From an uncultured Planctomycetota bacterium (GTDB lineage: Bacteria; Planctomycetota; Phycisphaerae; UBA1845; Fen-1342): 64,000 nt of DNA. The DNA is taken from NCBI GenBank assembly GCA_900696525.1, contig CAADGL010000015.1, positions 1 to 64,000 of the forward strand. Direction: 5' to 3'. The notes under the pieces are model-generated. The model searched no databases. It had not been told where the DNA came from and worked only from the letters and a program-made list of their open reading frames with translations. This document shows positions 1-64,000 of the stretch, piece after piece. Every line of letters begins with the position of its first letter. Within the stretch, counting starts at the first letter, position 1. Made by a program: the position numbers and the translations under genes.

Positions 1-36
1 AGGCCTGACGCTGCATCGAGGCCTGAGGTTGCATCG
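1..36. repeat. Two-copy 18-bp in-frame tandem repeat inside purH
   Basis: Positions 1-18 and 19-36 are near-identical 18-mers (aggcctgacgctgcatcg versus aggcctgaggttgcatcg, two differences). The repeat is in frame with purH and encodes a duplicated Asp-Ala-(Ala/Thr)-Ser-Gly-Leu unit. More copies may lie beyond the window edge. Confidence 0.8.
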
Positions 37-911
37 CTCTCCTGGCGCGAGAGCATAGCCCCCGCGCGCGTCAGCTCCGCGCACAGCCCGAGCGCCGCAT
101 CCGCATCGAGGTAGTTGTTGTACGACAGCGCCTGGGCCCTATTCAGCAGCAGGCCGGCCCAGGTCAGGTCGAACGAGCGGGGCACGCCGGCCGTCAGACC
201 GCGAAGCACAACCTCTGGCACGCGGCTCTCTGCCACACTGGCGGCCGCAGCACACTGATGCGGGTTCTCTCCGTATCGCAGCGCTTCTGTCTCGGTCAGA
301 TGAACCGCGCCGGCTCGCCCCTTGCTCATCCATGATGCGATCGCCGCATCGTATCGGCTCGTCGCAAGCAGGGCGCCAACCGCGTAGTCACGCCGCACCT
401 GTTCCCAACCCTCGTTCGTCAGCGCGTCTTCGCGAAGCCACAGCCGCAGGCGCTCGAGGTCATCTGGGTGCACAGGAACCAGCACGTGCCGGTGGTTCTT
501 CGCCGCCGCGCGCAGCAGCGCCACGCCCCCGACGTCGATCATCTCGATCGCCTGCTCGAACGTGCAGTTCGGGTCTGCCACAGCCTTTTCGAACGGATAC
601 AGATTCACCACGACCAGGTCGATCGGCTCGATCCCCTGCTTCGCGAGCTGCCGCATGTGCTCCGGGTTGTCGCGGTCGGCCAGGATCGCCGCGTGAATCT
701 TCGGGTGCAGCGTCTTGACGCGGCCGTCCAGCAGCTCCGGAAAGCCGGCGATCGTCTCGACGAGCGTGACCGGAATGCCCGCCTCCGTCAGCACCTTCGC
801 CGTGCCGCCCGTGGAGATCAGCTCGATGCCAAACTCGTCGTGCAGGGCGCGCGCGAACTCGACGATGCCCGTCTTGTCGTAAACGCTGATCAGCGCTCGG
901 CGGATCTTCAA
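1..911 (-). CDS. purH: Bifunctional IMP cyclohydrolase / AICAR formyltransferase (PurH), N-terminal part
   Basis: PurH catalyses the last two steps of IMP synthesis in the cytoplasm. The visible 303 codons begin with IRRALISVYDKTG, the typical opening of the MGS-like cyclohydrolase domain. They continue with STGGTAKVLTEAG and HPKIHAAILADRDN, and then the start of the formyltransferase domain (SYNNYLDADAAL). The gene runs off the window at position 1, so the C-terminal half is missing. The only start that fits the family N-terminus is TTG at 911; there is no ATG in frame just upstream, so this start is inferred. Oddity: the last residues in the window are encoded by an 18-bp in-frame tandem repeat (1-36) where the family normally proceeds towards KHTNPCG. 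It is divergent from the LPP20-like gene at 1139. Confidence 0.9.
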   Translation of the reverse strand, partial: MKIRRALISVYDKTGIVEFARALHDEFGIELISTGGTAKVLTEAGIPVTLVETIAGFPELLDGRVKTLHPKIHAAILADRDNPEHMRQLAKQGIEPIDLVVVNLYPFEKAVADPNCTFEQAIEMIDVGGVALLRAAAKNHRHVLVPVHPDDLERLRLWLREDALTNEGWEQVRRDYAVGALLATSRYDAAIASWMSKGRAGAVHLTETEALRYGENPHQCAAAASVAESRVPEVVLRGLTAGVPRSFDLTWAGLLLNRAQALSYNNYLDADAALGLCAELTRAGAMLSRQESDATSGLDAASG

Positions 912-1138
912 GCCAGTGTCCAGTCCCCGATGTCGCCCCTCGGCCCCCTCGGCGCCCGTGGGCCTTCCACCACACGGGATTCGGCGCCGGGGATACCCCC
1001 CCAGCGCCGCTTTCCCCTTATTATCGCCCTGCGGCTAACCTCGGCCAAGCCGCATTGTCTTGTTCAGCATGAGTCTCGCTTGCCGCACGCGCCCGTGCGG
1101 CCCTTGGAGCATAACTCTGCCCCGTTCTGGAGACCGCC

Positions 1139-1738
1139 ATGCACGCCAGCCTGATCTCGCTGCTTATTCTCCTGGGACCAGTACCGAACCAGGACCCGCA
1201 ACCCTCCCCCGCCCAGCCCCCCACGCAGGCCGCCTCTGAGCCCGCCGTCATCCGCGCCACCGGCATCGGCCGCCCGCCGCAGGGCAAGCCGGCTCCGCAA
1301 GCGAAGCTCATGGCCCGGCGGGCCGCGGAGGTCGTGGCCCTGCGCAACCTGGCGGCGCAGCTCGAGGGCCAGGCGCTCAGCGAGTCTAACGGCCGCATCT
1401 CGGCCAGAACGGAGACACTGATCCGCGGATTTCGCTATCTCGCGCCGCGCGACCTCGACGACGGCAGCGTCGAGATCACGGTCGAGCTGCCGCTGCCCAC
1501 GCTGATGCACAATCACACGGCCGTCGCCGACCAGACGGTCCAGTTGGAGTCGCGCCTCCAGGCCGCGCAGGCCGAGCTCGAGGCGCTCAAGAACGACCTC
1601 GCCACCTCGCGCCTCGAAGCCGAACGCGCCCGGGCCCGCGCCGCCCAGCTCGAATCCTGGATCGCCGCCCACGCCGCCCACATGGAGAAAGCCGCCGGCG
1701 AGGCCCGCTCGCTGCTCAAGGGCGGCGCCGGCTCGTGA
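1139..1738 (+). CDS. LPP20-family-like exported protein with C-terminal coiled coil
   Basis: A 199-residue protein starting at ATG 1139 behind GGAGA. It has a short hydrophobic N-terminus (SLISLLILLG) and a Pro-rich linker to about residue 38. Residues 40-125 resemble the LPP20/FlgT-N fold: ATGIGRPP, then AKLMARRAAEVVALRNLAAQ and a beta-rich stretch ending VEITVELPL. Residues 130-185 form a heptad-rich coiled coil. The LPP20 family groups outer-membrane lipoproteins and flagellar-associated proteins of varied role. No lipobox Cys is visible here, so an exported soluble or membrane-tethered protein is inferred. It overlaps the next gene at GTGA, so the two are probably translationally coupled. 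The function is unknown. Confidence 0.65.
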   Translation: MHASLISLLILLGPVPNQDPQPSPAQPPTQAASEPAVIRATGIGRPPQGKPAPQAKLMARRAAEVVALRNLAAQLEGQALSESNGRISARTETLIRGFRYLAPRDLDDGSVEITVELPLPTLMHNHTAVADQTVQLESRLQAAQAELEALKNDLATSRLEAERARARAAQLESWIAAHAAHMEKAAGEARSLLKGGAGS

Positions 1739-2238
1739 CGCCGCCCCGCGCGACGGGCGCCGGCGTGGGCGACGGCGGCGATCGCCAGGCGCTCGGGATC
1801 GACGTCGCCTGGCGCATCCGCGCCGCGTGGCGCGCCGTCCCGCTGCTTGTGCGAGTCGCGCGCCATGTGGCACGGCGCGAGGGCTTTTCGCGCGGCAGCC
1901 TGTCCATCGCCGTCGTGGGCGCCCGGCGCATGGCCCGCCTGCACGCCGAGACCACGGGAATCCGCGGCAGCACCGACGTCCTGACCTTCGACCTCGGCAC
2001 GTCGCGCCGCCGCGGCCTGCTCGAGGCCGAGATCGTCGTCTGCGCCGACGAGGCCCGCCGCCGCGCCCGCCCGTTCACCCTCGCCGCGGCCCGCGCCGAG
2101 CTGGCCCTCTATCTCGCCCACGGTCTTCTGCATCTTTCCGGCTACGACGATCACGACCCCGCCGCATTCCGGCGGATGCACGAGCGCGAGGACGATCTGC
2201 TGCGCGAGCTCGGCGTCGGCGCGGTCTTTTGGCGCTGA
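1735..2238 (+). CDS. ybeY: Endoribonuclease YbeY (rRNA maturation factor)
   Basis: YbeY is a zinc-dependent endoribonuclease for 16S rRNA 3'-end maturation and 70S ribosome quality control. The 167-residue product has the family signature: STDVLTFDLG, then EIVVCADEA, then the metal site HGLLHLSGYDDHD near residue 126, followed by MHEREDDLL. The start is GTG at 1735, overlapping the stop of the upstream gene by four bases. The first ~45 residues are an Ala/Arg-rich extension compared with short YbeY proteins, so a start further downstream is possible. It is convergent with the ABC permease gene 35 bp away. Confidence 0.92.
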   Translation: MTPPRATGAGVGDGGDRQALGIDVAWRIRAAWRAVPLLVRVARHVARREGFSRGSLSIAVVGARRMARLHAETTGIRGSTDVLTFDLGTSRRRGLLEAEIVVCADEARRRARPFTLAAARAELALYLAHGLLHLSGYDDHDPAAFRRMHEREDDLLRELGVGAVFWR

Positions 2239-2273
2239 GCCTGCATCGAGCCGGCCCCCCGCCGCACCGCGCC

Positions 2274-3860
2274 CTACAGCCGGGCGCGCCGGCCGGCGGT
2301 GGCCAGCAATCCCCCGGCGCCGAGGGCCGCAAGGGCCGTCATGTACAGGCTCAGGGCGATCACGTCATCGTTGCGCCCGAAGTGAATCTCGTTCAGCAGC
2401 CTCCGCGCCACGTTGTTCACGCTCGGCGGCGTCACCATCTGCGATACGGCCACCTCCGTCAGCGCCAACACGGCCACCAGCAGCCCACCCTTCATGAGCG
2501 CCCCGCGCATCAGCGGCCAGCGCACCTGCCGGCAGCACTGCCACCAGCTCGCCCCGTCGGCGGCGGCCATGCCGGCGTACCCGTCAACGCGCGCCCGGGC
2601 CGCGACCAGCAGCCCGATCGGCACGATCGCCAGCCGCGCCGCCAGGGCCAGGCTCAGGATCGGCCAATGATCGTAAACCGCCGGCGCCTGGTGATACGCC
2701 GCGACGAACGCGTCTCCCACCACGACCGGCGGCATCAGCGCCGCCGCCAGCGCGGCGAGTGCAATAGCCCAACCCGCGCCGCGCAGGACCACCGGCCAGT
2801 CCGCTCGCCGCGGGCCAAGGAGAAAGTCAACTCCCAGCGCCAGCCACACCCCGGCGACCGCGGCGGCGACGGCGTACGGCAGCGCCGGCGCCTGGTCCCT
2901 CTGCATCACGAAGGTGCGCCAGGCGCGCAGCAGCGCCGCCGGTTCGCTCAGGTACGACAGGTAAACGGCCCAGGGCAGCAGCAGCACGGCGGCGGCGAGG
3001 CCCGCCACGACAAGGCCCGGCCATTGCCGCGTCGCCGCGGTTTCCACACGCGACGTGGCCGCGTTCCCGCTCAGCCGCGCCAGCAGCTCCGCCAGTCTCT
3101 TTCGCACCGGCAGCAGTGCGAGCACGACCGCGCCGACGGCCGCCGCCAGGGGCCAGCCCAGCAGCAGCGCCGTCCCGGCTCGCCCGAGCTGCGCTTCGGC
3201 GAGGATCTCGGTGTTCCACGTCTGCACGAGGCACAGGTGGCACACCGAGAACTCGCTCAGCGCCAAGCCGGCGCTCAGGCCGAACGCCGCCAGCACGGCG
3301 GGGGTCATCGTCGGCAGCGCCCCGCGCAGCAAGGCCCTTGCCGGGCTCGCATCCAGCAGCGCTAGCTGGTAGACCCGCCGCGCCGTGCCCTGCCAACCGC
3401 TGAAGATCACGGCCGCCGCCAGCGGCGCGCTCCACGTCCCCAGGCACCACGTCGCACGCCACCGCGTCACCAGCTCGTACTGATCGCGGCTCAGCACCTG
3501 CGCCGTCAGCAGCCCCCCCGGAAGCGCCGGAAGGCTCCACGCATAGGCATAGACGTACGGCGGCGTCAGCAGAACCACGAGCCCCACCGCCGCGCACGTC
3601 CACCGCGCCGCCGCGCTGCGCGCGGCGAGGCCGACCGCCAGCCCGCCGCCGAGAATCGTCGCCACGGCGCCCGAACGCAGCGCCACGTCGACGCCGCGCC
3701 CCAGGAGCATCCAGCGCCGTGGGGACATGGCGGCGGTTTCCCACGCCGCGGCGCGCAGGATCTCGACGGTGGCCGCGGCCGCGGGCCACAGCAGACAGAG
3801 CACCGCGAGCGCGATCGCGCCCCCGATGAACAGCCCGATGCGCCCAGCGGCAGCGCTCAC
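2274..3860 (-). CDS. ABC transporter permease, two fused permease domains (iron(III)/thiamine type)
   Basis: A 528-residue polytopic membrane protein with about 12 hydrophobic segments. It is organised as two similar halves (about residues 50-250 and 300-525), as in FbpB/AfuB/ThiP-type permeases for ferric iron or thiamine. Binding-protein-dependent permease loops can be recognised around the GA(L/M) segments in each half (for example GALPTMTPAVLAAFGLSAG). It would form the inner-membrane channel, but no ATPase or periplasmic binding protein lies beside it in the window, so the substrate cannot be assigned. ATG 3860 overlaps the stop of the upstream radical SAM gene by four bases, so the two are probably co-transcribed. 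Confidence 0.8.
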   Translation of the reverse strand: MSAAAGRIGLFIGGAIALAVLCLLWPAAAATVEILRAAAWETAAMSPRRWMLLGRGVDVALRSGAVATILGGGLAVGLAARSAAARWTCAAVGLVVLLTPPYVYAYAWSLPALPGGLLTAQVLSRDQYELVTRWRATWCLGTWSAPLAAAVIFSGWQGTARRVYQLALLDASPARALLRGALPTMTPAVLAAFGLSAGLALSEFSVCHLCLVQTWNTEILAEAQLGRAGTALLLGWPLAAAVGAVVLALLPVRKRLAELLARLSGNAATSRVETAATRQWPGLVVAGLAAAVLLLPWAVYLSYLSEPAALLRAWRTFVMQRDQAPALPYAVAAAVAGVWLALGVDFLLGPRRADWPVVLRGAGWAIALAALAAALMPPVVVGDAFVAAYHQAPAVYDHWPILSLALAARLAIVPIGLLVAARARVDGYAGMAAADGASWWQCCRQVRWPLMRGALMKGGLLVAVLALTEVAVSQMVTPPSVNNVARRLLNEIHFGRNDDVIALSLYMTALAALGAGGLLATAGRRARL

Positions 3861-4729
3861 GGATACACCGCGGCCGGCGCGCCTGCGGCCCGGACGCGCT
3901 CGGCGATCTCCTCAAGCACCTGCGCGTCCAGTGGGCCGATCCAGTCTTCGGCGGGCCGCCGCGCGACGGTGTAGACCTGAACGAGCTTGAGCCGGGCGCC
4001 GCGTTCGATCAGGTCGCGGAGGCGCTGGACGTAGGCTTCGATCTCGTGGCCGGAGGGCGCCTGGCCGTGAATGGCCATGAACATCGACTGGATGACAATG
4101 GGCCGGCAGTGCGCCGCATGGGCGATGTTTCCGACGATCTCATCCAACCGGAGCAGGGTGCGGTTCACTTTCTCGAAGTAGGCCTGTGTCCCCGCGTCGA
4201 GCTTCGCCCAGACTTCGCCGTTGTTGTGGTCCAGCAGCTCCAGCGCGGCCTCCACCTCGGCGTGGCGGAGCCGGCTCGCGTTCGTAATGACGACGATCTT
4301 CGTGTCGCCCAGTGCCAGCTCATGCCGCAAGCCCACGACGAGCTCGACGGCCGCGCGAAACTGCGGGGAGGCCGTCGGCTCGCCGTCGCCGGAGAAGGCG
4401 ATGTCCCGCAGGCGGCGCAGGGTCGGGTCCACGTCTCGGAACTCGGGCTCGTCAAAGATCCGCTCCCGGAGTGTCAGGAGGCTACGCAGTTCCGCGCCGA
4501 GGCGCTCCAGGTCCAGGGTGTGGACCCGCGGAGCGCGCGTTCTGTCGATCTGGCAGTACACGCAGTTGAAGTTGCAGCGCCCGTCTGGGCAAAGATTTAC
4601 GCCGATGCTCAGCCCGCCGCTGCGCCGCCCGATGACCGGGTAGACATACCCGAATCCGTGCCAGCAGCTTCGGTGCTGCGGCAGGTTCCTCTCGCGCTCC
4701 CGTGGTCCGCCCGGTGGCCTTGCGCTCAC
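3857..4729 (-). CDS. Radical SAM protein (COG0731-like)
   Basis: A 290-residue enzyme carrying the radical SAM iron-sulfur motif CNFNCVYC (CxxxCxxC) near residue 52. A SAM-binding glycine-rich segment follows (FSGDGEPTASPQ), and then VVITNAS. This arrangement is typical of the family annotated as Fe-S oxidoreductases related to wyosine synthetase (COG0731). Members of this bacterial group have no firmly assigned substrate. The start ATG 4729 is the first in frame before the conserved region. It overlaps the downstream permease gene by four bases. Intergenic DNA of about 270 bp carrying an RNA-like element on the opposite strand lies upstream. Confidence 0.85.
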   Translation of the reverse strand: MSARPPGGPRERERNLPQHRSCWHGFGYVYPVIGRRSGGLSIGVNLCPDGRCNFNCVYCQIDRTRAPRVHTLDLERLGAELRSLLTLRERIFDEPEFRDVDPTLRRLRDIAFSGDGEPTASPQFRAAVELVVGLRHELALGDTKIVVITNASRLRHAEVEAALELLDHNNGEVWAKLDAGTQAYFEKVNRTLLRLDEIVGNIAHAAHCRPIVIQSMFMAIHGQAPSGHEIEAYVQRLRDLIERGARLKLVQVYTVARRPAEDWIGPLDAQVLEEIAERVRAAGAPAAVYP

Positions 4730-4791
4730 GCAATGGCTCCCTTTTTCTGAATGATTCCTCGCCGTCTCGCCGGAAAGCGCCGCGGTTTTGG

Positions 4792-4797
4792 AATACT
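4792..4797 (+). promoter_or_regulatory. Candidate extended -10 element for the orphan RNA
   Basis: The stretch TGGAATACT at 4789-4797 resembles an extended -10 (TGnTATAAT). It sits just upstream of the series of hairpins that ends in the terminator at 4939. No convincing -35 box is seen. The assignment rests on position and is weak. Confidence 0.3.
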
Positions 4798-4799
4798 AC

Positions 4800-4939
4800 C
4801 CGCGCGGCGGGGGTTTTGTTGGGTGAACTGAGCTCTCCACACGGCGTGGAGAGGGTTGGCAAGATGTAAGTCGGCTCGCCCTTCTTGCCAATTTGGATCA
4901 GGAGCCCGTTCCCAGGTCGGAGGGAGCGGGCTTTTTTTT
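4800..4939 (+). ncRNA. Candidate structured small RNA ending in an intrinsic terminator
   Basis: No coding gene fits this plus-strand stretch between two minus-strand genes, yet it contains three consecutive stem-loops. CTCTCCAC (4833-4840) pairs perfectly with GTGGAGAG (4846-4853). TTGGCAAG (4856-4863) pairs perfectly with CTTGCCAA (4884-4891). The third is an 11-bp terminator stem followed by eight T residues. A TGGAATACT element lies just upstream. No plus-strand gene follows, so a leader or riboswitch role is unlikely and a free small RNA of about 110-140 nt is inferred. I do not recognise the class; it does not match the conserved parts of SRP RNA, tmRNA or RNase P RNA. Confidence 0.45.
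4903..4939 (+). terminator. Strong rho-independent terminator
   Basis: AGCCCGTTCCC (4903-4913) pairs with GGGAGCGGGCT (4922-4932) in an 11-bp stem with a single G-T wobble. The loop is eight bases and a run of eight T residues follows (4932-4939). The T tract is on the plus strand only, so it terminates plus-strand transcription, where no protein gene ends. Confidence 0.78.
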
Positions 4940-4997
4940 GCGAATCTCCGCCCGTTGCGCACGCGCTCTTTGTGCATACGCAGCTCTTTCTGTGCAC

Positions 4998-6584
4998 TTA
5001 GCGCCCTACAAGCGCAACATGCACACGCCAAGTCTCGCTGATGAGTCGGCGATCTCCGGCGTCACCCAGCAGCACGTCGCGCCACGACGATCCTGCCTGC
5101 GACTCACTCACGACAACAAACGCGCGGTCATGCCCGCGAACGGCTCCCGAGACCAGTTCCGGCAACGAGCCGGCATCGCGGAACTCGACGACCCGCGGGT
5201 TGCGGTGGGCCGCCAGCCGGCGCAACACCTCGCCCTCCCCAGGATTGCCGGACGGAATCTCACAAAACTCGGCCCGGCTGCGCCGGCCAGTCTCGTAGTA
5301 CCCCACGGCCAGGTAGCTCGTTCGGTACACGAAGATCGGCGCCGCGCCGCTCGGATCGCGCGCTGCGATTGCCGCCATCGCCCCGCGGTAGTCGGGCCGC
5401 CAGGGCCGGGCGCGCTGCTCCCGGAGCGCCGGCGCGAGCCACACCACCGCGGCGCCGACCAGCGCGAGCGCCCCCGCGCGCTCGGCCACGACCGCGCGCG
5501 ACCGCAGCCCGATCGCCGCCGCCCGCACCGACCACGCCACGCCCACGAGGTACAAGGGCTGAAGCAGGTTCAGGTACTTGGGCTGCCATACCGGCTTCCA
5601 CATCGTCAGGACCACGAAGGCCGCCATCGCGCCGTACAACACGCCGATGTAAAGCATCCACTCGCGGCGGGCGCCGCGGCTTGCCAGCCACGCGATCACG
5701 CCCGGAAGCGCGATGGCGGCCAGCAGCATCGCGATCTGCCCGCCGCTCAACTCCGCCGGAACGCGCCGTGCCGCCGGGTGTCCCAGCGTCCACTCGACGA
5801 GCATGGTGGCCACGCCGTGCCACGTTGGCGCTCCCTGCCAGTACGAGTACCCGCCCGGGGTGAGTAACCCCGGCCGCACGTACAGCGCCACGCACGGAGC
5901 CGTCAACGCCGCCGCCGCAAGCAGCCACGCGGCGGCGCGCCAGGACGGCCGGGCGCGCGGGGGCATGAGCGTCCACAGCAGCGCGCCGGCGAGCTGCCCG
6001 GCCAGCAGCACGAACCCCTGGAAATGCACGTACGGGGCCATCGCCGCAAGCACGGCGTAGACGGCTCCGTTGGCGGTGTTCGGTCGGCGCAGCAGCCGCA
6101 GCAGGCACAGCGTAGACAGCAGACCCAGCAGGCCCGAGAGCGCGTACGCGCGCGTCTCCTGGCTGAAGAACACGTGCTGCGGCGCGAGGGCCAGCAGCAT
6201 CGCCGCCGCCCAGCCCGCGCATGCGCTGCCCGAGAACGCGCGCCCCAGCAGTCCCACGGCGTAGACCGCCGCCACGCCGAAGCAAGCCGAGAGCGAGCGA
6301 ACGCCTGCTTCGGCATCGCCGAAAAGCGCGATCCATCCCTTCAGCAGGACGCGATACAGCGGCGGGTTGCCCGGATCAACACACGACCCAAGCAGGGTGC
6401 CCAGAGGCAACTGCGTGTACAGCAGGCTCGCGGCCTCGTCTTCCCACAGGCTTTCGTCGCCGATCCCCCAGAAGCGCAGCCCCGCCGCCGCCGCCGCCGG
6501 CAGCAGCAGCCAGAAGTGAAAGGCCGGGCGGCGCGGCTCGCGCGCCCGTCCGGATCCAGTGGCGGGTGCATCGGTGTCCGGCAT
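4998..6584 (-). CDS. Membrane glycosyltransferase of the GT39/ArnT/PMT type
   Basis: A 528-residue integral membrane protein with about ten hydrophobic helices. Near the N-terminus it has the acidic periplasmic-loop signature of polyprenyl-phosphate-sugar-dependent transferases: GDESLWEDEAASL (DE pair near residue 48), then DPGNPPLYRVLL. The family transfers sugars from lipid-linked donors to lipids or proteins on the outer face of the cytoplasmic membrane. The exact donor and acceptor cannot be read from the sequence. A C-terminal soluble region of about 130 residues follows the last membrane segment. It lies 18 bp downstream of the antiporter gene and may share its transcript. Confidence 0.8.
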   Translation of the reverse strand: MPDTDAPATGSGRAREPRRPAFHFWLLLPAAAAAGLRFWGIGDESLWEDEAASLLYTQLPLGTLLGSCVDPGNPPLYRVLLKGWIALFGDAEAGVRSLSACFGVAAVYAVGLLGRAFSGSACAGWAAAMLLALAPQHVFFSQETRAYALSGLLGLLSTLCLLRLLRRPNTANGAVYAVLAAMAPYVHFQGFVLLAGQLAGALLWTLMPPRARPSWRAAAWLLAAAALTAPCVALYVRPGLLTPGGYSYWQGAPTWHGVATMLVEWTLGHPAARRVPAELSGGQIAMLLAAIALPGVIAWLASRGARREWMLYIGVLYGAMAAFVVLTMWKPVWQPKYLNLLQPLYLVGVAWSVRAAAIGLRSRAVVAERAGALALVGAAVVWLAPALREQRARPWRPDYRGAMAAIAARDPSGAAPIFVYRTSYLAVGYYETGRRSRAEFCEIPSGNPGEGEVLRRLAAHRNPRVVEFRDAGSLPELVSGAVRGHDRAFVVVSESQAGSSWRDVLLGDAGDRRLISETWRVHVALVGR

Positions 6585-6602
6585 CGGCAGTGCCCCGGTT
6601 GC

Positions 6603-7865
6603 TCAGATGCCCGCGTGCTCGACGGCGGCGCCGGGCAGCGGGCGCGTTCGCAGCGCCAGCTCGAATGCCGGCGTGGCCATCAGCGTCGTCACGACCGCCA
6701 TCAGCACCAGCATGCAGTACAGCGTCGGCGTGATGATGCCGCGCTCCAGGCCGATGTTCGCGATGATGAGCTCCATCAGCCCGCGCGAGTTCATCAGGGC
6801 GCCGATCGCCACGGCGTTCCGCGGCGGCTCACCGTTCATCCACGCCGCCATGCCGCAGGCAAGCCCTTTGCCCAATATCGCCACGGCGAGCACGAGCGCC
6901 ATCACGAGCCACAGCCCGGGAGAATCGACCAGCGCCAACCGCGTGTTGAGCCCGGACCAGACGAAGAAGAACGGCACGAGCATCGCCGTCAGCAGCGGCT
7001 CGATGGTCGCGCGCAGCCGCTCCGTCAGCAACCCGCGCGGCATCGCCACGCCCATCAGGAAGCCGCCGAACACCGCGTAGATGCCGATCCAGTCGGTGAA
7101 CCAGCAGCCGAGCGCCACGAGCATCAGCACCCACGCCAGGACGCCGCGGCTCAGCTTGCCTTCACGCTCGACCGCGCGCGCCAGCGGGCGCAGCAGCGGC
7201 CGCAGCACGACCAGCACGAACGCCACGTAGGCCAGCCCGCCGCCGATCGCCCAGACGGCGATGGCGGCCTCGTTCTGAAAGCTCGCCAGCACGATCGCCA
7301 GCACGCACCAGGCCGAAGCGTCGTCGATCGAGCCCGCCGCCAGCGAAAGCGCCCCCAGCCGCGTGCCCGTCAGCCCGCGCTCGAAGATGATCCGCGCCAG
7401 CATCGGAAACGCCGTGATCGACATCGCCGACCCGAGATACAGCATCACCTCCCACGCCGCCGCGTCTTTCGAGAACAGCCGCGCGTCGCCGGCGTACGCA
7501 AGGCCGAGCAGGGCGCCGAGGGCCATCGGCGTGGCGATGCCGGCCATCGACACGGCGACCGCGCCGTGGGCGCGCTCGCGCAGCAGGTCGAAGCGGAACT
7601 CCAGCCCGACGGTGAACATGTAGAACGCGACCGCGACCTGGGCCACCGTGTACAGCACGGGATGGGTCGGCGCCGGGAACAGCGCCGCCTGCCCCTCCGG
7701 CGCCAGGTATCCGAACAGCGACGGGCCCAGCAGCACGCCCGCCACCATCTCGCCCACGACCTGCGGCTGGCCGAGCCGCCGTGCAACCAGCCCGACGACC
7801 CGGCATGCACCCAGGATCGCCGCGAGCTGGAGGAAGAAAAGAACGGAGACATCGAAGTTTGACAA
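6603..7865 (-). CDS. Cation/proton antiporter, CPA2 (Kef/NapA-like) family
   Basis: A 420-residue membrane protein with about 12 transmembrane segments. The family opening is clear (GQPQVVGEMVAGVLLGPSLFG), followed by FYMFTVGLEF and the core segment AGSIDDASAWCVLAI. The SIDDA pair matches the DD ion-binding motif of electrogenic CPA2 antiporters, which suggests Na+/H+ exchange. There is no C-terminal TrkA-N domain, unlike KefB and KefC. The only plausible start that keeps the first helix is TTG at 7865. Neighbours are DeoC upstream (14 bp) and a GT39-type glycosyltransferase downstream (18 bp), so a loose operon is likely. Confidence 0.88.
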   Translation of the reverse strand: MSNFDVSVLFFLQLAAILGACRVVGLVARRLGQPQVVGEMVAGVLLGPSLFGYLAPEGQAALFPAPTHPVLYTVAQVAVAFYMFTVGLEFRFDLLRERAHGAVAVSMAGIATPMALGALLGLAYAGDARLFSKDAAAWEVMLYLGSAMSITAFPMLARIIFERGLTGTRLGALSLAAGSIDDASAWCVLAIVLASFQNEAAIAVWAIGGGLAYVAFVLVVLRPLLRPLARAVEREGKLSRGVLAWVLMLVALGCWFTDWIGIYAVFGGFLMGVAMPRGLLTERLRATIEPLLTAMLVPFFFVWSGLNTRLALVDSPGLWLVMALVLAVAILGKGLACGMAAWMNGEPPRNAVAIGALMNSRGLMELIIANIGLERGIITPTLYCMLVLMAVVTTLMATPAFELALRTRPLPGAAVEHAGI

Positions 7866-7879
7866 GGCGGCGTTCCCGT

Positions 7880-8566
7880 CTACGCGTTGCGCAGTTGCGC
7901 CAGTACGGCCACGCTCGCCGACATGCCCAGCCGGTCTGCGCCGGCCTCCAGCATTGCCCGGGCGATCCGAAGATCCCGAATGCCCCCCGCCGCCTTCACC
8001 TTCAGCGGCGCCGCGTGCTTGCGCAGCAGCGCCACGTGCTCGACTCGCGCGCCCCCTGCCGGGTGCATGCCCGTCGAAGTCTTCACGAAGTCCGCCTGCG
8101 CCTCTGCCGTGCAGCGGCAGCCCTGCACGATCTGCCGCTCGTCCAGCACGGCGGTCTCCAGAATCACCTTGACCAGGACGCGCTCATCCAGCGTTTTCAC
8201 CGCATCGACGACGCTCGCGATGTCGCGGGTCACGAGCTGCGCGTCGCCGCCGGTCAGTGCCCCGATGTTGATCACCATGTCGATCTCGGTGGCGCCCTGC
8301 CTCACCGCGCGGGAGGCTTCCGCGGCCTTGATCTCGGCCAGGCTCGCGCCCAGCGGAAAGCCCGCCACGCTGCAAACACGCGTCGCCGCGCCGTCCAGTC
8401 GCGCCGCGGCGCGCTCGACCCAGACCGGGTTCACGCACGCCGCCACGAAATCGTTCTCGATGCACTCGTCGCAGAGCCGGTCGATCTGCTCCGCGGTGGC
8501 CTCCGGCTTGAGCAGCGTGTGATCGATCAGCCGCGCCCATCCGCGCGCATCCGTCGGTATGACCAT
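7880..8566 (-). CDS. deoC: Deoxyribose-phosphate aldolase
   Basis: DeoC cleaves 2-deoxyribose 5-phosphate to glyceraldehyde 3-phosphate and acetaldehyde, letting cells use deoxynucleosides. The 228-residue product matches the family from end to end: LIDHTLLKPEAT near residue 13, then VCSVAGFPLG, VLVKVILET and the Schiff-base lysine motif FVKTSTG near residue 165. The C-terminal KAAGGIRD phosphate-binding segment is also present. The start is ATG 8566, without a clear Shine-Dalgarno sequence. It is the first gene of the likely deoC-antiporter-GT39 run. Confidence 0.95.
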   Translation of the reverse strand: MVIPTDARGWARLIDHTLLKPEATAEQIDRLCDECIENDFVAACVNPVWVERAAARLDGAATRVCSVAGFPLGASLAEIKAAEASRAVRQGATEIDMVINIGALTGGDAQLVTRDIASVVDAVKTLDERVLVKVILETAVLDERQIVQGCRCTAEAQADFVKTSTGMHPAGGARVEHVALLRKHAAPLKVKAAGGIRDLRIARAMLEAGADRLGMSASVAVLAQLRNA

Positions 8567-8635
8567 CGCGGAACCCGGCCCTTTCCAGCAACACCCACGG
8601 GATGGACGCGCCTGCCGCCGCGCCCCTTCGACCTT

Positions 8636-10396
8636 CTACGCCTGCGGCGCAGACTCGGCGGCGCGCGTCACAAGGCACACGTCCTGGATCGCCGTCCCGA
8701 GCAGCCGCGCCAGCGGCGCCTCGAGCGCCCGCCCGGTGGAGCTGGCCCCGTGCATGACCAGCAGCATGTCGCGGCGGTCGCTGAGCCCCACCAGCACGTC
8801 GTCGCCCGCCCACGCCTGGCGGATCGGGAAACGCCCCGACGCCAGTCGGGCCACGATGTTCTCCTGCTCGTACACCGCCAGAATCCCGGAGTCGCCGCCC
8901 GGCACCACCAGCTCCACCAGGTCGTGCCACGCCCGGACCTGCACCGACTCCAGCGGCCCGCTGCGCCGATAGGGCGCCCACACGTCGTCCGGCCGCAGCC
9001 AGTCGCAGCGGAGCAGCGTCCCGCGGTCCGTGCCGATCAGGAGGCTGGCGTCGTGCACGGCCAGGCAGTGAATGATCCCGTCCACCGACGTCAGCACGTC
9101 CACCTGCTCGCTGGCCGGGTCGTACACCTGCACCCGCGCATCCACCGCATAGAACACGCGCCCGTCGGGCAGCGGCGTCACGGCCCGCACGGCCTTCGGC
9201 AGGCCGTCGCGCGTCTCCAGCAGCGGCAGCGGCTTGACGCTGCCATCCAGCGCCCAGCGCCACAGCCCGAGCTGCGAGTGGGTCGCGAAGAGGTGCTCCC
9301 CCGCAACGCACGCCGAGTTGAAGCCCGTCTTCGGCCGGCCCGCCATCGGCACCGCGCAGCGCGTCACCACCGCGCCGTCGCTCTCGCGCAGCACCCACAC
9401 CCCCGTCGCCGCACCGACAAGCAGCCACCCACGCTCCGCCACGTGCCGCACCGAGCGCACGCCGCCGAGATCGTCCGGCACCTTCACGCGCGAGCGGATC
9501 GACTCCGGCGATTGCGGGTCGAGCCACACGCACTCATCGCCGCCCACCGCCACGATCGCCGGCGTCACCCGCCGGTCCGGGGTCATGCGCCACAGGTTCT
9601 CGAGCAGCCGGCCGCGCTCCGGCGGAGAGAGCGCGGGCAGCAGCTCGTGCCAGCGCAGCGAATCGTCGTTCGCGGCCGCCGCCCGCAGTTTCTCGAGCAC
9701 GCCCGACATGTCCTGGATGCGGCGGGCCATGGCGGCCCGGGCGGCGGACTCGACCATCTCGCGCGCCTGGATGGCCTGAATGCGCTCCTGGGCGTCGCGC
9801 TGGAGGGCCCGCTCGCGTTCCAGCATCTCGCTGCGGAACTCGAGCCTCGCGACCCGGTCCAGCCGTGCGCCGGTCTCGAACAGGAACCGCTTGAGACGCT
9901 CCTGGAGCACGCCGCGCAGCACCTCGCGCAGGTCCGCCGAGACCAGCTCCGCGGCCGCGTGCGACTTGACGAACTCCTGAAGGCCCGCCAATCCGCCGGC
10001 GTTGCGCACGGCCTCGGCCAGTTGCGGCAGCGTCAGCGTGTCGTGCGCGAGCAGTCCGCGCCGCAGCGCCGCCAGGTCGTCCTCCCGCGCCTCCCAGCGC
10101 AGCACGACCTCGCAAACCCCGCTGACCAGCTTGTCATCCTGCGCCGGTGTCCCCTTCGTGCTCAGCGTTACGCTCAGCGGCCGGGCTCGAACCAGCGTGA
10201 GCTTCTCCTCGCGCTGCGGCGACGGATCCTGCCCCGCCGGCACGAACCGCCGCCGCTCGTCGCGCGTCTCAACCAGGCCCAGCCAGCCGTCGGGCACCGG
10301 CGTGTGCGCCAGGAGGTGTCGCGGCCAGAGCTGGCCGTTCAGACAACAGGCGACCAGCATCGGATCGCCCAACAGCGCAAGAACGTCGCGGCTCAT
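8636..10396 (-). CDS. SPFH-like (band 7) domain fused to a beta-propeller-like domain
   Basis: A 586-residue protein with no close family that I can name. Residues ~35-205 follow the SPFH/band-7 pattern: VPDGWLGLVETRDERRRF with an entry glycine, a beta-rich stretch LTLVRARPLSVTLS, a helix-rich part, and FLFETGARLDRVARLEF at the place of the usual GI.v..v motif. Residues ~205-260 are coiled coil. Residues ~285-580 contain repeated beta-strand units such as GWLLVGAATGVWVL and ASLLIGTDRGTLL, suggesting a beta-propeller. SPFH proteins scaffold membrane microdomains, and in bacteria they often neighbour PspA-type ESCRT-III proteins. It is the last gene of the ESCRT-like cluster. The SPFH call is moderate and the propeller call fair. 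Confidence 0.6.
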   Translation of the reverse strand: MSRDVLALLGDPMLVACCLNGQLWPRHLLAHTPVPDGWLGLVETRDERRRFVPAGQDPSPQREEKLTLVRARPLSVTLSTKGTPAQDDKLVSGVCEVVLRWEAREDDLAALRRGLLAHDTLTLPQLAEAVRNAGGLAGLQEFVKSHAAAELVSADLREVLRGVLQERLKRFLFETGARLDRVARLEFRSEMLERERALQRDAQERIQAIQAREMVESAARAAMARRIQDMSGVLEKLRAAAANDDSLRWHELLPALSPPERGRLLENLWRMTPDRRVTPAIVAVGGDECVWLDPQSPESIRSRVKVPDDLGGVRSVRHVAERGWLLVGAATGVWVLRESDGAVVTRCAVPMAGRPKTGFNSACVAGEHLFATHSQLGLWRWALDGSVKPLPLLETRDGLPKAVRAVTPLPDGRVFYAVDARVQVYDPASEQVDVLTSVDGIIHCLAVHDASLLIGTDRGTLLRCDWLRPDDVWAPYRRSGPLESVQVRAWHDLVELVVPGGDSGILAVYEQENIVARLASGRFPIRQAWAGDDVLVGLSDRRDMLLVMHGASSTGRALEAPLARLLGTAIQDVCLVTRAAESAPQA

Positions 10397-10560
10397 TTCG
10401 GCTCACCTCCGCTCCTGTCCGTCCGCTGATGCCCTCTGAGCGCCGCCCGGCCGACTTTCCCGACCGTTCGATTCTATTCTCACGCGCCAACACGCCCGCG
10501 GCCAGTGTGACTTCGACACGCCAGCCCGTCGAGCGCGCCGGCGCACCGCCCGTGGCGCCG

Positions 10561-10881
10561 TCACGCCCGCTGGAAGCTGCACCGCGAGGCCAGCCGGCGG
10601 TTCTTCCACTCGATCATCCCGGGGATCAGCAGCAGATCCACCATTTGCCCAATCCCGAACAGCCCCCACGTCAGCAGCCAGATGATTCCCGTGAGGTACC
10701 GGCCGGCGTAGAAGCGGTGCACACCCGCCACGCCCAGCAACCACAGCGCCCACAGCCCGTACGCCGCTCCCACCGAGCGCATCTCGCCCCCTCCTCCTCC
10801 GACCACACCGCCGCACTGGCCGCAGTAGTTGCCCCAGGTGCTGATCCGCCTCCCGCAATGAGGACACGCCAAGATGGTCAT
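10561..10881 (-). CDS. Zinc-ribbon plus TM2-domain membrane protein
   Basis: A 106-residue protein that starts with a zinc ribbon (CPHCGRR then CGQCGG, residues 6-25). A TM2 domain follows: YGLWALWLLGVAGVHRFYAG and, after a turn, a second helix around IIWLLTWGLFGIGQMVD. The HRFYxG turn between the two helices is the TM2 hallmark. ATG 10881 is chosen because it directly precedes the ribbon. TM2 proteins are small inner-membrane proteins of unsettled function. It lies 68 bp downstream of the Vps4-like ATPase gene, in the same orientation, and probably belongs to the same transcript. Confidence 0.8.
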   Translation of the reverse strand: MTILACPHCGRRISTWGNYCGQCGGVVGGGGGEMRSVGAAYGLWALWLLGVAGVHRFYAGRYLTGIIWLLTWGLFGIGQMVDLLLIPGMIEWKNRRLASRCSFQRA

Positions 10882-10949
10882 CTCATGCTCCGGCAAACCC
10901 GCTCCCCCGGCTGGACCACAGCCGCCCTCGGCTGCCCACCCACCGGTCG

Positions 10950-12080
10950 CTACGCCGTATTCCGCGCCCACTCGTCGAACTTCGCCACGTCTTTCGGGCT
11001 GACCGAGGGCGGCGTCTCCTGAAGCACCGCCAGCACGTCGGCCCGCATGATCTTACGGGCGGCGGCTCCGGCGACCGATTCCAAAAACGGGCGGCTTGCC
11101 GCACGGGCGGCGATGGCCTTGATGTCGGCGCCGCTGTACCCGGCGCTCAGCTCCGCCAGCTCGGCGAAGTTCACGTCGTCGTCGATCGGCCGCTTACCCA
11201 GGTAGATCTCAAACAGCCGCAGCCGCGCCGGCGCGTCCGGCAGCGGGATGTACACCTTCGTGTCGAGCCGGCCGGGCCGCATCATCGCCGAGTCCAACGC
11301 CCAGGGCTCGTTCGTCGCGCCCAGGAACATCAGCGCCCGGTCCGCCTTGCGGTCGAAGCCTTCCAGCTCCTGGAGAATCTGCGGCACGACGCGCTGCATC
11401 ACCGTCGAGTCGCTGCTGCGGCGCTTCGGCACCAGCGCCTCGACCTCGTCCATGAAGATGACCGCCTTCGCCTCCGCCTTGGCCGCGTCGAAGAGCTTCC
11501 GCACGTTCTGCTCGGCCTCCCCCACCCACTTGCTCATGATCTGCGCCGGGCTGATCACGAACATCGTCGCGTCCAGCTCCGTCGCGATCGCCTTCGCGAA
11601 CATCGTCTTGCCCGTCCCAGGGGGGCCGAACATCAGCATCCCCCCGCCCACGTCGATGCCGTATTGCGCGGCCAGCTCCCGGTGCCGGAACGGGTAGATC
11701 ATCTTCAGATGAATCTCCTCCTTCACCTCGTCCAGCCCGGCGATGTCGTCAAACCGGACGTCCGGCTTCTCCCGGACAACCCAGTCCTCGGCCTTCGCCC
11801 CGTCCTCGTCCTCCGTCCGCATCCGGTCCCCGCGCTTCCCGCCGCCGCCGGCCCCGCCGCCGCGGCGGAGCTTGCGGTCGCAGTCGCGGGCCAGCTCCAT
11901 CAGCTCCTTGGCATACTGCTCCTGCTCGGCCCGCTGAGTGAGGTCCTTGTTCTCCTCGGCCAGCTCGACCATGCACTCGGCGGCCTGCACGAGATAGGGC
12001 TTGGCGGCGGCGTACTCGCCGGCCTTCAGCGCGGCGACGCCCTTGTCCTTGAGCCGCTGGAATGTGGCGAAGGTGGCCAT
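10950..12080 (-). CDS. Vps4-like AAA+ ATPase with N-terminal MIT-like domain
   Basis: A 376-residue meiotic-clade-type AAA+ ATPase. Residues 5-70 form a three-helix MIT-like domain (KDKGVAALKAGEYAAAKPYL, then AEENKDL and YAKELMELARDC). A Gly-rich basic linker runs from 71 to 100. The ATPase core starts at FDDIAGLDEVKEEI (110-123). It contains Walker A GPPGTGKT (152-159), pore loop SKWVGEAE (183-190), Walker B VIFMDE (207-212), sensor GATN (254-257) and arginine-finger region MMRPGR. The pore-loop tryptophan and the C-terminal PPSVSPKDVAKFDEW helix match Vps4, which disassembles ESCRT-III. The Vps4 beta domain seems absent, since only about 20 residues separate GYSGADIKAIA from the final helices. 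It sits in a cluster with three ESCRT-III-like genes. General AAA+ assignment is certain; the Vps4-like role is inferred. Confidence 0.88.
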   Translation of the reverse strand: MATFATFQRLKDKGVAALKAGEYAAAKPYLVQAAECMVELAEENKDLTQRAEQEQYAKELMELARDCDRKLRRGGGAGGGGKRGDRMRTEDEDGAKAEDWVVREKPDVRFDDIAGLDEVKEEIHLKMIYPFRHRELAAQYGIDVGGGMLMFGPPGTGKTMFAKAIATELDATMFVISPAQIMSKWVGEAEQNVRKLFDAAKAEAKAVIFMDEVEALVPKRRSSDSTVMQRVVPQILQELEGFDRKADRALMFLGATNEPWALDSAMMRPGRLDTKVYIPLPDAPARLRLFEIYLGKRPIDDDVNFAELAELSAGYSGADIKAIAARAASRPFLESVAGAAARKIMRADVLAVLQETPPSVSPKDVAKFDEWARNTA

Positions 12081-12128
12081 CCGTCACCTTGATCTCACGC
12101 TATCTGACGTAGCCAACTCGGCGCAGCG

Positions 12129-12737
12129 TCAGGCATCGCGCCGCGGCGGATCGGTCTCATCCTCCTCGATCCGCCGGGCGATGCAATCCAGGTACGCCCC
12201 GCGCGTCGCCGGGGCCAGCCGGGCGGCGAACGCCGCGTCCAGCCCGTTCGCACGGATCAGCCTGGCCGCGTACGCCAAATCCTGCAACCGCCCCGTCACC
12301 AGGCACAGTTCCAGCAGCCGCTCCAGCGTCGGCACCGGCACGCCCTCGCGCTCCACCGCCTCCGCCGGGTCCGGCAGGCGTATTTCCGGGTAACGAAACC
12401 GGTCGCCGGCGGGTTCGCCGCTGGCGAGGAAATGGGCCTCGAGCTGTGTGGCGGGGTCGTAGACCGTCCACGCCTTGCCTGGCGAAGCCACGAACCCGGC
12501 GTGCTCGACCAGCGCCTTCGCCTTCGCGCGTTCCGCGGACGCCGCGCACAGGTGGAAGTCCAGCGCGTGCGAGCCGACCCCGTACAAGTGAACCGCCACC
12601 GAGCCAACAAAGACGTGCGGCAGACCCGTGGAGCGCACGGCGCGAACCAGGTGGCGAAAGCAGCCGCCAAAAGGTGAAGCGTCGCCAAACAACCCCAACG
12701 CGCCGCGCAGTTCGGATTTGAGCCGTGGTTGGGTCAT
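12129..12737 (-). CDS. Nucleotidyltransferase-fold-like protein, function unknown
   Basis: A 202-residue protein. The segment HVFVGSVAVHLYG followed by LDFHLCAAS resembles the GS...DxD opening of minimal nucleotidyltransferases (AbiEii/DUF6036-like). The second Asp is not clearly conserved (DFH), so it may be inactive. The C-terminal half is helical (LERLLELCLVTGRLQDL). The start ATG 12737 is the first in frame after the divergent gene's promoter space. It lies 48 bp upstream of the Vps4-like gene and is transcribed towards it. It could be an inserted pair with the divergent gene at 12753, only 15 bp away. The function is not assigned. Confidence 0.5.
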   Translation of the reverse strand: MTQPRLKSELRGALGLFGDASPFGGCFRHLVRAVRSTGLPHVFVGSVAVHLYGVGSHALDFHLCAASAERAKAKALVEHAGFVASPGKAWTVYDPATQLEAHFLASGEPAGDRFRYPEIRLPDPAEAVEREGVPVPTLERLLELCLVTGRLQDLAYAARLIRANGLDAAFAARLAPATRGAYLDCIARRIEEDETDPPRRDA

Positions 12738-12752
12738 CGCTATGCCGCCCGA

Positions 12753-13196
12753 ATGCCCGAGACGGCATCCCGGGATTCTGATGAGACCCTGCTGGAGGGC
12801 TTTCTGCGCGATCGGGATTGTCCCTGCCCCATCTGCCAATACAACCTGCGCGGCCTCGCGGGGGCGACCTGCCCGGAGTGTGGATCACCGCCGCATCTCA
12901 GCCTGAACTCGCCCAACACGCGCGTCGGCCCCTTCGTTCTTGCGCTCGCTCCATTGCTCATGATCGGAGGCGTGGGAGTGCTGCTCCTGATCGCGATCGC
13001 GAGGCACCCACAGGCACTGAGTGAGGGATTGCAGGTTCCGATGGCCGCCGGAGCACTGTCCCTGCTGACCGCGGCGTGGCTGCTGTTTCGTCGCACGCGG
13101 TTCCTGTGCCTGTCCAGGGAAGCCCAAAGCGCCGCGGCCTTGGCGGCCTGGTCCGCGTTCCTGTTCGCGTGCGGCTGGGCAGCCTCAATGCTGTGA
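12753..13196 (+). CDS. Zinc-ribbon membrane protein
   Basis: A 147-residue protein on the plus strand inside a minus-strand cluster. Residues 17-45 form a ribbon CPICQYNLRGL...CPECG, a form I associate with planctomycete genomes. Three or four hydrophobic helices follow (ALAPLLMIGGVGVLLLIAIA, AAGALSLLTAAWLLF and a last one). ATG 12753 (MPETASR) is preferred over a TTG eight codons upstream, which would overlap the divergent gene. It is convergent with the ESCRT-III-like gene at 13233. The role is unknown; it may be independent of the flanking cluster. Confidence 0.7.
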   Translation: MPETASRDSDETLLEGFLRDRDCPCPICQYNLRGLAGATCPECGSPPHLSLNSPNTRVGPFVLALAPLLMIGGVGVLLLIAIARHPQALSEGLQVPMAAGALSLLTAAWLLFRRTRFLCLSREAQSAAALAAWSAFLFACGWAASML

Positions 13197-13232
13197 GGAG
13201 ACCGGCGATTCCAAGATCGACGGTGTGCGGCA

Positions 13233-13844
13233 TCACTTCGCTTCCTTGTCCGCGCTCTCCCCCTTCAACTCCGCCAGCTCCGCCCGCAGCGCCGACATCT
13301 GCTGGGCCTCGCGGCTCTTCTCGACCGCTTCCTCCGCCTCGATCATGCGGTCGATCTCCGCGTCACTGATCGCCTCCGCCGGCGCCGCGCTGACGTCCGC
13401 CGCCGCCGCATCCTGCAAGCCGTCGAGGAAGAGGGCCATGCGCTCCTCCATGCTCTGCGACTGGGCCATCGCCTTCTCCCACGCGAGCTGCGTCTGGGCC
13501 AGGTTCATCCCGCCGTAGAGCTTGGCGACCTCGCTGGCCATCAGGCTCATCGCCCCGGCGAAATCGGCGCTGGCCTCGGCCTGGCGCTTGATGAGCAGCG
13601 CGTTCTTCACCGCCAGGAGCTGCCGCTCCAGCAGCTTCTTGATCGCGGCGGTCTTCTTCAGCGAGCTGCGGATGAACGCGTACGACTGCGTGTCGCCGAT
13701 CGTCTTCGCCTGCCGCGCGTTCTTGACGAACTCGTCGGTGAACTTGTTCTGCTCGGCGATGGCCTTCTCGATCCGCCGGATGCCCTGGCGGATCTTCATG
13801 TCGCGCTCGATGCGACGCTCTTCCTTGGACTTGAACAACCCCAT
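13233..13844 (-). CDS. ESCRT-III-like (Snf7/CHMP-type) protein with MIM1-like tail
   Basis: A 203-residue, almost wholly helical protein. It begins MGLFKSKEER, like the short membrane-inserting N-termini of CHMP proteins. A long basic helix pair follows (about 11-45 and 52-105: IRQGIRRIEKAIAEQN, then FIRSSLKKTAAIKKLLERQL). Next comes MASEVAKLYGGMNLAQTQL and an acidic C-terminal region. This charge pattern, basic first half and acidic second half, is the ESCRT-III layout. Residues 186-194 (LRAELAELK) fit the MIM1 pattern LxxRLxxL(K/R) except for the Arg, as expected for a ligand of the MIT domain in the neighbouring Vps4-like ATPase. PspA/Vipp1 is the alternative relative; both belong to one superfamily. 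It has a GAGG ribosome site. The fold call is inferred from the sequence alone. Confidence 0.6.
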   Translation of the reverse strand: MGLFKSKEERRIERDMKIRQGIRRIEKAIAEQNKFTDEFVKNARQAKTIGDTQSYAFIRSSLKKTAAIKKLLERQLLAVKNALLIKRQAEASADFAGAMSLMASEVAKLYGGMNLAQTQLAWEKAMAQSQSMEERMALFLDGLQDAAAADVSAAPAEAISDAEIDRMIEAEEAVEKSREAQQMSALRAELAELKGESADKEAK

Positions 13845-13882
13845 GTGGGCGCCTCGTTGGAGGTGGGATGCGTGTGAGCGGC

Positions 13883-14488
13883 CTACTCCGTTGCTCGCTG
13901 CCGTTCGCGCACGCGCCGTTCTGCCTCGTCAAACGCTTCGCTGTCGCTCTTGATCAGCCCGTGATCCATCGCGTCCCAGACCTGGAGCAACTCCGCCGCC
14001 GCCGGCGAGACGGCGGCGGTCTCCTCGTCGGCCGACGCGCCGATCCTCAGAATCTCGTCCAGCCGCTCCTGGTACATCTCCATGCTGATGCGGTCGTTCT
14101 CGATCAGGCGCTCGATTGTCGCCAGGTCGCCCTCGCGGATCATCCCCATCGCCCCGCCGCGCATGCCCGCCCGCTGGGCGCTCTCGCGCAGCAGCCGCAG
14201 CCGCGACACGGTCAGCAGCTCCTTGCTGCGGATGTTCAGGTGCCGCATCAGCATCGCCTGCTCGGTGTGCAGCAGGTCGTACTGCTGGGCGAACGTCCTC
14301 CGCAGCTCCGGCGTCTTCTCCTTGGCTCCCTTGCCGATGATCCCCTGCTTGTCCGCCGCCAGCTTCTGCACGCGCGCCAGCATGCGGTCGCGCTCGCTGG
14401 TCAGCAGCATCTCCTGGGCGCGCAATTCCGAGGCGTCCATCGTCACCAGCGTCTTGCGCTTCGACACCAGCCATTCAAAGAAGTTCAT
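13883..14488 (-). CDS. Helical protein, second ESCRT-III-like candidate
   Basis: A 201-residue, highly helical protein opening with MNFFEWLVSKRKTL, a short amphipathic and basic segment. Residues ~17-48 and 58-105 are long charged helices (LRAQEMLLTSERDRMLARVQ, then LRRTFAQQYDLLHTEQAML). Residues 113-150 include REGDLATIERLIENDRISME, resembling the region before the autoinhibitory helices of CHMP proteins. The C-terminus is mixed in charge. Size, order and position between two other ESCRT-III-like genes support the call, but no diagnostic motif is seen, so a generic coiled-coil protein remains possible. It is separated from the next gene by 38 bp. Confidence 0.45.
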   Translation of the reverse strand: MNFFEWLVSKRKTLVTMDASELRAQEMLLTSERDRMLARVQKLAADKQGIIGKGAKEKTPELRRTFAQQYDLLHTEQAMLMRHLNIRSKELLTVSRLRLLRESAQRAGMRGGAMGMIREGDLATIERLIENDRISMEMYQERLDEILRIGASADEETAAVSPAAAELLQVWDAMDHGLIKSDSEAFDEAERRVRERQRATE

Positions 14489-14569
14489 CCGGCTCTCGAA
14501 TCACGCAGGATTATGAAATCGCACTACACGGTCCGCACGTGCAGCTCGGCGGCACGGCGGCCGAATGGC

Positions 14570-16027
14570 TCACCCGACCTCCGGCTTCGCCGATTCGCGC
14601 GTCTTGCCGCCCGGCGGATTCGCCGGCGCCGGGCTCGCAGTGGGCGTCGCCGTCCGAGGCGTTTTCGCCGCCTCCGGGGCCGGGGCGGCCTGGGCGGCGG
14701 GCGCGGATTGCTGGCTGGCCGCCGCCTGCTTGAACTCTTCCATGATCGCCAGCTCTTCCTCCGCCATCATCGGCGATTCGCCGGTCACTTCGATGCTGCG
14801 GGCCAGGTCGGCGTTGGCGCTCAGCTCGGCGATCAGCCCTTCGGCCTCCGCCGCCTGCCTGGTGAGCTCCTCCGCCTTCGGCAGCGACATGCGCCGGCCC
14901 TGCTCGGCCAGCGTCATATGGTGGATGTGCGTGCCGATGATGTCGATCTGCTGCGTGAAGATGTTCGCCTGCGAGCGGATCCGTCCCAGCTCGCGCCGCA
15001 CGCGCACCAGCTTGCCCGCGGCCTGCTTTCGCTCCACGTCCGTCTTCGCGGCGGCGCCGGTCTGGACGATCTCGCGCTCCTGGGCCTCCAGCGCGCCGAT
15101 CCGCCCGTCCAGCTCGTGCCGCTGCTGCTCCAGCCGTACGCGCTGCGCCGTCATTTGCCGAACCTGCTCGGCCACGCTTGGCTTGGCGCCGAACAGCCTG
15201 CGAATCCGGGCCCATATGCTCATCGTCTCGCCTTCCGTCTGCTCCAGCGGGCTGCGCGCCACGTGCAGTTGCCCGTCGTGCACCACCGTCATCAGCCGCG
15301 GCTGCGTCCGGCACGCCTGCCGCACCAGCAGCTCCGTCTGCGCCAGCGGCAGCCCGGCCCGCTGCGACAGCTCTCGCAGCGGAATGCCCCGGGAATCCAG
15401 CGCCAGCGCGTCCTGCTCCAGGTGATGCAGCACGCGCCGCAGCCGGTCGTCCTGCGTCTCAAGCTCGAACAGCCGCGCCCAGGCCGAGCTCCGCAGCCCC
15501 GCCGGCATGTCCACGTCCCAACCGCCATCCGGCCGCAGGCCCATCAGCACCAGCGTCGGCGGGCCGCCGCCTTCGGCCATCCGCCGCGCCTCGGGCGTGA
15601 ACCCGGTCGCGCTGGCCAGGACGACGCCGGTCGGCCGCTCCGAGGCGGGCAGCACCTGGTAGCGGGCCAGCGCCGCCAGCACCTGCTCGCGGCCGATCGG
15701 CCCCGGCGACTGGCCGCGCACGAACTCCTCAACCGGGGTCAGCACGCGGGCCCGCATCCGCACCAGCGTGCTGCGCAGCAGGCCGCCCAGGTGAGACTTC
15801 TGAAAGCGGAACTGCGCGGCGCGCGTGCCCGGCATGCCGTCCAGCGCGCCGCGATCGAAGACCTCCAGCCGCCGCAGCGTGTCGCGGACGTCCTCGATCC
15901 CCTCCGCCGTGGGCTCGACGAGCACGATGTCCGCCGGCAGCAGCCCGCGCGTCAGGGCCAGGGCGCGGGCGCGCAGTTGCGCGAGGAACTGCTCCTCGAA
16001 CTGATGCTGTCGGCTGCGCTCATCCAT
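14570..16027 (-). CDS. Winged-helix protein fused to an ESCRT-III-like domain (CHMP7-like layout)
   Basis: A 485-residue protein. Residues 1-178 are an unassigned alpha/beta region; GVVLASATGFTPEARRMAE followed by PTLVLMG recalls Mrr-type endonuclease folds, but weakly. Residues 183-260 form a winged helix (RLRRVLHHLEQD, IPLRELSQRAGLPLAQTELL, then the wing LMTVVHDGQLHVAR). Residues 269-435 are ESCRT-III-like: MSIWARIRRLFG, like the CHMP4 N-terminus, then long charged helices and an acidic segment EEELAIMEEF. Residues 440-485 are a Pro/Ala-rich tail. ATG 16027 is chosen because it overlaps the stop of the small upstream gene (ATGGATGA). A second start with a good ribosome site lies inside at 15223. 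The closest known layout is eukaryotic CHMP7, a winged-helix ESCRT-III protein. Confidence 0.6.
   Translation of the reverse strand: MDERSRQHQFEEQFLAQLRARALALTRGLLPADIVLVEPTAEGIEDVRDTLRRLEVFDRGALDGMPGTRAAQFRFQKSHLGGLLRSTLVRMRARVLTPVEEFVRGQSPGPIGREQVLAALARYQVLPASERPTGVVLASATGFTPEARRMAEGGGPPTLVLMGLRPDGGWDVDMPAGLRSSAWARLFELETQDDRLRRVLHHLEQDALALDSRGIPLRELSQRAGLPLAQTELLVRQACRTQPRLMTVVHDGQLHVARSPLEQTEGETMSIWARIRRLFGAKPSVAEQVRQMTAQRVRLEQQRHELDGRIGALEAQEREIVQTGAAAKTDVERKQAAGKLVRVRRELGRIRSQANIFTQQIDIIGTHIHHMTLAEQGRRMSLPKAEELTRQAAEAEGLIAELSANADLARSIEVTGESPMMAEEELAIMEEFKQAAASQQSAPAAQAAPAPEAAKTPRTATPTASPAPANPPGGKTRESAKPEVG
15206..15223 (-). promoter_or_regulatory. Internal ribosome site and ATG that could yield a free ESCRT-III-like subunit
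   Basis: Reading the minus strand, GGAAGG lies seven bases upstream of an in-frame ATG at 15223, at codon 269 of the fused gene. The protein from this ATG would be 217 residues and would begin MSIWARIRRLFG, a typical ESCRT-III N-terminus. This placement is what a second, shorter product would need. Use of the site is inferred. Confidence 0.45.
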
Positions 16028-16265
16028 GCACGTCCGTCGTTTCGCGCTCGGCGCCCAGCGCCTGCCCGCACTGCGCACAGTAACGCGCATGTGCGGCATT
16101 AACATGTCGACAGCGCCCGCAGGTCCGCGGCGACGGGCCGCCCGGGAGGCCGATCAGCGCCCGGCCGGCGCGCGCCATCATCGACACCAGCGCGCCGATC
16201 AGCGTCGCCAGCATCAGGATGAAGCCGACGATCCCCACGATCATCAGCCCCACCACCCATAGCAT
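16020..16265 (-). CDS. Small membrane protein with C-terminal zinc ribbon
   Basis: An 81-residue protein. It has one strong N-terminal hydrophobic helix pair (VGLMIVGIVGFILMLATLIG, residues 5-24, and a short following segment), then a cytoplasmic zinc ribbon CGRCRHVNAAHARYCAQCG near residues 49-67. The ATG at 16265 is used; a GTG five codons upstream (16280) is also possible. It begins just after the kinase stop (16273) and overlaps the start of the winged-helix/ESCRT-III-like gene by eight bases. This tight spacing indicates one operon and coupled translation. Confidence 0.7.
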   Translation of the reverse strand: MLWVVGLMIVGIVGFILMLATLIGALVSMMARAGRALIGLPGGPSPRTCGRCRHVNAAHARYCAQCGQALGAERETTDVHG

Positions 16266-16272
16266 GCCACCG

Positions 16273-17343
16273 TCAGCCACCACTGCTGCCTTCCATTTCC
16301 CCAAGCCGGCTGCCGCACAGGATGCAGAAGCGGTCGAACGGCCCCGGGTACTGCCCGCACGAGCCGCAGCGCCGCACGTGCGCCACGAGCTGCCGGCCGC
16401 AGCTCGTGCAGAACTGGTCGTGCGGGCCCGCGAGCTGCCCGCAGCGGGCACACGCCTGCCGGCCGAGCGCGACGTGCCGCGCCGGCGACTGGCCCGCCGA
16501 CGGAGCGCCCGCCGGCCGCACGCCCGCGGCGCGTTCCAAGTCATGCAGAACGGCGGCGGCACTCTCGTAGCGGCGCTCATAGCGCGCGTACACCTTGGCG
16601 AAAATCTCGTCGAGCGCCCGCGGGATGCCGCCGCGCAGCGAACTGGGCAGCTCCGCACCGGCGGGCCGCTGGCCGGTCAGGAGCTCGAAGAGCACGATCC
16701 CGACGGAGTAAAGGTCGCTGCGCACGTCGGGTTTGTGCCCGTCGTCGCGCAGCTCCGGCGCGATGTACGCCAGCGTGCCGACCAGCCGGTTGTCGCGCTC
16801 CAGCGACGCCGACTGCGCCACGGCCTTGAGTCCCTCGGCGTCACCCACGCCGAGGCCAAAATCGCTGAGCTTGACATCCTCGACGGCGACGCGCGGCAGC
16901 GGCTTGTCGTTCAGGTTCAGCAGCACGTTGCCGGGCTTCAGGTCGCGGTGCAGGACGTTGGCGGCGTGGGCCGCCTGGAGCCCGCGCAGCATGCCGCGCA
17001 TCACCGTTGTCGCGATCTGGAGCCCGACGCCCTCGCGGCGTTCGTTGAGCACGTCGCGCAGCGAAGGGCCGTTGACGAGCTCCATGACGAGGTACGGGTG
17101 CTCGGCGTACGGATCGAGCCCGACGACGCGCACGATGTTCGGATGGCGCAGGCCGTGCACCATCACGCCTTCGCGTTGCAGGTAGCGCACGTAGTCGGGC
17201 TCGGTCGGCAGCTTCACCGCGACCAGGTCTTTCTCCCAGATGTGGTGCCGCGCCCGCCAGACCTCGCCAAACGTGCCGGTGCCCAGCAACTGCTCCAGCA
17301 CGTACTCGCTGATCCGGACGCCGGCGCTGTATCGGCTGCTCAT
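16273..17343 (-). CDS. Ser/Thr protein kinase with two C-terminal zinc ribbons
   Basis: A 356-residue Hanks-type kinase. Landmarks are the Gly loop LGTGTFGEVW (20-29), catalytic Lys44 in VAVKL, the catalytic loop HRDLKPGN (132-139), DFG (161-163) and APE (195-197). All key residues are present, so it should be active. Residues 298-343 carry two CxxC-x10-CxxC ribbons (C298, C301, C312, C315; C326, C329, C340, C343). There is no membrane segment, unlike PknB. It lies seven to eight bases upstream of the small zinc-ribbon membrane gene and in the same run as the ESCRT-like genes. A role in regulating that module by phosphorylation is inferred from position. Confidence 0.9.
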   Translation of the reverse strand: MSSRYSAGVRISEYVLEQLLGTGTFGEVWRARHHIWEKDLVAVKLPTEPDYVRYLQREGVMVHGLRHPNIVRVVGLDPYAEHPYLVMELVNGPSLRDVLNERREGVGLQIATTVMRGMLRGLQAAHAANVLHRDLKPGNVLLNLNDKPLPRVAVEDVKLSDFGLGVGDAEGLKAVAQSASLERDNRLVGTLAYIAPELRDDGHKPDVRSDLYSVGIVLFELLTGQRPAGAELPSSLRGGIPRALDEIFAKVYARYERRYESAAAVLHDLERAAGVRPAGAPSAGQSPARHVALGRQACARCGQLAGPHDQFCTSCGRQLVAHVRRCGSCGQYPGPFDRFCILCGSRLGEMEGSSGG

Positions 17344-17414
17344 GGTGCGACTGCCTCTTCTCTACCCGGCCAAGCCAGCCCGCGGGCCCCGCCCGGCCGG
17401 CCAACCGCCTGCGC

Positions 17415-17825
17415 TCAACCCCCCGACATCTCCGCGAGGTACTCCGTCACCAGATAATTATACGTCGTGGCCACTCCCATCGCCCCCAGGCCCGCCAGCC
17501 AGCCCCACGCGCCCGCAGGCCATCCGGTCATCAGGCACACGCCCACGACCACGTCGATCAGCGAGTAGCCCGCGATCAGCGCCGCTCCGGCCCAGTTCGA
17601 CCCCTGCTCCAGCACGCGCCCGATGAACAGCCGCGCCGACCACGGCACGGCCGCCGCCGCCGCCACCCACACCACGCTCCGCCACACGCCGCTCCAGATC
17701 GCGCCCTTCGTCTCGGCGGGCATCTGCCAGATGCCCACGCCGATCGCGATCAGCAGCCCGAGCGCGATCCAGCCGAGGACCTTCTCCCCCAGCCGCCCCA
17801 GAACTCCGCCGCCTGGCGTCTCCAT
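17415..17825 (-). CDS. Small polytopic membrane protein, function unknown
   Basis: A 136-residue protein with about four hydrophobic helices (VLGWIALGLLIAIGVGIW near residue 16, VVWVAAAAAVPW, AGAALIAGYSLIDVVVGVCL and the last, GWLAGLGAMGVATTYNYL). No family is recognised. It is the first gene of the minus-strand run that includes the kinase and ESCRT-like genes (71-bp gap to the kinase) and may be the promoter-proximal gene of that cluster. Confidence 0.65.
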   Translation of the reverse strand: METPGGGVLGRLGEKVLGWIALGLLIAIGVGIWQMPAETKGAIWSGVWRSVVWVAAAAAVPWSARLFIGRVLEQGSNWAGAALIAGYSLIDVVVGVCLMTGWPAGAWGWLAGLGAMGVATTYNYLVTEYLAEMSGG

Positions 17826-17858
17826 ACCGGTAGCTTAAACCCTTTGCAGCCCCCGCAC

Positions 17859-17864
17859 ATTACA
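17859..17864 (-). promoter_or_regulatory. Candidate -10 box upstream of the ESCRT-like cluster
   Basis: On the minus strand TGTAAT (one mismatch to TATAAT) lies about 34 bases before the ATG at 17825. No good -35 is visible. It is the best candidate for the cluster promoter, with low certainty. Confidence 0.25.
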
Positions 17865-18037
17865 AAAGTACCTCGCGCGGGGAATCGCCCCCGCGCCGCC
17901 CCCGCCCGCCCGACGCACGTCCGCGCGGACACCGCTGACGCTTCCCGGTTAGTATTCTGGCCGCACGCACGAAGATTGATGCAAAAGACGCGCCGCCGTG
18001 CGCTAAGAATCGCTCGGAAGTTCGCAGGAGGATCGAC

Positions 18038-18421
18038 ATGGCACGCAGCAGGTCGCCGCGACCGGCCCAGGCGCTCGTCACCTTCCCGAATCCGGCGCGC
18101 CGCCGCGACTACACGATCCGCCACGTCGCGCCCGAGTTCACCAGCCGCTGCCCGGTGACGGGCCAGCCCGACTTCGGCACGATCATCATCGAGTACGTCG
18201 CCGACGCTGTCTGCGTGGAGCTCAAGAGCCTGAAGCTCTATCTCCAGGCGTTCCGCGAGCAGGGCATCTTCTACGAGGCTGTCACCAACCGCATCCTCGA
18301 CGAGCTGGTCGCCGTCCTGAGGCCGCGGCGCATGCGCGTCGAAACACAGTGGAACCCACGCGGCGGAATGACATCGACCATCGTGGCGCAGTACGATCGC
18401 CCGGCGCGGTCGCGGCGCTGA
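18038..18421 (+). CDS. queF: NADPH-dependent 7-cyano-7-deazaguanine reductase
   Basis: QueF reduces preQ0 to preQ1 in queuosine synthesis. The 127-residue product is the short, single-domain type. It has EFTSRCPVTGQPDFGTI with the catalytic Cys and the nearby Asp, then CVELKSLKLYL, the substrate-binding region GIFYEAVTN and the RGGM segment. Start ATG 18038 follows an AGGAGG ribosome site. It stands alone and divergent from the ESCRT-like cluster. A queuosine-precursor transporter is encoded 16 kb away at 34269. Confidence 0.95.
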   Translation: MARSRSPRPAQALVTFPNPARRRDYTIRHVAPEFTSRCPVTGQPDFGTIIIEYVADAVCVELKSLKLYLQAFREQGIFYEAVTNRILDELVAVLRPRRMRVETQWNPRGGMTSTIVAQYDRPARSRR

Positions 18422-18509
18422 CGCGTGCGTTTCGGCTGTTCTGGGAATCGCGACGCATGCCGCCGCGCGGCTGACCCGGCGGCGGGTGGCCTGGCGTCGC
18501 CCCGCACCG

Positions 18510-18543
18510 CGATCCGAGCCGCGCCCGTGAGGAAGCGGTTGCG
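18510..18543 (-). repeat. Dispersed intergenic repeat, copy 1
   Basis: A 34-bp element containing GGGCGCGGCTCGGATCG (minus-strand reading). It differs by one base from the copy at 27669. It lies between queF and the FlgM-like gene. Confidence 0.85.
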
Positions 18544-18580
18544 CCGAAACGCAACCAGCCTGGCGACGCCCGGCCTGGGC

Positions 18581-18856
18581 TCACGACCCGCTGAGCGCCC
18601 GTTGCAGGCGCTCGACGGCCACATCGAGCTTCTCCGGGGTGAGGTAGACGCCCTGGGTCAACTGCTCGCGAATGCGCTCCACCAGCTCGGTGCGAACCGG
18701 TTCATCGACACGGCGGCGCGTCTCGGCGGACACCTCGACGGTGTCGCGCGTCGCGCTCTCGGCCGCGGCCTCGCGCGCCTGGCGCGCGGACTCGCGGCGA
18801 TTCGGTCCGGCCTTCGCCAGGACCGACACGGCCTGGTCTGCAATCGTTCGCATCAT
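18581..18856 (-). CDS. FlgM-like anti-sigma factor candidate
   Basis: A 91-residue protein. Its C-terminal part (VEVSAETRRRVDEPVRTELV then IREQLTQGVYLTPEKLDVAV) follows the FlgM pattern of a helix, then (I/V)R..I..G.Y.....(K/D)(I/L)A. FlgM binds and inhibits the flagellar sigma factor 28. The N-terminal half is charged and probably disordered, as in FlgM. No flagellar gene lies in the window, so the functional assignment is tentative. Two Met codons start the frame, and the first is used. Confidence 0.45.
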   Translation of the reverse strand: MMRTIADQAVSVLAKAGPNRRESARQAREAAAESATRDTVEVSAETRRRVDEPVRTELVERIREQLTQGVYLTPEKLDVAVERLQRALSGS

Positions 18857-19194
18857 AAGTCACCGCCCTGCTGCTAATCCTGCCCGTGCGGACAGTCCGC
18901 CTTGGCAACCCACCGGTTGTCGAGACGGTTGACCAGATACCCGGACGGGCGGCGCAAACCGCCCGCGCTCGAAACCCCATGGCCCCATACAGCGGCCGTT
19001 TGGTCTATCGGCCGTGCGGGCTTGATGCGATTACTCAATCCGCGCGCGTTCTTGAACATTTCCTCGATTTCGACGATCGGCGGCGTTTCCTCCGTGGAGC
19101 GTGCATTCTTATGGGGCCCGTCGCCTGCGCCAGGTCTGCAAACGCTTACAAACGCCCCCGCAGGCGGCCGCGCAACACCTGCGCGGCGCTCCCG
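18857..19194. other. Intergenic region upstream of the FlgM-like gene
   Basis: About 340 bp without a credible gene. The only feature is GCCGATAG on the minus strand (19005-19012), close to the sigma-28 -10 consensus GCCGATAA. A matching TAAA element at the right spacing is absent: the nearest, TAAT, is two bases too far. Nothing else is seen. Confidence 0.4.
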
Positions 19195-20085
19195 TCACAC
19201 GATGGCCCGCATGTCCTCCGGCGCCGCCTCTCCTTTGACGAACCGCCGCACGCCCTCGTGCGTCGAGCGCATCAGCTCCTCCGGGGTGCCGTCGGCCACG
19301 AACGCCCCTTTCTCCAGCATCAGCACGCGATCGCCCACTTCGGCGGCGCTGCGCATGTCGTGCGTCACGATCACGCCCGTGACGTGCACCGTTCGCTGAA
19401 GGTGCCGGATGAGCTTGTTGATCACGTCCGAGCGCTGCGGGTCCAGGCCGGCGGTCGGCTCGTCGTAGAGAATCACCTTCGGCGGCGGCTGAAGCGCGAT
19501 CGCCCGCGCCAGGGCCACGCGCTTCTTCTCGCCGCCGGACAGCTCCGCCGGCCGCTTGTCTTCGAAGCCGCGCAGTCCGACGATCGCCAGGCAGCGCTCG
19601 ACGATCTCCAGAATCTGCCGGCGGCTCAGGCCATGGGCCCGGCGGTTCTCCATCAGCGAAAAGGCTACGTTGTCGCCGACCGACAGCGAGTCGAACAGCG
19701 CGTTCAACTGGAAGACGAAGCTGATCTGGCGGCGGATCGGCGCCCAGGCGCGCTCGCTCAACTGGTCCACGCGGCGGCCCTCGAAGTACACCTCGCCGCG
19801 GTCCGGGCGCAGCAGCCCGACGATGTGCTTGAGCAGCACGCTCTTGCCCTCGCCCGAGCGCCCGATGATCACCGTGTTGCGCCCGCGCTCGATCTTCAGG
19901 TCGATGTCGTCCAGCACGCGCTGCCGCCCGAACGACTTGCTCACCCGCCGCAGCTCGATGATCGTGTCGCCCCCGCGCGCCGCGGCCGTCGCCGGCGAGA
20001 CCCGCAGCGCCGCCTTTTCGGCCGCGCCGCTGGATGGGGCGGCGTCGGGCGGGGTCGTCTGGTTGATGGGCTGCGACCGCTGCAA
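19195..20085 (-). CDS. mlaF: ABC transporter ATP-binding protein, MlaF-like
   Basis: The ATPase of an Mla-type phospholipid/lipid transporter between inner and outer membranes. Landmarks are Walker A GRSGEGKS, Q-loop FVFQLNALFDSLSV, signature LSGGEKKR, Walker B VILYDEPTAGLDP and the switch His in VIVTHDM. The FQxxALFDSLxVxxNVAF stretch is characteristic of the MlaF/Mkl group. No ATG precedes the domain. TTG at 20085, with AGAAAGG about 12 bases upstream, is taken as the start, giving 296 residues. It lies 38 bp downstream of mlaE. No MlaD or MlaC is in the window. Confidence 0.88.
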   Translation of the reverse strand: MQRSQPINQTTPPDAAPSSGAAEKAALRVSPATAAARGGDTIIELRRVSKSFGRQRVLDDIDLKIERGRNTVIIGRSGEGKSVLLKHIVGLLRPDRGEVYFEGRRVDQLSERAWAPIRRQISFVFQLNALFDSLSVGDNVAFSLMENRRAHGLSRRQILEIVERCLAIVGLRGFEDKRPAELSGGEKKRVALARAIALQPPPKVILYDEPTAGLDPQRSDVINKLIRHLQRTVHVTGVIVTHDMRSAAEVGDRVLMLEKGAFVADGTPEELMRSTHEGVRRFVKGEAAPEDMRAIV

Positions 20086-20123
20086 GAAAAACGCCGCCTT
20101 TCTCTTCGTGGCATCAAACGGCG

Positions 20124-20954
20124 CTAGAACAGCATCCGGAACCCGTACAGGATGCGGTACAAGCCGTTGATGGCGAAGTTCAGAAACAGGTCCAGCACCA
20201 GGATCACGATGAAGCTGGCGACGAACGCCTCGGTGCACGCCCGGCCGACCCCCTCGGCGCCCCCGCGGCAACTGAACCCCTTGAAGCACGCGATCAGTCC
20301 GATCGCCCCCCCGAAAAAGAACGCCTTCACCAGCCCCGACCCGATGTCCCACATCTCCACGATCTCCGCCGAGTTCCGCCAGAACGGCTCCGAGTCGCCG
20401 GCGTACACTCCGCAGAAGATCACCCACGAACCCAACGCACCCATCAGGTTCGCGTACAGCGTCAGCAGCGGCGTCAGCAGCAGGCAGGCGAGGAAGCGCG
20501 GCGTCGCCAGATACCGGACGGGGTCGGTCCCCATCGAACGCAGCGCCAACAACTGCTCGGTGACGTTCATCGTCCCCAGCTCCGCCGTCAGCGCCCCACC
20601 CACGCGCCCGGCCAGCATCACACCGGCGAGCACGGGCCCAAGCTCGGCGGCGATGGAAATGTTCACGATTCCGCCCAGGCGGTCGGTCAGGTTGGCATTC
20701 TCGAACTGGTCCCAGCCTTGGACGATCAGCACCATGCCCACGAAGGCGCCGGTGAGCATCACCACGGGCACCGACATGGCGCCGACGCTGTAGAACTGCG
20801 GAATCAGCAGCCGCCAGCCCGCGAGCAGGACCCCTGGAACGAACGACAGCGTGTACGCCACGAAACTGGAGAAATGCCCGAACCCGGCGACGGCGCCGAT
20901 CACGCGCGCCCCGACGGCCGCCACGCCTCCCTCCAGATTGCCCACACGCGCCAT
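20124..20954 (-). CDS. mlaE: MlaE-family permease
   Basis: The membrane subunit of an Mla-type lipid transporter. It has 276 residues and five to six hydrophobic segments. The family core includes FVGMVLIVQGWDQF, then AELGPVLAGVMLAGRVGGAL and AELGTMNVTEQLLALRSMG (the ExGTM...EQ..AL motif), then DPVRYLATPR. The first gene of the mlaE-mlaF pair; ATG 20954. It is divergent from ftsK. Confidence 0.93.
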   Translation of the reverse strand: MARVGNLEGGVAAVGARVIGAVAGFGHFSSFVAYTLSFVPGVLLAGWRLLIPQFYSVGAMSVPVVMLTGAFVGMVLIVQGWDQFENANLTDRLGGIVNISIAAELGPVLAGVMLAGRVGGALTAELGTMNVTEQLLALRSMGTDPVRYLATPRFLACLLLTPLLTLYANLMGALGSWVIFCGVYAGDSEPFWRNSAEIVEMWDIGSGLVKAFFFGGAIGLIACFKGFSCRGGAEGVGRACTEAFVASFIVILVLDLFLNFAINGLYRILYGFRMLF

Positions 20955-21045
20955 ACCCGCCGCTCCTGGGCCGCGACTGCCGCCGACCGGACCGCGGACG
21001 CCGTCGGCCGTCCGGTCGGGCCGCCGGATTCAACGACCGCGATAG

Positions 21046-21078
21046 CTTATACAACTTGCGGCCCGAACACGATATACT
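21046..21078. promoter_or_regulatory. Candidate divergent promoter region, mlaE/ftsK
   Basis: Two -10-like boxes face opposite ways. TATACT at 21073-21078 on the plus strand lies about 60 bases before ftsK. TATAAG on the minus strand (21046-21051) lies about 90 bases before mlaE. Neither has a clear -35. Confidence 0.3.
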
Positions 21079-21139
21079 CTCCCCAGACGGGAACGTCGCG
21101 GCCCCGACAGCGGATGTGGGGCCGACTGCCGGTTCATGG

Positions 21140-23650
<2,511 letters not shown>

Positions 23651-23739
23651 GCAACGCCCCGGCGCCGCTCCGTCACTTCATCCCCGCCCGCCCCCCGACT
23701 ATCATGACGGAGGCGCTATCCCCACGCGAAAGGAACGCC

Positions 23740-24120
23740 ATGAGCCAGTTTCCCGCCACGCCCCCATACTACTACCACGAGCAGCCCCAGCCGCCTCGCG
23801 CGCGACACTCCGGCATCGGGATCGCCTCGTTCATCATCGCGCTCCTCTGCGGCGTCGCGTCCTTTGTCACGATCGGAATCGCCGGCATCATGGAGACCTC
23901 GCAGCCCGGCGGCGCGGATCCCGACAATCCTGCGACGGCCTTGATCGGCCTGGCGATCATCGCCTGCGGCATGGGCTTCGCCCTCGGGCTCGTTCTGGGC
24001 ATCGTCGGCCTGTGCCTGCCGAACACGAACCGGCTCTTCGCCGGCCTCGGCGTCGGCTTCAACCTGGTCGCCATGCTGGGACTCGGGATGCTCATGCTGA
24101 TCGGGCTCATGGCCGCCTGA
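23740..24120 (+). CDS. Small membrane protein (DUF4190-like)
   Basis: A 126-residue protein with a Pro/Tyr-rich N-terminus (PATPPYYYHEQPQPP). Three hydrophobic helices follow (GIASFIIALLCGVASFVTIG, IGLAIIACGMGFALGLVLG and LGVGFNLVAMLGLGMLMLIG). The layout resembles DUF4190-type proteins. ATG 23740 follows AAAGGA. Function unknown. It follows ftsK by 90 bp. Confidence 0.7.
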   Translation: MSQFPATPPYYYHEQPQPPRARHSGIGIASFIIALLCGVASFVTIGIAGIMETSQPGGADPDNPATALIGLAIIACGMGFALGLVLGIVGLCLPNTNRLFAGLGVGFNLVAMLGLGMLMLIGLMAA

Positions 24121-24300
24121 GCCCCCCTGCCCGGCCCGCGCCGGCGAGCCCGCCCGGCGGAACACGCGCGGGTGCGGCTTGGCTTCGTGATCGCCCGCGG
24201 CAGGTTCGGCCGGAGTTGCACCAAATGTGAACGTCTGCCGCAACCGGCGGCCGATGAGCTTCTTCAAAGGGCTCGGCATTCAACCGACGAGGCGCCGCGA

Positions 24301-26289
24301 ATGGACCATGAGAAACGAGAGTGGCTCGAGGCCGACGGCCTGGGCGGCTTCGCCTCCGGCACCGTCGCCGGAATCCGCACCCGCCGATACCACGCCCTGC
24401 TCCTGGCCGCGACAACGCCCCCGACCGGCCGACAGGTGCTCGTCAGCGGCTTCGACGCGTGGCTTGAGACGCCGGACGGCACCGCAGCCCTCAGTTCGCA
24501 GCGCTACACGCCCGACGTGATCCACCCGGACAACGGCGGCTCGCCCGAAGAGTTCTCGCTCGATCCGTGGCCGCGCTGGGTGCTGCGCGGCCGCGACGGC
24601 ATGCGCGTCGAGCAGGAGCTCTTCGCCGTCCACGGCCTGCCGCTGGTCGCCCTGCGCTGGCGCCTGGTCGATCGCCCGGCGACGGCGCGGCTCCACGTGC
24701 GCCCGTTCCTGGCCGGCCGGGATTATCACGCCCTGATGCACCAGAACGACTACGTGCGTTTCGAGCCCGAGGTTGACGGCGAACGCCTCACCTGGCGGGT
24801 CTACGACGGCGTGACGCCGATCGTCTGCCTCTGCAACGCACGCTACCAGCACGAGCCCTACTGGTTCCGCAGCTTCCTCTACCGCGAAGAGCAGCTCCGC
24901 GGCCTCGACTGCCTCGAAGACCTGCCATCGCCGGGCGTGCTGCACTTCGACCTGCTGGCAGGCGACGCGGTCTGGATGCTGGCCGCCGGCGAGCCCGCCG
25001 CCGCCGCGGCCTTCCACCTCGGCGAGAGCGCGCTGGCCGCTTTCGAGCGACTGCGCGTCCGCGAGCAGCGGCGCCGGGCCGCGTTTGCGACGCCGCTGGA
25101 CCGCGCCGCCGACGCATACCTCGTGCAGCGTGCGACGGGCAAGACGATCGTTGCGGGCTATCCGTGGTTCACGGACTGGGGCCGGGACACCTTCCTCGCG
25201 GTGCGCGGGTTGTGCATCGCCACGGGCCGGCTGGACGAGGCGCGCGAGATCCTGCTCGAATGGAGCCGCACCGTCTCGCAGGGCATGCTCCCCAACCGCT
25301 TCCCGGACGGCACGTCAGAACCGGAGTACAACTCCGTCGACGCCTCGCTGTGGTTCATCATCGCCGTGCAGGACCTGATGCTCGCCGCTGAGCGCGCCGG
25401 CCGCCCGCTCGACGCCGCCCAGCGCGCCCGGTTCATGGACGCGGTCGAGGAAATCCTGGTCGGCTACAGCACCGGGACGCGCTACGGCATCCACGCCGAC
25501 ACCGACGGCCTGCTGGCGGCGGGCGAGCCCGGCCAGCAGTTGACCTGGATGGACGCCAGGGTGGACAACTGGGTCGTCACGCCGCGCATCGGCAAGCCCG
25601 TCGAGGTCCAGGCCCTGTGGCTCAATGCGCTGCACTTCGCGGGTCAGCACAACCCGCGCTGGCTGCCGCTGTTCAACCGCGGCAAGGCGGCGTTCCAATT
25701 CCGTTTCTGGAACGAGTCCGCGCAATGTCTCTACGACGTGATCGACTGCGAGCACACGGCCGGCGCCTGCGACGCCAGCCTGCGCCCGAACCAGATCTAC
25801 GCCGTCGGCGGCCTGCCGCTGGTGCTGCTGGCGCCGCGCGAGGCGCGCCAGGTCGTAGACGTCGTCGAGCGCCGCCTGCTGACGCCGCTCGGCCTGCGCT
25901 CGCTCTCGCCCGACGACCCGCACTACGTCGGGCGCTACGAAGGCGGCGTCCGGCAGCGTGACGGCTCTTATCACCAGGGCACCGTCTGGCCGTTCCTCAT
26001 GGGCCCGTTCGTCGAGGCCTGGATTCGCGTCCACGCCGACCCGCGCCACCCCGGCCGGGGCGCGGCCGACATCCGCCGCCAGGCACACGACCGCTTCATC
26101 CGCCCGCTGCTGGCGCACCTCGACGACGCCGGCCTCGGCCACGTCTCGGAGATCGCCGACGCCGACCCGCCCCACACGCCGCGCGGCTGTCCGTTCCAGG
26201 CCTGGTCGCTGGGCGAGCTGCTGCGGCTCAAGAACCAGGTCCTGACTGAACCGGCGCCCGGCGCGCCGCGGGCCAGCGCGACCGTGTGA
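24301..26289 (+). CDS. Amylo-alpha-1,6-glucosidase / glycogen debranching-type enzyme
   Basis: A 662-residue cytoplasmic glycosidase for branched alpha-glucans. The N-terminal GDE_N domain opens with EWLEADGLGGFASGTVAGI and RRYHALLLA. The C-terminal (alpha/alpha)6 domain has the acidic catalytic region WFTDWGRDTFLAVRGL, then EYNSVDASLWF and the late motif YHQGTVWPFLMGPFVEAW. Start ATG 24301 directly precedes the conserved opening; an upstream frame is open but not conserved in character. No other glycogen gene is close. Confidence 0.93.
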   Translation: MDHEKREWLEADGLGGFASGTVAGIRTRRYHALLLAATTPPTGRQVLVSGFDAWLETPDGTAALSSQRYTPDVIHPDNGGSPEEFSLDPWPRWVLRGRDGMRVEQELFAVHGLPLVALRWRLVDRPATARLHVRPFLAGRDYHALMHQNDYVRFEPEVDGERLTWRVYDGVTPIVCLCNARYQHEPYWFRSFLYREEQLRGLDCLEDLPSPGVLHFDLLAGDAVWMLAAGEPAAAAAFHLGESALAAFERLRVREQRRRAAFATPLDRAADAYLVQRATGKTIVAGYPWFTDWGRDTFLAVRGLCIATGRLDEAREILLEWSRTVSQGMLPNRFPDGTSEPEYNSVDASLWFIIAVQDLMLAAERAGRPLDAAQRARFMDAVEEILVGYSTGTRYGIHADTDGLLAAGEPGQQLTWMDARVDNWVVTPRIGKPVEVQALWLNALHFAGQHNPRWLPLFNRGKAAFQFRFWNESAQCLYDVIDCEHTAGACDASLRPNQIYAVGGLPLVLLAPREARQVVDVVERRLLTPLGLRSLSPDDPHYVGRYEGGVRQRDGSYHQGTVWPFLMGPFVEAWIRVHADPRHPGRGAADIRRQAHDRFIRPLLAHLDDAGLGHVSEIADADPPHTPRGCPFQAWSLGELLRLKNQVLTEPAPGAPRASATV

Positions 26290-26340
26290 GCGCCCTGGGT
26301 AAGAGGCCGACCGAGAATCGAAAACGTGTTCCGACTCTCA

Positions 26341-26380
26341 TAGCGACTGGTACATGAATCTAGCGACTGGTACATGAATC
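26341..26380. repeat. Perfect 20-bp tandem repeat
   Basis: tagcgactggtacatgaatc is repeated twice without a mismatch (26341-26360 and 26361-26380). It adjoins the transposase remnant and may be a relic of an insertion-sequence end. Confidence 0.9.
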
Positions 26381-26392
26381 GGGGGCAGGTCA

Positions 26393-26550
26393 CTGGATCT
26401 CGCTGCGGATGCTGTACAGCACCTAGAGCAGCCGCTCCTTGAGCGGTCGCTCGGGCGGCACACCCGGCCGGCCGGTCCGGCCGTAGGCGGCGTTGAAGTC
26501 GCGCGACATGCCGGCCAGCAGCTGGTTGGCGCGCTGCTTTGATCGGCCGC
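26393..26550 (-). pseudogene. Transposase N-terminal fragment with internal stop (IS5/IS1182-like)
   Basis: The minus strand reads LLAGMSRDFNAAYGRTGRPG, then VPPERPLKERLL, a TAG stop (26423-26425), then VLYSIRSEIQ and a TGA. This follows the N-terminus of DDE transposases with F..LY...GRPS(I/V)PPE.LL...LLQ.LYSIRSERQ. The stop replaces the family's conserved Gln (CAG to TAG). The remainder of the gene is gone. Confidence 0.75.
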
Positions 26551-26644
26551 AACGGATGCGTCGCTGGGATCAGTCCGTTAGGATTGAACGTGCGGAAACG
26601 TCGCCCTGAGAATCCACTCGACCGCGCATTGGCCATCGGAACTG

Positions 26645-26650
26645 CTAGAA
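26645..26650 (+). promoter_or_regulatory. Candidate extended -10 for the ODP-like gene
   Basis: TGCTAGAAT (26642-26650) matches an extended -10, about 44 bases before ATG 26694. No clear -35. Confidence 0.4.
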
Positions 26651-26693
26651 TCTCACCGGCCACTTGGCGAAGGGCCACCTGAAGGGAGCCGGC

Positions 26694-27434
26694 ATGGCCT
26701 TGATCACCGAGATCTCTCCGAAGGTCCATCGCATCAGCATCCTGTGGCCCGACATCAACTTGCAGTTCAACCACTTTCTCGTGAAGGATGACGAGCCCCT
26801 GCTCTACCACACCGGCATGCGCCGCATGTTCCCGGAGGTGCTCGACGCCGTCCAGCGCATCATCGACCCGGCGAAACTCCGCTGGATCGGCTTCAGCCAC
26901 TTCGAGGTCGACGAGTGCGGCTCGCTCAACGAATGGCTCAAGGCCGCGCCGCAGGCCCAGGCCGTCTCCGGCGTGGTCGGCTCGCTCGTCAACCTCGCTG
27001 ACTTCGCCGACCGCCCTCCGCGAGCGCTCAACGCCGATGAGACCTTCTGCACCGGGCAGTTCCGGTTCCGCTATCGTCCGACGCCTCACCTGCCGCACGG
27101 CTGGGATGCCGGAGTGCTCTTCGAGGAGACGCAGCGCGTGCTCTTCTGCTCCGACCTGTTTCATCACAACGGCGACGTCGAGCCGCTGACCGAGTCCGAC
27201 ATCCTCGGGCGCGTTCGGTCGGCGATTGTCGAATACCAGGCGGGGCCGCTCATGGACTACATGCCCTACACGCCAAACACGCGCCCGCTCCTGCACGGGC
27301 TGGCCTCGCTCAACCCGCGCACCCTGGCGACGATGCACGGCAGCTCATTCACCGGCGACGGCGCCCGGGCGCTGATCGACCTCGACGTGGTGATGCAGGA
27401 GACGCTCGGCGTGCCGTCTCGCCGCCCCAGGTGA
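26694..27434 (+). CDS. ODP-type metallo-beta-lactamase-fold protein
   Basis: A 246-residue cytoplasmic protein with the fold of the diiron oxygen-binding domain of flavodiiron proteins. The metal-site motif reads [15 protein letters not shown], as in HxExDH..S. Later residues are [25 protein letters not shown] (an Asp ligand position) and TMHGSSF (a final His). There is no flavodoxin domain, so it is a stand-alone ODP protein; such proteins can act as oxygen sensors or reductases. Start ATG 26694 follows GGGAG. The His before the Glu is present (H-F-E), but the next His is replaced by Glu-Cys, so metal binding may differ. Confidence 0.75.
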
Positions 27435-27592
27435 AGGACCGTCCACCGGCGTGCTCAGGACTCGCGCCAACCAGACCTGGCCCACGGCACGTCGAGCTTC
27501 GCCTCGAGCCGCGCCGGGAATCGCAGGTCCGAATCAGGTCGCGACCGCTTCTTCCGAACGCGGCTCTGATGGCGTTCCGGGAGACACGCGAG

Positions 27593-27702
27593 GCGATCCC
27601 AGAATCCCGCTACTGATACAGGAAGAGCGGATGCACATGCGACCGGACGGAGACGGCAGGCGCCCTGTCGCAACCGCTTCCTTACGGGCGCGGCTCGGAT
27701 CG
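27593..27702 (+). repeat. Dispersed intergenic repeat, long copy
   Basis: The 34-bp core (27669-27702) reads CGCAACCGCTTCC then TTACGGGCGCGGCTCGG. The ~75 bp before it also match the copy at 58727-58835 (for example agaagagcgga, then cggaaacgg-like segments), so the full unit is about 110 bp. It sits in the gap between the ODP-like gene and paaA, which holds no other feature. Confidence 0.75.
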
Positions 27703-27725
27703 CGTTATGGGATAGCCTCCCCGTC

Positions 27726-28772
27726 TCAGTTCCGCCCCGGCGGCAGGCCCGCGCGCTGCCCCAGCACCGCCCGGCGAACCCACTCCCCCTGCTCGTAGCT
27801 GAACCGCCGCAGGCCCACGCGCTGCTTGTTCAGCGGGCCGTTTCCGCGGATGACCTGGTAGAACTCGTCCCAATCTGGCTGGCTGAACTCCCAGTGCTTC
27901 GTCTGCTCGTTGTAGCGCAGCTTCTCGTCCTTCACCCAGACCGGCGAGCCGTCGGGATTGCGGATGACCCTGTGCTGCGCGTCGCGTCTGCACGTCTTCA
28001 CCACCAGCCCCAGGTCCAGCGCCGCCGGCGCGAAGCGGTCCACGAACGCCTGCCGCAACTCGTCGTTCGTCGCCGTCTTGATCCGCCACTTCATGAACGG
28101 CCCGGTCTTGACGCTCTCCTTGTCCGGCGGGCCAAAGAACATGAGGCAGGGGTTCCACCAGCGGTCGAAGGCCTCCTGCATCATCTGGCGTTGCCGCGGC
28201 GTGCCGCTCATGAGCGTGAGCACGCTGTCCTCGCCGACCTTGAAATGAAACGCCTCCTCCATGTTGATGCGGCGCATGGTGCGGACGTAAGGGCCGTAGC
28301 TGCCGTCGGCGAGCGTCTTCTGGTTCATGATGGCGGCGCCGTCGACGAGCCACTGGATGGCGGCGACGTCGGCCCAGGTCGGCGCGGGATAGTTGAAGAC
28401 GTTGTGGTACTTGGTCTTGCCGGTGACCAGGTCGCGCAGCATCGCGTCGCGTGGTTTGCCCAGGTCCTGCGACACGCGGTAGAGCATCTGCCCGTGTCCG
28501 ACCTCGTCCTGCACCTTGGCGATCAGCGAGAGCTTGCGCTTGAGCGACGGGGCGCGCGTGATCCACTCGCCTTCGGGCAGGGCGCCGACGATCTCGCTGT
28601 TGGCGTGGTGCTCGGCCATGCGCAGCATGCCGATGCGGTAGTTGTGCGGCATCCAGTCATCCGCCTCGATCAGTTCGCCGCGGTCGATCCGGGCCTGGAA
28701 CTCGGCCAGCCGCTCCGGGTCTTCCTGGGCTTCCCAATCCAGCTTGATGTTGTCGCCGGCGCTCACACTCAT
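27726..28772 (-). CDS. paaA: 1,2-phenylacetyl-CoA epoxidase subunit PaaA-like
   Basis: A ferritin-fold diiron protein of 348 residues matching the catalytic A subunit of the phenylacetyl-CoA epoxidase. Landmarks are [34 protein letters not shown] with an ExxH iron site, [17 protein letters not shown] with the second ExxxH site, and FGPPDKES. Both metal-ligand motifs are present. PaaA normally needs PaaC as a structural partner and the PaaE reductase, encoded together. None is in this window, which makes the gene an orphan here. Start ATG 28772 follows AAGGGAG. Confidence 0.88.
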
Positions 28773-29128
28773 GGCGGCTCCCTTATGGCGTAACGACCTC
28801 GTGCCATCATGGCTCTACGATTAGCGGCCTCTCCGCGGGCTGGTCCTGCCCGGCAGCGCTCCGTTGGCCGGCTCGATCTTCACTACTTCGGCTGTCACGC
28901 CTAGTTTAGCACGCGCATTCCCGCTTGTGCAGCCACAAGCGCGTCCAGGACCACAACCGCCGCCTGACGCACCGCTTGCGTCCGCGGGCCTCCACGTGAC
29001 TGTCGCGTGGCCCGTGAGCGGGGCCGGGCTGGCGGCAGCCCGGCTCTGCCGGCTCCTGCTCGATCCGAGCCGCGCCCACGAGAGGCTCCTGCTCGATCCG
29101 AGCCGCATCCTCCCGCGCCCTGGCGGCG
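28773..29128. other. Intergenic region with repeat fragments
   Basis: About 355 bp without a credible gene. It holds two copies of a 23-bp unit (29051-29073 and 29084-29106) related to the dispersed repeat. Nothing else stands out. Confidence 0.6.
29051..29106. repeat. Two-copy 23-bp repeat related to the dispersed repeat
   Basis: ggctcctgctcgatccgagc, followed by cgc, occurs at 29051-29073 and 29084-29106 (33-bp period). The part cgatccgagccgc equals the end of the dispersed 34-bp element. Confidence 0.85.
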
Positions 29129-31174
29129 CTATTCCTCTTCCTCGGCGCCGGGCTTGTGAGCGGCGACGATCTGCTGCTGCACGTTCGGCGGCACGACGTC
29201 GTAGTGGCTCAGCTCCATCACGAAGCTACCCTGGCCGCCGGTGACGCTCTTGAGCTGCGAGCCGTAGCCGGCGACCTCGGCGAGGGGGATGGTGGCGCGG
29301 ACGATGACCTGCCCGCCGGGGAGCATGTCCTGGCCGGTGATCTGGCCGCGTTTGCCGGAGAGATCGCGGGTGATGTCGCCGACGTTGGCGGCGGGGGCGG
29401 TGACCTCGATCGTCACGATCGGCTCGAGCAGGATGGGCTTGCACTGGACGAAGGCCTTCTTGAAGACCTGCCGGCCGGCGATCTGAAAGGCGATGTCCTT
29501 GCTGTCGACCGGGTGCGTCTTGCCATCGACCAGGGACACCTTGACGTCGACGACCGGGTAGCCGGCGATGACGCCCTTCTTCATCTGGTCGCGAATGCCC
29601 TTATCCACGCTCGGACGGAAGGACAGGTCGATGACCCCGCCGAAGATCTTGTCAACGAACTCGTAGCCCGCGCCGCGCTCGTTGGGCTCCAGGTCGATGA
29701 AGACGCGCGCGAACTGCCCCGCGCCCCCCGTCTGCTTCTTGTGGGTGTACTCGACGTACTTGGCGCTGCCGGCGATCGTCTCGCGATAGGGGATCTTCGG
29801 CGGCTTGGTGTCGACTTCGAGCTTGAAGTAGCGCTTCATCTTGCTGCGCACGACGGTCAGGTGCTGGTCGCCGAGACCCTGGATCACCAGCTCGCCGGTC
29901 TCGGCGTCGCGGTTGTAGACGAAGCAGGGGTCCTCCTCGGCGAAGCGGTGCAGCGCCGCGCCGATCTTCTCGATGTCGCCGCGCGACTTGGGCTCGAGCG
30001 CCAGCGCCGCCATCGGCGTCGGGAATCGCGGCATCGCGATCGTGCCCTCGTCGGCCCTGTCGAACACCACCGAGCCGATCTTCAGGTCGAGCTTGGCGAG
30101 CGCGACCAGGTCGCCCGCCCCGGCCTGCGGTATCTCGTCGTGCTGGGCGCCGTTGAGCTTGAAGATGTGGCCCGGACGCTGTCCCTTGCGATCGCCGGAG
30201 ACGAAAACCTGCCCGTCGGACTTGAGCACGCCGCTGTGCACGCGCACCACCGAGTACTTGATGTTGCTCTTGGGGTCGCTGGTCACCTTCACGACCTGGC
30301 CGATGAACTCCCCCCCGGCGCCGGGGTCGATCGGCCGCTCCTTTGCGGCGTCACCCGCGCCCGAGACGAGGATGCGGCGTTTTCCCAGGTCCGGCGCGGG
30401 GGCGAAGACCTCGATCTCGTCCAGAAGCTCCGTGACGCCCACGCCGCCGACGGCGTTGACGAACATCACGGGGATAAGATGGCCGCTGGCGACGGCGCGC
30501 TCGATCGCCGGCTCGAGCTGCTCGCGCGGCAGCTTGCCGCCGCCCATGTACGTTTCCATCAGGCTCTCGTCGGTTTCGACGATGCAGTCGATCAGCTCGG
30601 TGTGGCAACGGGCGACGTCGAGGATGTCGCTGGCGCCCTCCTCCGCCGCCAGCACGTCGATGATCCGCTTCCCGCGGTCTGCCGGCAGGTTGATCGGGTG
30701 CACGCTGGGGCCGAAAGTCTCGCGCAGGGTCTCGACGATGCCCTCGAGCTCCACGCCCTCGGCGTCGATGCGCGTCACGACGATCATGCGCGCCAGTCCA
30801 TAGTCGCGCGCCAGTCCCGCCATGCGCCGCGTGTTGACGCCGATGCCCGCGTTGGCGCCGACGACGATCAGCGCCGTCTCGACGCCCGCGAGCGCCGCGA
30901 TCGCCTGGCCGGCGTAGTCAGGCATGCCGGGCGTGTCGATGAAGTTAAGCCTCTTGCCGGCGTGCTCGATGTGAAAGACGGAGGACTCGACACTGTGCTT
31001 GCGCTCCTTCGACTCCTCGTCGTAGTCGAGCATGCTGGTCCCGTCCGTGACGCTTCCCAGCCGCCCGGTCACGCCCGCCTTGTACAAGAGCGCCTCGGCG
31101 AGCGTGGTCTTTCCGGCGCCGGAGTGGCCTACGATCGCGACGTTGCGGAAGTCACCGACGGGTCTGTCAGGCAT
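29129..31174 (-). CDS. Elongation factor G-like translational GTPase
   Basis: A 681-residue protein with the EF-G domain order: GTPase, domain II, III, IV, V. The P-loop reads GHSGAGKTTL, G3 is DTPGMPDY, and the G4 segment reads VTRID where EF-G has NKxD. Domain IV/V features such as KFxGV-like FGGVIDLS and a C-terminal YGSQLKSVTGGQGSF are present. The GHSGAGKT P-loop and altered G4 mark it as the EF-G-like subgroup rather than the main FusA. Its role is unknown. ATG 31174 follows GGAGG by seven bases, so this start is firm. A strong promoter precedes it. Confidence 0.9.
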   Translation of the reverse strand: MPDRPVGDFRNVAIVGHSGAGKTTLAEALLYKAGVTGRLGSVTDGTSMLDYDEESKERKHSVESSVFHIEHAGKRLNFIDTPGMPDYAGQAIAALAGVETALIVVGANAGIGVNTRRMAGLARDYGLARMIVVTRIDAEGVELEGIVETLRETFGPSVHPINLPADRGKRIIDVLAAEEGASDILDVARCHTELIDCIVETDESLMETYMGGGKLPREQLEPAIERAVASGHLIPVMFVNAVGGVGVTELLDEIEVFAPAPDLGKRRILVSGAGDAAKERPIDPGAGGEFIGQVVKVTSDPKSNIKYSVVRVHSGVLKSDGQVFVSGDRKGQRPGHIFKLNGAQHDEIPQAGAGDLVALAKLDLKIGSVVFDRADEGTIAMPRFPTPMAALALEPKSRGDIEKIGAALHRFAEEDPCFVYNRDAETGELVIQGLGDQHLTVVRSKMKRYFKLEVDTKPPKIPYRETIAGSAKYVEYTHKKQTGGAGQFARVFIDLEPNERGAGYEFVDKIFGGVIDLSFRPSVDKGIRDQMKKGVIAGYPVVDVKVSLVDGKTHPVDSKDIAFQIAGRQVFKKAFVQCKPILLEPIVTIEVTAPAANVGDITRDLSGKRGQITGQDMLPGGQVIVRATIPLAEVAGYGSQLKSVTGGQGSFVMELSHYDVVPPNVQQQIVAAHKPGAEEEE

Positions 31175-31227
31175 CTTGCGCCTCCAAAGACGTACGGGTC
31201 GCGCCACGAAAAGGCGACAAAACGGGC

Positions 31228-31255
31228 ATTATACGCCCGACACGTCAGGTGCCAA
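31228..31255 (-). promoter_or_regulatory. Strong sigma-70-type promoter of the EF-G-like gene
   Basis: On the minus strand TTGGCA (31255-31250) and a perfect TATAAT (31233-31228) are separated by 16 bases. The start codon is about 54 bases further on. It is the best promoter match seen in the window. Confidence 0.7.
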
Positions 31256-31291
31256 GCGCGGCCGTGCGTCCGCCCCCCCGGCGTCCTGGCG

Positions 31292-32608
31292 CTACAGCAG
31301 CGTGCCGCGCAGGATCAGGCTCGCGACCTCGAAGTAGATCACGATGCCGGTTACGTCCACCAGCGTGGCGACGAAGGGCGCCGAACTGGTCGCAGGGTCG
31401 AAGCCCACCCGTCTCAGCACGAACGGCAGCATGCTGCCCGCCAGCGTCCCGAACAGCACGACGCCGATGAGACTGAGCCAGACGGTCGCGGCCACCAGCA
31501 GATAGTGCGGCCCGTAGTCGTAGAAGCCGGCGTGCTGCCACGTCATCACGCGGAGAAACCCGATCGCGCCCAGCCAGGCGCCGAGCGTCAGTCCCGACCG
31601 CAGCTCGCGCCCGAGCACGCGCAGCCAATCGCGCAGCCGCAGCTCGCGCAGCGCCAGCGAACGCACGATCAGCGTCGCCGCCTGTGAGCCCGAGTTGCCG
31701 CCGCTGCTGATGATCAGCGGCACGAACATCGCCAGCACGACCGCCTTTTCGATCTCGTGCTCGAAGTGTCCCATGGCCGTCGCCGTGAGCATCTCGCCGA
31801 TGAACAGGGCCGAGAGCCACCCGCCGCGCTTCTTGATCATCGCCCGGAAACCGACTTCCAGGTACGGCGCACCGAGCGCCTCCATGGCGCCAAGCTTCTG
31901 GATGTCCTCCGTCGCCTCCTCGCGAACGACGTCAACGATGTCGTCCACCGACACGATGCCCTTCATCCGCCCCTCGGCGTCCACGACCGGAAGGGCCATC
32001 AGGTTGTGCTCGGCGAACAGGTGACTGACCTGCTCCTGGTCCATGTCCTCCGGCACCGACAGCGGGTCGGCGGTCATCACGTCACGCACAACCTTCGTCG
32101 GTGCCGCCGTCATCAGCTCCCGCAGCGAAACCACGCCCAGCAGCTTCTGCCCCGCGTCGAGAACGTACGCGTAGTAGATGCTCTCCACGTGCTCGCGCGT
32201 CTGCCGCCTCAGGTACAGGATCGCCGCGTCCACGCTCATGTCCGGCCGGAGCCGCGCGAAACGCGGGTTCATCAGCCCGCCCGCCGCGTCCTCCGCGTAG
32301 GCCAGCAGCGCCACCACCTCCCGCCGCGTCTGGTCGTCCAGTTGCTCCAGCAGCCCCGCGCGCGCCTCGCTTTCGACTTCCTGCACCAGGTCCGCCGCGT
32401 CGTCCGGCGGCAACAGCCGTATCCAGGCCCGGCGTTCGGCGGGCTGAAAGGCCATCAGCAGTTCGGCCTGCTGATGGCTGTCGAGGCGCAGAAACAGCTC
32501 TTCGGCATCGACGCGCGACAGGAGCGCGGAGCCTTCGAGCCGCTCTTCCAGGCTGAGCACGGGCCAGGCCTCGGCCAGCTCCTCATGCGAGATCGCGCTC
32601 GGCGTCAT
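31292..32608 (-). CDS. mgtE: Magnesium transporter MgtE
   Basis: A 438-residue Mg2+ channel. It has an N domain of helical repeats (residues ~20-130, with LPPDDAADLVQEV). Two CBS domains follow at ~135-255, with MTADPLSVPEDMDQEQVSHL and LMALPVVDAEGRMKGIVSVD. A five-helix pore domain completes it (MFVPLIISSGGNSGSQAATL, the family's PLIxxxGGNxGxQ signature). All Mg-sensing parts seem present. ATG 32608. No magnesium riboswitch was recognised upstream. Confidence 0.95.
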   Translation of the reverse strand: MTPSAISHEELAEAWPVLSLEERLEGSALLSRVDAEELFLRLDSHQQAELLMAFQPAERRAWIRLLPPDDAADLVQEVESEARAGLLEQLDDQTRREVVALLAYAEDAAGGLMNPRFARLRPDMSVDAAILYLRRQTREHVESIYYAYVLDAGQKLLGVVSLRELMTAAPTKVVRDVMTADPLSVPEDMDQEQVSHLFAEHNLMALPVVDAEGRMKGIVSVDDIVDVVREEATEDIQKLGAMEALGAPYLEVGFRAMIKKRGGWLSALFIGEMLTATAMGHFEHEIEKAVVLAMFVPLIISSGGNSGSQAATLIVRSLALRELRLRDWLRVLGRELRSGLTLGAWLGAIGFLRVMTWQHAGFYDYGPHYLLVAATVWLSLIGVVLFGTLAGSMLPFVLRRVGFDPATSSAPFVATLVDVTGIVIYFEVASLILRGTLL

Positions 32609-32892
32609 CGAGAACCTCCACGCGTGCTATCCGTGCGCAGGCGCCCTGCCCGGCACATGCGCTTCCGCCCGTCAGAGTGGCTGCTCCACCCGCGGCGCAA
32701 GACGAGAACCGGCCCCGCGGGCGAGCCATATTACAGTCGCGTCACGCGAGGGTGTACCGGCGCCGATCTTCGATCCTCGGCGCGCCCGGTCCGGGAGCGC
32801 GGGAAGGTCCACAGTGCAAGCGCGACACGCGACGCCACGGCCTGAGCCGCTGCGCGCCAAAATGAGCGTGGTCCGCCGTGATGATGACGTGA

Positions 32893-34059
32893 TTATTCGG
32901 GCTGATAGAACCGGCGCAGGGCGTCGACGACCGCCTCCTGCTGCGCGTCGGTCAGCTCGGGATAGAGCGGCAGCGCCACGACCTGCCGCGCGGCCTCCTC
33001 CGACATCGGAAAATCGCCCGGCTTGTGCCCGAGGTACCCGAAGCACTGTTGCAGGTGCAGCGGCAGCGGGTAGTACACCATCGCCCCAATGCCGCGCGCC
33101 CTCAGATGCGCCACCAGCTCGTCACGACGCTGCGCCCGGCACACGTACTGGTGATACACGTGCCGTCCGCGCACCTCCGGCGGCGGCCGCAGGAACTCGG
33201 GCGACAGGCCCGACGATTCGAGCAGCGCGGTGTAGCGGCGCGCCCGCTCGCGCCGGGCCTCGGTCCAGGCCTCCAGCCGGCGCAGCCGGATCGCCAGGAT
33301 CGCCGCCTGGAGCGCGTCGATGCGGAAGTTGCCGCCGACCTGCTCGTGATAGTACGTGTGTCCGCTGCCGTGGACGCGCAGCTTGCGGCAGCGCTCAAGA
33401 AGCGCGTCGTCGTCCGTCAGCAGCGCGCCCGCGTCGCCGAGCGCCCCCAGGTTCTTCGTCGGATAGAAGCTCAGCGCACCGCTCAGGCCGTACGCGCCGG
33501 CGGAACGCCGGTCAGCGGGCGTCAGCCGGGCGCCGATCGCCTGGGCCGCGTCCTCCACGATCGGCACGCCGCGGCGCTGGGCCAGGTCGCCAAGCGCGGC
33601 AACGTCGGCGAGCTGGCCGTAGAGGTGAACGGGCATGATCGCGCGGGTCTTTGAGGAGATCAGCCGCTCGACCTGGGCAACGTCGATGTTGAAGGTGCGC
33701 GGCTCGACGTCGCAGAACACCGGCCGGGCGCCGAGGCGCGCGACGACGCCGGCGGAGGCGAAGAACGTGAACGCCGGCACGATGACTTCATCGCCGGGGC
33801 CGACCCCGAGTCCCATGAGCGCGAGCAGCAGGGCGTCGGTGCCGGAGGATACGCCGAGCGCGTGCCGCGCGCCGCAATACTCCGCGAGGGCTTTCTCGAA
33901 CGCCTCGACCTTCGGCCCGAGCACGTAATGGCCCGAGTCGCAGACGGCGGTCAACTCGGCCAGCAGCTCGGCCCGCTGGGCGGCGAAGCTGGCCGCGAGG
34001 TTCAGCGGCGGCACGCTGGGCGCCGCCTGCGCCGCGGGAGTCACGCCGGTCGTGGTCAC
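32893..34059 (-). CDS. DegT/DnrJ/EryC1/StrS-family sugar aminotransferase
   Basis: A 388-residue PLP enzyme that aminates keto-sugars for surface glycans or antibiotics. Landmarks are SSGTDALLLALMGLGVGPGD, EVIVPAFTF, VEDAAQAIGA (with the PLP-ring Asp) and the Schiff-base lysine in FYPTKNLGALGDAGAL. The start is GTG 34059, five bases after GGAGG; a GTG two codons upstream is too close to that site. The sugar substrate cannot be told from the sequence. TACAAT lies 45 bases upstream as a possible -10. Confidence 0.92.
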   Translation of the reverse strand: MTTTGVTPAAQAAPSVPPLNLAASFAAQRAELLAELTAVCDSGHYVLGPKVEAFEKALAEYCGARHALGVSSGTDALLLALMGLGVGPGDEVIVPAFTFFASAGVVARLGARPVFCDVEPRTFNIDVAQVERLISSKTRAIMPVHLYGQLADVAALGDLAQRRGVPIVEDAAQAIGARLTPADRRSAGAYGLSGALSFYPTKNLGALGDAGALLTDDDALLERCRKLRVHGSGHTYYHEQVGGNFRIDALQAAILAIRLRRLEAWTEARRERARRYTALLESSGLSPEFLRPPPEVRGRHVYHQYVCRAQRRDELVAHLRARGIGAMVYYPLPLHLQQCFGYLGHKPGDFPMSEEAARQVVALPLYPELTDAQQEAVVDALRRFYQPE

Positions 34060-34268
34060 GCACACCTCCGATCGCGCGATCGCGGCGGGCGACCGCGATG
34101 GGCATTGTATGAGCGGGGACGCGGATACGGCCAGCGGCTGCGCGCCCGGCCATCGGCTACACTTGGGCGTCCCGGGCGCCCGGCGGCTTGTGGCCGGGCG
34201 CTCCGTCAGGGCGGGTCGAGTTCGGGAGGCAGCCGGCCTTGAGGCGCGGGTTGCCGGCAGGAGCGTAC

Positions 34269-35111
34269 ATGCAGCCTGGTCGTGGCGGGCAAGCCGTCGA
34301 TGCGCGGGGCGGCGCGGCTCCGCGGCACGTGGTGAACCCGCGGCACTACCGCTACTACGACCTGGTGATGGCGGTGTTCGTGACGGTGCTGCTGTGCTCG
34401 AACATGATCGGCCCCGGCAAGGTGTGCTACCTGACGCTGCCCGTGGCCCTGCCGCTGATCGGCGCGACGCTCAGCTTCGGGGCCGGCAACCTGTTCTTTC
34501 CGATCAGCTACATCTTCGGCGACGTGCTGACGGAGGTGTACGGCTACGCCCGGGCGCGCAAGGTCATCTGGGCCGGCTTCGGCGCGATGATCTTCTACGT
34601 GCTGATGAGCCAGGTGGTGATCCGCATGCCGCCCGATCCGGCCGTGCCCTTCAACCGCGATATTCAGCCGGCCCTGGAGACGGTCTTCGGGGCCGGGTGG
34701 CGCATCGTGTCCGCGTCGATTCTGGCGTTCTGGGCCGGCGACTTCGTCAATTCGTACGTCCTGGCGAAGATGAAGCTGCTGACCGCCGGGCGCTGGCTGT
34801 GGACCCGCACGATCGGATCGACCATCGCCGGGCAGGGCGTCGACAGCCTGCTGTTCTATCCGCTGGCGTTCGGCAACCCGGCGCCGCTGCTGGCGGCGAT
34901 GGGTCTCGAGGCGCCCGGCTGGATGACGTTCGGCACCTGGCCGCCCGGCACGATGATGAGCGTGGTGCTGTTCAACTGGGTCTTCAAGGTCATGGTCGAG
35001 GTCGTCTTCACGCCCCTGACGTACCTCGTGGTCAACACGCTCAAACGCGTCGAGCGCGAGGACTACTACGATCGCAAGACGAACTTCACGCCCTTCTCGC
35101 TGTCAGACTGA
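34269..35111 (+). CDS. yhhQ: Queuosine precursor transporter (YhhQ family)
   Basis: A 280-residue membrane protein with about six helices, matching the YhhQ/DUF165 family that imports preQ0/preQ1-type deazapurines. Landmarks are LLCSNMIGPGK, FPISYIFGDVLTEVYGYARA, DFVNSYVLAKMK and the last TPLTYLVVNTLKR. The short polar N-terminus (about 30 residues) depends on the ATG 34269 start. It fits with the queF gene at 18038 as a second queuosine-pathway gene. Confidence 0.9.
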   Translation: MQPGRGGQAVDARGGAAPRHVVNPRHYRYYDLVMAVFVTVLLCSNMIGPGKVCYLTLPVALPLIGATLSFGAGNLFFPISYIFGDVLTEVYGYARARKVIWAGFGAMIFYVLMSQVVIRMPPDPAVPFNRDIQPALETVFGAGWRIVSASILAFWAGDFVNSYVLAKMKLLTAGRWLWTRTIGSTIAGQGVDSLLFYPLAFGNPAPLLAAMGLEAPGWMTFGTWPPGTMMSVVLFNWVFKVMVEVVFTPLTYLVVNTLKRVEREDYYDRKTNFTPFSLSD

Positions 35112-35129
35112 GGGGCGGCCACCGCCGCC

Positions 35130-36794
35130 TCACCACTCCGGCGCCCCGTCGTACGAACCGAAGACGTCCTTCATCGCGTTCATCATCTCCCCGACCGTCG
35201 CCAGGGCCTCGCTGGCCTCGATCAGCGCCGGCATGACGTTCCCCCCGGAGCGCGCCGTCTCCTGAAGCGCCGCCAGCGCGCGGCGGTGACGCTCGCGAGC
35301 GGCCGGGTCGGCGGCGCGGCGGGCGCGCATCGCCCGCAGGCGCGCGACCTGCTCGCGCTCGACGCTCTCGTCGATCACCAGCGTCGGGATGCGCTCGTAG
35401 TCGTCATCGACGTACTTGTTCACCCCGACCATCACGCGCTGGCCCGCGTCGAACTCCTGCCCGAAGCGGTGCGAGCTGTCGGCGATGCTGCGGCGGAAGT
35501 AGCCCTGCTCGATGGCCGGGAGCACGCCGCCAAGCTCGTCGACGTGCTCGATGATCTCCCAGGCGCGTTTCTCGACTTCGCTGGTGAGGGCCTCGACGAA
35601 GTAGCTGCCGCCGAGCGGATCGACGGTGCGCGTGACGCCGGTCTCCTCGGCGATGATCTGCTGGGTGCGCAGGGCGACCTTGACGGCCTGCTCGGTGGGC
35701 AGCGCGAGCGTCTCGTCCATGGAGTTGGTGTGCAGGCTCTGCGTGCCGCCGAGCACCGCCGCCAGCGCCTGGTACGCCACGCGGATGACGTTGACGAGCG
35801 GCTGCTGCTCGGTGAGGCTGACGCCGGCGGTCTGGGCGTGGGTGCGCAGCCACCAGCTCCGCTCGCTCTTGGCGCCGAAGCGGTCACGCATGATGCGGGC
35901 CCACATTCGGCGGGCGGCGCGGAACTTGGCGACTTCCTCGAAGAACTCGTTGTGCACGTCCCAGAAGAAGCTGAGCCGCGGGGCGAAGGCGTCCACGTCG
36001 AGCCCGCGCTTGATGGACTCCTGCACGTAGCAGATGCCGTCGGCGAGCGTGAAGGCCAGCTCCTGCACCGCGGTCGCGCCGGCTTCGCGGATGTGGTAGC
36101 CGCTGACGCTGACGGTGTTCCACTGCGGCATGTGCTGCGTGCCGTACTCGATCGTATCGACAACCAGCTTGACGCTCGGCCCGGGCGGAAACACGAACTC
36201 GTTCTGGGCGTGGAACTCCTTGAGAATGTCGTTCTGGAGCGTGCCGCGCAGCTTGCTCAGCGGGACGCCCTGGTCGCGCGCCACGCAGATGTAGAACGCC
36301 AGCAGGATCGCCGCCGGCGCGTTGATCGTCATGCTCGTGCTGACCTGGTCGAGGCGGATGCCGTCGAACAGCACGCGCATGTCCTCGAGCGAGCTGATCG
36401 CCACGCCGCACTTCCCGACTTCGCCCAGGCTGAGCGGGTCGTCGCTGTCGCGGCCCATGAGCGTCGGCAGGTCGAAGGCCGTGCTCAGGCCCGTTTGACC
36501 GTGCTCGAGCAGGTACTTGAAACGCTCGTTGGTCTGCGCGGCGCTGCCGAAGCCCGCGAACTGCCGCATCGTCCAGACCTTCGTGCGGTACATGTCGGCG
36601 TGGATGCCGCGCGTATACGGAAATTGCCCTGGATGGCCGATCTCGTCCAGAAACTCGATGTGGCCGATATCCTCCGGCGTGTAGACCTGCTTGATCGGTA
36701 ACCCGGAGATCGTGGTCGGATCGGTGGACGGCGCGGGATGCTGACGGTCCGCCACCGGGCCGATGCGGTAGTCGGGGGTGATCTTCGGCGTCAT
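35130..36794 (-). CDS. Acyl-CoA mutase large subunit (methylmalonyl/isobutyryl-CoA mutase type)
   Basis: A 554-residue protein covering only the substrate-binding TIM barrel of B12-dependent acyl-CoA mutases. Landmarks are [38 protein letters not shown] [23 protein letters not shown] and [12 protein letters not shown]. The cobalamin-binding domain is absent, so a separate small subunit is needed, and none is in the window. Start ATG 36794 follows GGAGG. The exact acyl substrate is not determined: methylmalonyl-CoA mutase has a characteristic Tyr/Arg pair, and I did not resolve it here. Confidence 0.92.
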
Positions 36795-36809
36795 GCGGTT
36801 CAAAGCCTC

Positions 36810-36839
36810 CTGACGGATCCGTGTGCGGTCGACTACATT
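36810..36839 (+). promoter_or_regulatory. Candidate promoter of the RHH gene
   Basis: CTGACG (36810-36815) and TACATT (36834-36839) are spaced by 18 bases, about 60 bases before ATG 36900. Four of six matches in each box. Confidence 0.3.
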
Positions 36840-36899
36840 CTACCGTCCGCGGGGGCATCAGGCACGGGGAAGCCGCCGACCGAGGACTGGGAGGCCCGC

Positions 36900-37142
36900 A
36901 TGGCCGCACGTCGCAAGCAACCCGTCAAGACCGTCACGCTCAAGATCCCCGCCGACCTGTACCACAACCTCGGCCGGCTGATCGAGGGCACCGGCTTCCG
37001 CAGCGTCACCGAGTTCGCCGTGCACGTGCTGCGCGACCTGGCCGCCGGCGGCAAGCTCCGGCACGAAACCACCGGTCTGACGCCGCAGGAGGTGGAGCTG
37101 GTCCGCAAGCGGCTGGCGGCGCTGGGGTACATCGACGGATAG
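36900..37142 (+). CDS. Ribbon-helix-helix (CopG-like) protein
   Basis: An 80-residue protein. VKTVTLKIPADLYHNLGRLI followed by GFRSVTEFAVHVLRDL is an RHH DNA-binding fold: one beta strand, then two helices. RHH proteins act as dimeric repressors or antitoxins. The C-terminus (LTPQEVELVRKRL then AALGYIDG) ends with an LGY motif also seen at the end of the sulfatase-like protein at 45481. ATG 36900 follows GGGAGG. No toxin gene lies next to it. Confidence 0.75.
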   Translation: MAARRKQPVKTVTLKIPADLYHNLGRLIEGTGFRSVTEFAVHVLRDLAAGGKLRHETTGLTPQEVELVRKRLAALGYIDG

Positions 37143-37154
37143 CCGCTCCGTCGC

Positions 37155-38714
37155 TCAATCGACGCCGCAGCCGAAATCTGACAGCAGCACGCCCAGGTCG
37201 GCCTGCGTGACGCAGTCGTCGCCCCCCAGCCTGCCGGCAAGCGGGTTGTAGCTCGCGTCGCCCGGACAGCTCCCGAAAGCCGCCAGCAGCAACCCCAGGT
37301 CGGCCTGGTCCGTGCGTCCGTCATCGGTCAGGTCGGCGACGCAGCGCGGCGGCCAGGCGTTGACGACAACAGCGAGCGGTGCTGCGAGCTCGCCGGCGCG
37401 CTCCGCCGCGTCCGCCGGCGTGCGCCCGGGCGGCTCGTAAAGAATCGTCCGCCGCCCGGTCAGGTGATAGAGCGGGACGAGCAGCGGATCGGTGTTCGGG
37501 ATCGGCTGATTGATCCACACGCCGCTGAGGCCGAGCTCGAAAGCGTCGCCCGTGCATTGGGGATGCGGCGGGGTGACGCTGTCCGAGGAATAGGACGTGT
37601 ACGCGAAGCCCGGGATGTCCGTGTCGAAGGCGACCGCCATGATCAGCGATCCCTGCGGGCCGGTGACGAGTTCCCAGCCGAATGGGCCCGGGGTCAGCGC
37701 ATCGGGAACGCCGTCGATCGTCATCGGCGCGGCGGCCAGACTGTGCTGGTAGATCATGCCGATGGCGGCCGGCGAGTAATCGAAGAGGTCCATGATGCCG
37801 CTGATGGCGTGGACGCGCAGGTAGGTGCTGACGTCCTCGCGCTCGGCGTAGAAGTGGTGCTCGCGCTGCGTCAGCACACCGCTGTTGGCGCCCATGTAGG
37901 AGCGGATGCCGCGCACCGGACCGTCGATATTGCAGAAGAACGCGCCCACGCCGCTGCTGAACGTGTCCTCGGTCCGCGAGCAGTCGCCCGGGGCGAAGAG
38001 CGCCTTGTGGCGGTCCAGGATATCGACACCCGTCGCCCCACCCGCAGTGATGTTCAGCTCGTCGCGGACCCAGCGGTCGCTGAAATGGACCTGGTAGGCG
38101 GCGGTCGTTGCCGTACTGTCCTCGGGGTTCGGGCCGGCGAGGGTGTTGTAGTTGGGAATGTACGGGCCCGCCAGCAGATTGAACGTGTACGCGACGTAGT
38201 TCGCCCCGGCGTCGGGCGGCAGGGAGCCATCGCTCGTGAAGAGGTACACATAGGCCAGGCCGCCATCCAGCGGGTCATTCAGCCGCAGTTCGATCGCCGG
38301 TCCGGCCAGCACGCCGGCCGGCAGCGGCGCGCCCGCCGGGGCGCGCGGCGCGGCGTCGGACGACATCAGCGCCAGCTCGTCGTTTGCGTCGAATTCCGCG
38401 TCGTCGTCGGCGCCGCAGTAGGTCGCCGGGTCGGCGTAGTTCTCCGCGGCCAGGCCGGCGACGCCCAGGTTGTACACCACGCCGTAATCGACCACTTTTC
38501 GCTCGTCGATCTGCACAGGGACCTGCATCCAGCCGCCGCTCCAGGCGAAGGCGACGATCCGCCCGGGCTCGACGCCGAGCAGGACCGGGAGGTGCTCGCC
38601 GCGCAGGATGACGGGCTCCGGGGCGCGGCTGAGTCCGCCAGCGGGCGCCACGGCCGCGCCGAGCACGGACACTCCGACCAGGTGCAATGCAAGCAGGCGA
38701 CAGGACCGGTGCAT
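37155..38714 (-). CDS. Secreted dockerin-type protein
   Basis: A 519-residue exported protein. The signal peptide is MHRSCRLLALHLVGVSVLG and onward to AVAPAGG. The main body (residues ~30-430) is beta-rich and unassigned. The C-terminal ~70 residues have two calcium-binding repeats like type I dockerin: DLTDDGRTDQADLGLLLAAF and DDCVTQADLGVLLSDFG. In planctomycetes such repeats are common on secreted proteins and need not mean a cellulosome. ATG 38714. Confidence 0.8.
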   Translation of the reverse strand: MHRSCRLLALHLVGVSVLGAAVAPAGGLSRAPEPVILRGEHLPVLLGVEPGRIVAFAWSGGWMQVPVQIDERKVVDYGVVYNLGVAGLAAENYADPATYCGADDDAEFDANDELALMSSDAAPRAPAGAPLPAGVLAGPAIELRLNDPLDGGLAYVYLFTSDGSLPPDAGANYVAYTFNLLAGPYIPNYNTLAGPNPEDSTATTAAYQVHFSDRWVRDELNITAGGATGVDILDRHKALFAPGDCSRTEDTFSSGVGAFFCNIDGPVRGIRSYMGANSGVLTQREHHFYAEREDVSTYLRVHAISGIMDLFDYSPAAIGMIYQHSLAAAPMTIDGVPDALTPGPFGWELVTGPQGSLIMAVAFDTDIPGFAYTSYSSDSVTPPHPQCTGDAFELGLSGVWINQPIPNTDPLLVPLYHLTGRRTILYEPPGRTPADAAERAGELAAPLAVVVNAWPPRCVADLTDDGRTDQADLGLLLAAFGSCPGDASYNPLAGRLGGDDCVTQADLGVLLSDFGCGVD

Positions 38715-38935
38715 GGTGAATCGCTCCTTCCCCGGTGCGATTGAGCAGGCGTTCGAAGAACAGCGCTCCATTGTAACGCCGCGGCCAGCGGAAAAAGGCC
38801 TGGCGCGGGCCTGGGCTGATACCGGGCCCACCGTGATCGCGCATGGCACGGCGGCCCCTGTTCAGGGTCGCGCCGGAAGGACACAATAGGCGTCCCGCAG
38901 GCAGGTGCCGCAAGCAGTTCACGAAGGAGCAGCCG

Positions 38936-39571
38936 ATGGCGGATCAGCGCGACAGCGAGTTCGGGTTCTCAATGGCGTCGCCGCCGCCGGGCACCGCCGC
39001 GACGGGCGCCCCGCCGACGCAGCCATCGAGCGCGGCCGGCGCGCGGCCGGCGACCAAGTGGCCGCTGGTGATCGGCGTGATCGCGATCGTGCTCGGGGCC
39101 TTGCAGGTGCTCAACGCGGCAATGAGCCCGCTCGGGCTGCTGATCACCGAGCAGATGGAGAAGGTCGCACCCGGCGCCGCCGCCCAGGCCGAAGTCATGC
39201 GAAACTGGACCGCGTGGATCATCCTGACGGCGATCGTCGGCCTGATCCTCGGTGCGCTCCAGATCGTGTGGGCGATCATGATGTTGCGGCGGCGGTCGGC
39301 GTGCCGGCGGCTGGCGTTCGCCTGGGCGTGGCTGGCGCTGCTCAGCGCGATCGTGCAGGCGGCGATGATGTACCCGATGCAAATCGAGATGTTCGAGGCC
39401 ATGCAGAGCGGCGGGCAGTTCCAGAGCCCGATGCCGCCGGGCATGGGGCCGCTGATGGCCGTGCTGACGGCGGTGATGACGCTGGTGATGGGTTCGGCGC
39501 TGCCGGTGTTTGTGCTGATCTGGCTGTGCCGGCGGCGGATTCGCGAGGAAGTTCAGACGTGGGCGGGGTGA
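38936..39571 (+). CDS. Polytopic membrane protein
   Basis: A 211-residue protein with a Pro/Ala/Thr-rich N-terminus (to about residue 35). Four hydrophobic helices follow (VIGVIAIVLGALQVLNAAM, IILTAIVGLILGALQIVWAI, FAWAWLALLSAIVQAAM and a last one near LMAVLTAVMTLVMG). ATG 38936 follows AAGGAG. It precedes the zinc-ribbon/Yip1-like gene by 25 bp, a likely two-gene operon. Confidence 0.75.
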   Translation: MADQRDSEFGFSMASPPPGTAATGAPPTQPSSAAGARPATKWPLVIGVIAIVLGALQVLNAAMSPLGLLITEQMEKVAPGAAAQAEVMRNWTAWIILTAIVGLILGALQIVWAIMMLRRRSACRRLAFAWAWLALLSAIVQAAMMYPMQIEMFEAMQSGGQFQSPMPPGMGPLMAVLTAVMTLVMGSALPVFVLIWLCRRRIREEVQTWAG

Positions 39572-39596
39572 CGGCCGGCGACAAGGGACAACGCAC

Positions 39597-41060
39597 TTGC
39601 ATTGCCCAGACTGCGAGTACCCGCTGTGGAACCTGACGTCGCGCGTCTGCCCGGAGTGCGGGCGCGCGTTTCGGCCCAGCGAATTCGAGCTGCTGCCGAA
39701 CACGGTGCAGTTCTGCTGCCCAGGCTGCATGCAGGTCTACTACGGAACCGGCGCGAACGGACACCTCGTTCCGCCGGAGTTCGACTGCGTCACGTGCGGC
39801 CGGCACCTCCACATGGACGACATGATCGTGCGGCCGCTGAGCGGGCCGGATGTGCAGGCGCAGCCCGAACGCGTCCCCTGGCTCGACCCCGGCAAGGGCT
39901 GGGTGCCGCGCTGGCTGGCGACCATTGGCTGGGCGCTGGTTCGACCGGTGACGCTGATGCGCGCGGCGCCGCTCAGATCGCTGTGGCCGTCCGTGGGCTT
40001 CATGGCGATCACCGCCTGCGTCGTTCAGATCCTGGCGCTGACGCCGATCCTGCTTTTCCCGCTCATGATCGGCATCATGGCCGCCGGGGGAGCCGCGGGA
40101 CGTGGCGGTGCGGCGGTGGGAGCGATGAGCGCCGGGCTGGGGTTTTTCTCGCTGGCGACGCTGCTGGCGCAGGGCGTGTTCCTGCTCGCGTGGGGCCTGG
40201 CGGCGCACGCGCTGCTGCGCCTGACGGGCAAGACCCGGGCCGGAGCGTCCCGCACCTTTCAGGCGCTATGCTTCAGCAGCGGGGCCAACATCGCGTCAGC
40301 CACGCCGTGCGTCGGCCTGTACTTCGGCTGGATCTGGTGGCTGGTGAGCGCGGTGCTGATGGTGCGCGAGGGGCAGCGCGTCTCCGGGGCCCGCGCCAGC
40401 CTGGCGGTGCTGACGCTGCCGGTGCTGGCCCTGATCGGCGCTGTTGGCGGCTACACGTGGCTGCTCGTCTCGGTGCTGCCGTTGGCGGCGTCGAGCGCCG
40501 CTCCGGGCGCCTTGAACCGCACGCAGTCGGTCACGCACGGGATCATCCAGCACGCGACGATGGGGACGGGGCGCGGACCGTCGCACGCGATCCAGCTTGT
40601 CGAATCCGGCGCGGTCGGCAGTTGGACGTTAAAGGACTGGGCGACAGCCACCACGCAGCCCGCCGTGGCCCGCGTGCCGACCACCCGCGTCGGCCGCGAG
40701 CAACTGCTGAACTTCGAGACCCTGCCGCTGGAGCGCAAGCGGGCCGCGATCCTGGATGCGATCAACGCCCTGCCGCCGAATCCCGTCGCGCACCGCCTGG
40801 GCGACTTCGTCTTCACCTATCACGGCATCAACCTGAACAACGCCGATGCGCGGCTCTGGCTGGTGGTGTACGTGGGCGACGACGCCGCGCCGCCGGCCGA
40901 GTACGCCGTCGGCCTGGCGGACAACACAGTCACCACCGTCGCGGCCGGCAGTTTCGACGCGGCGCTGGCCGAGCAGAACGCGCTGCGCGAGTCGCTGGGC
41001 CTTCCGCCCCTGCCAGACCTGCGCCGGATCACGACAACCCAGCCCGCCGGGAGCCGTTGA
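39597..41060 (+). CDS. Zinc-ribbon protein with Yip1-like membrane domain
   Basis: A 487-residue protein. The first ~65 residues hold two zinc ribbons: CPDCEYPLW...CPECG and CPGC...CVTCG. Residues ~110-310 have about five hydrophobic helices in the style of Yip1 (SLWPSVGFMAITACVVQILA, LFPLMIGIMAAGG, SFFSLATLL-like GFFSLATLLAQGVFLLAWG). The C-terminal 180 residues are soluble. The start TTG 39597 follows AAGGGA; no ATG keeps the first ribbon. Planctomycetes have many such proteins of unknown role. Confidence 0.7.
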   Translation: MHCPDCEYPLWNLTSRVCPECGRAFRPSEFELLPNTVQFCCPGCMQVYYGTGANGHLVPPEFDCVTCGRHLHMDDMIVRPLSGPDVQAQPERVPWLDPGKGWVPRWLATIGWALVRPVTLMRAAPLRSLWPSVGFMAITACVVQILALTPILLFPLMIGIMAAGGAAGRGGAAVGAMSAGLGFFSLATLLAQGVFLLAWGLAAHALLRLTGKTRAGASRTFQALCFSSGANIASATPCVGLYFGWIWWLVSAVLMVREGQRVSGARASLAVLTLPVLALIGAVGGYTWLLVSVLPLAASSAAPGALNRTQSVTHGIIQHATMGTGRGPSHAIQLVESGAVGSWTLKDWATATTQPAVARVPTTRVGREQLLNFETLPLERKRAAILDAINALPPNPVAHRLGDFVFTYHGINLNNADARLWLVVYVGDDAAPPAEYAVGLADNTVTTVAAGSFDAALAEQNALRESLGLPPLPDLRRITTTQPAGSR

Positions 41061-41108
41061 ACCGCACCGCCCCGGCGTCGCCGGGGCGCTGCGTCACTGC
41101 GTCACTGG

Positions 41109-42662
41109 CTACTGCCATTCAATCGTCGCGGGCGGCTTGCTTGAGACGTCATAGGCGACGCGGTTTACGCCCTTGACCTCGTTGATGATCCGCCGCGACA
41201 CCAGCCCCAGGACTTCGTAATCGACGTGGACCCAGTCGGCCGTCATGAAGTCGGTCGTCTCGACCAGCCGCACGACGACCAGGTTCTGCCCCTCGTAGGA
41301 GCGCCCGTCGCCCATCACGCCCACGCTCGACACCGGGACCAGCACGGCAAAAGCCTGCGCGACCTTGTCGTACCAGCCGGCGGCGGTCAGCTCTTCGAGC
41401 AGAATGGCGTCGGCGGCGCGGAGCAGTTCGAGCCGCGGCTCGGTGACCTCGCCCATGATGCGGACGGCCAGCCCCGGACCGGGGAACGGATGCCTCCAGA
41501 CCAGGTCGCGCGGCAGTCCCAGCGTCTCGCCCAGGCTGCGGACTTCGTCCTTGAACAGCAGACGCAGCGGCTCGATCAGCTCGAAGCCGAGCTCACTCGG
41601 CAAGCCGCCGACGTTGTGATGGGCCTTGATGGTCGCGGCGTGACCGCTGGGGCCATGGCCGGACTCGATGACGTCGGGGTAGATCGTGCCCTGGGCGAGA
41701 AAACGCGCATTGGGCACGCTGCGCGCCTCGGCGCGGAAGGCCTCGATGAACTCGCGGCCGATCGCCAGGCGCTTCTGCTGCGGGTCGGTGACACCGGCCA
41801 GCGCCGCCAGGAACCGCCGCCCGGCGTCCGCGACGCGCAACTGCATGCCGAAATGGTCCTGGAAGGTCGCGCGGACGAGCTCCCGCTCCTGGTGGCGCAG
41901 CAGACCGTTGTCGACGAAGATGCACACCAGCCGGTCGCCGATGGCGCGCTGCACGATCGCCGCCGTGACGCTGCTGTCGACGCCGCCCGAGAGGCCGCAG
42001 ATGACCCGTTCGTCGGGCGCGACGCGCGCCTGGATCTCGGCCACCGCCCGGGCCGCCACGTCCTCCATGCGCCAGTCGCCGCGGCAGCCGCACACGTCCA
42101 TCAGGAAACTGCGCATGATCTGTCCGCCCAGGGGCGTGTGCGTGACCTCCGGGTGAAACTGCACGCCGAACACCGGCCGTTGCCGGTGCCGCACGGCGGC
42201 GATGGGGCAGGTGTCGGTTTCGGCCATGGCGACAAAGTCGTCGGCGACGCGGGTGACCACGTCGCCGTGGCTCATCCAAACGGACGTTTCGGCGGGCAGG
42301 TGCGCGAGGATTCCGGACGGTTCGCGGATGCGCAGCCTGACCCGACCGTACTCGCGCGCCGGCGCGGCGCTCACCTCTCCACCGAGGACCTCGCACGCGA
42401 GCTGCATTCCGTAGCAGATCCCGAGCACGGGTGCGCCCAGGTCGAAGATCGCCGGGTCGCAGCGCGGCGCGCCGGGCTCGTAAACGCTCGCCGGCCCGCC
42501 CGAGAGAATCAGGCCCTTCAGGTTGCGGCGTGAGAGCTCGGCGGCGGGCACGGCGGGGGCGAAGATCTCACAATAGACGCGGTTCTCCCGGACGCGGCGC
42601 GCGATCAGTTGCGTGTACTGGCCGCCGAAATCGAGAATCGCGACGGTTTCGCAATCCGCCAT
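41109..42662 (-). CDS. guaA: GMP synthase (glutamine-hydrolysing)
   Basis: GuaA makes GMP from XMP, glutamine and ATP. The 517-residue product has the class I glutamine amidotransferase domain (catalytic Cys in GICYGMQL; the His-Glu pair in GVQFHPEV). The ATP-pyrophosphatase P-loop follows ([10 protein letters not shown]), then the dimerisation domain ending [14 protein letters not shown] 42662 is preferred over a TTG three codons upstream. The purH fragment at the window start is in the same pathway but far away. Confidence 0.97.
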
Positions 42663-42729
42663 TGCGTTCAATCCACGGCCCGCCCGGGCGCCGTATCCGC
42701 TCGCGCGCCTTGCCTGTCCGCTCGCCGGC

Positions 42730-44712
42730 TCAGTTATTCACCGAGACGCGCGGAGCCGCGCCGCTGGGCACATTGGGCGAAACCGGGCGCTGCGGCGGGC
42801 CGCCGGCCGGCGACGGCCGCGGCGCGGCCTTCGTGGCTCCGTGCGCGGCGTAGGTCGCGAGGATCAGCGGCAGTATCCACGCCCAGTTCGTCACGGCGCC
42901 CATGGCGCTGGCAATCATCGCGACGCTCAGCGTCGCCAGCAACGCCCCCATCAGCTTGTACGCCGCCGGCTCGCGCAGCCGGAGCATGCCGACCGCGAAC
43001 AACAGGGCGGCGACAGCGGCGAACGCCTTGACGCCGCGGCGGATCGTCAGCCAGAGGTCCGCGTCTCCGGTTTCGATCGTCCACAGCTCCCAGGCGCCTT
43101 CGAGGTGGTCGCGCGGCGTCGTCCGCGGCAGCCAGGTGGACTCCAGCACCGTGCGCAGCGACGCCCAGAAACGCGGCATGTCGGGCCCGGCGGCCAGCGC
43201 CGCGCGGTACTGCCGCTGAATCTCCTCGCGCGCCCGGCCGTCGGCGTCGATCTCGCGGAACAACAGGTTCTGCGACGGCAGCCCGGCCGTGTCCGCCGAC
43301 AGCAGGAAGCTCCACAGGGGTTTCGACCAGCCGGCGGGCACCTCGCGCGTGGGCGAGGCGGGTTGGAACTCGATCGGACCTTCGTTGCCGTAGCGGGCGA
43401 CGTGCGTCGTCTTCAGGCCGGCGTGGCCGATTGCGGCCTCGTAGCGCGGCAGGCTGGGCCGCACGAGTTGATGAACGCCGACGATGCAAAGGGCCAGGCC
43501 GCCGAGCAGCCCGACGGTGGCGCCCACGCCGTTCCAGCCCTGGCGGATGAAATAGCCGAGCATGACAGGGGCGGCGAACCAGGTCCAGGGCCAGGCAAGG
43601 CCGGCCAGCACGATCAGCAGCATCGCCAGCAGCCCCCCCACGCCCGGCACCAGCGCCAGCGCCACGCTCCACGTCAGCAGCAGGGTCGAGAGCATGATCT
43701 CCGGCCGGTTGAAGCACTCCAGCGAGCCGGGAAAGACGGCGTAGATCGCCATCATCGCCAACCCGATGGCGACGCTGTGGAGCTGTTTGCCGATCCAGAC
43801 CAGCCCGGCCATGGTCAGCACGACCATGATCGCGTTCAGCAGCCGCACCCCGGAGATGTCCGCCGCCGTCCACCACTCGCCCTGCATCCAATCGCCGCGG
43901 TTGGACCACGTGAGGAAGAGCGGCTCGGCGCCGCGCTCGATGAACGGCGACCAGAAGCGCAGGACGCCGGCGTTCGCGAGATAGAGCAGTGGCGATTGCT
44001 CGTCGAAGCCGAGCGTGTCGCCATAGGGCAGCGCGCCGGTCTCGGCGACGTACATTCCGCCGATGAGTCCGGCGCGTCCGGCGGGGCTGAGGGGGCCGGT
44101 GGCCACGTGGGTGAAGGCGATGAAGAGCACGGCGGCGATAAGCACGAGCATCGAGCCCTCGGAGACGTTGGTGGCCGCGGGCGCGACGCGGGCGGATCGC
44201 ATGGTGAAGAAGCCGCGCAGGAACCAGTAGAGCAGCACGATCGCCAGCAGCGAGTAGGCCGTCGATTGCCGCGTGGCGCTGCCGGGCTCGCCGATGGGGT
44301 TGTAGTCGAAGCGGAAGGCGAGCAGCAGGGCGGCGGCGGAGAGCACGAGGCCGTCGAGGTTGCGGATCGAGAGCAGGGGCGACGTCTGGAGCGTGAGAAT
44401 CAGGATCACCAGCACCGCCAGCCACATGATCGCGGTCGAGCTCAGCTCGGGCCACAGGCGGACGCTCTCGTCGAGCGGGCCGGCCTGCAACCCGAAGGCG
44501 TGCGCGACCGGAACAAACGTCGGGTCGCTGGGCAGAAGGGCCGCGGGAGCGGGGGCGCTCGCGGGCTGACCGGACTCCTGGGCGGCTGCGTCCGCCTCAT
44601 CCGGAGGGGCCGACCCGGGATGCTCCTGCGCCGCAAGGACGACCGGACCCATCAGCAACACGGTGAAGACGCACAGCCCCATCCGTTGAGCCAACCTCGC
44701 GCATCCGTTCAT
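42730..44712 (-). CDS. Large polytopic membrane protein, GT39-like or unknown
   Basis: A 660-residue protein with about 12 hydrophobic segments. It starts with a signal-like helix, a Pro/Ala-rich exported region, then membrane segments such as [17 protein letters not shown]. The segment [20 protein letters not shown] recalls the first periplasmic loop of lipid-linked sugar transferases, but the DE signature is not clear. The family is therefore not assigned. ATG 44712. It lies downstream of no gene with overlap and stands alone. Confidence 0.6.
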
Positions 44713-44873
44713 GCTGGTCCGCCTTCTCCTGGTTCATGTTCCGCGCAACGATCCTGGCCGCTGCCAGTTGCCCGCACCGGCCACGCCGCTGCCGCGGCCG
44801 ATCCTAACGCGCGCCCGGCGCGCCGTACAGCGCGCTGCTGTTTCGTGGACGCCGGGCGCTGTAGACTGCCGCC

Positions 44874-45467
44874 ATGAAACCGAAGGCCACGACGGTCCGG
44901 CAGTACCTTGCCGCGCTGCCGCCCGAGCGGCGCGAAGCGCTTCAGGCCGTGCGGCGCGTCATCCTGGCGAACCTGGACAAGGACTACGAAGAGGGAATCC
45001 AGTACGGCATGATCGGGTACTACGTGCCGCATCGCGTGTACCCGGCCGGATACCACTGCGACCCGAAGCAGCCGTTGCCCATGGCGTGCCTGGGTTCCCA
45101 GAAAAACCACATGTCGCTCCACCTGATGACGCTGTACGGCTGGGAGGGCGCGGGTGCCGAGCTGCTGCGGTGGTTCAAGGCGGCCTGGGGCGCCAGCGGG
45201 CGGAAGCTCGACATGGGCAAGGCGTGCATCCGGTTTCGGAAGCTGGACGACGTGGCGCTGGAGGTGATCGGCGAGGTGGTTCGCCGCGTGCCGGCCCGCG
45301 CGTACGTCGCGCAATGCGAAGCCGCACTGCAAGACAGGGCGAGCCGGACGTCGAAGGCGCGGGCGGCGCCGGCCCGTACGGCCCGGGCCAAGACGGCGGG
45401 GCGCGCCCCCGCGGCTCGAAAGCGCCCGAAGGCTGCGGCCGGTCGCAAGGCAGCGCGCCGGCGCTGA
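44874..45467 (+). CDS. DUF1801 (YdhG-like) protein with basic tail
   Basis: A 197-residue protein. Residues 1-135 match DUF1801: VRQYLAALPPERREALQAVR, YEEGIQYGMIGYYVPHRV, PLPMACLGSQKNHMSLHLM and KACIRFRKLDDV. The fold is like YdhG/iron-chaperone proteins and the function is unknown. Residues ~150-197 are an Ala/Arg/Lys-rich tail of the kind that binds nucleic acids. TAGACT ends only six bases before the ATG, which suggests a leaderless mRNA. Confidence 0.85.
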   Translation: MKPKATTVRQYLAALPPERREALQAVRRVILANLDKDYEEGIQYGMIGYYVPHRVYPAGYHCDPKQPLPMACLGSQKNHMSLHLMTLYGWEGAGAELLRWFKAAWGASGRKLDMGKACIRFRKLDDVALEVIGEVVRRVPARAYVAQCEAALQDRASRTSKARAAPARTARAKTAGRAPAARKRPKAAAGRKAARRR

Positions 45468-45480
45468 TCGCGACTCCCCC

Positions 45481-47106
45481 TCACTCCACGTATCCAAGCT
45501 CCCGCAGCCGCAGCTCCAGCGTGCGCTGCTCGTCCGCGGTGAGCCCTTCGAGACGCGAGACGCGCGGCGCCGTCGCCGGCAGCAGCGAGTCCGCCAGGGC
45601 CTCCATCTCGCGGCACAGGTCCGTGTGCTCGCCGGCAATGTTGTCGGCTTCCGACGGGTCGCGCCGCAGGTCATACAGCTCGCGCGGCAGCTCCGGGTTC
45701 TCCGGGCCGAACGTGTACTTGTACTGCTCCGTGCGGACGCCGCGCATCACCAGGTCGCGCGGCCGACCCGTGACCGAAAGCAGCGCCGGCGCGGCACGCC
45801 ACGGACGGCCCCGAACGAGCGGAACGAACGAGCGCCCGTCGGGCGAGAAGTCCTCCGGCGACGCGATGTCGAGCAATTCCAGCAGCGCGGCGGCGACGTC
45901 CACCTGACGCACCTGCTCGTCGAACGTGCGCCCCGAGGTCGCGTGCAGCGCCCGCGCCGCCGGGCCGTCGCCGCGGACACCGATCACCAGCGGCACGCGC
46001 ACCAGCCAGTCGTACACGTGCAGCACGTGGCCCTCGTGCAACTGCCGGCGGAACTGGGAGGTCCACATGCGGCGGTAGAGATCGAAGACGCGCGGCTCGC
46101 CGAGACGCTCGAACAGGGCGCGGATGCGCCGCTCGGTGTCGTGCTCGCTCAGGCCGCCGGTGCGCCGCAGGGCGCCGGTGGCGCTGCCGCCGCGGTGCAG
46201 GCGCAGCCAGTCGCGCAGCCGCCAGGGGGGCGCGAGGCGGAGCAGGTCGAGCAGGTCGCGCAGACTGCTCCATGGCCCGCCGCGAGATATCGCGGGAGCG
46301 TCGCGCCGGCTGGACTGCTCGAGCCGGGGCTGAAGCCTGGCGCGGAGCTGCTGCATCGCGAGCGGACCGATCAGCATGGCGGCGGCGCGCACACCCAGGG
46401 CCCCTGCCCGATCGACGTCGTAGAGCCGGCGGGCGTAATCGACGGCGGTGCCGGGCCGGTACTGTTCCTGCGGGGTTTTCTCGCCATGGTCGCCGGTCAC
46501 GAGCACGAGCGTGTCGGCGGGAAGCGATTCGAGAAGGCTCGCGAGTTGCGAGTCGAGGTGGCTGAGGGCGCGGTCGTAGGGCGTCGCGCCGTATCGCGGC
46601 CGGCGGAATTCGCCGGGCGCCTGCCGCGGCACGTGCAGCTCCCACAGGTGCAGCAGCATGAACCACGGCCGGCGCAGCCCGCCGCCCGCCAGCCGCCGCC
46701 GAAGATCAGCTCCCCACGGACCGCTCAGATAGTCGAGCGCGACGCGGTAGTTGTACTCGTCGAAGCCGCGCGCCAGGCCCGCCGCCGGCAGCAGCGGTCC
46801 GGTGACTTCGGCGATCGTGTAGTACCCGCGCGCCCGCAGCACCTCCGGCAGCATCACCAGCTCATCGGCGACGCGATGCCCCCCAACCGCGCAGACGCCG
46901 TGCCGGGCGCTGTACGCCCCGGTGAGCAGGCCGGCGAAGCAAGGCGTAGTGGCGGCGGTCTCGGCAATGACGGTGGTGAACGTGATGCCACGGCGCCGCA
47001 GGGCGTCGAGCGCGGGAGTAACGCACGTGCGCTCCGGAGAAAGCGTGCGATCGGCCCGGGCGCAATCGACGACGATCATCAGGACACTGGGCGGCGCGGC
47101 GCTCAT
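45481..47106 (-). CDS. Sulfatase-superfamily protein lacking the formylglycine Cys
   Basis: A 541-residue alkaline-phosphatase-superfamily enzyme. It opens VLMIVVDCARADRTLSPERT with the first metal Asp, and LVLVTGDHGE has the second metal site. At the nucleophile position TTPCFAGLLTG has Thr where sulfatases have Cys (CxPSR...LLTG), so it should not carry formylglycine. It may act as a phosphotransferase or phosphodiesterase. The end reads LRLRELGYVE. ATG 47106 overlaps the upstream epimerase stop by four bases. Last gene of a four-gene operon. Confidence 0.85.
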   Translation of the reverse strand: MSAAPPSVLMIVVDCARADRTLSPERTCVTPALDALRRRGITFTTVIAETAATTPCFAGLLTGAYSARHGVCAVGGHRVADELVMLPEVLRARGYYTIAEVTGPLLPAAGLARGFDEYNYRVALDYLSGPWGADLRRRLAGGGLRRPWFMLLHLWELHVPRQAPGEFRRPRYGATPYDRALSHLDSQLASLLESLPADTLVLVTGDHGEKTPQEQYRPGTAVDYARRLYDVDRAGALGVRAAAMLIGPLAMQQLRARLQPRLEQSSRRDAPAISRGGPWSSLRDLLDLLRLAPPWRLRDWLRLHRGGSATGALRRTGGLSEHDTERRIRALFERLGEPRVFDLYRRMWTSQFRRQLHEGHVLHVYDWLVRVPLVIGVRGDGPAARALHATSGRTFDEQVRQVDVAAALLELLDIASPEDFSPDGRSFVPLVRGRPWRAAPALLSVTGRPRDLVMRGVRTEQYKYTFGPENPELPRELYDLRRDPSEADNIAGEHTDLCREMEALADSLLPATAPRVSRLEGLTADEQRTLELRLRELGYVE

Positions 47107-48191
47107 TCTCCGGTCACCCCCGCGCGCGGCGCGTCGTTCGAGGATGATCCCGCCGCCTCGTTCGAAACCGCCTGTTGCCGCCACGCCCGTGCGCCGGCGT
47201 CGCGCTCGTGGAGCGTGCGGCGCGGCCGCCAGCCGAGTTCGCCGCGGATCAGCGAACAGTCGAGGTGCTGGTCGCTGGAGAGCATCGCCACCATCGAGCG
47301 CCAGTGCCGGGCGCGCTGCGGCCGCAGGCGCAGCGCCAGCGTCTCCACCGCCGCCGCCGCCAGCCACGCCAGGCGGCGATCCAGCCTGCGGGTCGGCGGT
47401 GGAAGACCGAGCGCCTGGGCCACCGCCGTCAGAAGCTCCGCCTGCGTCACGCACTCGTCACTGGCGAGCTCGTACACGCGGCCGGCCGCCTCCGGATGCG
47501 TCGCCGCGAGGATGATGCCCTCGACGGCGTCGTCGAGGTGCAGCGTGGCGATGCGGTTCGCGCCGTCGCCGATCAGGCGCAGGCGGCCCTTTCGCAGCAG
47601 CCGCGCAACATGGTCGTGCAGCGCGCTCGCCTCGCCGCCGTAGACGACGCCCAGGCGCAGGATCGTCCAGGGAACTCCACCGCCGTCGCAATGCTCGCGG
47701 ACGCACCGCTCGGCCTTGAGCTTGGCGCGGCCGTAGTGGTTCCACGGCGCCGGGCGCTCAGCGGCGCCGGGCGCCCGGCGGCCCGCGCCGAATGCGGAGC
47801 CGCCGTACACGGCGGCGGAGCTGACGAGGACAAAACGTCGCGGAGGCGCCGCGCCGGCCAGGCGCAGCAGGCCGCGCGTCGCCTCAACCGTGTCGCGCTC
47901 GAACAGCCCGGGCCGGCCGCGGAGATCGGCGCGCGCCGCCGCGTGGATCACGACCTCGCCGCCGGTGAGCAGCCCTGCGAGCGATCCGTCGTCGCACAGA
48001 TCGCCGACGAAGGGCTCGATCCCGGCGCGGCGCAGCTCGGCGGCCTGCTCGGCGCGGCGGACAAGGCCGCGGACGTGACGACCGTCGAGCGCCAGGCGGC
48101 GCGCGACCGCGCCGCCGACGTAGCCCCCGGCGCCGGTCACGACGAAGACCGGCGCCGGCTGAGCGGCGCGAGGCTGTGCGTTCGGCGTCAT
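47103..48191 (-). CDS. NAD-dependent epimerase/dehydratase, extended SDR
   Basis: A 362-residue protein of the extended short-chain dehydrogenase family. The dinucleotide site is FVVTGAGGYVGGAVARRLA (GxxGxxG, residues ~15-31). The active-site residues are YxxxK in NHYGRAKLKAE and the Ser in VLVSSAAVYG. It may act on a nucleotide sugar or a sterol/isoprenoid-like substrate. It overlaps both neighbours by four bases (ICMT-like gene before, sulfatase-like gene after). ATG 48191. Confidence 0.85.
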   Translation of the reverse strand: MTPNAQPRAAQPAPVFVVTGAGGYVGGAVARRLALDGRHVRGLVRRAEQAAELRRAGIEPFVGDLCDDGSLAGLLTGGEVVIHAAARADLRGRPGLFERDTVEATRGLLRLAGAAPPRRFVLVSSAAVYGGSAFGAGRRAPGAAERPAPWNHYGRAKLKAERCVREHCDGGGVPWTILRLGVVYGGEASALHDHVARLLRKGRLRLIGDGANRIATLHLDDAVEGIILAATHPEAAGRVYELASDECVTQAELLTAVAQALGLPPPTRRLDRRLAWLAAAAVETLALRLRPQRARHWRSMVAMLSSDQHLDCSLIRGELGWRPRRTLHERDAGARAWRQQAVSNEAAGSSSNDAPRAGVTGE

Positions 48192-48745
48192 TCGGGCGGC
48201 GTCCGTGGCGGGCGGCGCGGCAGCCAGCGCGGCACTCGCCGCAGGTAGTCTTCGTAAGGCTTGCCGAAGCGCCTGCGCAGCAGCGGCTCCTCGAGCAGCA
48301 CAACCTGCGCATGCGCGACCGGCAGCCCGACGAGGAACAGCAGCAGGATCCCGATCGATGAGGCCGCCAGCGACAGGCTCAGGAGCATTCCGAGCACGCA
48401 GGCGGCGATGGGGTTGCGGCAGTAGCGAAAAGGGCCCTCGGCAACGAAGTGCTTCGGGGGGTCGAACTCGACGTAGGCGCCGCGGCCGCGCAGGCTGAGC
48501 CAGGTCGACGCGAACAGGTACAGCGCCAGGAACAGGCCGAACAGCACGCCGCCGGCGATGCGCACGGCGACCGGCCACTGGGGCCGCCAGGCGGGCAGGC
48601 GCAGGTCGACCTGGTACGCGGCCCAGGGCACCAGGACGAGGATCGTGAGCAGAAAGGCGATGGCGTAGGCGACCATGCGCAGCGCGAGGGGAACGCGATC
48701 GAGCAGCGTGCGTGATCGAACGGGGGCGGCCATGACGCGCAGCAT
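48188..48745 (-). CDS. Isoprenylcysteine carboxyl methyltransferase-like membrane protein
   Basis: A 185-residue membrane protein with four to five helices. The C-terminal part reads FRYCRNPIAACVLGMLLSLS, then LLEEPLLRRRFGKPYEDYLR and RVPRWLPR, the ICMT/PEMT signature (RNP, then E..L...FG..Y..Y...V.R.LP). These enzymes methylate isoprenylated or phospholipid substrates using SAM. The substrate is unknown. ATG 48745 is used; ATG 48733 is an alternative. It overlaps the epimerase start. Confidence 0.8.
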   Translation of the reverse strand: MLRVMAAPVRSRTLLDRVPLALRMVAYAIAFLLTILVLVPWAAYQVDLRLPAWRPQWPVAVRIAGGVLFGLFLALYLFASTWLSLRGRGAYVEFDPPKHFVAEGPFRYCRNPIAACVLGMLLSLSLAASSIGILLLFLVGLPVAHAQVVLLEEPLLRRRFGKPYEDYLRRVPRWLPRRPPRTPPE

Positions 48746-48825
48746 AAACGGGCGCGACCTGTCGAGGGTAGTGGCGACGCGCTCCGGATGCGGCGCGCCA
48801 CGCGGCGTCTCCGCCGCGCGCCCGC

Positions 48826-49632
48826 TCACTTGGCGGACGCGCCCGCGATCGAGCCGCCGTCGCGGTTCAGCCGACGGAGGATGCGGCGGCGCAACTGCGT
48901 CAGCGGCCGCGCGACCAACCGGTGCAGGCGGATCCAGAGGCTGAGGCGCTCGACGACGCGGCGATCGTCCTCGCTGAGCTGCTCCGGTCGCAGGCGGCGC
49001 TGGTGCTTGAGCACGTGGTACCAGTCGCCGTGCTGAAAACGCGCCAGCAGCCAGCGCACCGGCGGCAGCCCGCGCCAGCCGACGGGCGGCAGCGACAGGG
49101 AAATCTGGAAGTCGATCAGGTAAGGCCGGCCGTCGTCGCCGACGAGGATGTTCTGCCGCTTGTTGAGATCGACATAGGCCATGTGCCGCGCATGCAGCCC
49201 GCGCACCAGCTCGCGCAGCTCGCCGAAGAACGTGTCTGAGACGCGCTCCTCGCGCCCGAGCGGGTGGCCCGGGATGAACTCGTGCAGAAAACCGGCCTCG
49301 TCGCCCACCACGCCGATGAACCGCGGAACGCCCGGCGTTCCGGCGAGCGCCCGGTACATGCGCACCTCGCGCCGCGTCAGGAAGCGCCCGATCCACGCCG
49401 CCGGCACCGACAGCGGCAGCGGCGTCTGGCGCCCGAGCTTCAGCACCGCGAGGGCGCCGGCGGCTTCGTCACGGTAGAGACCGGTGGCCGCGAAGAAATC
49501 ATGCTTGAACGTCTCCACGTGGTCGAAGCGCCGCCCCTCGCACCACACGCTGCCGGGCATGCGCGCCTCGCGCAGCGCATAAAGCCACGGATGCCGCGGC
49601 CCGGAGCCCTTGTTTCCCCGCGTTTCGGACAC
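48826..49632 (-). CDS. Protein kinase-like (RIO/lipopolysaccharide-kinase type) protein
   Basis: A 268-residue kinase-like protein. AYVDLNKRQNILV near residue 155 is the catalytic loop (HxD replaced by VDL), followed by YLIDFQISL as the DFG-like metal site. Upstream, LAVLKLGRQ may hold the ATP-site Lys. This is the pattern of 3-deoxy-manno-octulosonate (KdkA/WaaP-like) kinases, which modify surface lipids. GTG 49632 is used, with TATACT ending six bases before. First gene of the four-gene operon. Surface-modification roles are inferred. Confidence 0.6.
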   Translation of the reverse strand: MSETRGNKGSGPRHPWLYALREARMPGSVWCEGRRFDHVETFKHDFFAATGLYRDEAAGALAVLKLGRQTPLPLSVPAAWIGRFLTRREVRMYRALAGTPGVPRFIGVVGDEAGFLHEFIPGHPLGREERVSDTFFGELRELVRGLHARHMAYVDLNKRQNILVGDDGRPYLIDFQISLSLPPVGWRGLPPVRWLLARFQHGDWYHVLKHQRRLRPEQLSEDDRRVVERLSLWIRLHRLVARPLTQLRRRILRRLNRDGGSIAGASAK

Positions 49633-49638
49633 GGCGCG

Positions 49639-49644
49639 AGTATA
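49639..49644 (-). promoter_or_regulatory. Candidate -10 for a leaderless transcript
   Basis: TATACT on the minus strand (49644-49639) lies six bases before the GTG at 49632. Transcription from it would start at or near the start codon. Confidence 0.35.
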
Positions 49645-49750
49645 CCGCCGCCGCGCGCCGCTTCCCAACCCGCGCCGCCGATCGTATGCTCCCGAGGGTC
49701 GCCACTGCGCGACCGATGTGCTGCTTCACCCTGGGTCGAGGGTCGCCGGC

Positions 49751-50452
49751 TTGCCAGACGCCACCTGCACCGTGACGGTTGCCGCGCTCGGCAGCGCCGC
49801 CGGCGTGCTGGGATGGCCGTCGACGCGGGTGAGGCTGTGCGCCCCCGCGCGGCTGCAAGACCTGATCGACCACCTGGAGCGCGAGTGTCCGCGCTTCGCC
49901 GAGGGACGCGGCCGCGTCCGCTTCGCCGTCAATCACGGCTTTGCCGGCCCGGAGACGATTCTGAACAATGACGACGAGGTCGCCATCATTCCCCCGGTCT
50001 CGGGCGGCCAGCCGGACGCGAGCGAGATCGCGGCGGCGGCGCGGCTGACGCGCGAACCGATCGACGCCCAACGGCTCGCGGCCGAGCTCGACCGGCCGGA
50101 GACCGGCGCGATCGCGAGCTTCGTCGGCGTCGTCCGGGCGGAACGGGATGCGGCGGGGCGCGAGCTGGCGGCCCTGGAATACACCGCCTACGAGACCATG
50201 GCCGCGGAGCTGATGCAGTCCCTGTGCCAGCGGGCGATGAGCGAGCACGCCGTCAGCGGCGTGCGATTGGTGCATCGCCTGGGCCGCCTGGGCGTCGGAG
50301 AGGCGTCGGTCGTCGTGGTCGCGGCGGCGGCGCATCGGGCGGCGGCATTCGACGCGTGCCGGGCCCTGATCGAGCAACTGAAGCAGGATGTGCCCATCTT
50401 CAAGCGCGAGCTGTGGCAGGACGGGAGCGCGTCGTGGGTCGATCCGATCTGA
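49751..50452 (+). CDS. moaX: Fused molybdopterin synthase MoaD-MoaE
   Basis: A 233-residue fusion. Residues 1-80 are MoaD: RVRLCAPARLQDLIDHLERE and the C-terminal NDDEVAIIPPVSGG. Residues 90-233 are MoaE: TGAIASFVGVVRAERD, LEYTAYETMA, VRLVHRLGRLGVGEASV, RAAAFDACRALIEQLKQ, then FKRELWQDGSASWVDP. In the two-protein enzyme the MoaD Gly-Gly end is thiocarboxylated. Here it is internal (GGQPD), so processing would be needed, as in mycobacterial MoaX. TTG 49751 is the chosen start. It overlaps the lipoprotein gene by one base (TGATG). Confidence 0.9.
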   Translation: MPDATCTVTVAALGSAAGVLGWPSTRVRLCAPARLQDLIDHLERECPRFAEGRGRVRFAVNHGFAGPETILNNDDEVAIIPPVSGGQPDASEIAAAARLTREPIDAQRLAAELDRPETGAIASFVGVVRAERDAAGRELAALEYTAYETMAAELMQSLCQRAMSEHAVSGVRLVHRLGRLGVGEASVVVVAAAAHRAAAFDACRALIEQLKQDVPIFKRELWQDGSASWVDPI

Positions 50453-51282
50453 TGCGCGCCGCGCGCCTGGCGATCCTCGCCGCCAGCGTCGCCGGCTGTT
50501 CCGCGAAGGACCAGCCGCGGGAAGCCAACACCCCGGCGGCCGCGGACGTCGCCCCAGCCCCACCGGAGCCGGCGCTCTTCTCTGAAAACGAGACGTGGAC
50601 CGCCGGCGAGGCCGTGGCGCGGCTCGGTGATGCAACGGAGGACGTGCGCGCCGCCGTGCGCCTGGTGCGGCTGGCCCGGTTGCGGCCACTGAGTGTGCCG
50701 GACCCGCTGCCCGTTGAATGCGCCGCGCGGTTGCGCGTGCGTGCGCTTGGCGAATCGCGCTGGGCGCTGGGGATCGAACAGGCCCAGGACGCGCTTCGAC
50801 TGCGCGGGACGGTGCTCATTGATTCAGACGGGTCGGCGGCCCTGGCCGCGGAGGGTCTCGACGAGGAGCTCGCGGTCCTGCGTTGCTCCGAGGACACGCG
50901 CCGCTTTCCGCACGTGCTCGTGCTGCCGGATCGCGTGCTGCTGCTGAGCAACGGGCTCGCGCCGGCGCTCGTCGGGCGATCGCTGCCGGGCTGCCGCTTT
51001 GAGTGGCGGCGGGAATCCGGCCGGCCGGAGATCGTGCTGCTGTGGGTTGGCGGCGCGGGCGAGTCGCGGCGCAGCGAGGTCGTCGCCCGCTACCGCTGGG
51101 ACGCACTTGAGGCTCTGTTCGCGGGTCCCGCGGCGGACGCCCTGCCGCAGCCGGAGGGCGCCTTCTTCGAGCTGGACGAGAAGGCGAGCGCGGCGCTGCT
51201 GCCGGTGGGCGGCCGGACGCCGCCGCCAGCGCCGATCGTGATTACCCCCCCGCCGTCTGAGGACGATGGACCGGACCACTGA
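50452..51282 (+). CDS. Lipoprotein, function unknown
   Basis: A 276-residue exported protein. The signal peptide MRAARLAILAASVAGC ends with a lipobox VAGC, so it should be acylated at Cys16. The rest is a soluble alpha/beta region without a recognised family, and the C-terminus is Pro-rich (TPPPAPIVITPPPSE). ATG 50452 overlaps the stop of the MoaD-MoaE gene, but a functional link is not implied. Confidence 0.7.
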   Translation: MRAARLAILAASVAGCSAKDQPREANTPAAADVAPAPPEPALFSENETWTAGEAVARLGDATEDVRAAVRLVRLARLRPLSVPDPLPVECAARLRVRALGESRWALGIEQAQDALRLRGTVLIDSDGSAALAAEGLDEELAVLRCSEDTRRFPHVLVLPDRVLLLSNGLAPALVGRSLPGCRFEWRRESGRPEIVLLWVGGAGESRRSEVVARYRWDALEALFAGPAADALPQPEGAFFELDEKASAALLPVGGRTPPPAPIVITPPPSEDDGPDH

Positions 51283-51403
51283 GGTCGCCGAAGCGGGGCC
51301 GCGTTGGTCCGATCCGAGCCGCAACCGAGCAGAGCCGGGCTGTCCCCAGCCCCAAACAGCGGAGGCTGTCGCATGAACCATCAGAACCGGGAGGATCGTC
51401 CGG

Positions 51404-51480
51404 CGCAGCCGCTTCCTCACGGGCGCGGCTCGGATCGAGCAAAGCCTCAACCGGTCCGCGCCCGTGAGGAAGCGGTCGCG
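51404..51480. repeat. Inverted pair of the dispersed repeat
   Basis: Copy 51404-51437 (plus) and copy 51453-51480 (minus) carry the same core and face each other. They could form a hairpin with about 26 paired bases and a 15-base loop just before nth. A half copy lies at 51311. Confidence 0.8.
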
Positions 51481-51516
51481 CCAGAGCGCCCGCGGAGAGA
51501 ACAAGGGGACAATCCG

Positions 51517-52263
51517 ATGGCCCAACGCCCGCCAGGCCGAAAACGAGCCGCACGCCCGCCAGGCCGAAAACGAGCCGCACGCCCGCCGGCCCGTCGGACA
51601 CGCGAATCCGCCGCCGCGCGCCAGGCCCGGACCGCGCGCCTCCTGACGGCGCTGAAGCGCCAGTACCCGGACGCCGACTGCGCACTGCATCACCGCAGCG
51701 CCCTCGAGCTGCTCGTGGCGACGATCCTGTCGGCGCAGTGCACCGATGAACGCGTCAACCAGGTCACGCCGAACCTTTTTCGGCGCTATCCGGACGCGGC
51801 GGCGTACGCGTCGGCGGACTCGGCGGAGCTGGAAGCGGCGATCCGCAGCACCGGCTTCTTCCGCAACAAGGCGCGCAGCCTTATCGGCCTCGGACGCAAG
51901 CTGGTGGCCGAGCACGCGGGCGAGGTGCCGGGAACGATGGAAGCGCTGCTGGAACTTCCCGGCGTGGCCCGCAAGACGGCGAACTGCGTGCTGGGCACGT
52001 GGTTCCGGCGCAACGAGGGCGTGGTCGTCGATACGCACGTCGGAAGGCTGGCGCTGCGGATGCGGCTGCTGACGACGGCGCGTGACGACAAGGACGCGGT
52101 GCGGATCGAGCACGACCTGATGCGGCTCGTGCCGCGCGAGGACTGGACGTTTTTCTCGCACGCGTTGATCGAGCACGGGCGCAAGGTCTGTCTGGCGCGA
52201 AAACCGCGCTGCACGGAATGCGCCCTGGCGGCCGATTGCCCGTCCGCCGGCTCGATCCGCTGA
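51517..52263 (+). CDS. nth: Endonuclease III
   Basis: A base-excision DNA glycosylase/AP lyase. The 248-residue product has the helix-hairpin-helix LPGVARKTANCVLG with the catalytic Lys, VDTHVGRLA with the catalytic Asp, and the 4Fe-4S site C-x6-C-xx-C-x5-C (CLARKPRCTECALAADC). The N-terminal ~35 residues are an Arg/Pro-rich extension with a duplicated 27-bp unit (RPPGRKRAA repeated). ATG 51517 follows AAGGGGA. The extension is not part of the usual enzyme and may bind DNA or be neutral. Confidence 0.95.
   Translation: MAQRPPGRKRAARPPGRKRAARPPARRTRESAAARQARTARLLTALKRQYPDADCALHHRSALELLVATILSAQCTDERVNQVTPNLFRRYPDAAAYASADSAELEAAIRSTGFFRNKARSLIGLGRKLVAEHAGEVPGTMEALLELPGVARKTANCVLGTWFRRNEGVVVDTHVGRLALRMRLLTTARDDKDAVRIEHDLMRLVPREDWTFFSHALIEHGRKVCLARKPRCTECALAADCPSAGSIR
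51529..51582 (+). repeat. In-frame 27-bp tandem repeat at the nth N-terminus
   Basis: The unit starting cgcccgccaggccgaaaacg is repeated twice without interruption (51529-51555 and 51556-51582). It codes for RPPGRKRAA twice. Confidence 0.85.
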
Positions 52264-52413
52264 TCCCGTCGCGGCCCGCGCCGCCACGCAGTCAAGTGGC
52301 CGCCGCGGCGCGACGATGGCAAGGTAGCCGCGCCGCCATCCGTTGCGCCCAGTCCGGGAAGTCCGGACCGGCGGAGCCTGACGGAAGTGCGCCGGCGGGA
52401 CGCAGCCAACCGC

Positions 52414-53994
52414 ATGAGCAACACCCTTCTCGAGCGTGTCCGCAGCGCCGAGTCCCTCGCGTCACCGTCGCCGATGGCGCTGGAGGTGCTGCGCCTGGCG
52501 CGGGACGAGACGAGCCGCGTGGACGAGCTGCTGGCGCTGATCGAGTCGGACGCCGTGCTCACGACGCGGATACTGAGCGTCATCAACTCGTCGTTCTACG
52601 GAATGAAACGCAAGATTTCGTCGCTGCGGCAGGCGGTCGTCGCGCTCGGGTTGCGGGCGCTGCGCGTCATGGCGCTCAGCTTCTCCCTCGTGGACGCCAT
52701 CCGCAGGAACGAGCAGGCAGACAGCGGACTCGACTACACGGCCTACTGGCGGCGATCGCTGACGACAGCCGTCGCCGGGCGGCTGCTGGCGCGCGCCGTG
52801 GCCCCAAGCCTGGCGGAGGACGCGTTCACCTGCGGGCTGATCGCCGACCTCGGGATCGTGGCCGCGTGGCGCGCCGCCCCCGAGCTCTATGCCCCGGTCT
52901 TCAGCGAGGCGCAGCGCAGCGGCACGCCGCTGCACCAGGCCGAGCGCGCCGCGCTGGGCATCACGCATGCCGAGCTGACCGCCGAGCTGCTCCAGGCCTG
53001 GGGCCTGCCGGAGCCGATGCCGTCGGTCGCCGCGGCCCACCACGGCGAGGGGCTGGACGGGCTGCTGGGCGAGGTGCGGGACATCGGCAGCCTGGTGGCG
53101 ACGGCGGTGCGCATCGCCGAGGTCATCTGTCGCGACGTGGACAGCGGGCAGTGGGAGCAGATCCGCGTGGAATGCCAACGGGCGCTCGCGATCGAACCCA
53201 AGGCGCTCGACACGCTGCTCTCCAACCTCGACCAGCAGGTCCAGGAGACCGCCAGGCTGCTCAACGTCGTGGTCAGCGAAGCCATGGACCCCGCCGAGCT
53301 GCGCAGCGACGCCGCGATGCGCCTGGCCGAACTGAGCCTGCGCGGCGAGCTGGAGCGGGCCGAGGCCGTCAGTCAGGCCCGCGAGGCCAGCGAACGGCTC
53401 AACGACGCCCACGCTGCGAACAAGCGCTTCCTGAAGGCCGCCTACACGGACGCCGTCACGGGCCTGGCCAACCGCGCCGCGTTCGAGCGGCAACTGGCGC
53501 AGTCGTGGCGCCGCCGGCGCGAGCACTCGGGCCTGGCGCTGATCCTGCTCGATCTCGACAGCTTCAAACGCATCAACGACAACCACGGACACGCCGCCGG
53601 CGACGCGGTGTTGCGCCAGGTCGCCGACCGCGTCCGCGAGTGCTTCGACGGCGCGGCGTTCGTCGTGCGCTACGGAGGCGACGAGCTGGCGGTGCTGCTG
53701 CGGCATGGCTGCCCGCGGACCCTGAGCGACCAGTGCGAGCGCATTCGCAGCACCGTCGCGGCGCGGCCCATCGACCACGGCGGCCAGTCGATCCTCGTCA
53801 CCGCCAGCATCGGCGCCGCCATCGCGCGGGCCTCCGGCAGCGACGACCCGGCGGAGCTCGTGGCCGCCGCCGACGCCGCGCTGTATCGCGCGAAGCGCGG
53901 CGGCCGCAATCGCGTGGAGACCGCGGCCGACGTTTCGGGCGAAAACGGCGGCACGTGGCTGACCCGGCTGAAACGGCTGGTTGGCAACGCCTGA
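52414..53994 (+). CDS. HDOD-GGDEF signalling protein
   Basis: A 526-residue protein. HDOD occupies residues ~10-205: LLALIESDAVLTTRILSVIN, SSFYGMKRKISSLRQAVVAL and GLIADLGIV. A coiled-coil linker runs to about 345. The GGDEF domain (about 350-515) has DAVTGLANRAAFERQL, LLDLDSFKRIND and RYGGDELAVLL at the active site (GGDEL in place of GGDEF). The product is c-di-GMP if active. No RxxD inhibitory site is seen. ATG 52414 is chosen; GTG 52387 is possible. Confidence 0.9.
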   Translation: MSNTLLERVRSAESLASPSPMALEVLRLARDETSRVDELLALIESDAVLTTRILSVINSSFYGMKRKISSLRQAVVALGLRALRVMALSFSLVDAIRRNEQADSGLDYTAYWRRSLTTAVAGRLLARAVAPSLAEDAFTCGLIADLGIVAAWRAAPELYAPVFSEAQRSGTPLHQAERAALGITHAELTAELLQAWGLPEPMPSVAAAHHGEGLDGLLGEVRDIGSLVATAVRIAEVICRDVDSGQWEQIRVECQRALAIEPKALDTLLSNLDQQVQETARLLNVVVSEAMDPAELRSDAAMRLAELSLRGELERAEAVSQAREASERLNDAHAANKRFLKAAYTDAVTGLANRAAFERQLAQSWRRRREHSGLALILLDLDSFKRINDNHGHAAGDAVLRQVADRVRECFDGAAFVVRYGGDELAVLLRHGCPRTLSDQCERIRSTVAARPIDHGGQSILVTASIGAAIARASGSDDPAELVAAADAALYRAKRGGRNRVETAADVSGENGGTWLTRLKRLVGNA

Positions 53995-54101
53995 TTGACG
54001 GGCCGGCCGTCCACTCGCAACCCCCACCCGGGAACTTTCGAGCATCCGCTGAGCTGGCGGACCGCGCCCCGGCGGGCCTCAGCGCCGGGGCGTGCTCGCA
54101 C

Positions 54102-54126
54102 AAAAAAGACCGGCCAGAGGTCGGCC
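54102..54126 (-). terminator. Candidate rho-independent terminator, minus strand
   Basis: On the minus strand GGCCGACC and GGCCGGTC form an 8-bp stem with one A-C mismatch and one G-T wobble, a three-base loop, then six T (54107-54102). It could end transcripts coming from the HEAT-repeat gene. Confidence 0.4.
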
Positions 54127-54186
54127 TCCTGCCTGGGGTCAGCCCCGAGCGAGCCACCGGCCCGAGATTCATGCACCCCTCGGCTC

Positions 54187-54215
54187 TTGACGCGTGCGCG
54201 GCTTGTATCTATCGT
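54187..54215 (+). promoter_or_regulatory. Promoter of the tRNA pair
   Basis: TTGACG (54187-54192) and TATCGT (54210-54215) are separated by exactly 17 bases. The tRNA-Leu starts about 37 bases later. Confidence 0.6.
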
Positions 54216-54251
54216 CAACTACTCGGCCAATGGCCGGTTGCGATGGCCCGC

Positions 54252-54335
54252 GCCCGGGTGGCGGAATTGGCAGACGCGCCAGCTTGAGGGGCTGGTGAGG
54301 GCAACCTCGTGCTGGTTCGACTCCAGTCCCGGGCA
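54252..54335 (+). tRNA. tRNA-Leu (anticodon GAG)
   Basis: An 84-base tRNA with long variable arm. The acceptor stem GCCCGGG pairs with CCCGGGC, the D-arm is gcggaattggcagacgc, the anticodon loop contains TTGAGGG with GAG, and the T-arm is GGTTCGACTCC. Discriminator A. CCA is not encoded. It reads CUC/CUU leucine codons. Confidence 0.95.
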
Positions 54336-54395
54336 GTGAATCGGCAGCGCGACACGAGCCGGGCGGAAAACGGCGGTTGGCCGCACAACGGCAAG

Positions 54396-54470
<75 letters not shown>

Positions 54471-54472
54471 GT

Positions 54473-57184
54473 TCACTCCGGACCGGCGGACGCGGCGCCG
54501 GTGGCCTGGCCGGCGGTGCCCAGGGCGTCAGTTGACGGCGTCGGGCCAAAGATCAGCCCGTCGAGCGGACGGCCCTCGCGGTCGCGGATGCCGCACGTGA
54601 AGCCCCAGCCGCCGGAACCCTGCGCGACCTTCAGCAGCAGCGTGTTCCAGCCGCCTTCGAGCTCCACGTTGACGATGTCTTCGTCGGCGCGCAGGGCGCG
54701 CACCGGCGGATTCGAATGCACCAGCGCGCCGTTAAGCCAGACGCGCACGCCGTCGTCGCTCCCGATCTGAAGCCGCGCCGGCTGCGCTCGCGACGACCAC
54801 ACCAGGGCGCCGGCGTAGATGCAGCGGTTGCTGCCGCGGTCGATCAGCGTCAGGTCAAGCTGCCAGGGATTATCCCCCGCGGCCGCGTCGAGCGGCCGCC
54901 AGCCCGCCGGCGCGCCGTCCGGCCCGACGAAACGCCACCCGCCGCCGGCCTCGGGCTGCTCCGGCGGAAAGCCGTGCGCGAAGACTGCGGCATAGTCGCC
55001 GCCGTCGAGCGTGAACGGCCCGGCGTATGACCAGCGCGCGATGTAGCCGTCGTGGCGCAGGATGAAGTCGCGCGCCTGGCGCACGAGGTTCATCGCGGCC
55101 GGGCTCAGCGGACGGTCATCGAGCTCCGCGAGCGCCTGCTGCGCGCGGGGCGCATCGTACGCCGCCAGCCGGCGGGCGATGCTGGCCACAGCGGTGGCGG
55201 ATTCGTTCAGGAGCGCGTCGTGCCGCATGGCCGCCTGAGCGAAGGTCAGCGCGTCGGCGCCGGCGAGGTCGCCCAGTGCGCTGAGCAGTAACCGGCGCTC
55301 GGTGTCGTCCGCCGCCAGATCCCAGAAGTGCCGCAGCCGCTCCAATCGCCGGGCCTCGCCGAGCTCGCGCCGCTCGCGCAGCAGGCGCGTGCCGCCGCGC
55401 AGCGCCAGCGCGCGGTGATTCGGCGCGGCGCTGGTTTCGACGATCTGTCGCAGGTCATCGAGGACGTCGGCGTCGGGCCAGGCGGCGATGGCCCGCACGG
55501 CGGCGTCGCGCAGCGGGGCATCTGGCGAGCGCAGCGCGGCGCGCAGTGGTTCGAGCGCCGCCGGCCCGCCCAGGCGCCCGATGACGCGCACAAGTGCGGC
55601 GCGCGTCTCGGCGTCACCGCCGGCCTCCAATGCCGCGACAAGCGGTCGCAGCCGGGCGGCCGCGCCGGACTGTCGCTGGGCGATGGCGACGAGGGCGTTC
55701 TCAGCCGCTGCCCGCGCGCCGGGCTGCGACGCCCGCAGCGCGTCCACAGCATCCTCGAGCCGGTCGCCGGGGCAGTTGCTGGCCAGCGCCTCGAACGCGG
55801 CGCATGCAACGCCCTCATCGGCGTCGCGGGCGCCGGCCAGGAAGGCGCCCAGCGCCGCGCCGTACTCGCGGGCACTGAGCGCACGGATGAGCACGACGCG
55901 CGCCGGCGGCGGCGTGGCGCGGTCGTCCAGACTCGAGAGCAACGTGCGCGAGACGCTCTCGCCGCGGAGGCGCGACAACGTCTCGACCAGCGGGCCCTGC
56001 CGCGCGGCGTCGCCTTCGGCCGCGAGACTCAGCAGGCCGGCGACGTGCCGCTCGTCGCCGAGCACCGCCAGCGCGCAAAGCGCGGCCGCCGACACCTCGG
56101 GGTCGTCCGCCCGGGCATAGGTCAGCACCACCGCCGCGGCGCTGCGCTCGCCGCGCTGCGCCAGGGCATCGAGGACGGCGACGCGGGCGGCCACGAGCAG
56201 GTCGCGCTCAAGCAGGCGTACGAGCGCCTCGCCCGCCTGGGGCCCGGGCATGTCCTGCACGATCCGCGCGGCGGTGAGCAGCGTGCGGTCCTCTTCATCG
56301 ACGGCGGAAAGCACCTCGACGAGCCGGGGCAGCGCGGCCTCGGCGTCGGCGCAGGCCAGGCCACCCAGCGCCGCGAGCCGCACCTGCGCGTCGGCCTCGG
56401 CGGCGAGGTCGCGGTAGATGGCCACGGCGCGCGGCAGCGCCCCGTCGCGCATGCAGTGCTCAGCCGTCCGCAGCAAGGCGTCGATCGCACCGGCGCGGGC
56501 ATCGCCGTCGACCGCCCGCACCGCGCGAAGCGCGGACTCCGCGCCTGGCGTGGCGATTTCGCCCAGGGCGCTGATGACGGCGGCGCGGAGGCCAGGATCC
56601 GCGACGTCGAGCAGCGCGATCAGGCGCGCCTCGGCGGCCGCCTCACGCCGGGCAGCGAGCGCGTTGACCAGGGCCGCCTGGCGAATCGGCCCGGGTTGCG
56701 CGTCGAGCGCCGCGGCCAGCGCCCCGCCGGCCGACGGGCTCGGATTGTGCTGAAGCGCGCGGCGGGCGGCATCGCAGAGCGCCGGCTCAGGATCACCCAG
56801 CAGGCTGGCGAGCGCGGCGACAGACTCGGCATCGCCGAGCCGCGTCAGCGCCGCGAGCAGCGCGAGCCGGGCGCCGCGTGGCCCGGGCGACGAAAGGCGC
56901 TCGACGATCAGCCGGCACAGGGCGACGCGCCGCGCGGGCGACGCCGGATCTCCGGCGGCGGCGCACAGGTCGTCGAAGTCGCGCTGCGCCTGCTCCCGCC
57001 GGACCGGGTCGGCGCCGGCGAGTCCGGGCAGGATGGCGTCGAGCCGCGCGGCGAGGGCGGCGGACGCGGCTTCGCCGTCGCGAGCCCCCGGCGCGCCGGC
57101 GTCGTTGCGCGTTGCGCAGCCCGCGGACAAGAGCGCCAGCGCGCACGCGGCGGCAAGCGTCATGACGAGCACGCGGTTCAGCAT
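54473..57184 (-). CDS. Lipoprotein with HEAT-like repeats
   Basis: A 903-residue exported protein. The signal peptide MLNRVLVMTLAAACALALLS ends at lipobox SAGC. Residues ~50-690 are tandem HEAT/PBS-lyase-like helical repeats, for example ARLALLAALTRLGDAESVAA and RAALVRVIGRLGGPAALEPL. The C-terminal ~150 residues are a beta-rich domain resembling carbohydrate-binding or PA14-like modules (IGSDDGVRVWLNGALVHSN then GWNTLLLKVAQGSGGWGF). Such proteins may hold other proteins at the envelope. ATG 57184; the open frame upstream is antisense overlap and not used. It ends three bases from the tRNA-Arg. Confidence 0.85.
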   Translation of the reverse strand: MLNRVLVMTLAAACALALLSAGCATRNDAGAPGARDGEAASAALAARLDAILPGLAGADPVRREQAQRDFDDLCAAAGDPASPARRVALCRLIVERLSSPGPRGARLALLAALTRLGDAESVAALASLLGDPEPALCDAARRALQHNPSPSAGGALAAALDAQPGPIRQAALVNALAARREAAAEARLIALLDVADPGLRAAVISALGEIATPGAESALRAVRAVDGDARAGAIDALLRTAEHCMRDGALPRAVAIYRDLAAEADAQVRLAALGGLACADAEAALPRLVEVLSAVDEEDRTLLTAARIVQDMPGPQAGEALVRLLERDLLVAARVAVLDALAQRGERSAAAVVLTYARADDPEVSAAALCALAVLGDERHVAGLLSLAAEGDAARQGPLVETLSRLRGESVSRTLLSSLDDRATPPPARVVLIRALSAREYGAALGAFLAGARDADEGVACAAFEALASNCPGDRLEDAVDALRASQPGARAAAENALVAIAQRQSGAAARLRPLVAALEAGGDAETRAALVRVIGRLGGPAALEPLRAALRSPDAPLRDAAVRAIAAWPDADVLDDLRQIVETSAAPNHRALALRGGTRLLRERRELGEARRLERLRHFWDLAADDTERRLLLSALGDLAGADALTFAQAAMRHDALLNESATAVASIARRLAAYDAPRAQQALAELDDRPLSPAAMNLVRQARDFILRHDGYIARWSYAGPFTLDGGDYAAVFAHGFPPEQPEAGGGWRFVGPDGAPAGWRPLDAAAGDNPWQLDLTLIDRGSNRCIYAGALVWSSRAQPARLQIGSDDGVRVWLNGALVHSNPPVRALRADEDIVNVELEGGWNTLLLKVAQGSGGWGFTCGIRDREGRPLDGLIFGPTPSTDALGTAGQATGAASAGPE

Positions 57185-57231
57185 GGCACGGCTCCGGCGG
57201 TCGTGGTTTCTCGCGGCGTCACGGCATCTCC

Positions 57232-58563
57232 TCACAGGTGCAGGCGCCACGGGGCGCGCATCGGGCGGTCGAGCCAGCGCGCCGCGGCGGCGTCGTCGAT
57301 GATCTCGCGTCGTTGCGGATCCCAGCGGATGGTGCGCCCGGTCCAGAACGCGATGTTGGCCAGGTGGCACGTCGTGATCGTGCTGGCGCCGATCTCGACG
57401 TCGGCGACGGGCCGGCGGCGCGTGCGGATGCACTCGATCCAGTCCTGGTGATGGCTGCGGCTGCGGTACAGGTGCACGTCGTCCGGGCCGAGGCGCGATT
57501 TCGCGATCGCGTCGGGCCAGCTCTTGAGGTAGCCGCGGTTGACCTCGATCACGCCGTCGCTGCCGATGAACTTCACCCCGTTGGCCCCGCCGTGCACCAT
57601 CGTCACGCCGGTCGGATAGGTGAAGCGCAGGACCGGCTCCTTGTCGGGGTCGGGGTTCTTGCGGATGTCGGGCATCTCGGGCGGCGGAACGATCTCGATG
57701 GGCCCGCAGCCGCTGCCGTCCATTCCCATCCCCCACTGGGCGATGTCGTAATGATGAGCGCCCCAGTCCGTCGTCATGCCGCCGGAGTAGTCGCGCACGT
57801 GCCTCCAGCCGCCGTTGTAGTCTCCGCTGCATCGGTCCGCGTTGTAGGGTTGCCAAGGCGCGGGTCCGAGCCAGCGGTCCCAGTCGAGCCCCGGGCGCGG
57901 GGGCTGCTCGGCGAACTGCTTGTCGCGCGACGGACCGCCGATGCCGACGCGCACCTCGCGCAGGGCGCCGATGCGCCCGCTGCGCACCAGCTCGCACGCG
58001 TGGCGGAAGTTGTCCTCCGAGCGCTGCTGGCTGCCCACCTGGAACACGCTGTTGTACCGCCGGGCGGCCGCGACCATCTCCCATGCCTGGCGGATCGTGA
58101 GCGACAGCGGCTTTTCGCAGTACACGTCCTTGCCCGCGCGGCAGGCCGCGATGGCGATGATCGCGTGCCAGTGGTCCGGGACGGCGATCAGCACGGCGTC
58201 GATGTCGTCGCGCGCCAGGACGTCCTCGAACGCGTTGGTCGCCTCCACCGCGCGGTATTCGCCCGAGCGCGTCGCGCCACCGTAGTGCTCTTCGGCCTTC
58301 CTGCGGGCGGCGTCGCGCTTGACGGCGTCGACGTCGCAGACGGCCAGGAGCTGCACGTCCGGGTTGCCCAGCAGCGCGTCGAGGTGGCCGCTGCCCATGT
58401 TGCCCACGCCGACCAGGCCGATCGTCAGCCGCTCGTTGGCCGCGGCGCGACGTGCGTGGGCCAGTGATGGGAGAGCGGCGAAGCCCGACGCCGCGAGCGC
58501 GGCGGCGCCGCGGACGAACTGGCGGCGGGTCAGATGCGCCGAGCGCACGGGAGAACGAGGCAT
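57232..58563 (-). CDS. Gfo/Idh/MocA oxidoreductase with Tat signal
   Basis: A 443-residue exported oxidoreductase. The Tat signal is TRRQFVRGAAALAASG near residue 11. The Rossmann part has IGLVGVGNMGSGH (GxGxxG), then the family's YCEKPLSLT (EKP) segment. The C-terminal domain is the usual beta-sheet (GGMTTDWGAHHYDIAQWGMG). The sugar-like substrate and cofactor (NAD(P)) are generic to the family. ATG 58563 follows AAGGAG. Planctomycetes have many Tat-exported members. Confidence 0.93.
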   Translation of the reverse strand: MPRSPVRSAHLTRRQFVRGAAALAASGFAALPSLAHARRAAANERLTIGLVGVGNMGSGHLDALLGNPDVQLLAVCDVDAVKRDAARRKAEEHYGGATRSGEYRAVEATNAFEDVLARDDIDAVLIAVPDHWHAIIAIAACRAGKDVYCEKPLSLTIRQAWEMVAAARRYNSVFQVGSQQRSEDNFRHACELVRSGRIGALREVRVGIGGPSRDKQFAEQPPRPGLDWDRWLGPAPWQPYNADRCSGDYNGGWRHVRDYSGGMTTDWGAHHYDIAQWGMGMDGSGCGPIEIVPPPEMPDIRKNPDPDKEPVLRFTYPTGVTMVHGGANGVKFIGSDGVIEVNRGYLKSWPDAIAKSRLGPDDVHLYRSRSHHQDWIECIRTRRRPVADVEIGASTITTCHLANIAFWTGRTIRWDPQRREIIDDAAAARWLDRPMRAPWRLHL

Positions 58564-58873
58564 ACAAGGGGCTCCTTGTGATCGGCAAGCCGGCGAAGAT
58601 TCTCGCATGAGCGTACCGCCCAACCGCGGCGGCGGGAATGGCCCATCCGGGCACGAGCCACTGGCAGGAGCCCGCGCCGCAACGAGCCGCGAGCGCAAGC
58701 GAGTGGCGCGACCAGCAAGACACGAGCCTATCCGAGAGTCCATCTATGACACGAGAAGAGCGGAGGCACGTACGGTCGGATGGAAACGGTAGGCCCCTTG
58801 TCGCAACCGCTTCGTTACGGGCGCGGCTCGGATCGGAGTCGCGGCGGGTCACGATCGCGTCGCCCGTCCTCGC
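58564..58873. other. Intergenic region with dispersed repeat
   Basis: About 310 bp without a gene. It contains the long dispersed repeat copy (58727-58835; core 58802-58835). Nothing else was found. Confidence 0.6.
58727..58835 (+). repeat. Dispersed intergenic repeat, long copy
   Basis: The core CGCAACCGCTTCG then TTACGGGCGCGGCTCGG (58802-58835) differs by one base from that at 27669. The ~75 bases before it also match the copy at 27593, with gaps. Confidence 0.75.
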
Positions 58874-60250
58874 TCAACCTGATAGCCCCAGCTCCCACCG
58901 CAGCGCCTCCTCAAGCGACGGAAACGAGAACGCGAAGCCGGACGCCAGCAGACGCCCCGGCGCGACGCGCTGGCCTTCGAGCAGCAGCGCCTGCCCCATC
59001 TCACCCAGCCCAAGCCGGATGGCCGCCGCGGGCGCCGGCACAAACGCCGGGCGCCGCAGCACGCCCCCCAGCGCCCGCGTGAATCCGCGATTGGTCGCCG
59101 GATGCGGAGCCGTCAGGTTGACCGGGCCGCGCAGCGCCGGCTGCCACAGAACGTGATGAATCGCGGCGACGGCGTCCTCCAGCGCGATCCAGCTCATGTA
59201 CTGCCGGCCGTCGCCCAGCGGACCGGCCAGCCCGGCTCGAAACACCGGCAGCATCGCCGCCAGCGCACCACCGCGCCGCGACAGCACGACGCCCAGCCGC
59301 AGACACGCGACGCGAGTCCCAGCCGCCGCGGCGCGCTCGGCCGCGGCCTCCCACTCGCGGCAGACCTCGCTCAGAAAGCCGTCGCCGGGCAAGCTCTCCT
59401 CGTTGAGCAGCTCATCCCCCCTGTCGCCGTAGATGCCGACCGCCGAGGCGCACAGGAACGTCGCCGGCGGATGTCGCAGGCGCGCCAGCGTGTCGCTCAG
59501 CAGGCGGGTCGAAGCGACGCGCGAGCGCCGGATCGCCTGCTTGCGCGTCCCCGTCCAGCGCCCGCCGGCGATGCTCTCGCCGCCCAGGTGGATGACGGCG
59601 TCGCAGCGGTCGAGCGCCGCGGCGTCGAGTTGTCCGGTCTCGGGCAGCCACGCGATCTCGGTGTCGTCGCTTGCCGGGCGGCGGACGAGGCGTCGTACGT
59701 CGTGGCCGCCGGTGGATAGAAAGGCACAGAGTTGCCCGCCTACCAGGCCGCCCGCGCCGCCGATGACGATGCGCAGGCGCGGTCTCGCGGCGAACTCGGC
59801 GTGCCGTTGCAGGTCACGGCGCGTGCGCTCATGCCGCCAGGCGAAGAGGCGCTGGAGCGCGCGGCGCGTCGCGCGGCCGGCCAGCGCGCGGCCGAGCGGC
59901 CCGAAGGGCAGCGCGTAGTCGACGCGATCGACAAGTTCGCAGGCGCCGTCCGCCCGCGGCAGGAACTCGTGAACGTGGCGCCACCGCGCGAACGGGCCGC
60001 GCACCTGCTCGTCGGTGAACGAACGGCCGTCCTGGCAGTCGGTGTGCCGCGCCTCCCAGGTCAGGCGGAGCGGTCCGCGCCGCAGACGGAACGTAAGGCA
60101 ATCACCGTCGCGGATGGTGCCGCGGCGGTCGCTGACTTCGATGCGTTCCCAGGGCGGGGCCAGGCGCTCGAATGCGCCCGGGCGCGCGTGCCAGTCGAAG
60201 GCGACGCGCGGCGCGCACGGCAGCGACGAGCGGTGTTCGAACACGGCCAC
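58874..60250 (-). CDS. TIGR01777-type epimerase with N-terminal SRPBCC domain
   Basis: A 458-residue protein. Residues 1-150 are SRPBCC-like (FEHRSSLPCAPRVAFDWHAR, then RLAPPWERIEV). Residues ~155-455 are an atypical SDR with RIVIGGAGGLVGGQLCAFL and the TIGR01777 landmarks HLGGESIAGGRWTGTRKQAI, SAVGIYGDRGDELLNEES and RLGVVLSRRGGALAAMLPVF. The family is linked by name to cell-division inhibitor SulA-like (YfcH), but its function is unknown. ATG 60250. Confidence 0.92.
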   Translation of the reverse strand: MAVFEHRSSLPCAPRVAFDWHARPGAFERLAPPWERIEVSDRRGTIRDGDCLTFRLRRGPLRLTWEARHTDCQDGRSFTDEQVRGPFARWRHVHEFLPRADGACELVDRVDYALPFGPLGRALAGRATRRALQRLFAWRHERTRRDLQRHAEFAARPRLRIVIGGAGGLVGGQLCAFLSTGGHDVRRLVRRPASDDTEIAWLPETGQLDAAALDRCDAVIHLGGESIAGGRWTGTRKQAIRRSRVASTRLLSDTLARLRHPPATFLCASAVGIYGDRGDELLNEESLPGDGFLSEVCREWEAAAERAAAAGTRVACLRLGVVLSRRGGALAAMLPVFRAGLAGPLGDGRQYMSWIALEDAVAAIHHVLWQPALRGPVNLTAPHPATNRGFTRALGGVLRRPAFVPAPAAAIRLGLGEMGQALLLEGQRVAPGRLLASGFAFSFPSLEEALRWELGLSG

Positions 60251-60322
60251 GGCGACCTCCGTGTCGCAGGTCTTGAGAAGCCGATCGGGGGCGCCGCGCG
60301 GCGCGCGGAGCCAGGCTCCGAA

Positions 60323-62056
60323 TCAGGGGCACTCCTGACCGAATCGCGTGAGCAGCGCGCCCAGGTCAGCCTGGTCCGTGTCGCCGTCGCCGTCGATGTC
60401 TCCCTCGGCCGACTGGCCGTAGGCGTTCAGCAGAATGCCCAGGTCGGCCTGGTCGACGGCGCCGTCCGTGTTCAGGTCGGCGGGGCCCAGGCCGGCCGAA
60501 AACGCATGCGCCGGGCCGACGCCGGTGTTGCCCGCGAAATCGGTGGCGGCGACTTCGTAGACGATGCGCGTACCGCAGGGCTGTCCGGGAATGGCAGCGC
60601 GGTAGAGATCGCCGCCCATCCACGTCATTCTGAGGTTCGGCTGCGGCGCGCCGTCGAGTTGCCAGCGCAACTCGATCGCGCGAGGGAAGAAGTTGGTGTC
60701 CGTCGTCATGTCGTCGCGGATACAAGCGCGGACGACGTATGGGCCCGCGTCGGCCGAGCCGGATAGCTGATCGAAGCGGATGATGCGCGGCGGAAGCGTG
60801 TCGGGCGCGCCGATGTTGATGTAAATACGGTTCACATAGCTGCCCGACTCGCCCTGGCCGGTGACGATGTCCAGGTCGCCGTCGCCGTCGAGGTCGCCGA
60901 CTTCGATATCGAGCGTCGAATCAGCGATGGCGGTGATGGCGCCGGTCGTCAGCGTCAGCACGCCGCCGGTGTTGCGGCAGATGCGCTCCGAGTTTCCGAG
61001 CGAGCCGATGAGCAGGTCGAGGTCGCCGTCGTTGTCCATGTCGAACCAGCGGCTGTCGTTGTCGTCGACGGCGGGGTTGCTGGCGGGAGGCAGGATGGTG
61101 TTCGTGGCGTCGGTGAAGCCGCCGAGACCGTCATTCTGTAGAACCAGCTCCACGAGCGAAGAAGGGGCGGCGTTGATCGCGAGCATGTCGAGGTCGCCGT
61201 CGCCGTCAACGTCGCCAGGGTCGAAGGCGTAGCTGCCGGCGTTGGGCGGGAAGCTGCCGGGAAAGGCGGCGAAGAAGCCGTGGCCGTCGTTGCGGTAGAG
61301 GCGGGTGCCGTTGGTGCCGCGACTGACGACGACGATGTCGAGGCTCAGGTCGCCATCGAGGTCGGCGAAGAAGGCGTCCATCGGCTGGTTGATGAGCTGC
61401 GCGGGCATGCGCATCGCCGTGGCGTCGGTGAAGTGGCCGGCGCCGTCGTTGAGATACAGTTGCGTCTGGCCGTTGCCGAAGCGGTTGGGCAGCGCGTTGG
61501 CGAACATCAGGTCCAGGTCGCCGTCGTTGTCCACGTCGCCGAAGGCGCAGTGCGCGCTTCCGAGCGGGATGCCGGGCAGCCGCGTGGCGGATTCGTCGCT
61601 GAAGTAGCCCGCGCCGTTGTTGATGAGCAGTCGCGGCAGCGTGGAGAAATCCGTCGCTACGGCCATGTCCAGGTCGCCGTCGCCGTCCACGTCGCCGAAC
61701 TCGACGTCGCGCGCCAGCGCGGTCAGGCCGCCGGTGCGTGCGTCGGATTCGTCGCTGAAGACTCCCACGCCGTTGTTGACGAAGAGGCGCAGCTTCTGGG
61801 GTTGTCCCGGCGTGCTGTAGTTGCCGCCGTTCGCGAAGGCGATATCGAGGTCGCCGTCGCCGTCGATGTCGGCGAGTGCGAGCTGATTCGTGTACTCATT
61901 CGGAGGCGGCTGCGGGAAACGCGACGCCTGCTGCTCGGTGAACTGGATGGGGAGGGCGATGACGCCTTCGTCCGCCCAGGCGGGCGGGAGTGTCCCCGTG
62001 GGGGAGGCGAGCACGGCGCAGGCGAGGCCGACTCCGAAAGCGGTTCTGGCGACCAT
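60323..62056 (-). CDS. Secreted FG-GAP/VCBS and dockerin protein
   Basis: A 577-residue exported protein. The signal peptide is MVARTAFGVGLACAVLASPT. Residues ~50-410 hold about seven FG-GAP/VCBS repeats, each with a calcium loop such as DIDGDGDLDIAFANGG. This suggests a beta-propeller that binds ligands outside the cell. A small beta domain follows, and the C-terminal ~65 residues form a dockerin-like pair (DLNTDGAVDQADLGILLNAY and DIDGDGDTDQADLGALL). ATG 62056. The nucleotide sequence is rich in DG-coding repeats. Confidence 0.88.
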   Translation of the reverse strand: MVARTAFGVGLACAVLASPTGTLPPAWADEGVIALPIQFTEQQASRFPQPPPNEYTNQLALADIDGDGDLDIAFANGGNYSTPGQPQKLRLFVNNGVGVFSDESDARTGGLTALARDVEFGDVDGDGDLDMAVATDFSTLPRLLINNGAGYFSDESATRLPGIPLGSAHCAFGDVDNDGDLDLMFANALPNRFGNGQTQLYLNDGAGHFTDATAMRMPAQLINQPMDAFFADLDGDLSLDIVVVSRGTNGTRLYRNDGHGFFAAFPGSFPPNAGSYAFDPGDVDGDGDLDMLAINAAPSSLVELVLQNDGLGGFTDATNTILPPASNPAVDDNDSRWFDMDNDGDLDLLIGSLGNSERICRNTGGVLTLTTGAITAIADSTLDIEVGDLDGDGDLDIVTGQGESGSYVNRIYINIGAPDTLPPRIIRFDQLSGSADAGPYVVRACIRDDMTTDTNFFPRAIELRWQLDGAPQPNLRMTWMGGDLYRAAIPGQPCGTRIVYEVAATDFAGNTGVGPAHAFSAGLGPADLNTDGAVDQADLGILLNAYGQSAEGDIDGDGDTDQADLGALLTRFGQECP

Positions 62057-62309
62057 TCCAATACCTCTCGGAAGGGGTCCCGGTGTTTCCCGGACACCGG
62101 GAACGCGGGACAGGCCCGCGGAGTGTACACCGTACCGCCGACGGGTTGCAGAAGTCAACGCGGGATCAGTGTGCGTCATAGGCCACGTCAGAATAATCTG
62201 TCCCGTTACCGCTCTCGGCCGGTCGACAGCGGCACGGACGTTGCCTATAGTCCGCCCCCGAAACGGCGAACCAGGCAGATCGCGGTACGCGTTTTCGAAG
62301 GAACTCGAC

Positions 62310-63506
62310 ATGTCGGGCATCTGCAACGTGGCGTTGCTCGGCCAGAAGTTCATGGGCCGGGCACACAGCAACGCCTACCTGAAGGTGGACAAGTTCTTCA
62401 ACGTCCCCATTCGCCCGGTGATGCACACGATCGCGGGCCTGGACCTGATCTCCCTCGCGCCGTTCGCAAGCCGTTGGGGTTGGAAGAACTACAGCACCTC
62501 CTGGAAGGAGGTCGTCAAAGACCCCAACGTCCACCTCGTCGACGTCAGCACGCCCAACTACATGCACGCCGACCAGGCGCTCGCCGCCCTCAGCAACGGC
62601 AAGCACGTCGCCTGCGAGAAGCCGCTCGCCGACACGCTCAAGGACGCGCGGGCCATGAAGTCCGCCGCCGCACGGGCTTCGAAGTGCAGGACGTTCGTCT
62701 GGTACAACTACCGGCGCTGCCCGGCGGTGGCCCTGGCGCATCAACTCGTGCGCGAGGGACGCATCGGGCGCATCTACCACGTCCGCGCGCAGTATCTCCA
62801 AAGCTGGGGCGTGCCCGAGACGCCGCTCGTCTGGCGCTTCCAGAAAAAGTACGCCGGGTCCGGCGCTCACGGCGACCTGAACGCGCACATCATCGACATG
62901 GCGCGGTTCGTGACCGGCCAGGAGATCGTCGAGGTGAACGGGGCCGTGGCTGAGACCTTCGTCACGCACCGCGAAGTGCCCGAGCCGCCCGCCAAGCCGA
63001 TCGCCGGCCGCACGCGCTCCGCCGCAACCCGGAAGAAGACGATGGGCAAGAGCGACGTGGACGACTGCGTGCTGTTCCTGGCGCGGCTGAGTGGCGGCGG
63101 AGTGGCGAGCTTCGAGGCGTCGCGGCTGGCGATCGGGCATCAGAACAACAACATGATCGAGATCAACGGCGAGCACGGGGCACTGCGCTTCTCGTTCGAG
63201 GACATGAACCTGCTGTGGTACTACGATGCGCGCGAGGAGGCCCGCACCGCGGGCTGGCGGCGGATCATGTGCACCTCTGCCAGGAACCACCCCTACGCGG
63301 GCGCCTGGTGGCCCGACGCGCACGTCATCGGCTACGAGCACACCTTCGTGAACATGGTGGCGGACATGATGGCGGTCCTGGCCGGAGAGGAGCCGATCGT
63401 GCCGCTGCCCACCTTCGCCGACGCATACGAAACGCAGCGCGTGCTCGAAGCGGCGCTGATGTCGGCCAAGGAGCGCTCCGCGATCAAGCTCAGCGAAGTG
63501 AAGTGA
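62310..63506 (+). CDS. Gfo/Idh/MocA family oxidoreductase
   Basis: A 398-residue cytoplasmic oxidoreductase. The N-terminus is VALLGQKFMGRAHSNAYLKV with GxxxMGxxHxxA. HVACEKPLADTLKDAR is the EKP motif. The segment GAHGDLNAHIIDMARFVTGQ is the C-terminal domain signature with the active-site His. No signal peptide. Start ATG 62310 follows GAAGGA. Related to the exported member at 57232 but distinct. Substrate unknown. Confidence 0.93.
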   Translation: MSGICNVALLGQKFMGRAHSNAYLKVDKFFNVPIRPVMHTIAGLDLISLAPFASRWGWKNYSTSWKEVVKDPNVHLVDVSTPNYMHADQALAALSNGKHVACEKPLADTLKDARAMKSAAARASKCRTFVWYNYRRCPAVALAHQLVREGRIGRIYHVRAQYLQSWGVPETPLVWRFQKKYAGSGAHGDLNAHIIDMARFVTGQEIVEVNGAVAETFVTHREVPEPPAKPIAGRTRSAATRKKTMGKSDVDDCVLFLARLSGGGVASFEASRLAIGHQNNNMIEINGEHGALRFSFEDMNLLWYYDAREEARTAGWRRIMCTSARNHPYAGAWWPDAHVIGYEHTFVNMVADMMAVLAGEEPIVPLPTFADAYETQRVLEAALMSAKERSAIKLSEVK

Positions 63507-63711
63507 CGTGAAGTGAAGCGGGCGGAACGTGCGGCTTCGTGCGACCGTGACGCCAAGCGCGGCAACGGGCCACGGGCGCCGCCGGACGTGGTCCGAGGGG
63601 CGCGCCGGCTTGCGCCCGCCTTTCCGCCGCGTTCACGATCCCGGGGCGTGGACTTGCACCCGCGCGGCGCGGTAGACTTCCGGTTTACGCTCATGGCAAG
63701 GGTCGGCGCCC

Positions 63712-64000
63712 ATGGATCTCTCAAGCATTCTCACGTTGGACCGCATCCGCGTGCCGCTCGTCTCCGGCGAGAAGACCGGCATCATCACCGAGCTGATCGA
63801 CCTGCTCGCGGAGCGCGGCGCCCTGCGAAACCGCGACGCCGTCCTCGAGGCGGTCTTGAAGCGCGAGGCCGAACGCACCACTGGTATCGGTTACGGCCTC
63901 GCCATCCCGCACGGCAAGAGCGACGGCTGCACGCAGCTCGCCGTCGCCGCCGGCAAGCCCGCCGCGCCCGTCGATTTCCAGAGCCTCGATCGGCGCCCCG
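63712..64000 (+). CDS. PTS EIIA-type protein, N-terminal part
   Basis: The first 96 residues of a PTS IIA (fructose/nitrogen-type) domain. The active-site His lies in TGIGYGLAIPHGKSDG near residue 67. It would accept phosphate from HPr-type proteins and act in sugar transport or regulation. The gene runs off the window. ATG 63712; GTAGACT lies 35 bases upstream as a possible -10. Confidence 0.88.
   Translation, partial: MDLSSILTLDRIRVPLVSGEKTGIITELIDLLAERGALRNRDAVLEAVLKREAERTTGIGYGLAIPHGKSDGCTQLAVAAGKPAAPVDFQSLDRRP

Follow-up and report, generated by a model that had tools for sequence, protein, structure and literature searches.

A row of genes at 8636-17825 in a 64,000-nucleotide stretch of DNA from an uncultured Planctomycetota bacterium (the window) encodes an ESCRT-III protein together with a AAA ATPase, and we think it quite probable that the two act as polymer and motor in remodeling the inner membrane. 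The central protein, E1, is homologous to Snf7/ESCRT-III proteins, the gene row is conserved among relatives, and E1 and the ATPase co-occur across genomes. Structure models predict long helical hairpins in E1 and in the C-terminal half of a second protein, E3, and an alpha/beta domain with a winged helix in its N-terminal half. Remodeling or repair of the inner membrane would be the most likely cellular use of such a module.

The ORF list and our reading of the sequence contain every gene that a first-pass annotation had named here, and confirm its picture of a cluster in one orientation (the minus strand) with a single opposed gene; several gene starts give shorter products than the mechanical ORF calls. 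In order of minus-strand transcription, the row opens with a small hydrophobic, probably membrane, protein (17415..17825; hydrophobic stretches seen in the sequence, no Pfam match), whose gene adjoins the kinase in 12 of 20 relatives with fetched loci. The Ser/Thr protein kinase (16273..17343; Pfam Pkinase, 132 bits) lies upstream of E3 in 14 of these 20 and ends in a double zinc ribbon; this feature, also named earlier, matched DZR (E 1.1e-5), but with a score under the Pfam cut-off. Between the kinase and E3 is a short protein (16020..16265) whose sequence shows a single hydrophobic stretch and a zinc ribbon of the CxxC type; a 57-residue piece of it, searched against the loci of relatives, had no match among those listed. 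E3 (14570..16027), E2 (13883..14488, 201 aa) and E1 (13233..13844, 203 aa) follow, and then an optional gene (12129..12737) that only some relatives carry (3/20 fetched) and whose product matches nothing in Pfam or NCBIfam. The ATPase (10950..12080, 376 aa) precedes a membrane protein with a zinc ribbon and a TM2 domain (10561..10881; TM2 52.2 bits against a cut-off of 27.9), whose gene occurs in 3 of the 20 fetched relatives and in part of the loci from a further search of relatives. The AAA, Vps4_C, kinase and TM2 domains all score above Pfam cut-offs in the window's own proteins, which bears out the kinase and TM2 calls of the annotation. The opposed gene (12729..13196, plus strand, start probably 12753) encodes a zinc-ribbon membrane protein and is an inconsistent member of the module. 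Promoter and terminator scans of the locus gave nothing above chance, and repeat scans gave weak matches only.

The row closes with a 586-residue protein (8636..10396, minus strand) that would combine an SPFH (Band_7) domain, a probable coiled coil and a C-terminal beta-propeller. The earlier SPFH-like/propeller reading holds for the family: Band_7 was found in 4 of 14 members (best E 1.1e-6), though not in the window's own copy, and there were matches to WD40 propellers in the PDB. The gene adjoins the ATPase in 18 of the 20 fetched relatives.

The sequences of its orthologous family place E1 firmly in the Snf7/ESCRT-III superfamily. Snf7 (PF03357) matched 16 of the 22 members of a broad E1 alignment, with a best E of 2.7e-6, and the next family matched 3 of 22. 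Four orthologues scored above the Pfam Snf7 cut-off, below which a Sulfolobus acidocaldarius control stayed. Among 294 Planctomycetota genomes, 26 had Snf7 matches, and in 25 of those 26 the match coincided with the E1 gene. The Snf7 search suggested by the annotation thus succeeded with orthologues but not with the window's own E1, for which, as for the window's E2 and E3, Pfam gave no relevant match up to E 1. When the broad E1 profile was searched against 177,635 PDB sequences, the eight best of its ten matches were CHMP3, SNF7 and CHMP2A (E 0.0012-0.24); only this alignment reached ESCRT-III in the PDB profile searches, and narrow E1 and E2 alignments found nothing up to E 10. Aligned by hhalign with five eukaryotic ESCRT-III sequences, E1 scored 44.0; the highest of 30 column shuffles scored 19.3, and the reversed profile 15.7. 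E1 did not match E2 or the C-terminal half of E3 by the same method (0.8 and 0.9%).

The structure model of E1 is consistent with this assignment. Its predicted helices (residues 7-49, 52-110, 115-153 and 161-202) form a long hairpin of alpha1 and alpha2, and then alpha3 and alpha4/5, a CHMP2/CHMP3-like layout. The twelve best Foldseek matches all belong to the ESCRT-III superfamily (E 0.029-0.47); none reached E 0.001 and overall superpositions were poor; 102 residues superpose on the Snf7 core at 1.6 Å. The first-pass annotation would have been undercut by folds unrelated to ESCRT-III or PspA; instead, the predicted helices and the family sequence of E1 point to ESCRT-III. In 19 aligned relatives E1 is 61-83% identical to the window's copy. 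Near its C-terminal end, where the window's copy has the tail LRAELAELK, all 20 members of the narrow alignment share the motif L..E[LI]..[LV]K, and the tail differs in other classes. This tail resembles the MIM1 motif, LxxRLxxLK, with the R replaced by E.

The first-pass annotation had claimed three ESCRT-III-like proteins, and the other two can be assigned with less confidence than E1. E3 consists of an N-terminal half, E3N (15224..16027), in which AlphaFold2 predicts an alpha/beta domain and then a winged helix (pLDDT mostly >90), and a helical C-terminal half, E3C (14570..15223), whose first codon is a conserved start codon inside the E3 gene and which has predicted helices at residues 311-352, 356-401, 411-441 and 445-467. 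CHMP7 is likewise a fusion of a winged helix and an ESCRT-III domain, but the N-terminal alpha/beta domain of E3 differs, and at four loci in other classes the two halves are encoded apart, with E3C standing as a gene of its own. An ESCRT-III-like nature of E3C is moderately supported by its helix layout and by weak similarity: it scored 30.4 over 48 columns against ESCRT-III in hhalign (shuffle maximum 14.9), Snf7 matched 4 of 15 E3 members (best E 0.3), and CdvB was 11th of 12 matches of the E3C profile in the PDB (E 2.4). A narrow E3 profile drew 18 PDB matches, the majority to designed coiled coils or otherwise due to chance. In Foldseek searches with the full E3 model no match had E<=0.001; winged-helix proteins and RPB5 dominated, and no ESCRT-III protein was among the best 50 rows. 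E2 is homologous to E3C (hhalign 96%, E 4.3e-9), and it is through this link that E2 is likely ESCRT-III-like. Compared directly with ESCRT-III sequences it scored 16.7, not significantly above the shuffle maximum of 15.1; Pfam and the PDB gave E2 no ESCRT-III match, and the single PDB match of a broad E2 profile was ATG16-1 (E 0.032).

The ATPase is a classical-clade AAA protein with a Vps4-like C-terminus. It has a conserved N-terminal domain, a single AAA domain (135 bits; Walker A GPPGTGKT, pore loop SKWVGEAE) and a Vps4_C-type end (23.5 bits against a cut-off of 21.3), and it is 57-76% identical to the window's copy in 14 relatives. Because Cdc48 D2 terminates in a similar helix, this end is not specific for Vps4. 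The best NCBIfam match is CdvC at 228.8 bits, well short of the equivalog cut-off of 650; the CDC48 score is nearly equal, and in another class it is the higher of the two. In our tree the ATPase forms its own clade, and the sole Vps4 reference, on a long branch, groups with a second AAA type. The Vps4-type label of the first-pass annotation is therefore upheld for the C-terminal end but not by the CdvC score or the tree, which does not place the protein; by sequence it appears as near to Cdc48 as to Vps4. The MIT domain (PF04212) that the annotation had proposed to look for was not matched by three N-termini of the ATPase or two of the second AAA type, and similarity of the ATPase N-terminus to the yeast Vps4 MIT domain did not exceed that of shuffles. 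None of 1470 plasmid records with AAA matches spans 80% of the ATPase. We consider it likely that the protein acts as a motor that disassembles ESCRT-III-type proteins.

The gene row is kept far more than expected by chance. Its genes, for the most part with their arrangement preserved, recur in other families of the order and partly in other classes of the phylum, and kinase, E3, E2, E1 and ATPase stand in one row in 14 of the 20 fetched relatives. E1 and the ATPase are both present in 48 of 61 relatives and both missing from 10 (Fisher 8e-9, uncorrected for relatedness), including relatives in which the two genes are unlinked. In 35 of the 48, no more than 5 kb separates the ATPase from E1, which puts its gene next to those of ESCRT components, as the second criterion of PMC10936438 asks, and not, as might have spoken against the first-pass reading, always apart from them. 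Across the 294 Planctomycetota genomes, 32 carry both genes, 4 the ATPase only and 22 E1 only. Of 20 loci fetched from outside the order, 5 have E2 and 5 have E3C, which makes the constant core smaller than the row seen in the window. The pairing has exceptions: all 16 E1-positive genomes of one family lack this ATPase, and in the four loci examined there E1 lies near the second AAA type, while one 98% complete genome (G171) has a relative of the ATPase and no E1. An identification of the former family as anammox bacteria was dropped, as HZS_alpha was found in 1 of the 7 genomes of it that were tested and 1 of 13 others, both partial. The window's genome aside, all E1-positive genomes of the phylum sample are labelled as the same phylum; a scan of named genomes with a single N-terminal E1 pattern gave 139 loci, and the 80 of them that were kept are labelled planctomycete, one only 'bacterium'. 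Phycisphaerae bacterium RAS1 is among the carriers of E1.

We propose that E1, E3C and E2 would co-assemble into membrane-bound filaments, nucleated by the winged-helix half of E3, at a site that the SPFH/propeller protein and the small zinc-ribbon membrane proteins may anchor. The ATPase would grip the tail of a subunit, for example the conserved LRxELxxLK of E1, and thread it through its pore. Threading could lead to filament turnover, constriction or membrane reshaping, with timing set by the kinase.

The same filaments and motor might instead constrict or cut the inner membrane as the cytokinesis machine of bacteria without FtsZ, as in Cdv archaea, a role to which we give a limited chance. 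Passages of PMC6952346 describe binary-fission-like division without FtsZ in the Phycisphaerae and call the driving protein unknown. A search for FtsZ (PF00091) found none in the 54 phylum-sample genomes that carry E1 and a single case among the 61 relatives, in a bin that has E1 and is 8% contaminated; in addition, no PspA turned up in the window's genome, and E1 is highly conserved. FtsZ absence does not track E1, however, because 234 of 240 E1-negative genomes of the phylum also lack it. E1 is missing from 7 of 10 genomes of one family, five of them 97-99% complete, and from at least 20 genomes of the window's class; the other E1-positive genomes of the sample carry the same-phylum label, and we noticed no division gene next to the module. 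Because near-complete relatives without FtsZ do without the module, a division role is possible but not favored over inner-membrane remodeling or repair in general.

A PspA/Vipp1-type envelope-stress system, with E1 as a divergent PspA and the row as a Psp operon, seems rather unlikely. Passages of PMC10936438 and PMC11237479 do link PspA, Snf7 and SPFH proteins, Vipp1 is among the fold matches of E1, and PspA occurs in 4 of 12 relatives without E1 compared to 5 of 49 with it (p 0.065), as if the two could replace each other. The PspA search that the annotation had suggested (PF04012), however, found that family in 9 of the 61 relatives and never at the E1 locus, where Snf7 was found in 25 genomes; PspA is also outside the 25 commonest of the 57 families to which the broad E1 set had matches. 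It is quite improbable that the proteins are coiled-coil scaffolds served by a Cdc48-like unfoldase, their ESCRT-like appearance arising from convergent helical hairpins. Such a view could draw on the Cdc48-like scores of the ATPase, on the lack of a direct ESCRT-III match for E2, and on a second structural comparison in which BAR domains had the higher Z for the E1 model (10.0 at 4.7-6.1 Å, compared to 8.2 at 3.1 Å for the best ESCRT-III row and 7.7 for Snf7 cores). The BAR domains of arfaptin fit only at 4.7-6.7 Å, whereas Snf7 cores fit at 1.6-1.9 Å, and several controlled sequence comparisons tie E1 to Snf7/CHMP as well. A defence or conflict system, suggested by the kinase, the AAA protein and a possible nucleotidyltransferase-like gene, is very improbable: the PADLOC models PD-T4-6 (kinase, 182 bits) and IetA (AAA, 130 bits) matched, but these are generic kinase and AAA matches, with none to E1, E2, E3 or the SPFH protein, and the row is conserved through whole families at high identity, unlike mobile defence islands.

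Several known systems come close to this module. As described in parts of Makarova et al. 2024 (PMC10936438), non-Asgard loci of the main, Halo_FHA and Meth_adaptin clades also pair ESCRT-III with a Vps4-type AAA protein and share winged-helix proteins and Ser/Thr kinases with the window's row; Meth_adaptin loci add an SPFH protein with a coiled coil and a zinc ribbon. The module described here differs in its bacterial host, in that no MIT domain was detected, in having its winged helix fused with an ESCRT-III-like half, and in the beta-propeller of its SPFH protein. The Cdv division system of Thermoproteota (CdvB/CdvC) likewise uses ESCRT-III and a Vps4-type AAA protein in cells without FtsZ. 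Bacterial PspA/Vipp1 and PSP systems belong to the same superfamily and, in passages of PMC11237479 and PMC10936438, are similarly linked to SPFH proteins and AAA ATPases, but the E1 family matches Snf7 rather than PspA, and its partner is a single-domain AAA protein with a Vps4_C-type end. Sections of Ravi et al. 2024 (PMC11237479) report VPS4-like AAA proteins in bacteria, bacterial homologues of Snf7 that have a TM segment and are encoded next to a AAA protein, and transferred VPS4-like genes for which an unrelated TPR plus 6TM gene has taken the place of snf7. Here, in contrast, the ATPase has kept an ESCRT-III gene as its neighbor, along with kinase, winged-helix and SPFH partners; the string 'planctomycet' is absent from the main text of that paper. 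In the open-licence PMC literature, covered by titles, abstracts and passages and exclusive of preprints, no paper among those listed describes the module in Planctomycetota. In other bacteria, the multicellular magnetotactic ones, ESCRT-III homologues reportedly matter for morphogenesis, going by the title of a preprint (bioRxiv 10.1101/2022.11.08.515611).

Statements in a 2024 survey confine the pairing of ESCRT-III with a AAA protein to archaea and eukaryotes, and a conserved bacterial locus with winged-helix, kinase and SPFH partners shifts the possible place and time of origin of that partnership. The module is also a concrete and testable candidate for cutting membranes in a phylum where division without FtsZ is left unexplained by PMC6952346. 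It could, as a tentative further step, be the missing division motor of FtsZ-less Planctomycetota, assembled like the archaeal ESCRT loci and cutting the inner membrane at cytokinesis. If so, the ESCRT-III/AAA partnership would exist in bacteria as well, either predating the archaea or acquired by ancient transfer.

The module runs from 17415 to 8636 on the minus strand, with one opposed zinc-ribbon gene. It comprises, in this order, a small membrane protein, a Ser/Thr kinase with a double zinc ribbon, a short zinc-ribbon protein, E3 (14570-16027), the helical protein E2 (13883-14488), the Snf7/ESCRT-III superfamily protein E1 (13233-13844), an optional gene, an AAA ATPase (10950-12080), a TM2/zinc-ribbon protein and an SPFH/propeller protein (8636-10396). 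All genes named in the first-pass annotation are present in this arrangement. Pfam recognizes AAA (135 bits) and AAA_lid_3 in the ATPase, Pkinase (132 bits) in the kinase and TM2 (52 bits) in the TM2/zinc-ribbon protein. The zinc ribbons score under their cut-offs, and the window's own E1, E2 and E3 have no relevant Pfam match. The optional gene (12129-12737), which separates E1 from the ATPase in only part of the relatives, matches no Pfam or NCBIfam family; its motif GSVAVHLYG is reminiscent of those of nucleotidyltransferase-fold proteins. Downstream of the module, also on the minus strand, are genes that by eye we take to resemble a deoxyribose-phosphate aldolase (7880-8566) and a cation/proton antiporter (6603-7865). 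The aldolase-like gene also comes after the SPFH gene in 4 of 20 fetched relatives.

E1 and E2 have 2230 and 644 relatives in the protein database (E≤0.001), and the organism-named ones among the best 120 of each are Planctomycetota (Phycisphaerae, Phycisphaerales or Planctomycetes). The 80 named loci that we kept are labeled Phycisphaerae, Phycisphaerales, Tepidisphaeraceae, Humisphaera or other planctomycetes, with one simply "bacterium". Across the 20 relatives that were fetched from the window's own order, the kinase, E3, E2, E1 and ATPase form a single row in 14, and the SPFH gene adjoins the ATPase in 18. Across 61 relatives, 48 have both E1 and the ATPase, 10 neither, two only the ATPase and one only E1 (Fisher 8e-9, uncorrected for relatedness); one of the ATPase-only genomes (G018) has an E1 fragment at a contig edge (L019). 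The two genes lie within 5 kb in 35 of the 48; in the others they are on separate contigs or, where they share one, at distances of 7 kb and 3.4 Mb. Six of the stretches fetched from the order (L037, L043, L044, L046, L047 and L053) contain the ATPase without E1. Among 294 genomes across the phylum, E1 occurs in 54, the ATPase (called at ≥300 bits) in 36 and both in 32; family f36 supplies 16 of the 22 genomes with E1 only.

The ATPase has Walker motifs, a conserved N-terminal domain and a pore loop, SKWVGEAE, that does not vary across the ATPase alignment. Its annotation as Vps4-type holds in part. Vps4_C matches at 23.5 bits against a cut-off of 21.3, but the best NCBIfam model, CdvC, reaches 228.8 bits against a cut-off of 650, with CDC48 close behind at 226.2. 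Pfam MIT does not match the N-terminal domain, whose similarity to the yeast Vps4 MIT is not above shuffles. Because the protein forms a clade of its own with orthologues from other classes, is equally identical (38%) to yeast Vps4 and to each of planctomycete Cdc48 D1 and D2, and lacks an MIT match, we classify it from sequence as Vps4-like rather than as Vps4. Under the neighborhood criterion of PMC10936438, it would qualify as Vps4. A genome without E1 (G054) encodes a 448-residue AAA ATPase with a TPR-like N-terminus by eye (L120); this protein may correspond to the TPR-bearing kind of Vps4-like ATPase that PMC11237479 mentions for bacteria.

In the structure model of E3 (pLDDT 79), an alpha/beta domain and a winged helix (residues ~233-284) are followed by helices at 297-304, 311-352, 356-401, 411-441 and 445-467, a predicted succession in the C-terminal half of E3 (E3C, 14570-15223) that is the ESCRT-III order. 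E3C scores 30.4 against ESCRT-III over 48 columns (shuffle maximum 14.9), and Snf7 is among the commonest Pfam matches of the E3 set, though in just 4 of 15 (best E 0.3) and tied with two unrelated families. By hhalign, E2 and E3C are homologous (96%, E 4.3e-9), and neither is linked to E1. Of the three ESCRT-III-like proteins first annotated, E3 is moderately supported by the layout and score of E3C, and E2 taken alone shows no link to ESCRT-III (16.7 against a shuffle maximum of 15.1). Among 15 fused relatives, the window included, the first codon of E3C (15221-15223), at its junction with the N-terminal half (E3N, 15224-16027), reads ATG in 13 cases and GTG in the other 2. By eye, GGAG or GAGG shortly precedes it in 12 of 15, but not in the window, which has GGAAGG. 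This conserved start codon, the GGAG/GAGG motif and four loci with the half as its own gene make an internal translation start likely, and suggest that the cell also produces the ESCRT-III-like half on its own.

In 20 stretches from other classes and families, E2 was found in five, doubled in three of them (L104, L105 and L107). The E3 halves are separate genes in four (L102, L103, L104 and L107) and fused in one (L110); the remaining stretches have E3N at most, and E3C was not found in them. A second AAA type of ~400 residues lies near E1 in other classes (L096-L101, L104, L105, L107, L109, L113 and L114); it is the sole AAA found beside E1 in the four f36 loci fetched, and both types flank E1 in seven of the 20 stretches (L100, L101, L104, L105, L109, L113 and L114). 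Since E2 and E3C occur in only part of these stretches, the constant core outside the order is E1 plus an AAA, with E2 and E3C variable.

The SPFH assignment comes from Band_7 matches in 4 of 14 relatives, and the protein's propeller is WD40-like. A 2022 preprint reportedly describes, judging by its title, ESCRT-III homologues in multicellular magnetotactic bacteria. The terms ESCRT, Snf7 and Vps4 do not occur in PMC12283558. According to PMC10936438, winged-helix proteins and Ser/Thr kinases accompany ESCRT-III and Vps4 in archaeal loci, and one archaeal clade has an SPFH protein with a zinc ribbon among the companions; the window has the same kinds of partner domain. PMC11237479 reports bacterial Vps4-like genes, with snf7 displaced there, and mentions some bacterial Snf7 homologues that adjoin an AAA. 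Given these sources, the window's cluster is not a new category.

Beyond homology and gene order, we infer a mechanism in which an ESCRT-III filament would bind the membrane and be turned over by the AAA motor, the SPFH and zinc-ribbon membrane proteins would position it, and the kinase would act as a switch. Such a module could be an obligatory division engine, as Phycisphaerae are described in PMC6952346 as dividing in a binary-fission-like manner without FtsZ, by an unknown driver. FtsZ was found in 1 of 61 relatives (G013, an E1-positive bin with 8% contamination) and in 6 of 294 phylum genomes, none of these six with E1. The sole FtsZ/tubulin match among the relatives (G013:C302:1288-1770, L035) is possibly foreign. 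Tubulin/FtsZ matches that exceed the cut-off, at only 37-40 bits, occur in G217, G269 and G321 (same class, family f14), which belong to a single genus and are each 99% complete, in a phylum said to be without FtsZ.

However, FtsZ is also absent from 234 of the 240 E1-negative genomes, and E1 itself is absent from 7 of 10 genomes of family f4, four of which have PspA. Among the relatives, PspA occurs in 4 of the 12 that lack E1 and in 5 of the 49 that carry it (p 0.065). These distributions of FtsZ, E1 and PspA are somewhat more compatible with membrane upkeep than with an obligatory role in division.
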